From: Chitinophagaceae bacterium
GTDB lineage: Bacteria; Bacteroidota; Bacteroidia; Chitinophagales; Chitinophagaceae
Direction: 5' to 3'
Length of the DNA: 42,914 bases
Assembly: GCA_004322425.1 (NCBI GenBank)
Contig: SCVJ01000052.1
Coordinates: forward strand, 1 to 42,914
This document shows, in pieces, positions 1 through 42,914 of this stretch; positions within the stretch are counted from its first letter, which is position 1; each line of letters opens with the position of its first letter. A program made the position numbers and the translations under genes. Under the pieces are notes generated by a model that was not told the DNA's origin, ran no database searches, and worked only from the letters and a program-made list of their open reading frames with translations.

Positions 1-1136
1 CCATCTTCGGGTCTAAAGCCTGTTGCATCCGTTTCAGTAACTACACGATGAACCAAATAAGGAGCTAAAAATCCGTCCTCAATTCCTTGCTTTAAACTGT
101 AGATGTAAAGCGGATTTCCAAAATATGCGTAAGTGTCTTTGTTGTCGTCTCTTAATGGCGTAGCCGTTAAACCAATTTGAACTGATGTATTGAAATAATC
201 TAAAACTGCTCTCCAATTACTGTCGTCAGTTGCACTTCCTCTGTGGCACTCATCAATTAAAATCAAGTCAAAAAAGTCTCTTGGTAATTTTCTAAATGCT
301 CCTGTTCGGTTGCTGTCCTCTGCTAAAGATTGGTAAGTAGAAAAATAAACTTCTCTGCTACTTGGCAAACCTTCTTCGGGAACTAAACATCTTGCATCAC
401 CAAAAACTGCAAAGTCTTTGGCGTGTGGGTCGGAAACTAAAATGCTTCTGTCTGCAAGAAATAATATTTTTGGTCTGCGATGTTCGCCTTTGATGTTCCA
501 ACGGTTGTTCCAAAGTTTATAAATGATTTGAAAAGCAATTGTTGTTTTTCCTGTTCCAGTCGCAAGAGTTAATAATGCTCTTTTCTTTCCCTCTAAAACT
601 GCTTTAACGGCTCGGTTAATTGCAATGGTTTGATAATACCTTTCTGGCTTGTTTGGTATTGGTAAAAATGGTTTTAAAAATGTTTCTAAAATTTCTGTTT
701 TAATTGGTTCAGCTTGGTTTAATCTGTTCCAAAGTTCTGTCGGTGTTGGGTATTTTGAAACTTTTGTTTCAAGTCCAGTGATAAAATCAAATTCTAATAT
801 TTCAGTTCCATTTGTCGAGTAGGCAAATTTTAGTCCGAGTATTTGAGCATAGTCTTTTGCTTGTTGGATGCCGTCAGCAGCCAACTTGTATTTTTTCTTT
901 GCTTCTACAATTGCAATCGGAAAGTTTTGTGAATAGCGAAGCAGGTAGTCAAAGCGTTTCGCTTTTTTTCTTCTTGCTTTTCTTCCTATCACAATAATTT
1001 TACCGTCCGTAAAAGTCCGTTGTTCAAGGATTAACTCGTCTGTCCATTGGCTTTCATACAGTTTTGGCAATACTTCCTTTCGGCATGTATCTGCTTCGCT
1101 GTCGTGGTCGTCAATATGTATAGTTTTATCACTCAT
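1..1136 (-). CDS. hsdR: Type I restriction endonuclease R subunit (HsdR), 5' part
   Basis: The reverse strand is open from an ATG at 1136 to the left edge of the window, giving the first ~378 residues with no stop. The N-terminal region carries an HsdR-type PD-(D/E)xK nuclease signature: RFDY (D63), then IVEAKKK (E78, K80) and a downstream QQAKDY motif. A superfamily 2 motor follows: Walker A ATGTGKTT (~192-199), DECH box (~295-298) and motif III TATP (~324-327). HsdR cleaves DNA after ATP-driven translocation on unmodified DNA, together with HsdM and HsdS, which would have to lie off the left side or elsewhere. It lies downstream of a tyrosine recombinase in the same orientation, behind a 390-bp repeat-rich gap, which suggests an accessory, possibly mobile locus. 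The family is clear; integrity of the missing C-terminus cannot be judged. Confidence 0.9.
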   Translation of the reverse strand, partial: MSDKTIHIDDHDSEADTCRKEVLPKLYESQWTDELILEQRTFTDGKIIVIGRKARRKKAKRFDYLLRYSQNFPIAIVEAKKKYKLAADGIQQAKDYAQILGLKFAYSTNGTEILEFDFITGLETKVSKYPTPTELWNRLNQAEPIKTEILETFLKPFLPIPNKPERYYQTIAINRAVKAVLEGKKRALLTLATGTGKTTIAFQIIYKLWNNRWNIKGEHRRPKILFLADRSILVSDPHAKDFAVFGDARCLVPEEGLPSSREVYFSTYQSLAEDSNRTGAFRKLPRDFFDLILIDECHRGSATDDSNWRAVLDYFNTSVQIGLTATPLRDDNKDTYAYFGNPLYIYSLKQGIEDGFLAPYLVHRVVTETDATGFRPED

Positions 1137-1187
1137 TTACTCGTCATAAAATAGTTTGTCAAAATACGTCTTTTTATTGGTGCGTTG

Positions 1188-1260
1188 GCAAAAAATGGCT
1201 CTTTTGGTTTTGCGAAGGGTCGGCTTTTGTGTTGAGCAAAACCAAATGTGCCATTTGTGC
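1188..1260. repeat. Long imperfect inverted repeat between recombinase and hsdR
   Basis: Two arms of about 25 nt (1188-1213 and 1236-1260) pair around a 22-nt loop. The inner stem TTTGGTTTTGC / GCAAAACCAAA is perfect over 11 bp. A 3x3 internal mismatch follows, then AAATGGC / GCCATTT over 7 bp, and weaker pairing outward. It has no U-tract like a terminator. It sits 52 bp upstream of the hsdR start. It may be a folded recombination site, a mobile repeat or an RNA element; the function is not known to me. Confidence 0.6.
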
Positions 1261-1289
1261 GGCTGGCTAAAATTGTTTTTAAAAAATGT

Positions 1290-1347
1290 GCGGTGGAAAA
1301 AAAATAAAACACGAAGCGTTGGGCTGTCGTGTCGGAAAAAAGTCCGC
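1290..1347. repeat. Second nested inverted repeat in the recombinase-hsdR gap
   Basis: ACACGA (1309-1314) and TCGTGT (1327-1332) form a perfect 6-bp stem with a 12-nt loop. GCGG (1290-1293) and CCGC (1344-1347) can close it from outside, separated by A-rich tracts. It lies next to the longer palindrome at 1188-1260, so the gap contains back-to-back foldable segments. The individual stems are short and could partly be chance. Confidence 0.4.
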
Positions 1348-1407
1348 TGTTAAGTTTATATGTTGTCCTGTCGTTTCGATAATTTTCTGTTCGTTTAATG
1401 GTTGTTG

Positions 1408-1530
1408 TGTCGCGTTACTCTTGCCTATAACATTTATTATGCGCTACTAATGTACAAATAATAGCGTGTTTTACGCTAAATCTATATGAAACGTGCGTTT
1501 TTGATTTTTACCTGTCGCGCATTTTATAAC
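1408..1530. repeat. Candidate recombination-site repeats just downstream of the recombinase gene
   Basis: TGTCGCG followed by TATAAC occurs twice: 1408-1414 with 1426-1431, and 1513-1519 with 1525-1530. The second copy overlaps the last codons of the recombinase. Read on the reverse strand, both begin GTTATA and continue to CGCGACA. Between them lie two small inverted repeats: TAGCGT-gtttt-ACGCTA (1462-1478) and AAACG-tg-CGTTT (1489-1500). Arm-spacer-arm architecture beside a tyrosine recombinase is what a core crossover site could look like, but no recombination product is visible to prove it. Confidence 0.4.
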
Positions 1531-2711
1531 AGCTTGTCCAAAGGTGATTGTATTTTGCTCAACTGTTTTTTACTTACGTGTGTATAAATGTTTGTAGTTG
1601 AAAGGCTGCTATGCCCAAGCAATTCTTTTATACTTATTAAATCGGTACCCTGCTCCAATAAATGGGTAGCAAACGAATGCCGTAAAGCATGGATGCTTCC
1701 TTTTTTTGTTACGCCTGCTTTCGCTTTTGCTTGTTGTAATACTTCTTGGGTGCTCCGTGTGCTGTATTGCTCACCATATTGTCCTTCAAATAACCAAGCC
1801 TTTGGTTTATATGCTATAAAATATTCACGCATCAGTTGTAGTAATTTCTCTGATAACATTACTTGTCTATCCTTTTTGCCTTTTCCCTGCCTTACAGTTA
1901 TAACCATTCGTTTGCTGTCTATATCCTTCAGCTTCATGTTCACGATTTCGCTTACCCTTAATCCGCAGGCATAAGCTAAGCACAGCATAGTTTTGTGTTT
2001 AAGGTTTTTCAATGCAGTTAAAATATTTTTTACCTCTTCTTCCGCAAAAACAGTCGGCAGCTTCCATTCCTTTTTAGCACGGGGCAAATCATATACTTCT
2101 CTGGGAAGATTAAGCAACTGCTCGTAAAAGAATTTTATTGCATTTATAAGCTGGTTCTGAATGGTGCTGCTCCACTTTCCGCTATTTCGGTATGCAACCA
2201 AAAAATCCATTATCTCATATTTTGTGATAGTAGAAGGCTTGCGTTCAGGAAAATAATTAAGGAATACAACGAACCAATTCGTATAATTCTGAATAGTGTT
2301 GCTGCTGTAATTTTTCAGGCGCAGTAATTCAATATAGGCTTTCAACGCTATCGCATGCTGCTTTTGTGCAGGCATCATCCTTTCAGTTGTCCCTCCTAAA
2401 GGGAGAAACACTTCGGGAGTCATTGATTCAGGATGTGCTGATGTATTGACGGGGAGGGTGCTTATTAACTTGCTGTTATTTCTTTCCTCTAATTGAGTTT
2501 TCAGTTTCGATATATCAACTTCCCCAATACCTTTTACCTTTTCTTTCAGCAATTCAACAACTTGTTTATTTAAATCAAAATGCCACTGTCTATTACTGTG
2601 GCTCCATCTTGCTCCGGGTATATTGCGTACAATAGAATTCAGTTCCTTATTATAAGCAAAATCAGCAAACAGCCTTTCTTTACCTTGATGTTCCCGTATG
2701 AATAAAATCAT
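1524..2711 (-). CDS. Tyrosine site-specific recombinase with extra N-terminal domain
   Basis: The C-terminal half has the full tyrosine-recombinase set. Numbered in the longer open frame that begins 11 codons upstream (at 2744), these are R263 (GLRVSE), K288 (QGKGKKDR), H352 and R355 (HALRHSFA), H378 (LLGHSS) and nucleophile Y387 (IYTHV). A SAM-like core-binding domain precedes it (~125-215). Ahead of that is an additional ~85-residue region with an ARWSHSNRQWHF stretch not seen in XerC/XerD. I prefer the ATG at 2711: a TATGTTTG -7 box at 2742-2749 overlaps the longer start, and MILFIREHQ is a cleaner N-terminus. The ending KIQSPLDKLL resembles that of integron integrases, but the IntI-specific insertion before the HxxR box is absent. 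Target site and host element are unknown. Confidence 0.85.
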   Translation of the reverse strand: MILFIREHQGKERLFADFAYNKELNSIVRNIPGARWSHSNRQWHFDLNKQVVELLKEKVKGIGEVDISKLKTQLEERNNSKLISTLPVNTSAHPESMTPEVFLPLGGTTERMMPAQKQHAIALKAYIELLRLKNYSSNTIQNYTNWFVVFLNYFPERKPSTITKYEIMDFLVAYRNSGKWSSTIQNQLINAIKFFYEQLLNLPREVYDLPRAKKEWKLPTVFAEEEVKNILTALKNLKHKTMLCLAYACGLRVSEIVNMKLKDIDSKRMVITVRQGKGKKDRQVMLSEKLLQLMREYFIAYKPKAWLFEGQYGEQYSTRSTQEVLQQAKAKAGVTKKGSIHALRHSFATHLLEQGTDLISIKELLGHSSLSTTNIYTHVSKKQLSKIQSPLDKLL

Positions 2712-2741
2712 GATTGTGTTTTTAATTCTGCAATCACAAAG

Positions 2742-2749
2742 CAAACATA
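2742..2749 (-). promoter_or_regulatory. Bacteroidota -7 box upstream of the recombinase
   Basis: On the reverse strand this reads TATGTTTG, matching TAnnTTTG. No convincing TTG -33 box sits at the expected spacing. A start about 7 nt further would give a leader of roughly 25 nt to the ATG at 2711. Confidence 0.4.
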
Positions 2750-2902
2750 CAAAAAATCAAGATGATTAAAGTAACCTTCAGCAATACCCATGAAGCGAAA
2801 TGCTGCTATAAATAAATTAAGCGTCGAAGTTTCTCTGTGTTGGCGGTTTGTCTTCTAGGTCTTTTGCCGACTGCCGCTTTCTTTTCAATTACATTTGTGA
2901 AA

Positions 2903-4741
2903 ATGAAGCAGTTAAAAGCACTCCATAAATATTTTTGGAAATATCGTGTTCGATTGGGTGCCGGTGCTTTTTTCATTATCATTTCCAATTATTTTGCTGT
3001 TCTTGCCCCACAGATTACAGGGTTTGTTATCAACTTTGTTCAGCAAAAAATAGGAAATCAATTACCCCAAAATAATCGACCCAATTACGATTGGTTGGTT
3101 CAAAAGTTTATCAATAAAATAGAGCTAAATTTTTCAGATTCAGAAAAAGTTTTTACAGTTGTTATTCTTTGTGGCGTTACCATTTTACTGTTGGCATTAT
3201 TTCGTGGTTTTTTTATGTTCCTCATGCGGCAAACAATTATTGTAATGAGTCGGCATATTGAATACGATCAAAAAAATGAAATATTTCAACAATACCAGTT
3301 ATTGGATAATACATTTTATAAGTCACATTTTACAGGCGATTTGATGAGTAGAATTACGGAGGATGTAGGCAGGGTTAGAATGTTTACAGGTCCTGCCATT
3401 ATGTATTTTATCAATCTACTTGCTTTAATATCGTTGAGTGTTTTTTTTATGATAAAACGCGATGCGGTTTTGGCAACCTATGTTTTAGCACCCCTTCCAA
3501 TTTTAGCTATTATTATTTATTATGTCAACAATATTATTAATCTACGAAGTGAAAGAATTCAAATACTGCTGGCAGATTTAACCACTAATGCACAGGAATC
3601 TTATTCAGGTATTCGAGTAATAAAATCCTTTGTTCAAGAAAAAGCGATGTTGAATTTTTTTGATAAAAACAGCGAAGCTTATAAAAAGAATTCAATAGAT
3701 TTAGCAAGAGTGGAAGCTCTTTATTTTCCCTCCATTGCAATGTTGATAGGCATCAGCACTATACTTACAATTATGGTGGGAGGGTTGTATTATATTCAAG
3801 TTCCGGGAAGAATTGGACTTGAAGCACTTGTGGAATTTGTGATTTACATCAATATGCTTTCGTTTCCGGTTAGTGCCATTGGTTGGACGGCCAGCATGAT
3901 TCAACGAGCCGCTGCTTCACAAAAAAGAGTAAATGAATTTCTGCAATTAAAACCCGGCATTAAAAATTCAGCATCTGCAAGTAAAATAAAATTAGATGGC
4001 AGCATCCGCTTCAGGAATACTGAATTTATTTATGAGCAAACAGGGATTCAAGCTATTAAAAATTTTAATCTTACAATTAAACAAGGAGAAAAAGTGGCAA
4101 TAATAGGAAGAACGGGAAGTGGTAAAACAACCATTGCTCAGCTACTTTTAAGAATGTATGATACTACGAATGGGAGTTTAGAATTGAGTGGTGTTGATAT
4201 CAAAAAAATGGACTTGAAATTTCTGCGCGAACAAATCAGCTATGTGCCACAAGATGGTTTTTTATTTAGCGATACCTTAGCCAACAATATTAGATTTGGT
4301 TTCCCTTCTGCATCTAATAGTCAAATTGAAGCCGCATCCAAACTTGCAAGTCTTCATACTGAAATACTACATTTTCAAAACGGATATGAAACCGTGATTG
4401 GCGAAAGAGGAATAACTCTTAGTGGAGGACAGAAACAACGTGTGTCTATTGCTCGTGCATTAATTAAAAGTCCTCAGTTAGTAATTTTTGACGATTGCTT
4501 GAGTGCTGTGGATACGGCTACCGAAAGAAAAATAATCGACAATTTATATTCATATTTAATCGATAAAACTGCCATCTTTATTACTCATCGTGTTTTTTCA
4601 TTATTTCGATTCGATAAAATTATTGTGTTGGAAGAAGGCACGATTGTGGAAGAAGGTACGCATGATGAATTGATTTTACAAAATGGAGTTTATTCAGAAT
4701 TGTATAAACAGCAACAGGAAATTGAACACAAAATAAAATAG
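2903..4741 (+). CDS. ABC exporter half-transporter (MdlA/YheI-like; degenerate Walker B)
   Basis: A 612-residue fused permease-ATPase of the ABC-B exporter type. Six predicted membrane helices span roughly the first 330 residues. The nucleotide-binding domain carries Walker A GRTGSGKT (~402-409), Q-loop YVPQD, signature LSGGQKQR, Walker B LVIFDD (~526-531) and H-loop ITHR. I chose the ATG at 2903 because the sequence MKQLKALHKYFWKYR is a natural N-terminus; 22 upstream in-frame codons are probably untranslated. The residue after the Walker B aspartate is Asp, not the catalytic Glu (FDDCLSAVD). That is typical of the weak half of heterodimeric exporters such as E. coli MdlA or TM287. No partner half lies nearby. 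Substrate unknown. Confidence 0.88.
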   Translation: MKQLKALHKYFWKYRVRLGAGAFFIIISNYFAVLAPQITGFVINFVQQKIGNQLPQNNRPNYDWLVQKFINKIELNFSDSEKVFTVVILCGVTILLLALFRGFFMFLMRQTIIVMSRHIEYDQKNEIFQQYQLLDNTFYKSHFTGDLMSRITEDVGRVRMFTGPAIMYFINLLALISLSVFFMIKRDAVLATYVLAPLPILAIIIYYVNNIINLRSERIQILLADLTTNAQESYSGIRVIKSFVQEKAMLNFFDKNSEAYKKNSIDLARVEALYFPSIAMLIGISTILTIMVGGLYYIQVPGRIGLEALVEFVIYINMLSFPVSAIGWTASMIQRAAASQKRVNEFLQLKPGIKNSASASKIKLDGSIRFRNTEFIYEQTGIQAIKNFNLTIKQGEKVAIIGRTGSGKTTIAQLLLRMYDTTNGSLELSGVDIKKMDLKFLREQISYVPQDGFLFSDTLANNIRFGFPSASNSQIEAASKLASLHTEILHFQNGYETVIGERGITLSGGQKQRVSIARALIKSPQLVIFDDCLSAVDTATERKIIDNLYSYLIDKTAIFITHRVFSLFRFDKIIVLEEGTIVEEGTHDELILQNGVYSELYKQQQEIEHKIK

Positions 4742-4795
4742 TCATTTGCTAAGATTTATAGACTGAAAATCAAGTCCGATTTGCTTCTTGTTAAA

Positions 4796-4828
4796 TTTGG
4801 CTGTTTCAAAAACATATATATATATTTG
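4796..4828 (+). promoter_or_regulatory. Bacteroidota-type promoter for the PUR-alpha gene
   Basis: TTTG at 4796-4799, a 21-nt spacer, then TATATTTG at 4821-4828 match the Bacteroidota primary-sigma consensus (TTTG / TAnnTTTG). Transcription should start near 4835, about 30 nt before the GTG at 4867. Confidence 0.65.
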
Positions 4829-4866
4829 TAGCTACTTATTTAATTTAAAAAGAAAAACTAATTATT

Positions 4867-5319
4867 GTGGCATACGAAAACATGGGAAACAGAGAAAACA
4901 GCGAAAACAAAATTGAAAATATTTACAGCAATCGGGTACGTGCCGGCAAAAGAAGAACTTATTTTTTTGATGTTCGGGCTACACGGGGCAATGATTATTT
5001 TCTGACGATAACAGAAAGTCGCAAACGTTTTGATGACAATGGATATGAACGTCACAAAATATTTATTTACAAAGAAGATTTTAATAAATTCATCAAAGCA
5101 TTGGGCGAGGCAGCTGATTATGTGAAAACAGAATTAATGCCCGATTTTGATTTTGATGCTTTTAACCACGAGAATGAATTTATCGAGAATGAAGTTTCAA
5201 CAACAGTCGTGCCTATAGTTGAAACGATTAGTATTTCTGAAAATATTGAAACCGAGGCTATTACAGAAACTCCTTCTTCTGAAAATGGAACTTCAGAAGA
5301 ATCCGTTGATAAGTGGTAA
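4867..5319 (+). CDS. PUR-alpha-like nucleic-acid-binding protein (DUF3276)
   Basis: The first ~90 residues match the small PUR family of Bacteroidota: RVRAGKRRTYFFDVR, then NDYFLTITESRKRF and HKIFIYKEDFNKFIKAL. PUR repeats bind single-stranded DNA or RNA; the cellular role in this phylum is not well established. The remaining third is acidic, low-complexity and probably disordered. The start is the GTG at 4867; an ATG five codons later (4882) is almost equally good. The gene stands alone between its own promoter and a strong bidirectional terminator, so it is monocistronic. Confidence 0.85.
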   Translation: MAYENMGNRENSENKIENIYSNRVRAGKRRTYFFDVRATRGNDYFLTITESRKRFDDNGYERHKIFIYKEDFNKFIKALGEAADYVKTELMPDFDFDAFNHENEFIENEVSTTVVPIVETISISENIETEAITETPSSENGTSEESVDKW

Positions 5320-5337
5320 TAGTGAAAAATAAATAGT

Positions 5338-5368
5338 AAAAAGCTCTCGAAGATTCGGGAGCTTTTTT
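5338..5368. terminator. Bidirectional rho-independent terminator
   Basis: AAAAAGCTCTCGAA and TTCGGGAGCTTTTT form a stem of about 13 bp with one G-T wobble and a tiny loop, flanked by A- and T-tracts on both sides. It separates the convergent PUR-alpha gene and pgi, and overlaps the pgi stop codon. Confidence 0.85.
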
Positions 5369-7019
5369 ATTTTCTCATCTTTTTAAAAACATTTATCAAT
5401 TCGTTCGTAGATGAATCGTGAGAGGAAATCAGATTATCGTTTTCCAGTTCAGGCAGAATTTTAATTGCAAGTTGTTTGCCTAATTCAACTCCCCATTGAT
5501 CGAAACTGAAAATATTCCAAATAATTCCTTGAACAAAAATTTTGTGTTCATAAAGAGCAATTAACTGACCTAAATTAAAAGGGGTCATTTTTTTAATAAG
5601 AAATGAAGTGCTAGGTTTATTTCCTTCAAAAATTTTGTAGGGTAATTGCGCTAAAATTTCTTCATTCGATAATCCTAATTTTTCTAATTCCAATTCAGCT
5701 TCAGCTTCTTCTTTTCCATTCATCAATGCTTCCGTTTGTGCAAAAAAATTGCTCATCAATATTTCGTGATGCGCACCAATTGGATGACTTGATTGTGCAA
5801 CACTAATAAAATCGCACGGAATTAAATTAGTTCCTTGATGAAGTAATTGATAAAATGAATGTTGGGCACTAGTCCCCACTTCACCCCAAATTATGGGTCC
5901 TGTTTTGTACGTAATGGCTTCTCCATTTCTATCAATTGATTTTCCATTGCTTTCCATATTACTCTGTTGCAAATAAGCAGGAAATCTATTCAGGAATTGA
6001 TCGTAAGGTAGAATTGCTTCTGTTTCAACTTGAAAAAAATTGCGATACCAAATTCCAATCAACGCCATTAAAACAGGTATATTTTTTTCAAAGGGTGATG
6101 ATTGAAAATGGTTATCAATTTCATGAGCACCTATCAATAAATCTTCAAAATTTTGATAGCCAATTGAAAGTGCAATCGAAAGTCCAATGGAGCTCCATAA
6201 GGAATAGCGGCCGCCTACCCAATCCCAAAAGGGAAAAATATTTTCGTTAGAAATTCCGAATTTCAACACTTCATTTTGATTAGAACTTACAGCAACAAAA
6301 TGTTGTTTAATAAAGTCTTCATTTTTTGTTTTTTCCAACAACCATTTTTTTGCCGTTAAGGCATTTGTCATGGTTTCCTGTGTTGTAAAAGTTTTAGAAG
6401 CAATAATAAAGAGTGTAGTTTCTGGATTAATTTTTTTCAGTACTTCAGCAATATGACTTCCGTCAACATTGGAAACAAAAAAAGAATTTATTCCGACAAT
6501 TTGATAAGGACGTAAAGCTTCGGTAACCATCATGGGCCCTAAATCGCTACCTCCAATTCCAATATTAACAATTGTATTTATTTTTTTTTCGGTATACCCC
6601 AACCGGGTTCCATTATGAATGGCGGCACAGAATTTACTCATTTGCTGGCGAACTTTTATTATATCAGGCATTACATCAACACCTTCATAATATACGGGTT
6701 GCTCAGAAAAATTTCTAAGTGCAGTATGAAGAACCGAGCGCTTTTCAGTTTCATTTATTTTATCGCCATTAAATAATGCTTCGATTCCTGATTGTAAACC
6801 ACATTCATTGGCTAATTGCAGTAACAATTGAAGTGTTTGTTCTGTAATTCTATTTTTTGAAAAGTCAACAACAATATCTTTTGAACAATGAAAAAATTTA
6901 AGAAATCTTTTCTCATCATTTTTAAACAAATCGCGTAAATGAGCATTTTTCATTTCTTCATAATGTAACTGAAGAAGATTCCAGGCTTTTGTAGTTGTTG
7001 GATTTATTTTAGGAATCAT
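5367..7019 (-). CDS. pgi: Glucose-6-phosphate isomerase
   Basis: Interconverts glucose-6-phosphate and fructose-6-phosphate in glycolysis and gluconeogenesis. The 550-residue length and numbering track the E. coli enzyme closely: GIGGSDLG (154-161), the [10 protein letters not shown] signature (268-277), E356 in SNMESNGK, H387 in TSAQHSF and K515 in ELGKQLA all fall where the catalytic residues should be. The downstream end overlaps the bidirectional terminator. It lies 12 nt after the threonine aldolase gene on the same strand, so the two are probably co-transcribed. Nothing looks truncated. Confidence 0.97.
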
Positions 7020-7031
7020 TGTGAAAAAATG

Positions 7032-8048
7032 TTATAATTTTTTAAAAACACCAATTGACTTGTTAACCATTTCTTCTGAAATATCTAAGTGTACTACTAA
7101 CCTCACTCTGTTGGGAGAAATAGCATAACCTAAAATACCTTGTTCTTTTAAAATAGATACAAAAGTAGGCGCAGTATACAAATCTGTTAATTCAAAAATG
7201 ATGATGTTGGTTTCTACTGGCAAAACAAATTGAACAAAACTTTTGGTAGCAATGATTTCTGCTAATTGCTTGGCGTGAGTATGATCTTGGTTCAGTCTAT
7301 CAATATTGTTTTGTAATGCGTAAATGCCTGCTGATGCTAAAAAACCGGCTTGCCGCATTCCGCCTCCAAATACTTTTCTAATCCTTCTTCCTTTTTTAAT
7401 AAAATTTTTATTACCTAAAAGCAAACTACCTACTGGACAACCTAAACTTTTACTCAAACAAATAGAAATGCTGTCAAATATTTCACCGTATTGTTTCGGC
7501 GTTTCGTTTTTTGCAACAAGGGCATTGAAAAGCCGTGCACCATCCAAATGAAATTTTAAATTATTTTTTTGACATACCTCATAAATATTTTTTAATTCTT
7601 CAAAATCATAACAACTACCTCCGCCACGATTGCTGGTATTTTCTATACAAACCAAACTGGTATTCGCTTTGTGAACATCATCTGGATTAATGGCGGGAAT
7701 AATTTGATTAGCAGTTATCCTTCCTCTATCGCCATGTAATAATTTTACAGAACTTCCCGCATTGAATGCAATACCTCCTCCTTCATATTGATAAACGTGC
7801 GATGTTTCGTCACAAATAATTTCATCACCTGGCTGTGTGTGGCATTTTATGGCAATCTGGTTGGTCATGGTACCAGAAGGACAAAATAGTGCTTCTTCCA
7901 TTCCAAAAATATCTGCAATCATTTTTTCCAACTGATTAACTGTGGAATCTTCTCCAAAAACATCATCGCCTACTTTTGCCTGAAGCATTGCTTGAAGCAT
8001 GCCGGTACTTGGCTTTGTAACCGTGTCTGACCTAAAATCTATTACCAT
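7032..8048 (-). CDS. ltaE: Low-specificity L-threonine aldolase
   Basis: A PLP enzyme of the aspartate-aminotransferase fold that splits L-threonine or L-allo-threonine into glycine and acetaldehyde. At 338 residues it has the family opening FRSDTVTKP, the cofactor-stacking His in DETSHVYQYE (H84 region), FHLDGARLFNA with the PLP-nitrogen Asp (D169), and the PLP lysine in SICLSKSLGCPVGS (K200). It is the first gene of a pair with pgi. The divergent yajQ starts 105 bp away. I saw no clean -7 box for this gene. Confidence 0.92.
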   Translation of the reverse strand: MVIDFRSDTVTKPSTGMLQAMLQAKVGDDVFGEDSTVNQLEKMIADIFGMEEALFCPSGTMTNQIAIKCHTQPGDEIICDETSHVYQYEGGGIAFNAGSSVKLLHGDRGRITANQIIPAINPDDVHKANTSLVCIENTSNRGGGSCYDFEELKNIYEVCQKNNLKFHLDGARLFNALVAKNETPKQYGEIFDSISICLSKSLGCPVGSLLLGNKNFIKKGRRIRKVFGGGMRQAGFLASAGIYALQNNIDRLNQDHTHAKQLAEIIATKSFVQFVLPVETNIIIFELTDLYTAPTFVSILKEQGILGYAISPNRVRLVVHLDISEEMVNKSIGVFKKL

Positions 8049-8122
8049 TCAGTTTTTCATTGCAAGATAATCACTAAACATTAAAAATGTATGCCTACTT
8101 TTTTTGTATTTAGAAACAATCT

Positions 8123-8130
8123 TATATTTG
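8123..8130 (+). promoter_or_regulatory. -7 box for yajQ
   Basis: TATATTTG matches TAnnTTTG. A TTG at 8104-8106 is only 16 nt upstream, slightly short for a -33 element. The predicted start is near 8137, 17 nt before the ATG. Confidence 0.45.
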
Positions 8131-8153
8131 AAACTACATTTAATTATTAGAAT

Positions 8154-8645
8154 ATGCCTTCATTTGACATTGTAAGTAAAGTAGAAGCACAAGCTTTGGA
8201 CAACGCTGTGAATGTTACAAGTAAAGAAATTGTAAATCGCTTTGATTTTAAAGGAACGCACGTTGTTATTGAGTTTAATAAAAAAGATTTCAAAATAAAT
8301 ATTGAGACAGAAGATGATATGAAAATGCGTCAATTGTGTGATGTATTGGTTAGTAGAGCACATAAGCAAGGAATAGAACCTACTGCATTTAATTTTGAGA
8401 AGGAAGCATTTCAAAGTGGCAAAACGTGGAAAAAAGAAGTACTTGTACGAAATGGATTAGCACAAGAAGATGCAAAAAAAATTGTTAAATTGATTAAAGA
8501 TGCAGGACTAAAAGTGCAGGCATCAATAAATGATGATTTGGTTCGTGTTACTGCGAAAAAAATTGACGACTTACAAACCGTCATTCAACTTTGCCGAACT
8601 TCCTCAATTGAAATTCCATTGCAATACATCAATATGCGCAGTTAA
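8154..8645 (+). CDS. yajQ: YajQ family nucleotide-binding protein
   Basis: The 163-residue protein starts MPSFDIVSKVE and has the internal repeat of two ferredoxin-like units typical of YajQ: VNRFDFKGT, then the KQGIEPTAFNFEKE segment and a C-terminal VQASINDDLVRVTAKKIDDLQ region ending IPLQYINMR. Some YajQ proteins bind cyclic di-GMP and act as regulators (Xanthomonas, Pseudomonas); whether that holds in Bacteroidota is not known. It stands alone, divergent from ltaE, and is followed by ~400 bp without a recognisable gene. Confidence 0.9.
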   Translation: MPSFDIVSKVEAQALDNAVNVTSKEIVNRFDFKGTHVVIEFNKKDFKINIETEDDMKMRQLCDVLVSRAHKQGIEPTAFNFEKEAFQSGKTWKKEVLVRNGLAQEDAKKIVKLIKDAGLKVQASINDDLVRVTAKKIDDLQTVIQLCRTSSIEIPLQYINMRS

Positions 8646-9052
8646 AAGGTGCATTTCCTGTTTATTTAGGTCTATTTAATGTGCTAAAACTATTTATTGT
8701 AGTGCAGAAGAAGTGCATATAAAGAGAGCTAAAAATTTGGATTTTGTAATTTTCAAATGCAACTTAGCGCTATCAAAAATGATTGAAATCTGTAAAAAGA
8801 AATTATCACTTTGATTCCGAAAATCCCTCAAAAGACTTTTGGATAGTAATCAAGAGAATCTGTTGGGTGTAATGCACAACAGAGGAAAAATTCTGAAAAG
8901 AGTGGTTTGATTACAGAGGAAATGGGCTGTAAAAGGATTCCAGAAACCTCAAGAAAGGCGTTGAATTGTTTGAATGTTCACTTGCTACGGCGAATGAGTG
9001 TTTGAAAATTTCGGCGCTTTTTCTTTTTAAGTCAATTTTTAGAAAAATTAGC
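8646..9052. other. Gene-free interval; possible structured RNA
   Basis: No plausible protein gene is visible on either strand; the longest open frames are ~30-50 codons and lack a credible start. Foldable pieces exist: TGTT-GG-GTG / CAC-AACA in the AGAATCTGTTGGG...CAACAGAGG segment (~8858-8882). An 11-bp perfect inverted repeat, GAAACCTCAAG (8943-8953) with CTTGAGGTTTC (9052-9062), also encloses about 100 nt. I could not match the stretch to 6S RNA, RNase P RNA, tmRNA or SRP RNA by motif. Confidence 0.35.
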
Positions 9053-9082
9053 TTGAGGTTTCCAATTTTAACGTTAGCTTTG
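9053..9082 (+). promoter_or_regulatory. Bacteroidota-type promoter for rpmE2
   Basis: TTG at 9053-9055, a 19-nt spacer and TAGCTTTG at 9075-9082 match the -33/-7 consensus. The predicted start near 9089 gives a leader of about 50 nt to the ATG at 9138. Confidence 0.6.
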
Positions 9083-9137
9083 CGCCTCTATTTTTTATAT
9101 GTACGGCAAAACCCGTGCAACCCTAAAATCAAGTAAA

Positions 9138-9389
9138 ATGAAAAAAGGAATCCATCCAGAATCGTACCGTTTAGTTGTTTTTAAAGACATGAGCAATGGT
9201 CATGCCTTTGTAAGTCGTTCTACCGCTTCAAGTAAAGAAACCACACAATGGGAAGACGGTGAAACCTACCCGTTGGTGAAGTTAGAAATTTCAAATATGT
9301 CCCATCCTTTCTTTACAGGAAAGAATATGCTGGTAGATACAGCAGGGCGTATTGATAAGTATAAAAAGAAATACGAGAAAAAGAAATAA
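9138..9389 (+). CDS. rpmE2: Ribosomal protein bL31, type B (cysteine-free)
   Basis: An 83-residue bL31 starting MKKGIHPESYRLVVFKD with the conserved SHPFFTGK motif and a lysine-rich tail. It links the 50S and 30S subunits near the central protuberance. It contains no Cys at all, so it is the zinc-independent (C-) form. In many bacteria this form replaces the zinc-binding paralogue under zinc limitation; in some Bacteroidota it may be the only copy. The open frame extends 13 codons upstream, but ATG 9138 gives the family-standard N-terminus. It has its own promoter and is closed by a strong terminator. No Zur-like operator was identified. Confidence 0.93.
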   Translation: MKKGIHPESYRLVVFKDMSNGHAFVSRSTASSKETTQWEDGETYPLVKLEISNMSHPFFTGKNMLVDTAGRIDKYKKKYEKKK

Positions 9390-9403
9390 TATTTTTCTAC
9401 TAG

Positions 9404-9432
9404 AAAATCCCGAAGAATTCTTCGGGATTTTT
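9404..9432. terminator. Rho-independent terminator after rpmE2
   Basis: A perfect palindrome, AAAATCCCGAAGAA / TTCTTCGGGATTTT, centred on GAATTC and ending in a T-run. On folding, a few central bases must form the loop. It insulates rpmE2 from the next operon. Confidence 0.85.
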
Positions 9433-9460
9433 GTTTTCATTAAATAGTTAGTTTTACCAA

Positions 9461-10636
9461 ATGGCTGCTCGTATTATTTTTACAGAAGAATTTTGTCAAC
9501 CGGAAAACCTATATCCATTTACATTAACACGTCCCATTCAGGATATTCGGATTGGAATTTTAACCATTCGGGAGAAATGGGAACAATCACTAAGGTTTGA
9601 ATCGTTTGATAAGAATGAAGATGATTATAAAAATTTGGAACAGTCCATTACGATTGATAAAAAATTAGAGGAAGGTGTTTACTTTTTGATTCACGGTAAT
9701 ATTTTGCCAACACCCAAACTAGTAAAAAAAATAAAGCAACTTAAGAATGGGGAGTGTATCTCTATTGCTGATCAATCAGCTGTAATTTTTCGGTTCACAA
9801 AAAATGAAATTAGTGGCGACAATAAAATTAAAATCTCCAAGGCAATTCATTTGCGAGATGTGGTTCGTTGTGTTCAATTTCCATGGCAAATTTTCGAATT
9901 AAACGATTCTGCCATTCGGGAGGATTTTTTGCTGATAACGCGTAAAAGAAAATCACAAAATATTCCCAAGCATGTAAAAAGGGTTTCAGCTTCTAATATT
10001 TTTTTGGAAAAAGGAGTAGTACTTGAACATTGCATCTTGAATGCTTCGGAAGGTCCTATTTATATTGGTAAAAATGCTGTGATAATGGACGGGGCCATTT
10101 TACGAGGGCCTGTTTCAATAGGAGAGGAAGCCGTAGTAAAGATGGGTGCAAAGATTTATGGCGCTACAACCATTGGCCCTAAATGTATTGTTGGTGGTGA
10201 AATAAAAAATTCTGTTTTTGGGGATTATTCCAATAAAGCACACGATGGATATGTTGGAAATTCTGTTATCGGTGCGTTTTGTAATCTTGGCGCAGGAACC
10301 TCTAATTCTAATTTAAAGAATAATGCCAGTACAATAAAAGTGAAAATGCCAAAGTCGACTATAAACGTTGGATTAAAATGTGGATTTTTTATGGGCGATT
10401 ATTCCAGAACAGCCATCAATACATCAATAAACACAGGAACAGTAGTTGGTGTTTGTTGTAATATTTTTGAGACAGGTTTAACACCAAAATATATACCCAG
10501 CTTTTCTTGGGGAAAAGAAAAAAGATACAAGCTATTGAAATCTTTTGAAGATATTGATGCATGGAAAAAGCTCAAAAACCTTTCGCTGGAACAGAAAGAA
10601 AAAGCAATTCTTAAATATATTTTCGATAATTTTTAA
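9461..10636 (+). CDS. GlmU-family sugar nucleotidyltransferase / acyltransferase (Bacteroidota type)
   Basis: A 391-residue protein of the alternative GlmU-like family of Bacteroidota. The N-terminal half has the family hallmark YPFTLTRPIQDIRIGILTIREKWE but not the canonical LxAGxGTRM loop of GlmU pyrophosphorylases. The C-terminal half (~180-345) is a left-handed beta-helix of hexapeptide repeats (IYIGKNAVI, VSIGEEAVVKMGA, TTIGPKCIVGG), as in acetyltransferases. The presumed role is making UDP-GlcNAc or a related activated sugar for the envelope; this is inferred from family naming. It is 8 nt before tpiA, in an operon ending with a flippase and a glycosyltransferase. The start follows a terminator; no strong promoter was found. 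Confidence 0.85.
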   Translation: MAARIIFTEEFCQPENLYPFTLTRPIQDIRIGILTIREKWEQSLRFESFDKNEDDYKNLEQSITIDKKLEEGVYFLIHGNILPTPKLVKKIKQLKNGECISIADQSAVIFRFTKNEISGDNKIKISKAIHLRDVVRCVQFPWQIFELNDSAIREDFLLITRKRKSQNIPKHVKRVSASNIFLEKGVVLEHCILNASEGPIYIGKNAVIMDGAILRGPVSIGEEAVVKMGAKIYGATTIGPKCIVGGEIKNSVFGDYSNKAHDGYVGNSVIGAFCNLGAGTSNSNLKNNASTIKVKMPKSTINVGLKCGFFMGDYSRTAINTSINTGTVVGVCCNIFETGLTPKYIPSFSWGKEKRYKLLKSFEDIDAWKKLKNLSLEQKEKAILKYIFDNF

Positions 10637-10644
10637 ATTCAATT

Positions 10645-11409
10645 ATGCGTAAACAAATTGCTGCTGCCAATTGGAAAATGAATCTTAGTTTTCAACAAGC
10701 AGATCAATTGCTAAATAGTGTTGTGGATGCTGGAATTGCTACAAAAGAAAATCAACAGGTAATATTTGCAGTTCCCTTTCTTTATTTGTCAATTGCAAAT
10801 CAGCTAATTGGGACAGTAAAAAATTTTAACGCTGCTTCACAAAATTGTTATCAGAAAAAAGAAGGAGCATTTACTGGAGAGATTTCTGCCGCCATGCTGC
10901 ACTCAATGAATATTAGTTATTGTTTGGTTGGACATAGTGAGCGAAGGGAATATTTCAACGAAAGCAATGAAATTCTTTCTGAAAAAATTGATCGTTGTTT
11001 GGAAAACGATTTAACACCGATTTTTTGTTGTGGTGAATCGTTAACCATTCGGGCTGCTGATCAGCAAAAAACTTTTGTAGAAACACAATTGCGCGACTCA
11101 CTTTTTCATTTGTCGAAAGAACAAATCACAAATTTGGTAATTGCCTATGAACCTATTTGGGCAATTGGTACAGGAAAAACTGCCACTACTATTCAGGTGC
11201 AGGAAATGCACGCACATATTCGTTCTGTTATTTCAAATCAATATGGAACTGATACTGGAGATAAAATATCCATTCTATATGGGGGAAGTGTAAAGGCGTC
11301 CAATGCAAAAGAATTATTTAACTGCGATGATGTAGATGGAGGATTGGTAGGAGGTGCATCATTACAAGCAGAAGAATTTATACAAATTATTAAAGCATTG
11401 AAATGCTGA
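10645..11409 (+). CDS. tpiA: Triosephosphate isomerase
   Basis: Interconverts glyceraldehyde-3-phosphate and dihydroxyacetone phosphate. The 254-residue TIM barrel has all active-site parts: N9/K11 in ANWKMN, H97 in VGHSERR, E169 in AYEPIWAIGTGK (flexible loop 6), and phosphate-binding ILYGGSVK and DGGLVGGASL near the end. It sits second in an operon with the GlmU-like gene and overlaps the flippase start by 7 nt, so a glycolytic gene is translationally linked to envelope-sugar genes here. Confidence 0.97.
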   Translation: MRKQIAAANWKMNLSFQQADQLLNSVVDAGIATKENQQVIFAVPFLYLSIANQLIGTVKNFNAASQNCYQKKEGAFTGEISAAMLHSMNISYCLVGHSERREYFNESNEILSEKIDRCLENDLTPIFCCGESLTIRAADQQKTFVETQLRDSLFHLSKEQITNLVIAYEPIWAIGTGKTATTIQVQEMHAHIRSVISNQYGTDTGDKISILYGGSVKASNAKELFNCDDVDGGLVGGASLQAEEFIQIIKALKC

Positions 11410-12683
11410 GCACGATACTGAAAAGCGGCTTTTTTCGATTGCTGTTTTTGGGTGTAACTTTTCTAACTTCTTTGTTGGTAGCAAAAATTTCTGGTGCAGA
11501 TGGTTTTGGAATAATTTCTTTGTTGATTCTAAATGGAGCCTTCTTTCTATTAATAACTGGTTTCGGAACAGATGCCTCAATCATTTGGCATGGATCCGGA
11601 AAAGAAGTAGATGAAGATGGTGTTTTTACAATTGCATTTGTAACGGGTGTTTTTCAAATAGCCTTGTTTGGATTGCTGGAGTATATTTCTATTTCAATTA
11701 CTGGCAAATCATTACTCACACAGCAAATGGGAAAATGGTATCCGTTAATTGAGTTTATATATTGTGCCGGATTAGTTTTGACTGATAAATATTTGTCGCT
11801 TTTTTATGCAAGGAACAATGCCACACTTGCCAATAAAATTTTATTATTCACATCATTACTTTCATTTACTTTTTTCTTTTTTCTACTTTTGAATTATGTA
11901 AATGGAGTGCAACCACTTCCGCTATTTTGTGCAATGATATTGTTGCAAGGTTTGTCACTAAGTATAATTTTTCATAGTAGGTTTTCAAAAATTAAATTTC
12001 AAAAATTATCCGTTGATCAATTAAACTCTGTATTTAATTTCTCGTTGCTTGTATTTTTTACAAATCTGATTCAGTTTCTAGCTTACCGAGTTGATTTTTG
12101 GATACTGGATTTTTATTTTGATAAAACAAAGGTTGGTGTTTATGCTCAGGCTTGCCAATTTGCACAACTGCTTTGGATAGTACCCAGAATTTTTGCTTCG
12201 ATGGTTACACCGGCGCTTCGTAATGAACCGAAACTAGATGATCACCAATTTGCACAATTATTTCGCATAGTCAGTTTGGCTTCTGCTTTTTTGCTCGTTA
12301 TTACAATATGCCTTGCTTTTCTCCTCTACCAATATTTTTTACCCATTGAATTTACAAATGGGTTTACTGCTTTAGTAATCATGTTGCCCGGGTATTTCTC
12401 ATTTATAGCAGTTACAATTATTGCCCCGTATTTTTCTTCTAAAAGGATGCTTTGGGTTAATTTTAATACAACTTCCATCTGTTTTATAGTTATTGTAATT
12501 TTTGATTTATTATTAATTCCCATATACGGAATTAAAGGAGCGGCTTTCGCAAGTTCAATAGCGTATACTTTGGCAGCAATTTTAATTGTATTTCGATTGA
12601 TGAAGCAAACACAACTACCCATAAATAGTTTATGGAAAATCAATAAATCGGATTTACAATTACTGCATAAATTTCATTTCTGA
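11403..12683 (+). CDS. Polysaccharide/oligosaccharide flippase (Wzx/MATE-like)
   Basis: A 426-residue integral membrane protein with about 12-14 hydrophobic helices, early glycine motif KISGADGFGIISLL typical of polysaccharide biosynthesis (RfbX/Wzx) proteins, and a repeated helix pattern in both halves. It probably flips a lipid-linked sugar across the inner membrane. The start overlaps tpiA by 7 nt, and the next gene is a GT4 glycosyltransferase 3 nt later, which supports a polysaccharide role. The substrate is not deducible. Confidence 0.82.
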   Translation: MLSTILKSGFFRLLFLGVTFLTSLLVAKISGADGFGIISLLILNGAFFLLITGFGTDASIIWHGSGKEVDEDGVFTIAFVTGVFQIALFGLLEYISISITGKSLLTQQMGKWYPLIEFIYCAGLVLTDKYLSLFYARNNATLANKILLFTSLLSFTFFFFLLLNYVNGVQPLPLFCAMILLQGLSLSIIFHSRFSKIKFQKLSVDQLNSVFNFSLLVFFTNLIQFLAYRVDFWILDFYFDKTKVGVYAQACQFAQLLWIVPRIFASMVTPALRNEPKLDDHQFAQLFRIVSLASAFLLVITICLAFLLYQYFLPIEFTNGFTALVIMLPGYFSFIAVTIIAPYFSSKRMLWVNFNTTSICFIVIVIFDLLLIPIYGIKGAAFASSIAYTLAAILIVFRLMKQTQLPINSLWKINKSDLQLLHKFHF

Positions 12684-12686
12684 GAG

Positions 12687-13871
12687 ATGCAAAAAGTAAA
12701 TTCAAATATTCTTTGGCTGCCTTCTTGGTATCCCAGTAAGCTAAATCAATACAATGGCGATTTTATACAACGACAAGCAATCGCTTTATCGCAACTAAAT
12801 TCGCTAACTGTTGTTTATATTGTAAGAGATAAGTTTCAAACTGTTACGAATTCTGTAAAAATTGAAAATAACGAAAGCTCTAATTTAAAGGAAACAATTA
12901 TCTACTATTCAATTCCTGCTTTTGTACCCAAATTTTTAGAAGGCATTTATTCATTTTGGATGTTTCGAAAATTGTATCGGCACTATTTCAAAAAATTATT
13001 TATTGGAGGTTTACCAAGCACAGTACATGTTCATGTCGCTTATAAAGCAGGGCTGATTGCACTTTGGATAAAACGTAACTATGGAATTCCTTATTATGTT
13101 TCTGAACATTGGTCTGGGTATTCTAAATCCAGAATGGGCAACTATTTTACATCCTCTCTTGTCAATCAAAATTTGATAAAGAAAATTCTGCGTGCCGCCA
13201 AGCTCGTTATTCCGGTGAGTATTGATTTGGGAAATCAGATTAAGTACATTGTACCTACTGTTAAAATAAAAGTGATACCGAATGTAGTGGATGAAAATTT
13301 GTTTTATTACAAGCCCAATCAAAGTTCTTCATTTAAATTTATTCACTACACTTCAAAAGATACGGAGGCAAAAAATACAATTGGTTTATTAGAGACACTA
13401 TCCGATTTGAAATGCATTCGCAAAGACTGGTCATGTGTAATTTATGGACCTGCTGAACCTGTGTTGATAGAATTTGTGGAGAAGAACAACTTACAGCAAC
13501 ACATAAAGTTTACAGGAGAAATTCAATATGCGGCGGTTGCTGAAATTGTACGAGAGGCATCTGCTTTTATATCATTTAGCAATTATGAAAATCAACCTTG
13601 CAGTATTCTGGAAGCACTTTGTTGCGGCGTGCCGGTGATTGCAACAAAAGTTGGGGGCATACCCGAAATAGTTGAACTCAGAAATGGGATATTAATAGAT
13701 GCTAAAAATGAAATTCAGTTGGTGGAAGCTTTAAAGAGTATGCTCGAAGATTATAATAGGTTCGATCGACAGCAGATTGCTACTGAAGCTATAAACAAGT
13801 ACTCATATCCAATTATTGCGAAGAAATTACTTGCTCTCTATTCAGAATACCATCCAATAAGTAGCAGCTAA
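12687..13871 (+). CDS. GT4-family glycosyltransferase
   Basis: A 394-residue GT-B enzyme. The N-terminal Rossmann half opens with LWLPSWYPSKLNQYNGDFIQRQA. The C-terminal half has the donor-binding segment NYENQPCSILEALCCGVPVIATKVGGIPE, with the EX7E glutamates of retaining GT4 enzymes. It presumably adds a sugar to a cell-surface glycan exported by the flippase encoded immediately upstream. It is the last gene of the glmU-like/tpiA/flippase operon; no clear terminator was seen before the lepA promoter. Donor and acceptor unknown. Confidence 0.87.
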   Translation: MQKVNSNILWLPSWYPSKLNQYNGDFIQRQAIALSQLNSLTVVYIVRDKFQTVTNSVKIENNESSNLKETIIYYSIPAFVPKFLEGIYSFWMFRKLYRHYFKKLFIGGLPSTVHVHVAYKAGLIALWIKRNYGIPYYVSEHWSGYSKSRMGNYFTSSLVNQNLIKKILRAAKLVIPVSIDLGNQIKYIVPTVKIKVIPNVVDENLFYYKPNQSSSFKFIHYTSKDTEAKNTIGLLETLSDLKCIRKDWSCVIYGPAEPVLIEFVEKNNLQQHIKFTGEIQYAAVAEIVREASAFISFSNYENQPCSILEALCCGVPVIATKVGGIPEIVELRNGILIDAKNEIQLVEALKSMLEDYNRFDRQQIATEAINKYSYPIIAKKLLALYSEYHPISSS

Positions 13872-13910
13872 CCTACCAGCATTCACTCGAGAAACCTCGT
13901 ATCATTTCGT

Positions 13911-13918
13911 TACCTTTG
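13911..13918 (+). promoter_or_regulatory. -7 box for lepA
   Basis: TACCTTTG followed by CGG matches TAnnTTTG. No TTG lies at the usual -33 distance. A small CGAG-aaac-CTCG hairpin precedes it. The predicted leader is about 20 nt. Confidence 0.45.
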
Positions 13919-13944
13919 CGGCTCTAAAAAAGTAGCTAAAGAGC

Positions 13945-15738
13945 ATGAAGAATATCCGAAATTTTTGCATTATCGCACATATTGATCACGGAAAATCCAC
14001 CTTGGCAGATAGGCTTTTGCAAGCTACAAACACCATCAAGCAAAGAGAAATGATGGATCAGGTATTGGATAATATGGATTTAGAAAGAGAAAAGGGAATT
14101 ACTATTAAAAGTCACGCAATACAGATTAATTACAGCCATACTGATGGGAAGGAATATATTCTAAATTTGATTGATACGCCAGGGCACGTAGATTTTAGTT
14201 ATGAAGTGAGTAGAGCACTTGCAGCCTGTGAAGGTGTTTTATTATTGGTAGATGCTGCCCAAGGAATTCAAGCACAGACAATCAGCAACTTATATCTTGC
14301 AATTGAAAATGATCTTGAAATAATTCCTATTATCAATAAAATTGATATGGATGGTGCAATGATTGAAGAAGTTCAAGACCAAATGATCGATTTGGTTGGC
14401 TGTAAAAGGGAGGATATTCTACTTGCAAGCGGAAGAACTGGACAAGGAGTTGAAGAGATTCTGAACACTATCGTAAAAAAAATTCCTCATCCAAAAGGAA
14501 AACAAAATGAACCTTTAAAAGCATTAATTTTTGATAGTGTCTTTAATTCATTTCGGGGAATAATTGTTTATTATCGAATATTAGATGGGAATATAAAAAA
14601 GGGGGATCTTGTAAAATTTGTTTCTACTGAGCAAGAATATACTGCCGATGAAGTTGGCATTTTAAAACTTGGTTTAGTTCCAAAATCAGAAGTTGGTTGT
14701 GGAGATGTTGGTTATCTTATTACAGGAATTAAAGTAGCCAAGGAAGTTAAAGTTGGAGATACAATTACATTAGCCAGTAATAAAAATCCGGAAGTTATTC
14801 ATGGTTTTGAGAATGTAAAGCCAATGGTTTTTGCAGGAATTTTTCCTGTTGATACTGATGATTTTGAAGAGCTGAGAGACTGTATGGACAAGCTCCAGTT
14901 GAATGATGCTTCACTTACCTACGAGATAGAAACCTCTCAGGCACTTGGTTTTGGGTTTCGTTGTGGCTTTTTGGGATTGCTTCACATGGAAATTATTCAG
15001 GAGCGTTTGGAAAGAGAATTTAATCAAATGGTAATTACTACGGTTCCCAACGTGAGCTTTATTGCTTTTACCACAAAAGGAGAAAAAGTGATTGTAAACA
15101 ATCCTATTGAATTTCCCGATCCCGTAAAAACAGATAGGATTGAAGAGCCGTTTATCAAAGCACAAATTATTACCAAGCCAGAGTACATTGGAAATATTAT
15201 TACACTTTGTTTGGGCAAAAGAGGAATTTTAATTAATCAAAATTACCTTACTCAATCTCGGGTTGAATTAATTTTTGAAATGCCGCTAACCGAAATAGTT
15301 TTTGATTTTTACGATAAGTTGAAATCACAAACACGCGGTTATGCCTCTTTCGATTATCATCCGATGGGCTATAGAGATAGTGATATCGTGAAAATGGATA
15401 TTTTATTGAATAACGAGAAAGTGGATGCATTGAGTGCGCTTATTCATAGAGTTCGAGCACAAACTTTTGGAAAAAAGTTATGCGAAAAATTAAAAGAACT
15501 TCTTCCTCGTCAGCAATTTCAAATTGCTATTCAAGCGGCTATTGGTGCAAAAGTTATGGCGCGAGAAAATATTTCGGCTATGCGAAAAGATGTAACTGCT
15601 AAATGTTATGGCGGAGATATTAGTCGTAAAAGAAAATTATTGGAAAAACAAAAAGAAGGAAAGAAAAGAATGCGACAAATTGGTAATGTAGAAGTGCCAC
15701 AGGAAGCATTCTTAGCGGTATTGAAATTAGACGATTAA
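13945..15738 (+). CDS. lepA: Elongation factor 4 (LepA)
   Basis: A translational GTPase that binds the ribosome and affects translocation or initiation/assembly. At 597 residues it is the standard length. G motifs are intact: AHIDHGKS (11-18), REKGITIKS (switch I), DTPGH (77-81) and NKID (131-134). The family-specific C-terminus is present ([24 protein letters not shown], then [20 protein letters not shown]). It has its own -7 box and ends 2 nt before the convergent gene at 15741, with no visible terminator between them. Confidence 0.97.
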
Positions 15739-15740
15739 GA

Positions 15741-16682
15741 TTACTTTTTTCTATTATCAGATTTTGTCATATTTTTTTTATCAATCACTACTTGATTTGT
15801 AAGTGGCGCATCGCCTACTTCTTCTATATCTGTAATTACTTTTTCAATGTGTATCCATTTCCCATTTAGCCATTTAAATCCTTCGAAGTCTCCATCTGGA
15901 ATCATCGTCCAAGCATTTTGAGGCTCGTCTGTTTCAGAAACTAGATGAGCTACAATTATTTTAGATAGTTCAGGTACATAATTTACAAACACGGCGGCAT
16001 CTTTTTTAAATTCCACACTGTAACGCTGTAAGTCGGCTGTTGGTAAACTATCTTCTTGAAAACTAAAAACAGGACCGCCGAAAAGGGGGGCGCCATTTGC
16101 CTGAAACGATAAAACGTCAATCCATTTTTTACTGCTTCTTACGGAATGGTAATCGTATCCGAATAAAGTGTAATAATTTTTATTTAAATGCTGTGTTTTA
16201 ATAATATTATAATAAACAGCGCCAATCCAGCTTGTGTCCCTGCATACAATTGTATTGGGAGATTCTGTAAATTCTGAGTTATCGCGTAGTGGAAAACCTT
16301 TAAGAGAGCCATCCTTCGTTCTCATTTGTATAAAACCCCGTTGCCGACCGTAGTAATCATCATACTGTAAATACCAAGTAAAAATTTTAAAGGCGCTGTC
16401 GGGTGAAAATATTTTTGAAATTCCTTGAAGTGAATCAAACGGGTAATAAAATGAATTTTTAATTTGAAGAGATCTTACAAATGTTCGAACAAATTGGCTG
16501 TCGCTACGCATTCTTCCGGAAGTTGCACTGTCGTTCAATAAATTTTTTGTAAATAAGAAAAGAGAATCTTCCTTTTGTTGAAGCTTTTTCAAATCTGCAG
16601 TTGAAATTAATTGTGCTTCTATGCCATTTGTAGAAAAGGATAGAATACAGAAAAAAAATATTTGGATAACGAGTTGCTTCAC
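15741..16682 (-). CDS. Secreted protein of unknown function
   Basis: A 313-residue protein with a signal peptide (basic start, hydrophobic core to ~18, likely cleavage near IEA-Q at 23-24). The mature part has many aromatic residues and short beta-like stretches (IFTWYLQYDDYYGRQRGFIQMRTKDGS, split here only by description) and a basic tail KKNMTKSDNRKK. No catalytic motif is recognised. It ends a reverse-strand operon of envelope-glycan genes, 27 nt after the HAD phosphatase gene, so an exported envelope role is plausible but unproven. It probably belongs to an uncharacterised Bacteroidota family. Confidence 0.65.
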   Translation of the reverse strand: MKQLVIQIFFFCILSFSTNGIEAQLISTADLKKLQQKEDSLFLFTKNLLNDSATSGRMRSDSQFVRTFVRSLQIKNSFYYPFDSLQGISKIFSPDSAFKIFTWYLQYDDYYGRQRGFIQMRTKDGSLKGFPLRDNSEFTESPNTIVCRDTSWIGAVYYNIIKTQHLNKNYYTLFGYDYHSVRSSKKWIDVLSFQANGAPLFGGPVFSFQEDSLPTADLQRYSVEFKKDAAVFVNYVPELSKIIVAHLVSETDEPQNAWTMIPDGDFEGFKWLNGKWIHIEKVITDIEEVGDAPLTNQVVIDKKNMTKSDNRKK

Positions 16683-16709
16683 TTTTATTATTTTATACTC
16701 AGCACAAAA

Positions 16710-17294
16710 TTAAAGGGCTTTTGCAAATTCAAATAGAGAGTTAAAGCGTAAATCAATATCGGGATGAGGAAAGACTGTTTCGGGATGAGTAGTAGCCAGA
16801 AAAATGGTGTGCATTCCAGCATTCCGCCCAAATTTCATATCGCTTAGTTTATTACCAATCATGATGCTTTTCGAAAAAATAATTTCCGGAAAATCTTTTT
16901 GTGCAGATAAAGCCATTCCCGAATTTGGTTTTCTATCTGGATGATTGTCGTTAATACTTGTGCAAGTGTACATTCCGTCCAGTCTTCCATAGGAAGCTTC
17001 GACCACTTGTTTCAATTGTGTATGAATTTCTGATAAGGCAGACTCTGTCATTAAACCCTTGCCCACTCCTCGTTGATTAGTGACTAGAATAATTTTATTA
17101 AATTTCTGAGATAAAATCGGCATTGCTTCCAAAACTCCTTCATAGAATCTAAACTCGTTCCAATTTAAAATATAATTATTTTCTTTTTCATGATTAAGCA
17201 CGCCATCACGGTCTAGAAAAAGAGACCAATTTTCATCAATATTTTTTATTTGTAAAGTATGAACTGTCATGTAAGTTTCAGTAGTGCTACTCAA
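16710..17294 (-). CDS. GmhB-like HAD-IIIA phosphatase
   Basis: A 194-residue HAD-superfamily protein. Motif I is FLDRDGVLN (D28, D30), motif II VTNQRGVGKG, and motif III Lys is in DRKPNSGM (K122). It resembles D,D-heptose 1,7-bisphosphate 7-phosphatase (GmhB) and HisB-N. Its start overlaps the gmhA stop by 8 nt, which strongly supports a heptose role; an ATG at 17270 is an alternative. Two oddities: the GmhB zinc loop is essentially missing (only C111 remains), and motif IV reads IGNKLSDM instead of the usual GDxxxD, placing Asn at a Mg-ligand position. It may still be active as a family variant, or act on another phosphosugar. Confidence 0.78.
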   Translation of the reverse strand: MSSTTETYMTVHTLQIKNIDENWSLFLDRDGVLNHEKENNYILNWNEFRFYEGVLEAMPILSQKFNKIILVTNQRGVGKGLMTESALSEIHTQLKQVVEASYGRLDGMYTCTSINDNHPDRKPNSGMALSAQKDFPEIIFSKSIMIGNKLSDMKFGRNAGMHTIFLATTHPETVFPHPDIDLRFNSLFEFAKAL

Positions 17295-17877
17295 AATATT
17301 TTTCTTCTACTAATTGACAAATGATATGTCCAATCAAAATATGACACTCCTGAATTCGTGGAGTGTCATTTGAAGGGACTGTAAGTATATAATCGCTTAA
17401 GGGTTTAAGTTTACCTCCATCTGCTCCTGTTAAACCTATAGTATGAATATTTTTTTTTCGCGCCACTTCAAATGCGCCTACAATATTGGCAGCATTGCCC
17501 GAAGTGGAAATTCCTACTAGCATATCTCCGGAATTTCCAATACCATCAATAATTCTAGAATAAATTTTGTCATAACCGTAATCATTAGCAACAGCAGTTA
17601 AATATGATGTGTTACAATGTAAAGCTTCAGCGGGCAAAGCATTTCTATCTTTATAAAATCGGCCAGAAAATTCAGCAGCTAAATGTTGTGCATCGGCTGC
17701 ACTTCCACCATTGCCACAAAAATACACGCGGTTTTTTGCTTTGAATGTTTCAACCATTAGTGTTACAACACTTTCAATTGTATTCAATAAATTTTCATCT
17801 AGCAAAAGTTGTTGTTTTGTATTTATTGAAGATTCAATAATTTGTTGAATCTTATTTAATGTTGTTATTTTATTCAT
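17287..17877 (-). CDS. gmhA: Sedoheptulose-7-phosphate isomerase
   Basis: A SIS-domain isomerase of 196 residues that makes D-glycero-D-manno-heptose 7-phosphate, the first step of nucleotide-activated heptose synthesis for LPS or S-layer glycans. Family signature: CGNGGSAADAQHLAAEFSGRF, followed by TSYLTAVANDYGYD, GISTSGNAANI, and the C-terminal IQECHILIGHIICQLVE with the active-site His region. It is coupled by overlap to the GmhB-like gene and preceded by two glycosyltransferases. No heptose kinase or nucleotidyltransferase (HldE/HddA/HddC) lies in the window. Confidence 0.93.
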   Translation of the reverse strand: MNKITTLNKIQQIIESSINTKQQLLLDENLLNTIESVVTLMVETFKAKNRVYFCGNGGSAADAQHLAAEFSGRFYKDRNALPAEALHCNTSYLTAVANDYGYDKIYSRIIDGIGNSGDMLVGISTSGNAANIVGAFEVARKKNIHTIGLTGADGGKLKPLSDYILTVPSNDTPRIQECHILIGHIICQLVEEKYFE

Positions 17878-17901
17878 AATTGCTTTTCAGGGAAGTAAAA
17901 C

Positions 17902-19038
17902 TTAAGAAGTTAGTTTGGCTAATTTTAAAATTGCAGTAACCATATTATTCCAGCTGTATTTTTCCTTTTCAGTACGAAGTTGGGGAATAAAATAATTCTC
18001 TCCTAATTCATAAAATTTAAGTATTGCATCAGCAATAGAAGTTGAATCTGGATTTGTGACTAGTCCTACTTTTTCGTGAGGTACATAAGCAGCCAGCGAG
18101 CCAACATTAGTTACAATAATTGGTTTTTCGAAATGATAGGCAAGGGGAGTTACTCCACTTTGAGTAGCTGCCCTATACGGTTGCATAACTACATCTGCAG
18201 CACATAAATAATAGTGCACTTCTGCATCTGGAATAAAATTGGTGTGGAATAATACATTTTCTGTAATGTCTAATTGAGAAACGAGCTGTTTATATTTTGC
18301 TTCACTCTCATAAAATTCTCCAGCAACTAAAAGTTGAATGCTCGATTTTTTTATACGTTCATCTGCCATGGAATGCAATAGAATATCTAATCCTTTGTAC
18401 GCACGAATAAATCCAAAAAATAAAATTATTTTATTTGTAGATGATAGATTTAAAAATTCCCTTGCATCTTTCTTTGAAATGGGGTTTTCAAAATTATCGT
18501 AGGGTGGATGTGGTTCAAATACCGCTGGCTTAGAAACAATAAATTGGTGCAAATCGTTTAGCACATTTTCACTCATTGTAATAAAAGCGTCACAAGAGTT
18601 TAGAAAGTAGCGTGTAAAAATAGAGTCGCCGACTCGTTTCTCATGAGGAATAATATTATCTGCAATACAAATTATTTTACTGTGTTTATTTTTTTTAAGA
18701 ATACGTAAAATAGTTCCAAGTGCTGGTCCCATAAACGGGATCCAAAACCGTACAACAATCAAATCATGTTTTTCTTTTTTCAATAAGTAGCCAACTTTAA
18801 TCCAGTTAATTGGGTTGATTGAATTAATTAATGATCTGATAGAAACAAATGTGGGTGCGGCTTCCGTTGTTGTTTGTGAAGTACCCGGAAAAAGAAAAGA
18901 AGGATATTGCAAACTAAAAGAAACAATTGTACAAGAATGCCCTTTGTCAATAAATTCTTTTGCTAATCGCTGATTAAAAGTAACCATTCCGCCACCGCGA
19001 AGTGGATGTGCAGGTCCTATGATTATAATGTTGCTCAT
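17902..19038 (-). CDS. GT4-family glycosyltransferase
   Basis: A 378-residue GT-B protein. N-terminal nucleotide-binding start IIIGPAHPLRGGGMVTFNQRLA; central IILFFGFIRAYKGLDILL linker typical of GT4; C-terminal QPYRAATQSGVTPLAYHFEKPIIVTNVG donor pocket. The start codon overlaps the GT2 stop by one base (TAATG), so translation is coupled. It is adjacent to gmhA, so a heptose- or LPS-related transfer is possible; the acceptor is unknown. Confidence 0.85.
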   Translation of the reverse strand: MSNIIIIGPAHPLRGGGMVTFNQRLAKEFIDKGHSCTIVSFSLQYPSFLFPGTSQTTTEAAPTFVSIRSLINSINPINWIKVGYLLKKEKHDLIVVRFWIPFMGPALGTILRILKKNKHSKIICIADNIIPHEKRVGDSIFTRYFLNSCDAFITMSENVLNDLHQFIVSKPAVFEPHPPYDNFENPISKKDAREFLNLSSTNKIILFFGFIRAYKGLDILLHSMADERIKKSSIQLLVAGEFYESEAKYKQLVSQLDITENVLFHTNFIPDAEVHYYLCAADVVMQPYRAATQSGVTPLAYHFEKPIIVTNVGSLAAYVPHEKVGLVTNPDSTSIADAILKFYELGENYFIPQLRTEKEKYSWNNMVTAILKLAKLTS

Positions 19039-19979
19039 TACAATCCTACCCGTTTTTCTATGAGGTAAGAATTTTTGCCAGGAGCATTTCTTGAAATAAG
19101 TTCGCCAATAAATCCTGCAAGAAATAGTTGCACTCCAAAAATTGTGGATGTTAATGCTATATAAAATGAAGGACGATTCGTTAATGAAAATGAGCTGTCA
19201 ATAAATTTCGAAATGATTAAGTATATCGCAATACTAAATCCTGTAAGAAAAAATAGCGTTCCCCAAAGTCCGAAAAAGTGCATAGGTCTTTTTGAAAATC
19301 TTCCTACAAAACTGATTGACACTAAATCTAAAAAGCCATTCACAAATCTTTCCCATCCAAATTTTGTAACTCCGTATTTTCTAGCTCGGTGTTCAACTAT
19401 TTTTTCACCAACTTTTTTAAAGCCTGCCCATTTTGCAATAACAGGAATATAACGATGCATCTCACCGTACACTTCAATACTCTTTATAACTTTTTTTCTG
19501 TATGCTTTTAGTCCACAATTAAAATCGTGTAGTGGAATCCCCGTCATTTTTCGAGTAACCGAATTAAATAATTTTGATGGAATATTTTTTGTAATTGTAC
19601 TGTCGTATCGCTTTTTTTTCCAACCACTCACAATATCAAACCCATCTTCCATAATCATACGATGTAATTCCGGAATTTCATCGGGACTATCTTGCATATC
19701 AGCGTCCATGGTAATAATTACATTACCAGTAGCTGCACGAAATCCTTCATTCAACGCGGCTGATTTGCCGTAATTGCGCTGAAATTTTATACCTTTTATC
19801 GAACTGTTCTGAATTCTTAAATGCTCAATTGCTTCCCAAGAATTATCATTACTTCCATCATCGACTAAGATGATTTCGTAGGATAAATTTTTTGTTTCCA
19901 ACACATGTTTTATCCATTCGCATAATTCCGGAAGCGATTCAGCTTCGTTGTATAATGGGATGACAAGAGATATTTCCAT
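19038..19979 (-). CDS. GT2 glycosyltransferase, DPM1/GtrB-like membrane type
   Basis: A 313-residue protein with a GT-A domain (opening SLVIPLYNEAESLPEL, VDDGS, metal-binding MDADMQD at ~91-97) followed by two C-terminal membrane helices (~235-257 and ~272-294) and a short basic tail. This architecture is that of polyisoprenyl-phosphate sugar transferases (GtrB, DPM1/ArnC type), which load a sugar on undecaprenyl phosphate at the inner membrane. It lies 11 nt after the DUF4199 gene and overlaps the next GT4 by 1 nt. Confidence 0.88.
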   Translation of the reverse strand: MEISLVIPLYNEAESLPELCEWIKHVLETKNLSYEIILVDDGSNDNSWEAIEHLRIQNSSIKGIKFQRNYGKSAALNEGFRAATGNVIITMDADMQDSPDEIPELHRMIMEDGFDIVSGWKKKRYDSTITKNIPSKLFNSVTRKMTGIPLHDFNCGLKAYRKKVIKSIEVYGEMHRYIPVIAKWAGFKKVGEKIVEHRARKYGVTKFGWERFVNGFLDLVSISFVGRFSKRPMHFFGLWGTLFFLTGFSIAIYLIISKFIDSSFSLTNRPSFYIALTSTIFGVQLFLAGFIGELISRNAPGKNSYLIEKRVGL

Positions 19980-19990
19980 TACGTATTAGT

Positions 19991-20500
19991 TTATTCAAAT
20001 GGAGTTGAAGGATTTTTTTTAGTAACTGCAGCACCAATCAAAGAAGCAATAGCACCCATAATTAAATAGCCAACAAGAGCACCACCAATCATAAACACTG
20101 TGAAATATTTTTGCGTCATGCTCAACGCCATTTCAATTTGTTCTTCAGTCATTTGCTCATTCTTCTCCATTTCTTGTCGCGCCATATCCATCGCCGTTTC
20201 TTTTATTTCAGGATAAAGTAAAACAAAGACAACAGAAAAGGCAATCATCATACAAGTAATAATGGAGGATACTTTAAATCCGTGAGAAAAAATATTTCCG
20301 AAACTTATCATATTATCATTTTCCTTGCCATAGCTAATACAAGCCCACATAACGCCGGTCATGAAAATTAAATAACCAATCCACTGTGTCCATTTTTGAG
20401 TTTGAAAACCGGCTACATAAAATCCAACACTGATCACGATAAGTAATCCAGAAATAAGTAAACCCTTTTGTAGGGTTGTAATTTTTTTATCTTGTTCCAT
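19991..20500 (-). CDS. DUF4199 membrane protein
   Basis: A 169-residue protein with four hydrophobic helices (~13-30, 38-55, 75-96, 132-158) and an acidic, Met/Glu-rich loop (EIKETAMDMARQEMEKNEQM region) between helices 3 and 4. The layout, including the ISYGKENDNMISFGNIFSHGF segment after helix 2, matches the Bacteroidota DUF4199 family, whose function is unknown. It sits 9 nt after the dihydroorotase-like gene and 11 nt before the GT2 gene, in one operon. No catalytic residues are evident. Confidence 0.8.
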   Translation of the reverse strand: MEQDKKITTLQKGLLISGLLIVISVGFYVAGFQTQKWTQWIGYLIFMTGVMWACISYGKENDNMISFGNIFSHGFKVSSIITCMMIAFSVVFVLLYPEIKETAMDMARQEMEKNEQMTEEQIEMALSMTQKYFTVFMIGGALVGYLIMGAIASLIGAAVTKKNPSTPFE

Positions 20501-20509
20501 TTAATTGTT

Positions 20510-21775
20510 TTAAGGATTCAAAAATACTTGCTGTTTATTAATTATACCAATAACTTTTCCTGTAAATTTTTTTCCAATAAAAGGAGAGTTGGCTGATTTA
20601 GATTGAATTGATTTTTCCGAATAAACAAATTCCTTTTTAGGTAGAAACAATGTTATCGTTGCTGGTGCACCTTTTTTAATTGTTGCACTTGGGAGATTAA
20701 AAATAGTTCTAGGATTGATAGCAAGCAGTTCTACCCATTTGTCGTCTTTTAATTCGGGCATAGAAGTTTTTAAAACACTAAAAGCAGTTTCCAATCCGGT
20801 CATACCAAATTGTGCATATTCAAATTCGCATACTTTGCTGTCTTTTTCGTGTGGTTGATGATGAGTGGCAATGCAATCAATCACTCCATCTACAATTGCT
20901 TTTCTTAAAGCTTTGCGATCTGCTGCAGTGCGAATAGGAGGATTTACTTTCAAATTAGTATCGTAATCTTTTATGTCTTCATCACAAAAGAAAAGATGAT
21001 GTGGTGTAACTGAACAACTAATATTGACACCTTCTTTTTTACTTTTTTTAATTTGATCAATTGATTCTTTTGCAGCAACTCCAGTTATGTGAAGTTGAGA
21101 ATTTGCATAATTCGCTAATTTAATATCTCTTGTCACCATTAATTCTTCTGCAATGGAGGGTTTGCCACTGAGTCCCAATTTTACAGAAACAATTCCTTCA
21201 TTAATTAAACCGTGGGCATTTATACTTTTGTCATCTGGAATTTGAATTAAAATACCATCAAAAGCTTTTACATATTGCAATGCTTTTGTTAATAACGATG
21301 AAGACTGAATAGAATTTGTTCCGTCGCTAAAAGCAATGGCTCCAGCTTTTTTCATGTCATACATTTCTGCTAGGTAACTGCCTTCTGCATTTTTTGAAAT
21401 AGCTCCAATAGGATGTAACGTTACTGGAAGTTTTTTTGATTTTTGATGGATATAATTTATTTGAGCTTTTGAATCAACTACTGGCCTAGTATTGGGAATT
21501 AAAAATACATCTGTAAATCCACCTGAAGCAGCAGCTTTTACACCGCTTTCTATTGTTTCTTTTTGTTCAAAACCAGGGTCACAAAAATTTGCAAAAACAT
21601 CAACCCATCCCGGTGAAATACATAACCCCGATACATTAATAATTTGGTCAACCGTAGAAGAAATTTTTCTGCTTAATTGAACAATCGTTCCATTGTCGAT
21701 TAAAATGTCTAGTGTTTGTCCGTTAAAAGGAGAGTGGGAATCAATAACCTTTGCTTGCTTAATGAGTAGTTTCAT
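20510..21775 (-). CDS. Dihydroorotase-like amidohydrolase, probably inactive (PyrC'-type)
   Basis: A 421-residue amidohydrolase-fold protein most like class I dihydroorotase (GGFTDVFLIPNTRPVVDS, GAIAFSDG, SVTPHHLFF, NPPIRTAADR). The metal-binding HxH after strand 1 is replaced (VDVFANF: F61, N63). The strand-6 His is Gly (HITGVAA, G232) and the catalytic TDH becomes THH (H305). Only the PHH motif (H259) is retained. This pattern fits the non-catalytic PyrC' proteins that hold aspartate transcarbamoylase in a complex in some bacteria. Standard annotation would call it pyrC. It heads the reverse-strand operon and is divergent from the pyrimidine-degradation operon. Confidence 0.85.
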   Translation of the reverse strand: MKLLIKQAKVIDSHSPFNGQTLDILIDNGTIVQLSRKISSTVDQIINVSGLCISPGWVDVFANFCDPGFEQKETIESGVKAAASGGFTDVFLIPNTRPVVDSKAQINYIHQKSKKLPVTLHPIGAISKNAEGSYLAEMYDMKKAGAIAFSDGTNSIQSSSLLTKALQYVKAFDGILIQIPDDKSINAHGLINEGIVSVKLGLSGKPSIAEELMVTRDIKLANYANSQLHITGVAAKESIDQIKKSKKEGVNISCSVTPHHLFFCDEDIKDYDTNLKVNPPIRTAADRKALRKAIVDGVIDCIATHHQPHEKDSKVCEFEYAQFGMTGLETAFSVLKTSMPELKDDKWVELLAINPRTIFNLPSATIKKGAPATITLFLPKKEFVYSEKSIQSKSANSPFIGKKFTGKVIGIINKQQVFLNP

Positions 21776-21832
21776 TAAGGATCAAAGTTAAGGCATGTTT
21801 CATGAAAATAGTATAAATGAAAAATTGTTTTT

Positions 21833-21840
21833 CAAACATA
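21833..21840 (-). promoter_or_regulatory. -7 box for the dihydroorotase-like operon
   Basis: Reads TATGTTTG on the reverse strand, matching TAnnTTTG; transcription would start near 21826, giving a ~50-nt leader. A second match, TAACTTTG (21783-21790), is so close to the ATG that it would give a nearly leaderless transcript. Neither has a clear -33 TTG. Confidence 0.35.
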
Positions 21841-21886
21841 CAAATTGGCTAAAAAGAGTTTACTCATAATAGTTTTTAAACAACTG

Positions 21887-21922
21887 ACTGGTATAAAATG
21901 CCCAGTAATTTTAGTATATTTA
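21887..21922 (+). promoter_or_regulatory. Candidate control region of the pyrimidine-catabolic operon
   Basis: ACTGG (21887-21891) and CCAGT (21902-21906) form a 5-bp inverted repeat with a 10-nt spacer, just before TATATTTA (21915-21922), a near match to TAnnTTTG. Placement suggests an operator overlapping the promoter of the downstream operon. The repeat is short and only one instance was found. Confidence 0.3.
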
Positions 21923-21965
21923 TGCCTTGCAATTTTGAAAAATAAAGTTCAAAGAAATTACTTTT

Positions 21966-23423
21966 ATGAAATATTCAGCTGTACAGAATTTTATCAACGG
22001 AAAATTTGTTACTAGCTCAGCAACTCGTACACTCGAAGTCATATCTCCAATTGATGGGAATTTGTTATCGACTGTTCCCATGTCAACTTCAAAAGATCTT
22101 GATAAAGCAGTGAAAGAAGCAAAGACAGCTTTTCCTGCATGGAGTAAAACACCAATAAAAGAAAGGGTGCAGGTTTTCTTTCGCTATAAAACATTACTAG
22201 AAAAGAATTTGAAAGAACTTGCTGAATTGTGCAGTGAGGAAAATGGAAAGACGTTTAATGAATCAGTAGCAGAAATTGAAAAATGTATTGAACTAACAGA
22301 GTTTGCAACTTCACTTCCACAATTAGTAACCGGAGAAATATTAGAAGTAAGTAAAGGAGTTGAGTGTAGAACTGAACATGTACCATTGGGAGTCGTTGCT
22401 TCAATAGTTCCATTCAATTTTCCTGCAATGGTTCCTAATTGGACCCTTCCAAACGCTATTGCGCTCGGAAATTGTATGATTATAAAACCGTCAGAAAAAG
22501 TTCCAATGTGTTGTGGAAAATTAGCTGAGCTTTTAAAAGAAGCGGGTTTGCCCGATGGGGTTTTCAATATTGTTCATGGCGATGTAGAAATTGTAGAAGC
22601 TATTTGTGATCATCCCGGTATTGAAGCCGTTTCATTTGTTGGTTCTACAAAAGTTGCCAAAATAGTTTATCAAAGAGCTACTAAAAATTATAAAAGGGCT
22701 TTAGCATTAGGTGGTGCAAAAAATCATTTGCTGGTTTTACCCGATGCAATTCCTGGAATGACGGCACAAAATGTGGCTGCTAGTATGAGTGGTTGCGCTG
22801 GACAGCGATGTATGGCTGCATCGGCAATGATTGGCGTTGGCAATGTTGATAGTATCATTGATAAAATATGCGAAGAAGCACGAAAAATTATTCCTGGCAA
22901 AAATCTGGGAGCAGTTATTAGTAAAGAAAGCAAAGAAAGAATTGAAAGATATATTGGCGAAGCAGAAAGAGACGGTGCAAAAATTTTATTGGATGGTCGC
23001 AATGTAATTGTGAAAGGAAAAGAAAATGGAACTTATGTTGGACCAACGGTGATTGATTTTGTAAAACCCGAAATGAGTGTTGCCACCGAAGAAATTTTCG
23101 GACCAGTTATTTCAATTATCAGAACCAATACTGTGGATGAAGCCTTGGCAATTGAAAATGCAAGTCCTTATGGCAATGCGGCTTCAGTTTTTACTCAAAA
23201 TGGAGGAATGGCTCGATACATTATTGATCGCGCTAGTGCCGGTATGATTGGTGTGAATGTGGGAGTACCCGTGCCAAGAGAACCTTTTTCTTTTGGTGGA
23301 TGGAATGAAAGCAAGTTTGGTGTAGGTGATATTACTGGTAAAAGTTCAATTGAATTTTGGACAAAATTAAAAAAGAGTACAACTAAATGGAATGCAGAAT
23401 CTGGAGTTAATTGGATGAGCTAA
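21966..23423 (+). CDS. mmsA: CoA-acylating (methyl)malonate-semialdehyde dehydrogenase
   Basis: A 485-residue aldehyde dehydrogenase that converts methylmalonate semialdehyde to propionyl-CoA, or malonate semialdehyde to acetyl-CoA, with NAD+, CoA and CO2 release. Nucleophile C282 is in GQRCMA. The usual general-base Glu of LELGGK is replaced in ALGGAKNH, as is typical for the CoA-dependent MMSDH/IolA subgroup. In this operon it is the natural last step of uracil/thymine breakdown, consuming the semialdehyde made by the aminotransferase encoded 13 nt downstream. It is the first gene behind a 190-bp divergent promoter region. Confidence 0.93.
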   Translation: MKYSAVQNFINGKFVTSSATRTLEVISPIDGNLLSTVPMSTSKDLDKAVKEAKTAFPAWSKTPIKERVQVFFRYKTLLEKNLKELAELCSEENGKTFNESVAEIEKCIELTEFATSLPQLVTGEILEVSKGVECRTEHVPLGVVASIVPFNFPAMVPNWTLPNAIALGNCMIIKPSEKVPMCCGKLAELLKEAGLPDGVFNIVHGDVEIVEAICDHPGIEAVSFVGSTKVAKIVYQRATKNYKRALALGGAKNHLLVLPDAIPGMTAQNVAASMSGCAGQRCMAASAMIGVGNVDSIIDKICEEARKIIPGKNLGAVISKESKERIERYIGEAERDGAKILLDGRNVIVKGKENGTYVGPTVIDFVKPEMSVATEEIFGPVISIIRTNTVDEALAIENASPYGNAASVFTQNGGMARYIIDRASAGMIGVNVGVPVPREPFSFGGWNESKFGVGDITGKSSIEFWTKLKKSTTKWNAESGVNWMS

Positions 23424-23436
23424 TAACAAAATAACT

Positions 23437-24780
23437 ATGAACACAAAAACTATGAGTGAAGCAACAGAAATTATTCAAGATAATCTTGAATACACAATGT
23501 TTTCTTGGAGTAAGCAAAAAGGTCTTGCACCAATTGCTGTAAAACATGCCGAAGGAGTTTATCTATACGACTACGATGGAAAACGATTTATAGATTTTTC
23601 ATCAGGATTGATGAATGTGAATATTGGACATGGAAACCAACGAGTAACCGATGCCGTAATAAAGCAAATGCAGGAAGTAGCGTATGTAACTCCGAGTTGT
23701 GTAACAAAAGTTCGAGGCGAATTAGGAAAAAAACTAGCAGAAATTTGCCCCGGCGATTTGAATAAATCTTTCTTTACACTTTGCGGCGCTACATCAATTG
23801 AGAATGGAATCAAATTGGCAAGATTATATACAGGTCGTCATAAAATATTATCACGCTATCAATCATATCATGGAGCATCGTATGGAGCCATGTCTGCAAG
23901 TGGAGATCCACGGCGTTTACAAATGGATGCACAACAATCACCCAATTTTGTTCATTTCGATCTACCTTATTTATATCGTTGGGAATATGGTCAAGAAAAT
24001 TTATTGAAAGAAGCAATTGCAAGTCTTGAAAGAGTAATTGCATATGAAGGACCCGGTAACATTGCTGGTATTTTGTTAGAAGGCGAATCTGGTTCTTCAG
24101 GTTGTTTACAATATCCTCTCGGTTACTTAAAAGCGGTGAGAGAAATTTGTAACCGAAATGGAATATTATTAATTATGGATGAAGTGATGAGTGGTTTTGG
24201 AAGAACCGGCAAATGGTTTGGATTTCAAAATCATGAGATCGTTCCAGATATGATTGCAATGGCAAAAGGATTGACATGTGGTTACTTACCGTTTGGTTGT
24301 TTAATGGTAAGTGATAAAGTTGCTTCCAAATTTGACGATACTATGTTACCAATGGGTCTCACATATTCTGCGCATCCGGTAAGTTGTGCCGCTGCATTAG
24401 AAACTTTAAAAATTTATGAAGATGAAGGGTTGATTGAAAACTGTGTTGCAATGGGAAATTATGTAAATGATCAGGTTGATTTATTAAAACAAAAACATCC
24501 AAGTATTGGTGATTTTAGAAACACAGGTTTGTTGGGATGTATTGAATTGGTGAAGAATAGAAAAACAAAAGAACCCCTTGCGCCTTTCAATGCGAAACCA
24601 GATGAAATGGTTGTGATGAATAAGGTGGCAGCAAAAATTAAAGAATTAGGAATGTGCACTTTTGTGCGATGGAATTATATTTTTATAGCACCACCACTTT
24701 GTGTTACAAAAGAGCAGATTGATGAAGGATTGGCAATAATTAGTGAGGCGATAAAGATTGCAGACGAAAACTGCAATTAA
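23437..24780 (+). CDS. Class III omega-aminotransferase, probably beta-alanine transaminase
   Basis: A 447-residue PLP aminotransferase of class III: FSSGLMNVNIGHGN, FTLCGATSIENGIKLAR, YQSYHGASYGAMS, IMDEVMSGFGRTG (D248 contacts PLP) and PLP-lysine K277 in MAMAKGLTCGYLPFG-like context. Operon position between a malonate-semialdehyde dehydrogenase and a nucleobase permease points to beta-alanine (and 3-aminoisobutyrate) as the amino donor. Pyruvate or 2-oxoglutarate would be the acceptor; this cannot be decided by eye. ATG 23437 is taken; a second ATG five codons in (23452) is possible. Confidence 0.88.
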   Translation: MNTKTMSEATEIIQDNLEYTMFSWSKQKGLAPIAVKHAEGVYLYDYDGKRFIDFSSGLMNVNIGHGNQRVTDAVIKQMQEVAYVTPSCVTKVRGELGKKLAEICPGDLNKSFFTLCGATSIENGIKLARLYTGRHKILSRYQSYHGASYGAMSASGDPRRLQMDAQQSPNFVHFDLPYLYRWEYGQENLLKEAIASLERVIAYEGPGNIAGILLEGESGSSGCLQYPLGYLKAVREICNRNGILLIMDEVMSGFGRTGKWFGFQNHEIVPDMIAMAKGLTCGYLPFGCLMVSDKVASKFDDTMLPMGLTYSAHPVSCAAALETLKIYEDEGLIENCVAMGNYVNDQVDLLKQKHPSIGDFRNTGLLGCIELVKNRKTKEPLAPFNAKPDEMVVMNKVAAKIKELGMCTFVRWNYIFIAPPLCVTKEQIDEGLAIISEAIKIADENCN

Positions 24781-24807
24781 AAATTCAACATTTATAACAC
24801 CTCATTT

Positions 24808-26247
24808 ATGCAAGGACTAGAAACTGCTGATAGTTCACTCATCAATGATGACTTGGCGCCAATTCCTCAATCGAATAGAACTTGGGGTACTTGGAATTAT
24901 GCAGTGTTGTGGATTAGCATGAGTCTTTGCATTCCCACATATATGTTGGCTAGTTCTCTCATTGAAGGTGGTATGAATTGGTGGCAAGCAATTTGTACTA
25001 TCTTTTTAGGGAATTCAATTGTTCTAATTCCAATGATTTTAAATGGACATGCCGGTGCTAAATACGGTATTCCTTTTCCTGTTTTTGCAAGAGCAAGTTT
25101 TGGAACTAAAGGAGCAAACATTCCTGCATTACTTCGTGCAATTGTTGCGTGCGGTTGGTTTGGTATTCAAACATGGATTGGCGGAGCATCTATTTATAAT
25201 TTAATCAGAGCTTGGAATCCTTCATTGGCAGAAATAGATCATTCTGCAATGTTTCCTCAGGTATTGCCAATGATTTGTTTTCTTGCATTCTGGTTGTTGA
25301 ACATGTTTATTGTTTATTTAGGCGTTGAAAGTATTCGAAAGCTATTAGTTTTTAAAGCAATTTTTCTTCCATTTGCAGCTTTGTTACTATTAGCTTGGGC
25401 AATTACTGCAGCTAATGGATTTGGGCCTATATTGAGTCAGCCATCGAAACTTTCTGGAGCTGCTTTTTGGAATTATTTTTTTCCTGCCTTAACAGGAATG
25501 GTTGGTTTTTGGGCTACACTTTCATTAAATATTCCTGACTTTACTCGTTATGCAAAATCACAAAGAGCGCAAATGAAAGGACAAGCAATAGGACTGCCTT
25601 CTTCTATGACCGTATTTGCGTTTATTGGAGTTGTGGTTACTTCTGCTACTGCCATTATTTATGGGCAAACAGAATGGGACATTGTAAAACTTGCTGGAAA
25701 ATTTGAAGACAAAATGATTGTGAGTTTTGCTATGATTGGAATAGTTATTTCTACGTTGGCAACTAATATTGCCGCAAATATTGTAAGTCCAGCAAATGAT
25801 TTTTCTAATCTTTCTCCCAAGAAAATAAATTTCAGAATAGGTGGTTACATTACTGGAATAATTGGAGTGTTGATTTTTCCTTGGAAATTGATTGCTACTC
25901 CTGGCGGTTATATTTTTACTTGGTTGATTGCTTACTCTAGTTTATTGGGACCTGTGGGTGGAATATTGATTGCAGACTATTATTTCATACGAAAGAAAAT
26001 TCTTTCTACCAATGATTTGTACAAACATGATGGCATTTATGGTTTTAAAAATGGATTCAATTCAATCGCCATAGTTGCTTTGCTAGCCGGTATTTTACCC
26101 AATCTTCCAGGATTTTTATTACAGATTAATGTTGTTTCCAATAGTTTATTTCCAACTTGGGTAAGCAGTTTATATAATTATGCATGGTTTGTTGGTTTTT
26201 TTGCAAGCGGTTTTGTATATTGGATATTAACCAAAAGAAAAAATTAA
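24808..26247 (+). CDS. NCS1-family nucleobase permease
   Basis: A 479-residue membrane protein with about 12 hydrophobic helices. NCS1 hallmarks are NRTWGTWNYAVLWISMS at helix 1, GAKYGIPFPVFARASFG, and IVACGWFGIQTWIGG (substrate and Na+ site region of Mhp1-type carriers). The family imports uracil, allantoin, cytosine or hydantoins by cation symport. Embedded in a pyrimidine-degradation operon, uracil or thymine (or dihydropyrimidines) is the likely cargo. It lies 27 nt after the aminotransferase and 18 nt before hydA. Confidence 0.9.
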   Translation: MQGLETADSSLINDDLAPIPQSNRTWGTWNYAVLWISMSLCIPTYMLASSLIEGGMNWWQAICTIFLGNSIVLIPMILNGHAGAKYGIPFPVFARASFGTKGANIPALLRAIVACGWFGIQTWIGGASIYNLIRAWNPSLAEIDHSAMFPQVLPMICFLAFWLLNMFIVYLGVESIRKLLVFKAIFLPFAALLLLAWAITAANGFGPILSQPSKLSGAAFWNYFFPALTGMVGFWATLSLNIPDFTRYAKSQRAQMKGQAIGLPSSMTVFAFIGVVVTSATAIIYGQTEWDIVKLAGKFEDKMIVSFAMIGIVISTLATNIAANIVSPANDFSNLSPKKINFRIGGYITGIIGVLIFPWKLIATPGGYIFTWLIAYSSLLGPVGGILIADYYFIRKKILSTNDLYKHDGIYGFKNGFNSIAIVALLAGILPNLPGFLLQINVVSNSLFPTWVSSLYNYAWFVGFFASGFVYWILTKRKN

Positions 26248-26265
26248 GAACTCAAACTCTAAAAG

Positions 26266-27648
26266 ATGTCGGTATTAATTAAAAACGGAAGAATAATTAC
26301 TGCAACGGATGATTATGTAGCAGATATTTTCATTGATGATGAAACAGTGAAATTTATTGGCAAAAATTTATTGGTAAATGCAGATAAGGAAATTGATGCA
26401 ACGGATAAGTTTGTTTTTCCCGGTGGTATAGATCCTCACGTACATTTGGATATGCCCTTTATGGGAACTTTCAGTAGTGATAATTATGAAACGGGAACGA
26501 GAGCTGCATTATTTGGCGGGACTACAATGGTGATAGATTTTATTTTACAAAAACAAGGAAATAGTTTAAGAGCTGCATTGGAAGAATGGCAAGGCAGAAG
26601 CAATAGCAATTGTGTGGGTGATTATAGTTTTCATATGGCTGTAACGGATTTTAATGAGAATACTAAAAAAGAAATCCAAGAAATGATTGAAAAAGAAGGC
26701 ATCACTTCTTTCAAAACATTTATGGCGTACAAAGGTGCTTTGATGATTGATGATCGTCAAATGATGGGATTGATGCAAGAAGTAAAAAAACATGGCGGCT
26801 TAATAAATGTTCATGCGACTAATGGCGACATGATTGATTTCTTAATTACAAAACACAAATCAGAAGGACAATTTTCTCCTTTGTATCATTATTTATCACA
26901 GCCCGAAGTGACTGAAGCTGAAGCCAGTGGACGATTTGCAGATATGGCAAACTATACAGGTTGTCCCGGATATATTGTTCACATGACTTGCGAAGGCGCA
27001 TTGAATGCTGTTCGAAATGCTACAAAAAGAAATCAGAAAATATTTGCAGAAACCTGTATTCAATATCTTCTTCTCGATGCTTCTTTGTACGAAAAAGATT
27101 TTGAAGGCGCCAAATGGGTGATGAGTCCACCTTTGAGAGAAAAGAAAGATCAAACAAATTTATGGGCTGGAATAAATCAAGGTCTTATTCAAGTTGTTGC
27201 CACTGATCATTGTCCATTTAAATGGGAGCAAAAGCTGATGGGAAAAGATGACTTTTCTAAAATTCCTAATGGTCATCCTGCTATTGAAAATAGAATGGAA
27301 TTATTATTTAGTGAAGGTGTTGTGAAAAATAAAATCACACTAAATAAATATGTTGAAGTTGCTTGTACTAATCCTGCAAAAATATTCGGCATGTTTCCAC
27401 AAAAAGGAACGATTGCGGTTGGAAGTGATGCAGATATTGTAATTTTTGATCCAAAGGAAAAGCATACTCTCTCTGCAAAAACGCATCATATGAATGTTGA
27501 TTATAGCGGATATGAAGGGTGGGAGGTAACAGGAAAAGTGAAAACAGTTTTATTAAGAGGACAAGTTGCTATTGAAAACAATCAATGTCATATTGAAAAA
27601 GGATTTGGAAAATTCATTAAACGAAAAAAAGTGTCGCAAACAATTTAG
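26266..27648 (+). CDS. hydA: Dihydropyrimidinase (D-hydantoinase)
   Basis: Opens dihydrouracil or dihydrothymine to the N-carbamoyl-beta-amino acid. At 460 residues it has all binuclear-zinc ligands: HVH (58-60), carboxylated K150 in TSFKTFMAYKG, H183 in INVHATNGD, a His in IVHMTCEGA and Asp in VATDHCPF. The intact site contrasts with the degenerate amidohydrolase encoded just upstream on the other strand. It is followed by the ureidopropionase gene across a 64-nt gap with a hairpin. Confidence 0.95.
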   Translation: MSVLIKNGRIITATDDYVADIFIDDETVKFIGKNLLVNADKEIDATDKFVFPGGIDPHVHLDMPFMGTFSSDNYETGTRAALFGGTTMVIDFILQKQGNSLRAALEEWQGRSNSNCVGDYSFHMAVTDFNENTKKEIQEMIEKEGITSFKTFMAYKGALMIDDRQMMGLMQEVKKHGGLINVHATNGDMIDFLITKHKSEGQFSPLYHYLSQPEVTEAEASGRFADMANYTGCPGYIVHMTCEGALNAVRNATKRNQKIFAETCIQYLLLDASLYEKDFEGAKWVMSPPLREKKDQTNLWAGINQGLIQVVATDHCPFKWEQKLMGKDDFSKIPNGHPAIENRMELLFSEGVVKNKITLNKYVEVACTNPAKIFGMFPQKGTIAVGSDADIVIFDPKEKHTLSAKTHHMNVDYSGYEGWEVTGKVKTVLLRGQVAIENNQCHIEKGFGKFIKRKKVSQTI

Positions 27649-27652
27649 AATT

Positions 27653-27689
27653 ATTTTGAATGAAAAATTGTAAATGATCCATTCAAAAT
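27653..27689. repeat. Intergenic inverted repeat between hydA and ureidopropionase genes
   Basis: ATTTTGAATG (27653-27662) and CATTCAAAAT (27680-27689) are a perfect 10-bp inverted repeat around 17 nt. It starts just past the hydA stop codon. A related repeat occupies the next wide gap of the same operon (28589-28627). There is no T-run, so it is not a typical terminator. Confidence 0.6.
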
Positions 27690-27712
27690 TCAACCTTTAA
27701 AATAATCAAAGA

Positions 27713-28579
27713 ATGCCAAGAATAATTAAGTCGGGATTAATTCAAGTAAGCCTCCCCAAAACAGAAGGTGAAGGAACGATTGCAGAAATTAAAGAAGCCA
27801 TGGTGCAAAAACATATTCCGCTAATTGAAGAAGCCGGAAAAAAGGGAGTACAAATTCTTTGTTTTCAAGAAATATTTAATACTCCATATTTCTGTCCGGG
27901 ACAAGATAAAGCTTGGTACCAAAGTGCAGAAACTGTTCCAGGCCCAACTATTGAACGCATGCAGGAATATTCAAAGAAATATAATATGGTGATAATTGTT
28001 CCTGTATATGAAAAGGAGCAGGCCGGTGTTTTATACAATACTGCAGCAGTAATTGATGCCGATGGAAAATATCTTGGTAAATATCGAAAAAATCATATTC
28101 CACATACAAGTGGTTTTTGGGAAAAGTTTTTCTTTAAACCCGGTAATTTGGGCTATCCTGTTTTTCAAACTAAATATGCTAAGATTGGAGTTTACATTTG
28201 TTACGATCGCCACTTTCCTGATGGAGCTAGAATTCTTGGATTGAATGGGGCGGAGATTGTTTACAATCCATCAGCAACTGTAGCTGGTTTATCTCAATAT
28301 TTATGGAAACTAGAACAACCTGCACATGCAGCAGCCAATGGTTATTTCATGGGATGCATTAATCGAGTGGGTACAGAAAAGCCATGGAATGTTGGTAAAT
28401 TTTATGGCAGCAGTTATTTTGTAGATCCTCGCGGACAAATTTTTGCACAAGCATCTGAAGACAATGATGAATTATTAATTGCAGATTTTGATTTGGATAT
28501 GATTGAAGAAGTAAGAAATGTATGGCAGTTCTTTCGCGACAGAAGACCGGAAACTTATGGGAAGTTGACGGAGCTTTAA
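27713..28579 (+). CDS. Beta-ureidopropionase (N-carbamoyl-beta-alanine amidohydrolase)
   Basis: A 288-residue nitrilase-superfamily hydrolase with the Glu-Lys-Cys triad: E53 (CFQEIF), K126 (KYRKNHIP) and C163 (VYICYDRHFPDG). It releases beta-alanine (or 3-aminoisobutyrate), CO2 and ammonia from the hydA product. N-carbamoylputrescine amidohydrolases are close relatives and cannot be excluded on sequence alone, but the operon makes beta-ureidopropionase much more likely. Confidence 0.92.
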   Translation: MPRIIKSGLIQVSLPKTEGEGTIAEIKEAMVQKHIPLIEEAGKKGVQILCFQEIFNTPYFCPGQDKAWYQSAETVPGPTIERMQEYSKKYNMVIIVPVYEKEQAGVLYNTAAVIDADGKYLGKYRKNHIPHTSGFWEKFFFKPGNLGYPVFQTKYAKIGVYICYDRHFPDGARILGLNGAEIVYNPSATVAGLSQYLWKLEQPAHAAANGYFMGCINRVGTEKPWNVGKFYGSSYFVDPRGQIFAQASEDNDELLIADFDLDMIEEVRNVWQFFRDRRPETYGKLTEL

Positions 28580-28588
28580 TTATTTTAA

Positions 28589-28627
28589 ATGTTGAATGAT
28601 AAATGCAAGATGAATTTCATTCAACAT
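28589..28627. repeat. Intergenic inverted repeat before preT
   Basis: ATGTTGAATG (28589-28598) and CATTCAACAT (28618-28627) are a perfect 10-bp inverted repeat with a 19-nt loop. The TTGAATG...CATTCAA core resembles the repeat at 27653-27689. It lies in a 71-nt gap before preT, with no T-run. Confidence 0.6.
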
Positions 28628-28650
28628 ACAAAATTTAACAGAATCAATAA

Positions 28651-30006
28651 ATGAATATTACGAATAACAGGCTTTCAAAAGAGCAATACGAACAAAATTT
28701 CGCTGATATTCATCCGCCATTTGAAAATAAAACAGCGGCGCAAGTAGAAGCAAATCGTTGTTTGTTTTGCTACGATGCTCCTTGCACCAAAAGTTGTCCA
28801 ACAGATATTGATGTTCCAAAATTTATCAAACAGATTTCAACGGATAATATAAAAGGTTCTGCTCATACAATTCTTTCATCAAATATAATGGGTGCCGGTT
28901 GTTCCAAAGTTTGTCCAGTTGAAAAATTATGCGAAGGAGCTTGTGTTTATAATTTATTAGAAGAAGAACCAATTTCTATCGCAAAACTTCAACGGTATTC
29001 TACACAAAAAGCAATGGAGAATAATTGGCAGTTGTTCCAACGCAAACCATCAAATGGGAAAAAAGTAGCTATAGTTGGAGCAGGTCCTGCTGGATTAAGT
29101 TGTGCTCATGTTTTAAGTCGAAATGGAGTTGATGTTACTATTTATGAAAAGGAAAGTAAAGGTGGTGGATTGATGACTTATGGTATTGCTGCCTATAAAG
29201 TAACGCCAAAGTTTTGCGAAGATGAAGTAAATTATATTTTATCAATCGGAGGAATTGAAATTAAATACAATCAGGAATTAGGGAAAAATATTTTAATGGG
29301 TGAATTGCAAAAAAATTATGATGCAGTGTTTTTAGGAATCGGTGTGGGTGTTGCAAGACGATTAGGTATTCCTGGTGAAAGTTTCGAAGGAGTGGAAGAT
29401 GCCATCAGTTTTATTTATAACATTCGAGATAAAAATTATTCATTAATTCCTATTGGTGATAAAGTAGCTGTTATTGGAATGGGAATGACTGCAATTGATG
29501 CAGCAACTCAAGCAAAGCGACTGGGTGCCAAAAAAGTAACTTTAGTTTACAGAAGAACAGAAGCAGAAAAACCGTGTACGGATGTTGAATTGGATATTGC
29601 CAAACTTGATGGTTGCGAAATTATTTGGCTCGCTGCACCGAAAGAAATAAAAGGAGAAAACGGAAAAGTAGCTCAACTAATTTGTAGTAAAATGATGTTA
29701 AGTGAAACAGATACTAATGGCAGAAAAACGCCAATAGATACTGGCGAAATTTTTTCATTAGATGTTGATATGATTATAAAAGCAGCAGGTCAAATTCCTT
29801 TTGAAGAATTAGTTGACATGAATAAAATGGAGAATAAAAATGGAAAACTTATCATTGACACAAATTATTCAACAAATATAAAAGGTGTATTTGCAGGTGG
29901 TGATGCCGTAAATGGTGGCAAAGAAGTGGTTGATGCTGTGCAGGCGGGAAAGGATGGAGCCTCCTCTATTTTGGAATATCTGAATTTAACATTCAACTTA
30001 ATATAA
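28651..30006 (+). CDS. preT: Dihydropyrimidine dehydrogenase, PreT subunit
   Basis: A 451-residue flavin/Fe-S oxidoreductase homologous to the N-terminal half of eukaryotic DPD and to the GltD small subunit. Eight cysteines for two [4Fe-4S] clusters lie at 37, 40, 45, 49 and 84, 88, 94, 98. The FAD-binding GAGPAGLS is at 143-150 and a second dinucleotide motif (IGMGMTAIDAA) is near 275. It passes electrons from NAD(P)H to PreA. The preA GTG start follows its stop by 1 nt, so the two subunits are co-translated. Confidence 0.93.
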   Translation: MNITNNRLSKEQYEQNFADIHPPFENKTAAQVEANRCLFCYDAPCTKSCPTDIDVPKFIKQISTDNIKGSAHTILSSNIMGAGCSKVCPVEKLCEGACVYNLLEEEPISIAKLQRYSTQKAMENNWQLFQRKPSNGKKVAIVGAGPAGLSCAHVLSRNGVDVTIYEKESKGGGLMTYGIAAYKVTPKFCEDEVNYILSIGGIEIKYNQELGKNILMGELQKNYDAVFLGIGVGVARRLGIPGESFEGVEDAISFIYNIRDKNYSLIPIGDKVAVIGMGMTAIDAATQAKRLGAKKVTLVYRRTEAEKPCTDVELDIAKLDGCEIIWLAAPKEIKGENGKVAQLICSKMMLSETDTNGRKTPIDTGEIFSLDVDMIIKAAGQIPFEELVDMNKMENKNGKLIIDTNYSTNIKGVFAGGDAVNGGKEVVDAVQAGKDGASSILEYLNLTFNLI

Positions 30007-30007
30007 A

Positions 30008-31276
30008 GTGGCAGACATAAGTTCAAATTTTCTCGGCATCAAATCACCCAATCCATTTTGGTTAGCCAGTGCGCCACCAACGGATAAAAAATATAATGTG
30101 CTTCGTGCATTCGAAGCAGGATGGGGCGGTGTGGTTTGGAAAACATTGGGGTCGCAAGTAAAAAATGTTTCCTCCAGATATTCTGCTGTTGATTTTAATG
30201 GTAGCCGATTAATGGGGTTCAATAATATAGAATTGATTTCTGATCGTCCGTTGGATATAAATCTGAAAGAAATTGAGGAATGTATAAAATTATTTCCCGA
30301 TCGTGCTATGATTGTTTCTTTAATGGCTGATAATGATAAAAAAAGTTGGCAGGAGTTAATAAAAAAAGTAGAAGACACCGGTGCGCACGGTTTGGAATTA
30401 AATTTTGGCTGTCCTCACGGAATGACAGAAAGAGGTATGGGTGCATCTGTTGGACAAGATCCTGAAATCGCTTGCATGGTAGTGGAATGGGTAATGGAAA
30501 CAGCAACAATTCCTGTCATTACAAAACTTACACCAAATGTACATTCTGTTGTGCCAACAGGAAGGTCAGTTGTAAAAGCTGGAACCCATGCATTGTCATT
30601 AATCAATACAATTCAATCTGTAACAGGAATTGATTTGGATACATTAGTGCCGAATCCAAATGTTGGTGGCAAATCTGTGTTTGGTGGTTATTGTGGCCCT
30701 GCCGTAAAACCAATTGCATTAAAAATGTTGACTACAATTGCTCAAGATGAATTGACAAAGAAAGTTCCTATATCCGGAATTGGAGGGATCGGTACTTGGA
30801 AAGATGCAGTTGAATTTATGTTGCTGGGCGCATCGAATGTACAAGTGTGTACGGCTGCTATGAAACATGGATTTCGAATTATTGAAGATATGTGTGAAGG
30901 AATGAATAACTGGATGGATGAAAAAGGATTTAAAACGATTGATGATTTTATTGGCAAATCAGTTGAGAATATTACGCATTGGGAAGATCTCGATATTAAT
31001 TTTCATGTTATTGCAAATATTAATCAAGATAAATGTATTCATTGCGGGCTTTGTTACATTGCTTGTGAAGATGCTTCTCATCAATCCATAAATTTAGATT
31101 TTGGCAAGCCATACAATAAATACACAATTAAAGATGAAGAATGTGTGGGATGTAATCTCTGCAAACTAGTTTGCCCAGTTGAAGATTGTATTACGATGGA
31201 AGTTCACCGCAAAGGCGAAGAGTATGTTAATTGGAAAGATTGGCAGGATAAGGGATTGCCACTAAATGATCATTAA
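30008..31276 (+). CDS. preA: Dihydropyrimidine dehydrogenase, PreA subunit
   Basis: A 422-residue catalytic subunit: an FMN TIM barrel related to dihydroorotate dehydrogenase (FLGIKSPNPFWLASAPPT, LNFGCPHGMTERGMG, ISGIGGIGTWKDA), then two [4Fe-4S] motifs (CIHCGLCYIAC and CVGCNLCKLVCP). It reduces uracil/thymine to the 5,6-dihydro forms. The start is GTG, one base after preT. In the active-site loop (GMGASVGQDP) Val lies where, from memory, mammalian DPD has its catalytic Cys671; E. coli PreA, as I recall, also has Val. It is the last gene of the operon, before a strong terminator. Confidence 0.93.
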   Translation: MADISSNFLGIKSPNPFWLASAPPTDKKYNVLRAFEAGWGGVVWKTLGSQVKNVSSRYSAVDFNGSRLMGFNNIELISDRPLDINLKEIEECIKLFPDRAMIVSLMADNDKKSWQELIKKVEDTGAHGLELNFGCPHGMTERGMGASVGQDPEIACMVVEWVMETATIPVITKLTPNVHSVVPTGRSVVKAGTHALSLINTIQSVTGIDLDTLVPNPNVGGKSVFGGYCGPAVKPIALKMLTTIAQDELTKKVPISGIGGIGTWKDAVEFMLLGASNVQVCTAAMKHGFRIIEDMCEGMNNWMDEKGFKTIDDFIGKSVENITHWEDLDINFHVIANINQDKCIHCGLCYIACEDASHQSINLDFGKPYNKYTIKDEECVGCNLCKLVCPVEDCITMEVHRKGEEYVNWKDWQDKGLPLNDH

Positions 31277-31286
31277 AGTTTAAAAT

Positions 31287-31318
31287 AAAAAAGCTTCACC
31301 TAATTGTGAAGCTTTTTT
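31287..31318. terminator. Bidirectional rho-independent terminator
   Basis: AAAAAAGCTTCAC / GTGAAGCTTTTTT is a perfect 13-bp stem with a 6-nt loop and T-runs on both strands. It ends the preA operon on the forward strand and the tRNA-Pro transcript on the reverse strand. Confidence 0.9.
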
Positions 31319-31319
31319 G

Positions 31320-31393
31320 TCGGGACGACAAGATTCGAACTTGCGACCACCAGACCCCCAGCCTGGTACGCTACCGGACTGCGCTACGTCCCG
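31320..31393 (-). tRNA. tRNA-Pro (anticodon GGG)
   Basis: The reverse strand folds as a 74-nt tRNA: acceptor CGGGACG paired with CGTCCCG, D-arm GCGCAGTCCGGTAGCGT, anticodon stem CCAGG/TCTGG with loop CTGGGGG (anticodon GGG), T-arm with GTTCGAATC, discriminator A. CCA is not encoded. The layout is like bacterial tRNA-Pro. It lies 51 nt downstream of the yihY-like gene on the same strand and is followed directly by the bidirectional terminator. Confidence 0.95.
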
Positions 31394-31444
31394 ATCAAAG
31401 GATTGCGAAATTAAGTTTTTAAAATGACTGAAACAACTATCGGA

Positions 31445-32383
31445 TTAATTCTTATTAGAGGATGATGTTTTCTGCAAGCTGGCAATACTTACATTCAGCT
31501 CAAAGCCGATTAACAATACCAAAGAGTTAAAGAAAATCAATAACATAAAAATTAAAACAGTTCCAATGGATCCGTATAATTTATTGTAGTTGCCAAATTC
31601 CACTGTCCACCAAGTAAATAGTAATGTAAAAATAATCATTATAAAAGTAGATAAAATAGAGCCCGGATTAATCAGTTTCCATTTTTTTTGCACTGCAGGT
31701 GCGTGACGATAAATAAAAGAAATACTAAAAAAGTACAATAATAGAATAACCAACCATCGAGCATTGATAATAAACGATTTTAAAAAACTGCTTCTAATTC
31801 CCAACCATTCTAGAACAACAGTTCCGGTGAGTAATGCAAAAATGGAAAGAATAATTATAAGATAAAAGATGAGCGTAAGTTTAATGGCTACCCATCTGTC
31901 ATGTAACGCGGTTCTCTTAGAAAATCCTTCGTAGTCTTTATCAAAAGATCTAAGAATTCCCATCATTGCATTGGAAGAGAAAAACAACGCGAGTAGAAGA
32001 CCAAAAGAAAGTAGTTCGTTTCGTTGCTGTGTAGTAAAATTATTTAGGAAGGCAATGAGCGGACTATTTACTTTTTCTTCGGGTACTACATTTCGAATTA
32101 AATCATACAACTGATTCATAAATCCGTCAACCGGTAAAAAAGGAATTAATGTAAACAGAAAAATACAAGCAGGAGGAATTGCCATCAGCATATTAAAAGC
32201 AATGGAGGCGGCTCTTTCATTCAAACTTGTCTTTTTTACTTGGTTGAAAAAAAAGGTAACTACTTCAAAAATTGAAATTCCTTCAAATCCGGGCAATGTA
32301 ATTTTTTTGCTTCTTCGTATTAAAAAACGAAAAGGGAGAGAAACTAATATTGCTCTTTTTATATGGGTTAAAAGCTGCTGCAA
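31445..32383 (-). CDS. YihY/BrkB-family inner-membrane protein
   Basis: A 312-residue protein with about six hydrophobic helices and the family pattern SLNERAASIAFNMLMAIPPACIFLF in helix 1-2, SFGLLLALFFSSNAMMGILRSFDKDY in the middle, and GSIGTVLIFMLLIFFNSLVLLIG near the end. The family was once called ribonuclease BN in error; its real role is unclear (membrane transport or envelope). It lies 4 nt after mltG in the same direction, suggesting co-transcription. Confidence 0.85.
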   Translation of the reverse strand: MQQLLTHIKRAILVSLPFRFLIRRSKKITLPGFEGISIFEVVTFFFNQVKKTSLNERAASIAFNMLMAIPPACIFLFTLIPFLPVDGFMNQLYDLIRNVVPEEKVNSPLIAFLNNFTTQQRNELLSFGLLLALFFSSNAMMGILRSFDKDYEGFSKRTALHDRWVAIKLTLIFYLIIILSIFALLTGTVVLEWLGIRSSFLKSFIINARWLVILLLYFFSISFIYRHAPAVQKKWKLINPGSILSTFIMIIFTLLFTWWTVEFGNYNKLYGSIGTVLIFMLLIFFNSLVLLIGFELNVSIASLQKTSSSNKN

Positions 32384-32387
32384 AAAA

Positions 32388-33410
32388 TTAGGATTTAGTT
32401 TTTTGTTTTTCCAATTTGTTTAATGCTTGTTGATATTGTTTCGCTTTTTTTTGATGCTCTTTATAAGTGGATGTAAAAACATGAGTGCCAGAAAAATTGG
32501 CATTGGCAACAAAATAAAGATATTCAGTTTTAGGAGCATTCAATACCGCATCGATGGTTTGCGGCTTAGCCGTACAAATAGGGCCGGGGGGAAGTCCAAG
32601 GTTTACATACGTATTGTATGGAGATTTAACTGCTAAATGGTTTTTATAAATTCTTTTTAACCCAAAATCTTGAAGTGCAAATTTAATTGTTGGGTCTGCT
32701 TGAAGTGGCATTCTTTTTTTTATGCGATTTAAATAAACACTTGCAATTGTAGATTTTTCTTGTGAATAATTACTTTCTTCATCAATTATGGAGGCTAAAA
32801 TATAAACTTGCGCTGGAGATAATTTCAAAACTGCTGCTTTGTTTTTTCTTTCTTCATTCCAAAATAAAAGAGAATGCTTGAGTAGTTTATCAAAAATAAT
32901 TTTTGGAGTTGAGTTCCAATTAAGATGATATGTATCAGGAAACACTGCTGTTAAAACAGATTCGGAATTTAGTTTATAGTTGTGTAAAGCACCATTTTTA
33001 TTGTCTAAAAAGTGAATCATTGAAAGTGAGTCGGTTTCAAAATGTTTGTTTATGAGCTTTGCTAAATCAGCATTTGTTCTAAGTTTCGAAATAACAAGTT
33101 TAACGGGTGTCTGATTCCCATTTCTTAAAATTCTAATTAATTTAATTAAACTGGAGCTATTAGAGATATTATACCTTCCGGGTTTAATTTTTTTAAACTT
33201 CAATCTTTCAGAAACCAAATCAAATAAAATGGTGTTTGAAAGAATTTTTTTTTCGATGAGGGTTTGTTTTAAATCAGCAATTGAACTACCTGTCGAAATG
33301 TAAAAATATTTTTCGGACGGTTCTGAAATGGTAGGGCCAAAAATTTGCCAGGCAACTGCTGATGAAAGAAGTAAAAAAATGATTAGAAAGAAGCGAACAA
33401 TAATTTTCAT
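32388..33410 (-). CDS. mltG: Endolytic murein transglycosylase MltG
   Basis: A 340-residue single-pass inner-membrane enzyme with an N-terminal helix (~5-23), LysM-like SGSSIADLKQTLIEKKI region, and the YceG catalytic core. The catalytic Glu lies in ASIIDEESNYSQEK (E212 aligns with E. coli E218); ASVYLNRIKKRMPLQADPTIKFA and LPPGPICTAKP are the following family motifs. It cleaves nascent glycan strands and helps set their length. It is 4 nt before the yihY-like gene and separated from secG by a terminator. Confidence 0.93.
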   Translation of the reverse strand: MKIIVRFFLIIFLLLSSAVAWQIFGPTISEPSEKYFYISTGSSIADLKQTLIEKKILSNTILFDLVSERLKFKKIKPGRYNISNSSSLIKLIRILRNGNQTPVKLVISKLRTNADLAKLINKHFETDSLSMIHFLDNKNGALHNYKLNSESVLTAVFPDTYHLNWNSTPKIIFDKLLKHSLLFWNEERKNKAAVLKLSPAQVYILASIIDEESNYSQEKSTIASVYLNRIKKRMPLQADPTIKFALQDFGLKRIYKNHLAVKSPYNTYVNLGLPPGPICTAKPQTIDAVLNAPKTEYLYFVANANFSGTHVFTSTYKEHQKKAKQYQQALNKLEKQKTKS

Positions 33411-33434
33411 ACACCTAAATGATGCTCAAAATAA

Positions 33435-33463
33435 ATAAAAAACCCTGTTGATGAAACAGGGTT
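33435..33463 (-). terminator. Rho-independent terminator after secG
   Basis: AACCCTGTT / AACAGGGTT is a 9-bp stem with a 5-nt loop. On the reverse strand it is followed by a six-base T-run. It closes the miaB-to-secG operon before mltG. Confidence 0.85.
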
Positions 33464-33472
33464 AAGTTTTTT

Positions 33473-33841
33473 TTATTTACTTGGAGTTGTTTGAGGAGCG
33501 GCGGTTCCTTGAGGTAGAGCTCCAGGAGCAGCACTCGTTGTCCCTTGAGGAACTGGAGCCGACTGCACGGGTGCCGTACTGATATTTTCTAATTTATCGG
33601 TACTACCTGTAGTATTTACCGAGATAAAAAAAGTAGAAAGCAGACAAAGCACAGCTATAACGGCAGCAAAAATCCAAGTACCTTTTTCAAGTACATCGGT
33701 AGTTTGTTTGACGCCCATAAATTGGTTGCTAATGCCGGCAATATTTCCAGCTAATCCGCCACCTTTGGGGTTTTGTACTAAAACAATAAAACCCAAAACG
33801 CCACTTGCCAAAATAATTAGTATTACAAATAATAAAGTCAT
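33473..33841 (-). CDS. secG: Preprotein translocase subunit SecG
   Basis: A 122-residue protein with two membrane helices (~1-20 and ~52-74) and the SecG loop FIVLVQNPKGGGLAGNIAG. It assists SecYE in protein export at the inner membrane. The C-terminal ~35 residues are Ala/Pro/Thr/Gln-rich and probably disordered, longer than in E. coli SecG but common in Bacteroidota. It starts 1 nt after the TPR-like gene and is the last gene of its operon. Confidence 0.93.
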   Translation of the reverse strand: MTLLFVILIILASGVLGFIVLVQNPKGGGLAGNIAGISNQFMGVKQTTDVLEKGTWIFAAVIAVLCLLSTFFISVNTTGSTDKLENISTAPVQSAPVPQGTTSAAPGALPQGTAAPQTTPSK

Positions 33842-33842
33842 A

Positions 33843-34544
33843 TTAATTCTTCTTTAATTTTTCAATCAGGTTTGCAAAATAACTGCTTTTGGGGGGTTCA
33901 AGCAAACTTAATTTTTGGTACACTTCAATAGCTTTTTCAGGTTCGTTTTGTTTAATCCAAACATCTGCCATTGCTTCTGTTATAATTCTTCTATCGTCAA
34001 TTGAGATTTCGGCTAATTGAATCACCTTTTCCTCGAAAAGAGAGGGTTTTTCTGATATTGAAGTTTGATTTGGCACTTGCTTTAAGGTTTTTAGCCAGTC
34101 TGTAAAACTCTTCATTTGCTGCCCAATCCGATCGGTAGGTTTTTCTTCCGCTACAAATTTTATTCCTTGAGAAGCAAAATAGTCAATACGGTGATAGGGG
34201 TCAAGTAATAAATCGTCAGTAGGTTTAAGAGAGACAGTTTTTTCAGTAGTTGGTTGAACAATTGCTGTTTCTTCTTTTCTGAGTTCTTTCGTATTTGATT
34301 CTTTCAATTCTTCAGAAAGCGTAAAGTCTAGCCAAAGTGAGTTTGGAAAAAAAAGACTTGTTTTGTTTAGTTGCTTTTCAAATTCTTTCGATTCTGTCTG
34401 TTTTAATTTTGCAGCTAATAATAATTGAGCAGTGCTAAAAAAAGGGTATTGATCTACTAAATGTTTTAATTCTTTTATTGGATCCTCTAATGAATTTTTT
34501 TTCTGCAATAAAGAATCAGCTAATGAGTGCAACATATTATTCAT
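33843..34544 (-). CDS. TPR-like protein of unknown function
   Basis: A 233-residue soluble, charged protein. The N-terminal ~75 residues are helical (SLEDPIKELKHLVDQYPFFSTAQLLLAAKL resembles a TPR-like helix pair; shown in two halves in the protein). The middle is low-complexity, and the last ~40 residues (MADVWIKQNEPEKAIEVYQKL) look like one TPR repeat. No signal peptide or catalytic motif. It lies between lptE and secG, 21 nt after lptE and 1 nt before secG, so a role with envelope assembly or protein export is possible but only inferred from position. Confidence 0.65.
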   Translation of the reverse strand: MNNMLHSLADSLLQKKNSLEDPIKELKHLVDQYPFFSTAQLLLAAKLKQTESKEFEKQLNKTSLFFPNSLWLDFTLSEELKESNTKELRKEETAIVQPTTEKTVSLKPTDDLLLDPYHRIDYFASQGIKFVAEEKPTDRIGQQMKSFTDWLKTLKQVPNQTSISEKPSLFEEKVIQLAEISIDDRRIITEAMADVWIKQNEPEKAIEVYQKLSLLEPPKSSYFANLIEKLKKN

Positions 34545-34565
34545 AAAATTCTAAATAGAAAATCT

Positions 34566-35144
34566 TTACCAGTTTGAAAAAATGCGATTGAAAATTTCTT
34601 CCACCAAATTACGAATCATTTCATCTTTTAATGCCGTTTCAGCCTGTGTTAAAGTTTGTCGGGCATCAAATTCAAAACTTCGGGTTACATCAAATTCATC
34701 AGTTTTGTTTTCAAGTCGTTTCAACAAAATGATATGAATGGTTACAGAAAGTCTGTTATTCGTGGTCTGTTGCCCAGAAATTGCAGAAGTGGAAACGGAA
34801 TAATCGGTAACAGATCCTGAAATTTCGTAATGTGCATTATCATTATTTACTTGTGTAAGTCGGGTTTGACCAATAATTTTTTGTCTTAATTTATCGGTCA
34901 ACTGTGGGCTGAGTTGAGGATTTACATAGCGTGCTCTGTTTTCTATAAAATTAACTCTAACAGTTTTTACGCTATCCGGTACAGAAGCATCCACCATTTT
35001 GTAGGTTCCGCAACTGCTGTTTAGGAACAGCAATAATAAAATAGTCCCCAAGGAAAGTAGTAGGAAACTAATTTTTTGTGTAAACAAATTAAGGTTAGTC
35101 TTCAATGTTATATTCTTTAAGTTTTCTGTACAAAGTTCTTTCAC
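34566..35144 (-). CDS. lptE: LptE-like LPS-assembly lipoprotein
   Basis: A 192-residue lipoprotein with lipobox LNSSC (Cys45 if ATG 35144 is used). The mature domain (VKTVRVNFIENRARYVNPQLS, then a DYSVSTSAISGQQTTNNRLSV segment) matches the LptE-related secretin-like fold of Bacteroidota, which pairs with LptD at the outer membrane. The ATG overlaps the sigma-54 activator by 50 nt and gives an over-long signal region. A TTG at 35087, 8 nt after the activator stop, would give a cleaner signal peptide (FTQKISFLLLSLG...) and may be the real start. Confidence 0.8.
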   Translation of the reverse strand: MKELCTENLKNITLKTNLNLFTQKISFLLLSLGTILLLLFLNSSCGTYKMVDASVPDSVKTVRVNFIENRARYVNPQLSPQLTDKLRQKIIGQTRLTQVNNDNAHYEISGSVTDYSVSTSAISGQQTTNNRLSVTIHIILLKRLENKTDEFDVTRSFEFDARQTLTQAETALKDEMIRNLVEEIFNRIFSNW

Positions 35145-36342
35145 TAATTCCCAAATCTAAGGAAGCATCCTTTCTTTTCCCTCTATGTTTTTTAAGCGCT
35201 TTAATAATTAATTCTTTTTCCTTGTCCATAATATTTAAACTTTCTTCCACTATTACTTCTTCTTGAATCGAATTTTTTGTTCCAAACGCAATTGGCATTG
35301 ACTGAACAGAAGAGGTGGGGTTGCCGCCAAATGTCATTGTAGCTGGTTGAATTATTTCCTGCGCGTGTAAGTCTTTAATTTCATTAAACACAGGTTGGTT
35401 GGGGGCACTTGAAGGGTTCTGCAATATTTCAAAAAACATTTTTTTCAATTCCGTAACATCTTTTTTCATATCAAAAAAAAGCTTGTACAAAATTTCTCTC
35501 TCATTGGAAAAATGCTCATTACTATTATTCAAATGCGACAAAACTGGAAGACGGTTGTTTGAATAAGGTTGAAGAAATTTATTCAATTCATTTTCGTCAA
35601 TTTGTTTTTCTTTAGCTAAAACTGAAATCTGTTCTGCAATATTCTTTAGTTCGCGAACATTCCCTGGCCACGGATAGTTTATTAACAAGTTTTTGGCATC
35701 TTCAGTTAGTTGAACAGGATCAGTTTTATACTTTTCTGCAAAGTCAACTGCAAATTTTCGAAACAATAAGTGAATATCTTCTTTTCTGTTTTGAAGTGAG
35801 GGTACACGAATGGGAACTGTACTTAAACGATAATATAAATCTTCTCTAAATTTTCCTTGTTGAACTTGTTGTAACAAATCTTTGTTACTAGCAGCTACAA
35901 CTCTTACATCTGTTTTCTGAACTTTTGAAGAACCCACTCTAATATATTCACCGGCTTCAAGCACTCGAAGTAATCGGGCTTGTGTTCCCAATGGGAGCTC
36001 ACCAATTTCATCTAAAAAAAGAGTTCCTCCATTAACCGTTTCAAAATATCCTTTTCGAGCATCCACGGCTCCTGTAAAAGAACCTTTTTCGTGGCCAAAT
36101 AATTCAGAATCTATTGTTCCTTCCGGAATGGCGCCACAGTTTACAGCAATAAAGGGATTATGTTTTCTTGAACTGAGAGAATGTATGATTTGTGAAAAGA
36201 TTTCTTTTCCAACTCCGCTTTCACCTAAAATCAAAACAGTAAGATCGGTGGCAGCTACTTGCCCTGAAACTTGTAAGGCATAGTTTAGTATTGGAGAATT
36301 TCCAATAATTCTAAATCTGTTTTTTATGCTTTGAATTTCCAT
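35095..36342 (-). CDS. Sigma-54-dependent transcriptional activator without receiver domain
   Basis: A 415-residue AAA+ activator beginning almost directly with the ATPase: Walker A GESGVGKE (40-47), GSFTGA sigma-54 contact loop (87-92), Walker B LFLDE (108-112), arginine-rich RVVAASNKDLL region, and a C-terminal Fis-type helix-turn-helix (LIIKALKKHRGKRKDASLDLGISERTLY region, ~375-412). There is no N-terminal receiver, PAS or GAF domain, so its signal input is not visible; a ~110-residue linker rich in Pro/Gln/Asn precedes the HTH. It lies 6 nt after miaB and overlaps lptE. Its targets may include the envelope genes beside it; no -24/-12 promoter was recognised. Confidence 0.9.
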   Translation of the reverse strand: MEIQSIKNRFRIIGNSPILNYALQVSGQVAATDLTVLILGESGVGKEIFSQIIHSLSSRKHNPFIAVNCGAIPEGTIDSELFGHEKGSFTGAVDARKGYFETVNGGTLFLDEIGELPLGTQARLLRVLEAGEYIRVGSSKVQKTDVRVVAASNKDLLQQVQQGKFREDLYYRLSTVPIRVPSLQNRKEDIHLLFRKFAVDFAEKYKTDPVQLTEDAKNLLINYPWPGNVRELKNIAEQISVLAKEKQIDENELNKFLQPYSNNRLPVLSHLNNSNEHFSNEREILYKLFFDMKKDVTELKKMFFEILQNPSSAPNQPVFNEIKDLHAQEIIQPATMTFGGNPTSSVQSMPIAFGTKNSIQEEVIVEESLNIMDKEKELIIKALKKHRGKRKDASLDLGISERTLYRKLKEYNIED

Positions 36343-36348
36343 AATAAT

Positions 36349-37773
36349 TTAAGCTATTTCAATTTTTCCAAATAAAGTTGCTTGGGTACAATCAAAAACT
36401 TTTACTTTAATATAGTCGCCTTTTTCGAGAAGAAAATTTTCCTTTGGAAAAACTATTACTTTGTTTTGAGAAGTTTTGCCTTTCCAATCCGTATCACTTT
36501 TTTTGCTATCACCTTCAATGAGTACTTTAAAAATTTTACCAATATCTTTTTTATTACTGGCAAGCGAAAGTTTGTTTTGAAGTAATACAATTTCTTGTAA
36601 TCTGCTTTTTTTGACCGATTCGGGTACATCGTCATTGTATCTTTTTTCGGCTAAAGTTCCTGGGCGTTCACTATAAAAATACATATAGCTCAAATCGTAC
36701 TGACTATACTCCATAATACTTAAAGTATCCTTGTGATCTTGCTCTTCTTCTGTGCAAAAACCTGAAATAAGATCCGAAGTAATTGAACAATCTGGCACTA
36801 ATTCTCTAATACGATCTACTTTGGATTTATACCATTCTCTGGTATAAGTTCTATTCATCAATTGTAATATTCTTGTATTTCCACTTTGAACAGGTAAATG
36901 AATATGCCTACAAATGTTTTCATGATCAATCATGGCAAATAAAACGTCATCAGTAATGTCTTTGGGATGCGAAGTAGAAAAACGAATTCGCAATAATGGT
37001 GAAATAGCGGCTACTTTTTTTAATAAAGATGCAAAGTTTACAATGCAATCGTTTACTTCATCAACAAAATAATAGCTGTCAACATTTTGACCTAACAGTG
37101 TAATTTCTCGATATCCGTTTTCAAATAAATCTTTCGATTCTTTAAAAATACTTTCTGCATCACGACTGCGTTCGCGTCCTCTTGTAAAAGGAACAACACA
37201 AAATGAACACATATTATTACAACCACGCATAATACTTACAAATGCATTAACGCCATTGCTACTCAACCGTACAGGAGCAATGTCAGCATATGTTTCTTCT
37301 CTACTTAATAAAACATTAACTGCTTTTTGACCGTCTTCAGCTTCCATTATTAATCCGGGTAAACTTCTATAAGCATCTGGGCCAACAACTATATCTACTA
37401 ATTTTTCTTCTTCCAATAAGTTTGATTTCAAACGTTCCGCCATGCAGCCCAGAATGCCCACCATCATTCCTTTATTTTTTTGTTTAATTTTTTTAAATTC
37501 AGTCAACCTTTTCCTAATAGTTTGCTCCGCTTTTTCTCGGATGGAGCAGGTGTTGATTAGAATTAAATCAGCCTCTTCAATATTGCTTGTAGAACCAAAT
37601 CCCTCAGTAGACAAAATAGAGGCTACAATTTCGCTATCGGCAAAATTCATAGCACAACCATAGCTCTCAATATAAAACCTCTTTTTATACTGTTTCTGAG
37701 GGTCTGAAATGGTAAGAAATGCCTCGCCTTGACGGCTCTCATCATGTATTTTTTCTGACACGTAGTCAAGCAT
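36349..37773 (-). CDS. miaB: tRNA-2-methylthio-N6-dimethylallyladenosine synthase
   Basis: A radical-SAM methylthiotransferase that modifies A37 of tRNAs reading UNN codons. Numbered from the ATG at 37773 (474 residues): UPF0004 cluster cysteines C40 (SYGCAMN), C76 (NTCSIR) and C110 (LGCMAER), radical-SAM C185, C189, C192 ([17 protein letters not shown]), and a C-terminal TRAM domain. The frame extends 11 codons further upstream, but a TATATTTG -7 box at 37793-37800 makes the internal ATG the likely start. It heads the operon with the sigma-54 activator, lptE and secG. Confidence 0.95.
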
Positions 37774-37792
37774 ATTCGAAAAAATTGAACCG

Positions 37793-37800
37793 CAAATATA
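37793..37800 (-). promoter_or_regulatory. -7 box for the miaB operon
   Basis: Reads TATATTTG on the reverse strand. The expected start near 37786 lies just ahead of the ATG at 37773. No clear -33 TTG is present. Confidence 0.45.
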
Positions 37801-37819
37801 ACTCAAATTCTAAATAAAG

Positions 37820-37868
37820 TGTCATGATGGCAGAGTGTTTTTGACTCTTGCCGCCTATCAAGTTGACA
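37820..37868. repeat. Nested hairpin in the miaB/receptor divergent gap
   Basis: GGCAGAGT (37829-37836) pairs with ACTCTTGCC (37844-37852) with one bulge and a 7-nt loop. TGTCA (37820-37824) and TGACA (37864-37868) can close it from outside. It lies between two divergent promoters and could be an operator or cruciform; no T-run follows. Confidence 0.4.
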
Positions 37869-37889
37869 ATTTTTAATTGATTTAGAGGG

Positions 37890-37897
37890 TAACTTTG
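37890..37897 (+). promoter_or_regulatory. -7 box for the outer-membrane receptor gene
   Basis: TAACTTTG matches TAnnTTTG. A TTG at 37863-37865 is 24 nt upstream, slightly long. The predicted transcript starts near 37904, about 11 nt before the TTG start codon. Confidence 0.45.
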
Positions 37898-37914
37898 TAA
37901 AAATTTAAGAAAAA

Positions 37915-40311
37915 TTGAGAGTAATAATTCTTTTAGGATTAATCATTTGTGTATTAGGATTTCAGGGAATAGCCCAAAAGACCAATCAGGGTTTTTTACT
38001 AGGAAATATTTTGGATGAAAATAAAAAAGCAATTGAACAAGCCACTGTACGCTTAATTTCTAAAACCGATAGTAACAGAGTTTATGGTGCCGTAACTGAT
38101 AAAAATGGTTTTTTTTCATTTAGTGCAATTGAATTTGATCTTTATCAACTCAACATTTCACACATAAGTTTTAAGAATTTAGTTATCGATAGTATCCATT
38201 TCAGAAAGGAAAGATTTGATTTTAACTTACAAGACCTTATCCTTAAAATAAATAACAATCAAAGTTTAAATGAAGTAGTTGTTTACTTTGAAAAACCGTT
38301 AATTCAAAGTAAGGAAGGAAATATTACTTTTAATGCATCTGAATCGGCATTAGCAGCAGGAAGTACGGCTAGCGAATTATTACAAACTGTTCCATTAATA
38401 ACCAAAGATCCCAATGGTAAAATTTTAGTTCGAGGAAAAGAACCTAAAATATTAATAGATGATAAACCTGTTGAGTTAAATCTGCAACAATTGCAAGATT
38501 TATTGGAATCACTTCCCGGAAGTTCTATTGAAAAAATTGAAGTTATGACCAATCCACCTCCACAATATGCCAGTGAACAAGGAGGAGTCATCAATATTGT
38601 CACTAAAAAAGGAAAAATTGGAATGGGTGGTAGAGTCAGCGTTTCAATGGGAACTCGAGGTGAACAATCTGCTTCAGGAAATTTTAATTATCGAAAAAAT
38701 AAGTTTGCATTCAACATTAATTCAGGAATTGGGTTTAACAGGTTTGAAGGATTTGGAAATTCTTCAAGACGATATTTATTCAACGATTCTTCTACTTATT
38801 TTAATACGAAAAGTAATAACCACAACGAAAGTGAGCGGCCAAATTTTAGGATCAATATGGATTATGATTTGGCTAAAAACCAATCTTTGAACTTTGTAAT
38901 GAACTTCAACCAAAACAACTTTGATAACTACAACTTTATAACATATACTCACCTCAATACTAATTATGGAACTTTTGGTTTGAGTGAACGAACTATCAAT
39001 GGTATTGGAAATAATGCCAACAACAACCTAAATCTAACGTACACATTACGGGGAAAGAAAAAGGGAGGGCAGCTGAAAATAGTTGCTGGCTCTAACAATT
39101 CTAATCATGTAAACAACCGATTATTTAATCAGCAGTTTAAACTTCCAAACGTTTTGGACTCGTCTCAAAAGCAGATTACCGATAATAAAAGCTCAGGGTA
39201 TAATTTTAGAATTAATTATGATAAAACGTTGAGCAATAAAAAAACTTCCATTTCAGTTGGAAATTTTTACAATTTGATTAAAAATGATATTGTTGTTGAC
39301 GCCACCTATAAACAACAACCTGGAAATGTATTTGTTCCTCATCCGTTTTTAAGTAACCATTTTCAATTTCAGCAATTACAAATAAATTTTCGAGCATCTG
39401 TAAAACAGATTATTGATGAACACTTTAGTTTTATGTTGGGAGTCAATACAGAAGCCACTAACCTTCGTTTTGATTTATTGAAAGAAGCAAAGATTGTAAA
39501 AAATAAATATTTGAATTTTTTACCATTTGCAAACTTCAATAAAAATTGGGACGATAAATTAAATATGACTTTCTCGTACCGTCGCACAATTCGTCGTCCG
39601 GGAATTAATGAATTGAATCCTTCCATTGATTATTCAGATCCTTATAATATTCGATTTGGAAATTATCAATTGAAACCAACCTTGGCTGATAATTTTGATT
39701 TGGTTTTAGGAAAAACAAAATCCTCATCTTTTTTCAATATTGGCATTGGATATAATCAAGTTAAAAATATTTTCAGCACCATTCGAAGTTTACGAACCGA
39801 CGGAAGTACACAAATAACGTGGGAAAATATTAGCAGTAGAAAAGAATACGAAATCAGTTCATGGAATGGATTTACAGTTACGCAGGGGTTAAAAGTCAAC
39901 GTCAGCGCAAGTTACACGTATAATACCTACAGTGAGTTTGATAAGTTAATTAAGAAATTTAAAAATGGAGCATCTTTTTCATCCAATTTAAATGCCAATT
40001 ATTTAATGAATGATAATTGGAATGTTACAGGGAATTTTACAATCAATCGATTTGCCAATCCGCAAGGCTCGGTGAATTGGAATCTTAGTATGAATATGGG
40101 CGTTCAGAAAAAATTTCTACAAAAGAAATTAATTGCTACGGTAAACTTTATTGATCCGTTTCGCAATCAACAAACAAAGAGTTTTACTTACGGGCAAAAT
40201 TTTGAGCTTAACTCTTATCAGTCATCACAAACTAAGAATTACAGATTAACGTTGGCGTATAATTTTATGAAAAGCCCTCAAAAGAAAATTATACAGAAAC
40301 TGAAGAAGTAG
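37915..40311 (+). CDS. Outer-membrane beta-barrel receptor (TonB-dependent-receptor-like)
   Basis: A 798-residue outer-membrane protein. It has a signal peptide (~1-20, ending GIAQ), a CarboxypepD_reg-like beta-sandwich (~27-105: GNILDENKKAIEQATVRLI, TDKNGFFSF), a plug-like domain (~115-235: ELLQTVPLI, VRGKEPKILIDDKPV, IEVMTNPPPQYASEQGGVINIVTKKG), then a long barrel rich in alternating Asn/aromatic strands of the outer-membrane beta-barrel family. The substrate is unknown and no SusD-like partner is adjacent. The start is TTG at 37915; no in-frame ATG fits the signal peptide. The C-terminus is basic rather than ending in a terminal aromatic. It overlaps the convergent next gene by 23 nt. Confidence 0.87.
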   Translation: MRVIILLGLIICVLGFQGIAQKTNQGFLLGNILDENKKAIEQATVRLISKTDSNRVYGAVTDKNGFFSFSAIEFDLYQLNISHISFKNLVIDSIHFRKERFDFNLQDLILKINNNQSLNEVVVYFEKPLIQSKEGNITFNASESALAAGSTASELLQTVPLITKDPNGKILVRGKEPKILIDDKPVELNLQQLQDLLESLPGSSIEKIEVMTNPPPQYASEQGGVINIVTKKGKIGMGGRVSVSMGTRGEQSASGNFNYRKNKFAFNINSGIGFNRFEGFGNSSRRYLFNDSSTYFNTKSNNHNESERPNFRINMDYDLAKNQSLNFVMNFNQNNFDNYNFITYTHLNTNYGTFGLSERTINGIGNNANNNLNLTYTLRGKKKGGQLKIVAGSNNSNHVNNRLFNQQFKLPNVLDSSQKQITDNKSSGYNFRINYDKTLSNKKTSISVGNFYNLIKNDIVVDATYKQQPGNVFVPHPFLSNHFQFQQLQINFRASVKQIIDEHFSFMLGVNTEATNLRFDLLKEAKIVKNKYLNFLPFANFNKNWDDKLNMTFSYRRTIRRPGINELNPSIDYSDPYNIRFGNYQLKPTLADNFDLVLGKTKSSSFFNIGIGYNQVKNIFSTIRSLRTDGSTQITWENISSRKEYEISSWNGFTVTQGLKVNVSASYTYNTYSEFDKLIKKFKNGASFSSNLNANYLMNDNWNVTGNFTINRFANPQGSVNWNLSMNMGVQKKFLQKKLIATVNFIDPFRNQQTKSFTYGQNFELNSYQSSQTKNYRLTLAYNFMKSPQKKIIQKLKK

Positions 40312-40819
40312 AATGTTGTGGAGGAATTTTCTTAGCAAGCCATGAATTTTGAATGGGAATTATCCAGCTTTCTTCTAGCTCTGTTTTTGATTGAACAGAG
40401 TTATTGAAGTATAAAGTTTCGTTTGTAATAAATTTATTACTGAAAGCGTAATTAAATTGAGAAAGCGGAAGGAGTTCAATTTTATCTTTCACAATAAATG
40501 CTAATTGGTTTCTGTCGAACAAATTTACTTTCAACGCAATTTCTATTTCTTTAATAACTCGAACCGAACTATCGGTACTGCAACCGCTTATTTTAGTGGC
40601 AAGTTCATCGGCCATAAAAATAATAAACTGACCAAAAAATAAATAAGCCGTTCCTTGTACTTCATTACCATGGCTCTTCCACTCTTTAGTAAATTGGGAA
40701 AGAATTTCTTCTACTTGCAGTGCTTCGGAAATGGGGAAACAGCGACTGCTTTGATAAATCCAAACTCTGGAACTCGGTGAATAATTAAGGGGAAGTAAGT
40801 TTTTGTACTCAAATTTCAT
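40289..40819 (-). CDS. Conserved Bacteroidota protein of unknown function
   Basis: A 176-residue soluble protein with no signal peptide. Recognisable features are an early aromatic/serine-rich segment (SPSSRVWIYQSSRCFPISEA), a hydrophobic core FFGQFIIFMADE, and a SGCSTDSSVRVIKEIE motif. Homologues in this phylum are often mislabelled as an ABC transporter ATPase, but there is no Walker A motif here. It follows the Fe-S protein gene by 28 nt on the same strand, so it is likely part of that operon. Its last 23 nt overlap the end of the convergent receptor gene. Confidence 0.7.
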   Translation of the reverse strand: MKFEYKNLLPLNYSPSSRVWIYQSSRCFPISEALQVEEILSQFTKEWKSHGNEVQGTAYLFFGQFIIFMADELATKISGCSTDSSVRVIKEIEIALKVNLFDRNQLAFIVKDKIELLPLSQFNYAFSNKFITNETLYFNNSVQSKTELEESWIIPIQNSWLAKKIPPQHSTSSVSV

Positions 40820-40847
40820 CTTGCAAAATTAGAATAATAATGAGTTA

Positions 40848-41627
40848 TTATTCCATTGACTGAGCAACAATTTCTGCAATATCCATAACTTCAATTGTCT
40901 CTTCTTTCTCCGCCAATTTTACTCCATCGGTCATCATTGTATTACAAAAAGGGCAAGCTGATGCGATAATAGTAGCACCCGTTGCAATGGCTTCATTACT
41001 TCTTTCAATATTAATGCGTGATGTGCCTTTTTCTTCCTCTTTGAACATTTGTGCGCCACCCGCTCCACAGCAAAGACCATTGCTACGACAGCGTTTCATT
41101 TCCACTAAATCGGCATCCAACTCTTCCAATACTTTTCGAGGAGCTTCATAAATGTTATTTGATCTTCCTAAGTAGCAACTATCGTGGTACGTAATTTTCT
41201 TTCCCTTAAAACTGCCGCCTTCTTTTAATTTAATTTTTCCTTCGTCAATTAACTGCTGTAAAAAAACGGTGTGATGAATGACTTCATAATTGCCGCCCAA
41301 AGCCGGATATTCGTTTTTTAGTGTATTAAAGCAATGAGGGCAAGCTGTTACAATTTTCTTTATTGAATAATTATTTAGGGTACTGATATTTTGATGAGCC
41401 ATCATCTGAAAAAGAAATTCATTGCCGGCTCTGCGAGCAGGATCACCGGTACACATTTCTTCGTTTCCAAGAATGGCAAAGTTGATTTTCGCTTTTTCTA
41501 AAATCGCGACAAAGGATCGAGTTATTTTTTGGGCTCGTTGATCAAAACTTCCGGCACAACCCACCCAAAATAGTACTTCAGGATTTTGTCCGTTGGCAAC
41601 TACATCGGCTACAAGGGGTGCTGGCAC
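40848..41627 (-). CDS. CCG-domain Fe-S oxidoreductase (HdrB/LutA-like)
   Basis: A 259-residue protein with two cysteine-rich CCG-type domains. Cys motifs: WVGCAGSFDQ, EEMCTGDPARR, VTACPHCFNTL; then HDSCYLGRSN, KRCRSNGLCCGAGGAQMF and SACPFCNTMM. Such domains bind unusual Fe-S clusters in heterodisulfide-reductase, glycolate/lactate oxidase and related complexes. It usually works with a larger HdrC/ferredoxin-type subunit; none is seen in the window and could lie to the right. It starts 9 nt after the small membrane-protein gene. Part of the gene (codons ~71-124) is duplicated as a degraded copy at 42208-42431. Confidence 0.87.
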   Translation of the reverse strand: MPAPLVADVVANGQNPEVLFWVGCAGSFDQRAQKITRSFVAILEKAKINFAILGNEEMCTGDPARRAGNEFLFQMMAHQNISTLNNYSIKKIVTACPHCFNTLKNEYPALGGNYEVIHHTVFLQQLIDEGKIKLKEGGSFKGKKITYHDSCYLGRSNNIYEAPRKVLEELDADLVEMKRCRSNGLCCGAGGAQMFKEEEKGTSRINIERSNEAIATGATIIASACPFCNTMMTDGVKLAEKEETIEVMDIAEIVAQSME

Positions 41628-41636
41628 AGAATAAGT

Positions 41637-42149
41637 TTAAAAAATAAAAATATTGAAAGGTGAATTGGAAACAAAAATAGCATAAATCAAACCACCCACT
41701 AACGTTATTCCTAAAGAAAGTAAAGAAAGTGCCATCGCAGTTTTTGCTTTTCTATCTTCCGAATTCAACTTTAAGGCTTTTGAGGAAAATACGATTCCTC
41801 CAATGGCAAACGGAATGGAAGCAATGGGAAACCACAAAGTGGCCAGTCCCAGAATGCTTAAAACAATTGCAGTTTTGCTATTGTCATTGGTTTCGACTGG
41901 TTTAGTTTTATGCGTAGCTTGAAAGATTTTCAAAGAAACTTTTTCTTTAAAGGTTAGCTTTTTATTCAATAATTGTTCAATCTTATTGATGCTTAAAGAC
42001 TCAAATTTATAGCCGGGTTCATTTTGTAGTTTTAAACGAAGTGCTCCCCAAACACTTTGTGGTTTCATAGCGGGCAAAGACAAAAAACTAGCATTACTCA
42101 TTACTGTTACACAAGAAAGGAAAAAGCTAAAAAGGATAATTTTTTTCAT
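41637..42149 (-). CDS. Small membrane protein, DUF4190-like (copy 1)
   Basis: A 170-residue protein with a signal-peptide-like N-terminus (MKKIILFSFFLSCVTV...NAS), an extracytoplasmic segment of ~70 residues, and two hydrophobic helices (~93-124 and ~136-160). The GLATLWFPIASIPFAIGGIVFSSKAL and KAKTAMALSLLSLGI patterns resemble DUF4190. Function unknown. It precedes the Fe-S gene by 9 nt. A close paralogue lies at 42423-42914, so this is one half of a tandem duplication. Confidence 0.75.
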   Translation of the reverse strand: MKKIILFSFFLSCVTVMSNASFLSLPAMKPQSVWGALRLKLQNEPGYKFESLSINKIEQLLNKKLTFKEKVSLKIFQATHKTKPVETNDNSKTAIVLSILGLATLWFPIASIPFAIGGIVFSSKALKLNSEDRKAKTAMALSLLSLGITLVGGLIYAIFVSNSPFNIFIF

Positions 42150-42207
42150 ATGGATTTGTAAATATGGGCGCGAAAATAATTGTTGTTTGCCAAAAATTGA
42201 AAAACCC

Positions 42208-42431
42208 TTAATGAAAAATTATGAGCGGTAACCCGATTTGTGAAGAAGAATCAGACTTGCTGTTAATCAGTTGTTGCAAAAAATCGGTGCGAGGGGATGA
42301 CTTATAATATCCGCTCAATGCCAGATACTCATTTTTTAGTGTATTAATACAGTGTGGGAATGCTTGTACAATTTTTTTAATGCTAAAAATATTCAGTACC
42401 TGAATATTTTGATGGGCTATTATCAGAAAAT
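42208..42431 (-). pseudogene. Degenerate fragment of a second CCG Fe-S gene
   Basis: Translated in one frame on the reverse strand, this 74-codon piece reads ...IIAHQNI...LNIFSIKKIV...AFPHCINTLKNEYLALSGYY...FLQQLIN, clearly parallel to residues ~71-124 of the intact Fe-S protein (MAHQNISTLNNYSIKKIV, TACPHCFNTLKNEYPAL, FLQQLI). It has no start codon, stops at 42208-42210, and has lost one cluster Cys (TACPHC to QAFPHC). Nucleotide similarity to 41255-41415 is also plain. Its 5' end runs into the 3' end of the copy-2 membrane-protein gene, marking a deletion junction. Confidence 0.85.
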
Positions 42432-42914
42432 TCCCCTGCTAATAACATATAGTAAGAGGAATACTAACGATAATCCTAAAGAAATTAAAGAAATTGCCAT
42501 TGCAGCTTTTGCTCCATTATCTTCCGAATTCAACTTTAAGGCTTTTGAGGAAAATCCCATTCCTGCAATGGCAAACGGAATGGAGGCGATAGGAAACCAA
42601 AAAGTGGCCAGCGCCAATACGCTTAAAAAAATAGCTATTTGGCTATCATCAATTGTTTTGGTGGTTTTAATTTTATGTGTAGCTTGAAAAATTTTCAAAG
42701 AAATTTTTTCTCTAAAGGTTAGTTTTTTATTCAGTAACTGTTCAACTTTTTTTATACTTAAGGATTCAATTTTATAGCCGGGTTCTTTTGGAAGTTTTAA
42801 GCGAAGTGCTTCCCATCCACTTTGTGGGTTCATTGCGGGTAATGACAAAAAAGTAGCATTACTCGTTACCGTTACACAAGAAAGAAAAAAACTAAAAAGG
42901 ATAATTTTTTTCAT
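42423..42914 (-). CDS. Small membrane protein, DUF4190-like (copy 2)
   Basis: A 163-residue paralogue of the gene at 41637-42149, nearly identical in the signal region (MKKIILFSFFLSCVTV) and about 80% alike over the first 80 residues by eye, then diverging. Both C-terminal hydrophobic helices remain. The very end (LLLYVISRGIF) differs from copy 1 (LIYAIFVSNSPFNIFIF) because the coding sequence now runs into Fe-S-gene remnant DNA. ATG is at the window edge; its promoter is outside. The duplication left an intact coding frame, so it may still be expressed. Function unknown. Confidence 0.75.
   Translation of the reverse strand: MKKIILFSFFLSCVTVTSNATFLSLPAMNPQSGWEALRLKLPKEPGYKIESLSIKKVEQLLNKKLTFREKISLKIFQATHKIKTTKTIDDSQIAIFLSVLALATFWFPIASIPFAIAGMGFSSKALKLNSEDNGAKAAMAISLISLGLSLVFLLLYVISRGIF

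Follow-up and report, generated by a model that had tools for sequence, protein, structure and literature searches.

The region analysed here is probably the head of an integron-type platform, made up of a Bacteroidota integrase without the IntI insertion, an attI site and a first cassette that carries a restriction gene. The window is the whole 42,914-nucleotide stretch of contig SCVJ01000052.1 (assembly GCA_004322425.1; G000:C55 in our set), part of a Chitinophagaceae assembly of 2.24 Mb in 318 contigs. We favour the platform because related loci show arrays running in the direction of the integrase, an excess of attC-like sites over shuffled sequence (124 versus 7), covariation in their stems, agreement of the R'' box with its own cassette, and co-occurrence of sites and recombinase. 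The same cassette start after attC and attI-like ends, the best fold match of the recombinase (2a3v) and the conservation of a cassette leader with its promoter motif add to these reasons.

Gene order in the window

A truncated hsdR, a 390-bp gap and a tyrosine recombinase all lie on the minus strand (Table 1), which bears out the claim of the first-pass annotation that recombinase, repeats and defence gene share one direction. The integrase-attI-cassette layout that it proposed is also supported, with a different assignment of the large palindromes. hsdR, a type I restriction gene, is incomplete, the contig end falling inside this first cassette gene. On the other side of the recombinase are an ABC transporter, a DUF3276 protein and glucose-6-phosphate isomerase.

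Table 1 Features of the window, in order of position.
Feature	Position	Strand	Description
hsdR of the first cassette	3..1136	-	NCBIfam EcoAI-type R subunit 1e-152; PADLOC REase_I 3e-107
Candidate promoter	1160..1191	-	TTG (1189-1191), 22 nt, TATTTTG (1160-1166)
Cassette leader with both large palindromes	~1177..1335	-	Conserved part of the gap query
Leader hairpin 2 (long palindrome)	1193..1256	-	Arms 1193-1213 and 1236-1256
Leader hairpin 1 (nested palindrome 1309-1332)	1297..1332	-	T run 3' on the coding strand; terminator-like
attI-like site	1421..1523	-	End GCATAATAAATG^TTATAGGCAA; position and motif common to many relatives
Predicted crossover G^TT, 5' end of the first cassette	1430..1431	-	By analogy with the boundary seen in other loci
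Inverted repeat TAGCGT/ACGCTA	1462..1478	.	Inside attI; possible integrase box
Palindrome AAACGTGCGTTT	1489..1500	.	Inside attI; possible integrase box
Tyrosine recombinase (array integrase)	1524..2744	-	First ATG at 2711; without the IntI insertion

The covariance model detects no attC in the window, because the first cassette runs past the contig end. The predicted R'' box of that cassette (CCTATAAC) was sought across the assembly, and only the window itself matched. The absent attC and the lack of a matching R'' elsewhere in the assembly count against the platform reading, as does the scarcity of sites in the source assembly, where the covariance model search gives a single good attC-like site, on C264 (E 6e-8), besides two weaker matches on C27 (E 0.002 and 0.006). 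An Rfam scan of window positions 1-3000 returned a single match, far under its gathering score.

The recombinase is a relative of IntI

The recombinase matches Pfam Phage_integrase (3e-44) and SAM_4, and its catalytic residues are invariant among 20 relatives, in a structure alignment reduced from 29 rows to 20. Against NCBIfam it scores 217 bits with XerA_Arch and 211 bits with IntI, both below cut-off. The solved integron integrase 2a3v, which is also the first fold match of its AlphaFold model (mean pLDDT 80, pTM 0.55), aligns with it in two pieces and has 64 residues where the recombinase has 21. The IntI-specific insertion of roughly 40 residues is thus missing, a result that we count against the platform reading. 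The spacing from GKGxKxR to HxLRH is 65-68 residues in array integrases, that is, this recombinase and its array-heading relatives (measurable in 12 of 38), 65-73 in seven Xer proteins and 66-73 in four IS91-associated recombinases, as opposed to 106-107 in two IntI. The recombinase ends in SPLDKL, 2a3v in SPLSRL, and two IntI in SPLDAL and SPLDTL. Structure alignment, motif spacing and tail therefore confirm the first-pass observation that the protein ends like IntI but lacks the IntI insertion, and its description as a non-canonical IntI relative is supported.

In a tree of 56 rows, which included two IntI and left out L011, the 38 array integrases, a fragment linked to tet(X3) and a Falkowbacteria sequence sit together (85/83, open fork), and the two IntI form a group (97/85) with a Chloroflexi sequence and three of the IS91-type rows. 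A 100/100 branch splits eight cellular Xer rows from the 48 others, so that the array integrases do not group with cellular Xer; L053 and L054, initially labelled Xer, are placed among the 48. The array integrases are relatives of IntI and not IntI, and the tree falls short of establishing them as strictly monophyletic (85/83).

These results bear on two alternatives. An ordinary integron with IntI would agree with the attI, the attC arrays and the R'' rule, and NCBI names some array integrases 'site-specific tyrosine recombinase/integron integrase'. It is nevertheless extremely unlikely, since the IntI model stays under its cut-off, the insertion is missing and IntI groups with the IS91-associated recombinases, not with the array integrases. 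The identification of the integrase as IntI was already refuted by the missing insertion and the sub-cut-off score; the platform may work like an IntI integron. We give hardly any credence to a cellular Xer recombinase lying beside unrelated repeats, with the arrays being something else. The similar scores of the Xer and IntI models speak for this reading, but it conflicts with the 100/100 split from the eight cellular Xer rows, with the IntI-like SPLD tail, and with relatives that head attC arrays and co-occur with the sites.

The N-terminal domain of the recombinase (window 2532-2711, minus strand; ~60 residues) carries no Pfam name and is predicted to fold as strand-strand-helix-strand-strand-helix, with a pLDDT of about 88.

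The attI-like site

In the window the attI-like end reads TAGCGCATAATAAATG^TTATAGGCAA, with G directly before the cut. In many relatives GCATAATAAATGTTAGTGGCAA or GCGTATATTTAnnnGTTRnnnGCAA lies ~50-130 nt past the stop codon and the sequences diverge thereafter, whereas the motif is missing at the loci of other relatives; loci whose recombinase match stopped before residue 395 were dropped from this comparison. An attI beside the integrase gene is indicated by this recurring end motif after the stop codon and by the finding of the same cassette start after attI-like and attC ends. The exact boundary letters of the window occur once in the assembly. The simple attI pattern discriminates weakly, with 28 of 43 loci matching it as compared to 231 of 860 random stretches, and this counts against the platform reading.

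Two small inverted repeats had been pointed out in the gap; both are located as described and fall inside the attI-like site. Taken as a whole, 1440-1530 shows no folding beyond chance (z -0.8; 42 of 200 shuffles fold equally well). In the attI-like sites of close relatives the repeat units are different ones, which would fit integrase-specific binding boxes.

Relatives head arrays of attC-like sites

GTTRnnnGCAA recurs downstream of the relatives' recombinases, mostly in the integrase direction, and most of the copies away from the integrase close a long imperfect hairpin that opens with YAAC. Using a detector that requires [CT]AAC ... CGTTR plus a stem, we obtained 124 sites in 44 loci (523 kb), some of them reverse copies or chance matches, compared to 7 in one mononucleotide shuffle per locus. 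Measured from AAC to GTT, the sites cluster at 121 nt and at about 185 nt, with 35 in the short class, 51 in the long class and 38 in neither. Removal of one near-duplicate and one reverse copy left 33 short sites; removal of one near-duplicate, one reverse copy and two non-sites left 47 long ones. Two-sided changes occur in 15 of 17 predicted pairs among the former and in 13 of 14 among the latter. The short sites reach a covariation score of 0.66, whereas shuffles give 0.16 and slid versions no more than 0.12. Since the sites were selected by their stems, the proportion of cells that pair is overstated. The relatives thus carry attC arrays with a conserved single-strand fold and little conserved sequence. 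The two length classes (alignments A1 and A2) differ by some 64 nt.

One such array can be followed in genome G373, in which 34 model matches extend over 76 kb, all in the integrase direction and with a median spacing of 1.3 kb, and 73 of 91 ORFs point the same way. Several relatives lie at contig ends with their 3' side outward, L043, L046, L042 and L050 having 76 to 290 nt left, as would arrays that break assemblies.

Cassettes behave as units

Once circular, an integron cassette pairs its R'' box with its own 5' end. We compared 104 consecutive pairs of sites that had been detected without the R boxes. With at least 6 of 7 positions counted as agreement, R'' fits the start of its own cassette in 82 pairs (in 48 of them at every position), as opposed to one pair for the next cassette and five for a random cassette. 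At the level of sequence, such agreement is an integron signature. Genome G022, where the only recombinase match is Xer-like (E 7e-31), gave fits of 2, 2 and 4 of 7 in three pairs. Its loci L202 and L203, on one contig, hold attC-like arrays that resemble cassette clusters left without an integrase.

Four genomes share one cassette start (92-96% identity over 200 nt), which stands twice after an attC and twice after an attI-like end. Comparison of the attC with the attI-like contexts gives 10-38% identity in the 60 nt upstream and 26-62% in the DNA from 250 to 450 nt downstream. In the attI-like cases, L133 (~4858) and L136 (~4767), the end precedes a leader-bearing cassette and no recombinase relative was found within the 10 kb examined.

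By sequence comparison, cassettes join at G^TTRnnn, each having at its end a long folded attC whose R'' matches the 5' end of that cassette. The cassette would circularise and re-insert at attI or at another attC, and we infer that capture and excision are catalysed by the integrase.

The large palindromes form a cassette leader

The first-pass annotation had drawn attention to palindromes throughout the gap, which we confirmed, with their arms located. The long palindrome has 21-nt arms that are 90% complementary and a 22-nt loop. The single-strand folding that had been proposed as a check was run as DNA on 1183-1265 (z -3.7 on the plus and -4.3 on the minus strand; 1 and 0 of 200 shuffles as good) and on 1286-1350 (z -3.6 and -3.7; 0 of 200), and both stretches fold better than shuffled sequence on both strands. 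As RNA, the entire gap 1137-1530 gives a z of -2.8, with 1 of 100 shuffles as good. On the coding strand, T runs follow each of the two large palindromes.

That these palindromes are themselves the recombination sites, as the first-pass annotation proposed in describing them as attC-like arms, is in our view very unlikely. A long imperfect palindrome near an integrase would suit such a role, and the L' arm in some attC sites is similar to its 3' arm CCCTTCGCAAAACC; on the other hand, the model scores it at only 7.1 bits (E 5), and no YAAC/GTTR boxes flank it. Elsewhere the palindrome sits inside cassettes, past a separate attC or attI. We therefore rejected the large palindromes as attC or attI, given their location 3' of the attC/attI boundary and 5' of the gene in other loci.

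Instead, we assign both large palindromes to a leader of the first cassette, located between the attI boundary and hsdR. A 284-bp gap query matches in 34 of 195 family genomes (E up to 0.001; three candidates scored per genome), with 71-94% identity among the longer matches. Varied genes stand behind these copies, and the suggestion that the palindromes be sought beside other accessory genes was thus fruitful. All 28 other leader copies examined have an ORF of at least 60 codons starting at most 160 nt downstream. A strict cassette-start box (GTTR ... GAC) lies at most 160 nt upstream of 18 of the 28, as compared to 6% of random stretches, and a looser box upstream of 22 of the 28, as compared to 29%.

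Over 29 rows, 94.5% of cells retain the hairpin 2 helix; 9 of its 19 pairs show two-sided changes, and loop and arms contain invariant letters. The hairpin 1 helix is kept in just 55.8% of cells over the same number of rows, which counts against the leader reading. Of 29 leaders, that of the window among them, 22 are followed within 110 nt by a TAn(n)TTTG box, which we take to be the Bacteroidota promoter consensus, versus 2.7 expected from shuffles; with TTG 15-25 nt before it, the count is 10 of 29 versus 0.2 expected.

Structure and promoter motif together suggest that the leader acts as a transcription insulator or terminator joined to a promoter. It would stop read-through from upstream and supply the gene's own promoter, and the first cassette of the window would therefore be expressed wherever it lands. 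An alternative that we regard as unlikely, though by no means negligible, accepts the platform and takes the leader for a regulator-binding site, a small RNA or a remnant of cassette formation. The leader is far more conserved than the genes behind it, hairpin 2 has invariant letters in its loop and arms, and hairpin 1 is poorly conserved, all of which would suit this alternative; the promoter motif after 22 of 29 leaders and the placement just before start codons argue instead for the terminator and promoter.

The first genes behind the leaders belong to restriction-modification in 11 of the 20 tested with Pfam: three HsdR, two N6-methylases including HsdM, MmeI, GmrSD, a C5-methylase, a type III methylase, an Eco57I-like enzyme and an HsdS-like fragment. 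These 20 were taken from the 28 leader ORFs, leaving out L134, L136, L139, L141, L150, L203, L128 and L129. None of 20 first genes of the G373 array (from 23 distinct first ORFs) is of this kind (Fisher p 1e-4), a contrast that is suggestive only, G373 being of another family. A blastn search for the leader in plasmid or phage records gave no match.

Sites and recombinase co-occur across Bacteroidota

We built a covariance model from the short attC-like sites and used it to survey genomes. The model matches at least 67 of 98 family genomes (E up to 0.001; at most 32 candidates scored per genome) and at least 120 of 247 Bacteroidota genomes (E up to 1e-6; at most 13 candidates per genome), so that about half of the sampled Bacteroidota genomes carry attC-like sites. 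The recombinase (E up to 1e-40) is found in 81 of the same 247: with site-bearing genomes again counted as at least 120, 69 have both, 51 sites only, 12 the recombinase only and 115 neither (Fisher p 2e-16), counts that are not independent because the genomes share ancestry. The corresponding numbers in the family (sites in at least 67) are 33, 34, 2 and 29.

Two of these figures count against the platform reading, namely the recombinase missing at the cut-off in 51 of 120 site-bearing genomes, itself a minimum, and the sites missing in 12 of 81 recombinase-bearing genomes. The short-site model matched in 0 of 24 genomes reached via distant Xer-like loci of other groups, an empty answer that alone shows little.

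Relation to known systems

The Bacteroidota platform resembles IntI integrons in having an integrase followed by attI, a one-direction cassette array ending in folded attC with YAAC/GTTR boxes, and an R'' complementary to the cassette's own 5' end. Unlike in IntI integrons, the array integrase lacks the IntI insertion and stands apart in the tree, the attC-like sites cluster at two lengths, and the cassettes can carry a shared leader with a promoter motif as well as whole restriction operons. Cassettes of typical integrons are promoterless. With its attI, attC arrays and R'' rule and without the IntI insertion, the platform is integron-like, a variant outside the IntI type.

Other tyrosine recombinases come close in part. 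Those adjacent to IS91 share with the array integrases the absence of the IntI insertion, the SPLD tail and their neighbourhood in the tree, but adjoin an IS91-family transposase. In the tree, the TnpF/XerD-like fragment next to tet(X3) is placed among the array integrases (51.8% identical, residues 178-405), but it is shortened and adjoins an IS91-like transposase in the plasmid examined. Archaeal XerA and cellular XerC and XerD have the same catalytic fold and residues, whereas the Xer rows are without the SPLD tail and apart in the tree.

Published surveys describe integrons as nearly absent from Bacteroidetes; in the article on IntegronFinder 2.0, In0 elements are the earlier finding and a complete integron, in Salinibacter, the later one, with very few integrons in Bacteroidota (PMC9024848). 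Another article names Bacteroidota among the phyla with integrons (PMC8618304). Integron detection leans on the IntI-specific domain (PMC9668308), and a platform without that domain would therefore be missed. Our literature search, in which few subscription papers and no bioRxiv preprints were included, found no title, abstract or passage that describes these arrays.

If active, the platform would explain the cassette movement of defence operons and of several Bacteroidota resistance genes, and would show that the IntI insertion is dispensable in this clade. Cassette formation would become testable via the shared leader, since leaders common to cassettes with different genes would offer a handle on how new cassettes form.

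Resistance genes on plasmids

We lean, with some reserve, towards a wider interpretation: a second, phylum-wide kind of Bacteroidota integron with insertion-less integrases, whose cassettes can carry an insulating promoter leader, which moves restriction and defence operons and from which lnu(H), blaOXA-347 and tet(X3) originated before reaching plasmids. On a Chryseobacterium plasmid (NZ_CP041688.1), the recombinase is followed by five model matches in its direction, between annotated genes. An Empedobacter brevis plasmid (NZ_CP043637.1, L220) carries arr, a site, lnu(H) and a second site in succession, the two attC-like sites flanking lnu(H) lying at L220 457-597 and 1514-1655 (E 6e-25 and 1e-25). 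Behind lnu(H) the R'' reads TACCGCT (before AAC) and complements the start of its own cassette, GTTAGCGGTA, at all 7 positions. In a Myroides albus plasmid (NZ_CP102755.1, L217), blaOXA-347 stands between two attC-like sites on its own strand (minus-strand sites at 1604-1747 and 2602-2805), and a third site is at 315-457.

On an Acinetobacter baylyi plasmid (NZ_CP104735.1, L209 2967-5117), a shortened recombinase relative and an attI-like end precede tet(X3), and behind the gene lies a partial attC-like site (E 1e-7), truncated where the record stops. The integrase fragment, the attI-like end and the partial attC are the only features that would mark tet(X3) as a cassette. As a perfect cassette it was rejected, since on visual comparison its R'' (GGCTACT) fits the boundary upstream at only 4 of 7 positions. 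The sequence that follows tet(X3) has matches in 89 plasmid records.
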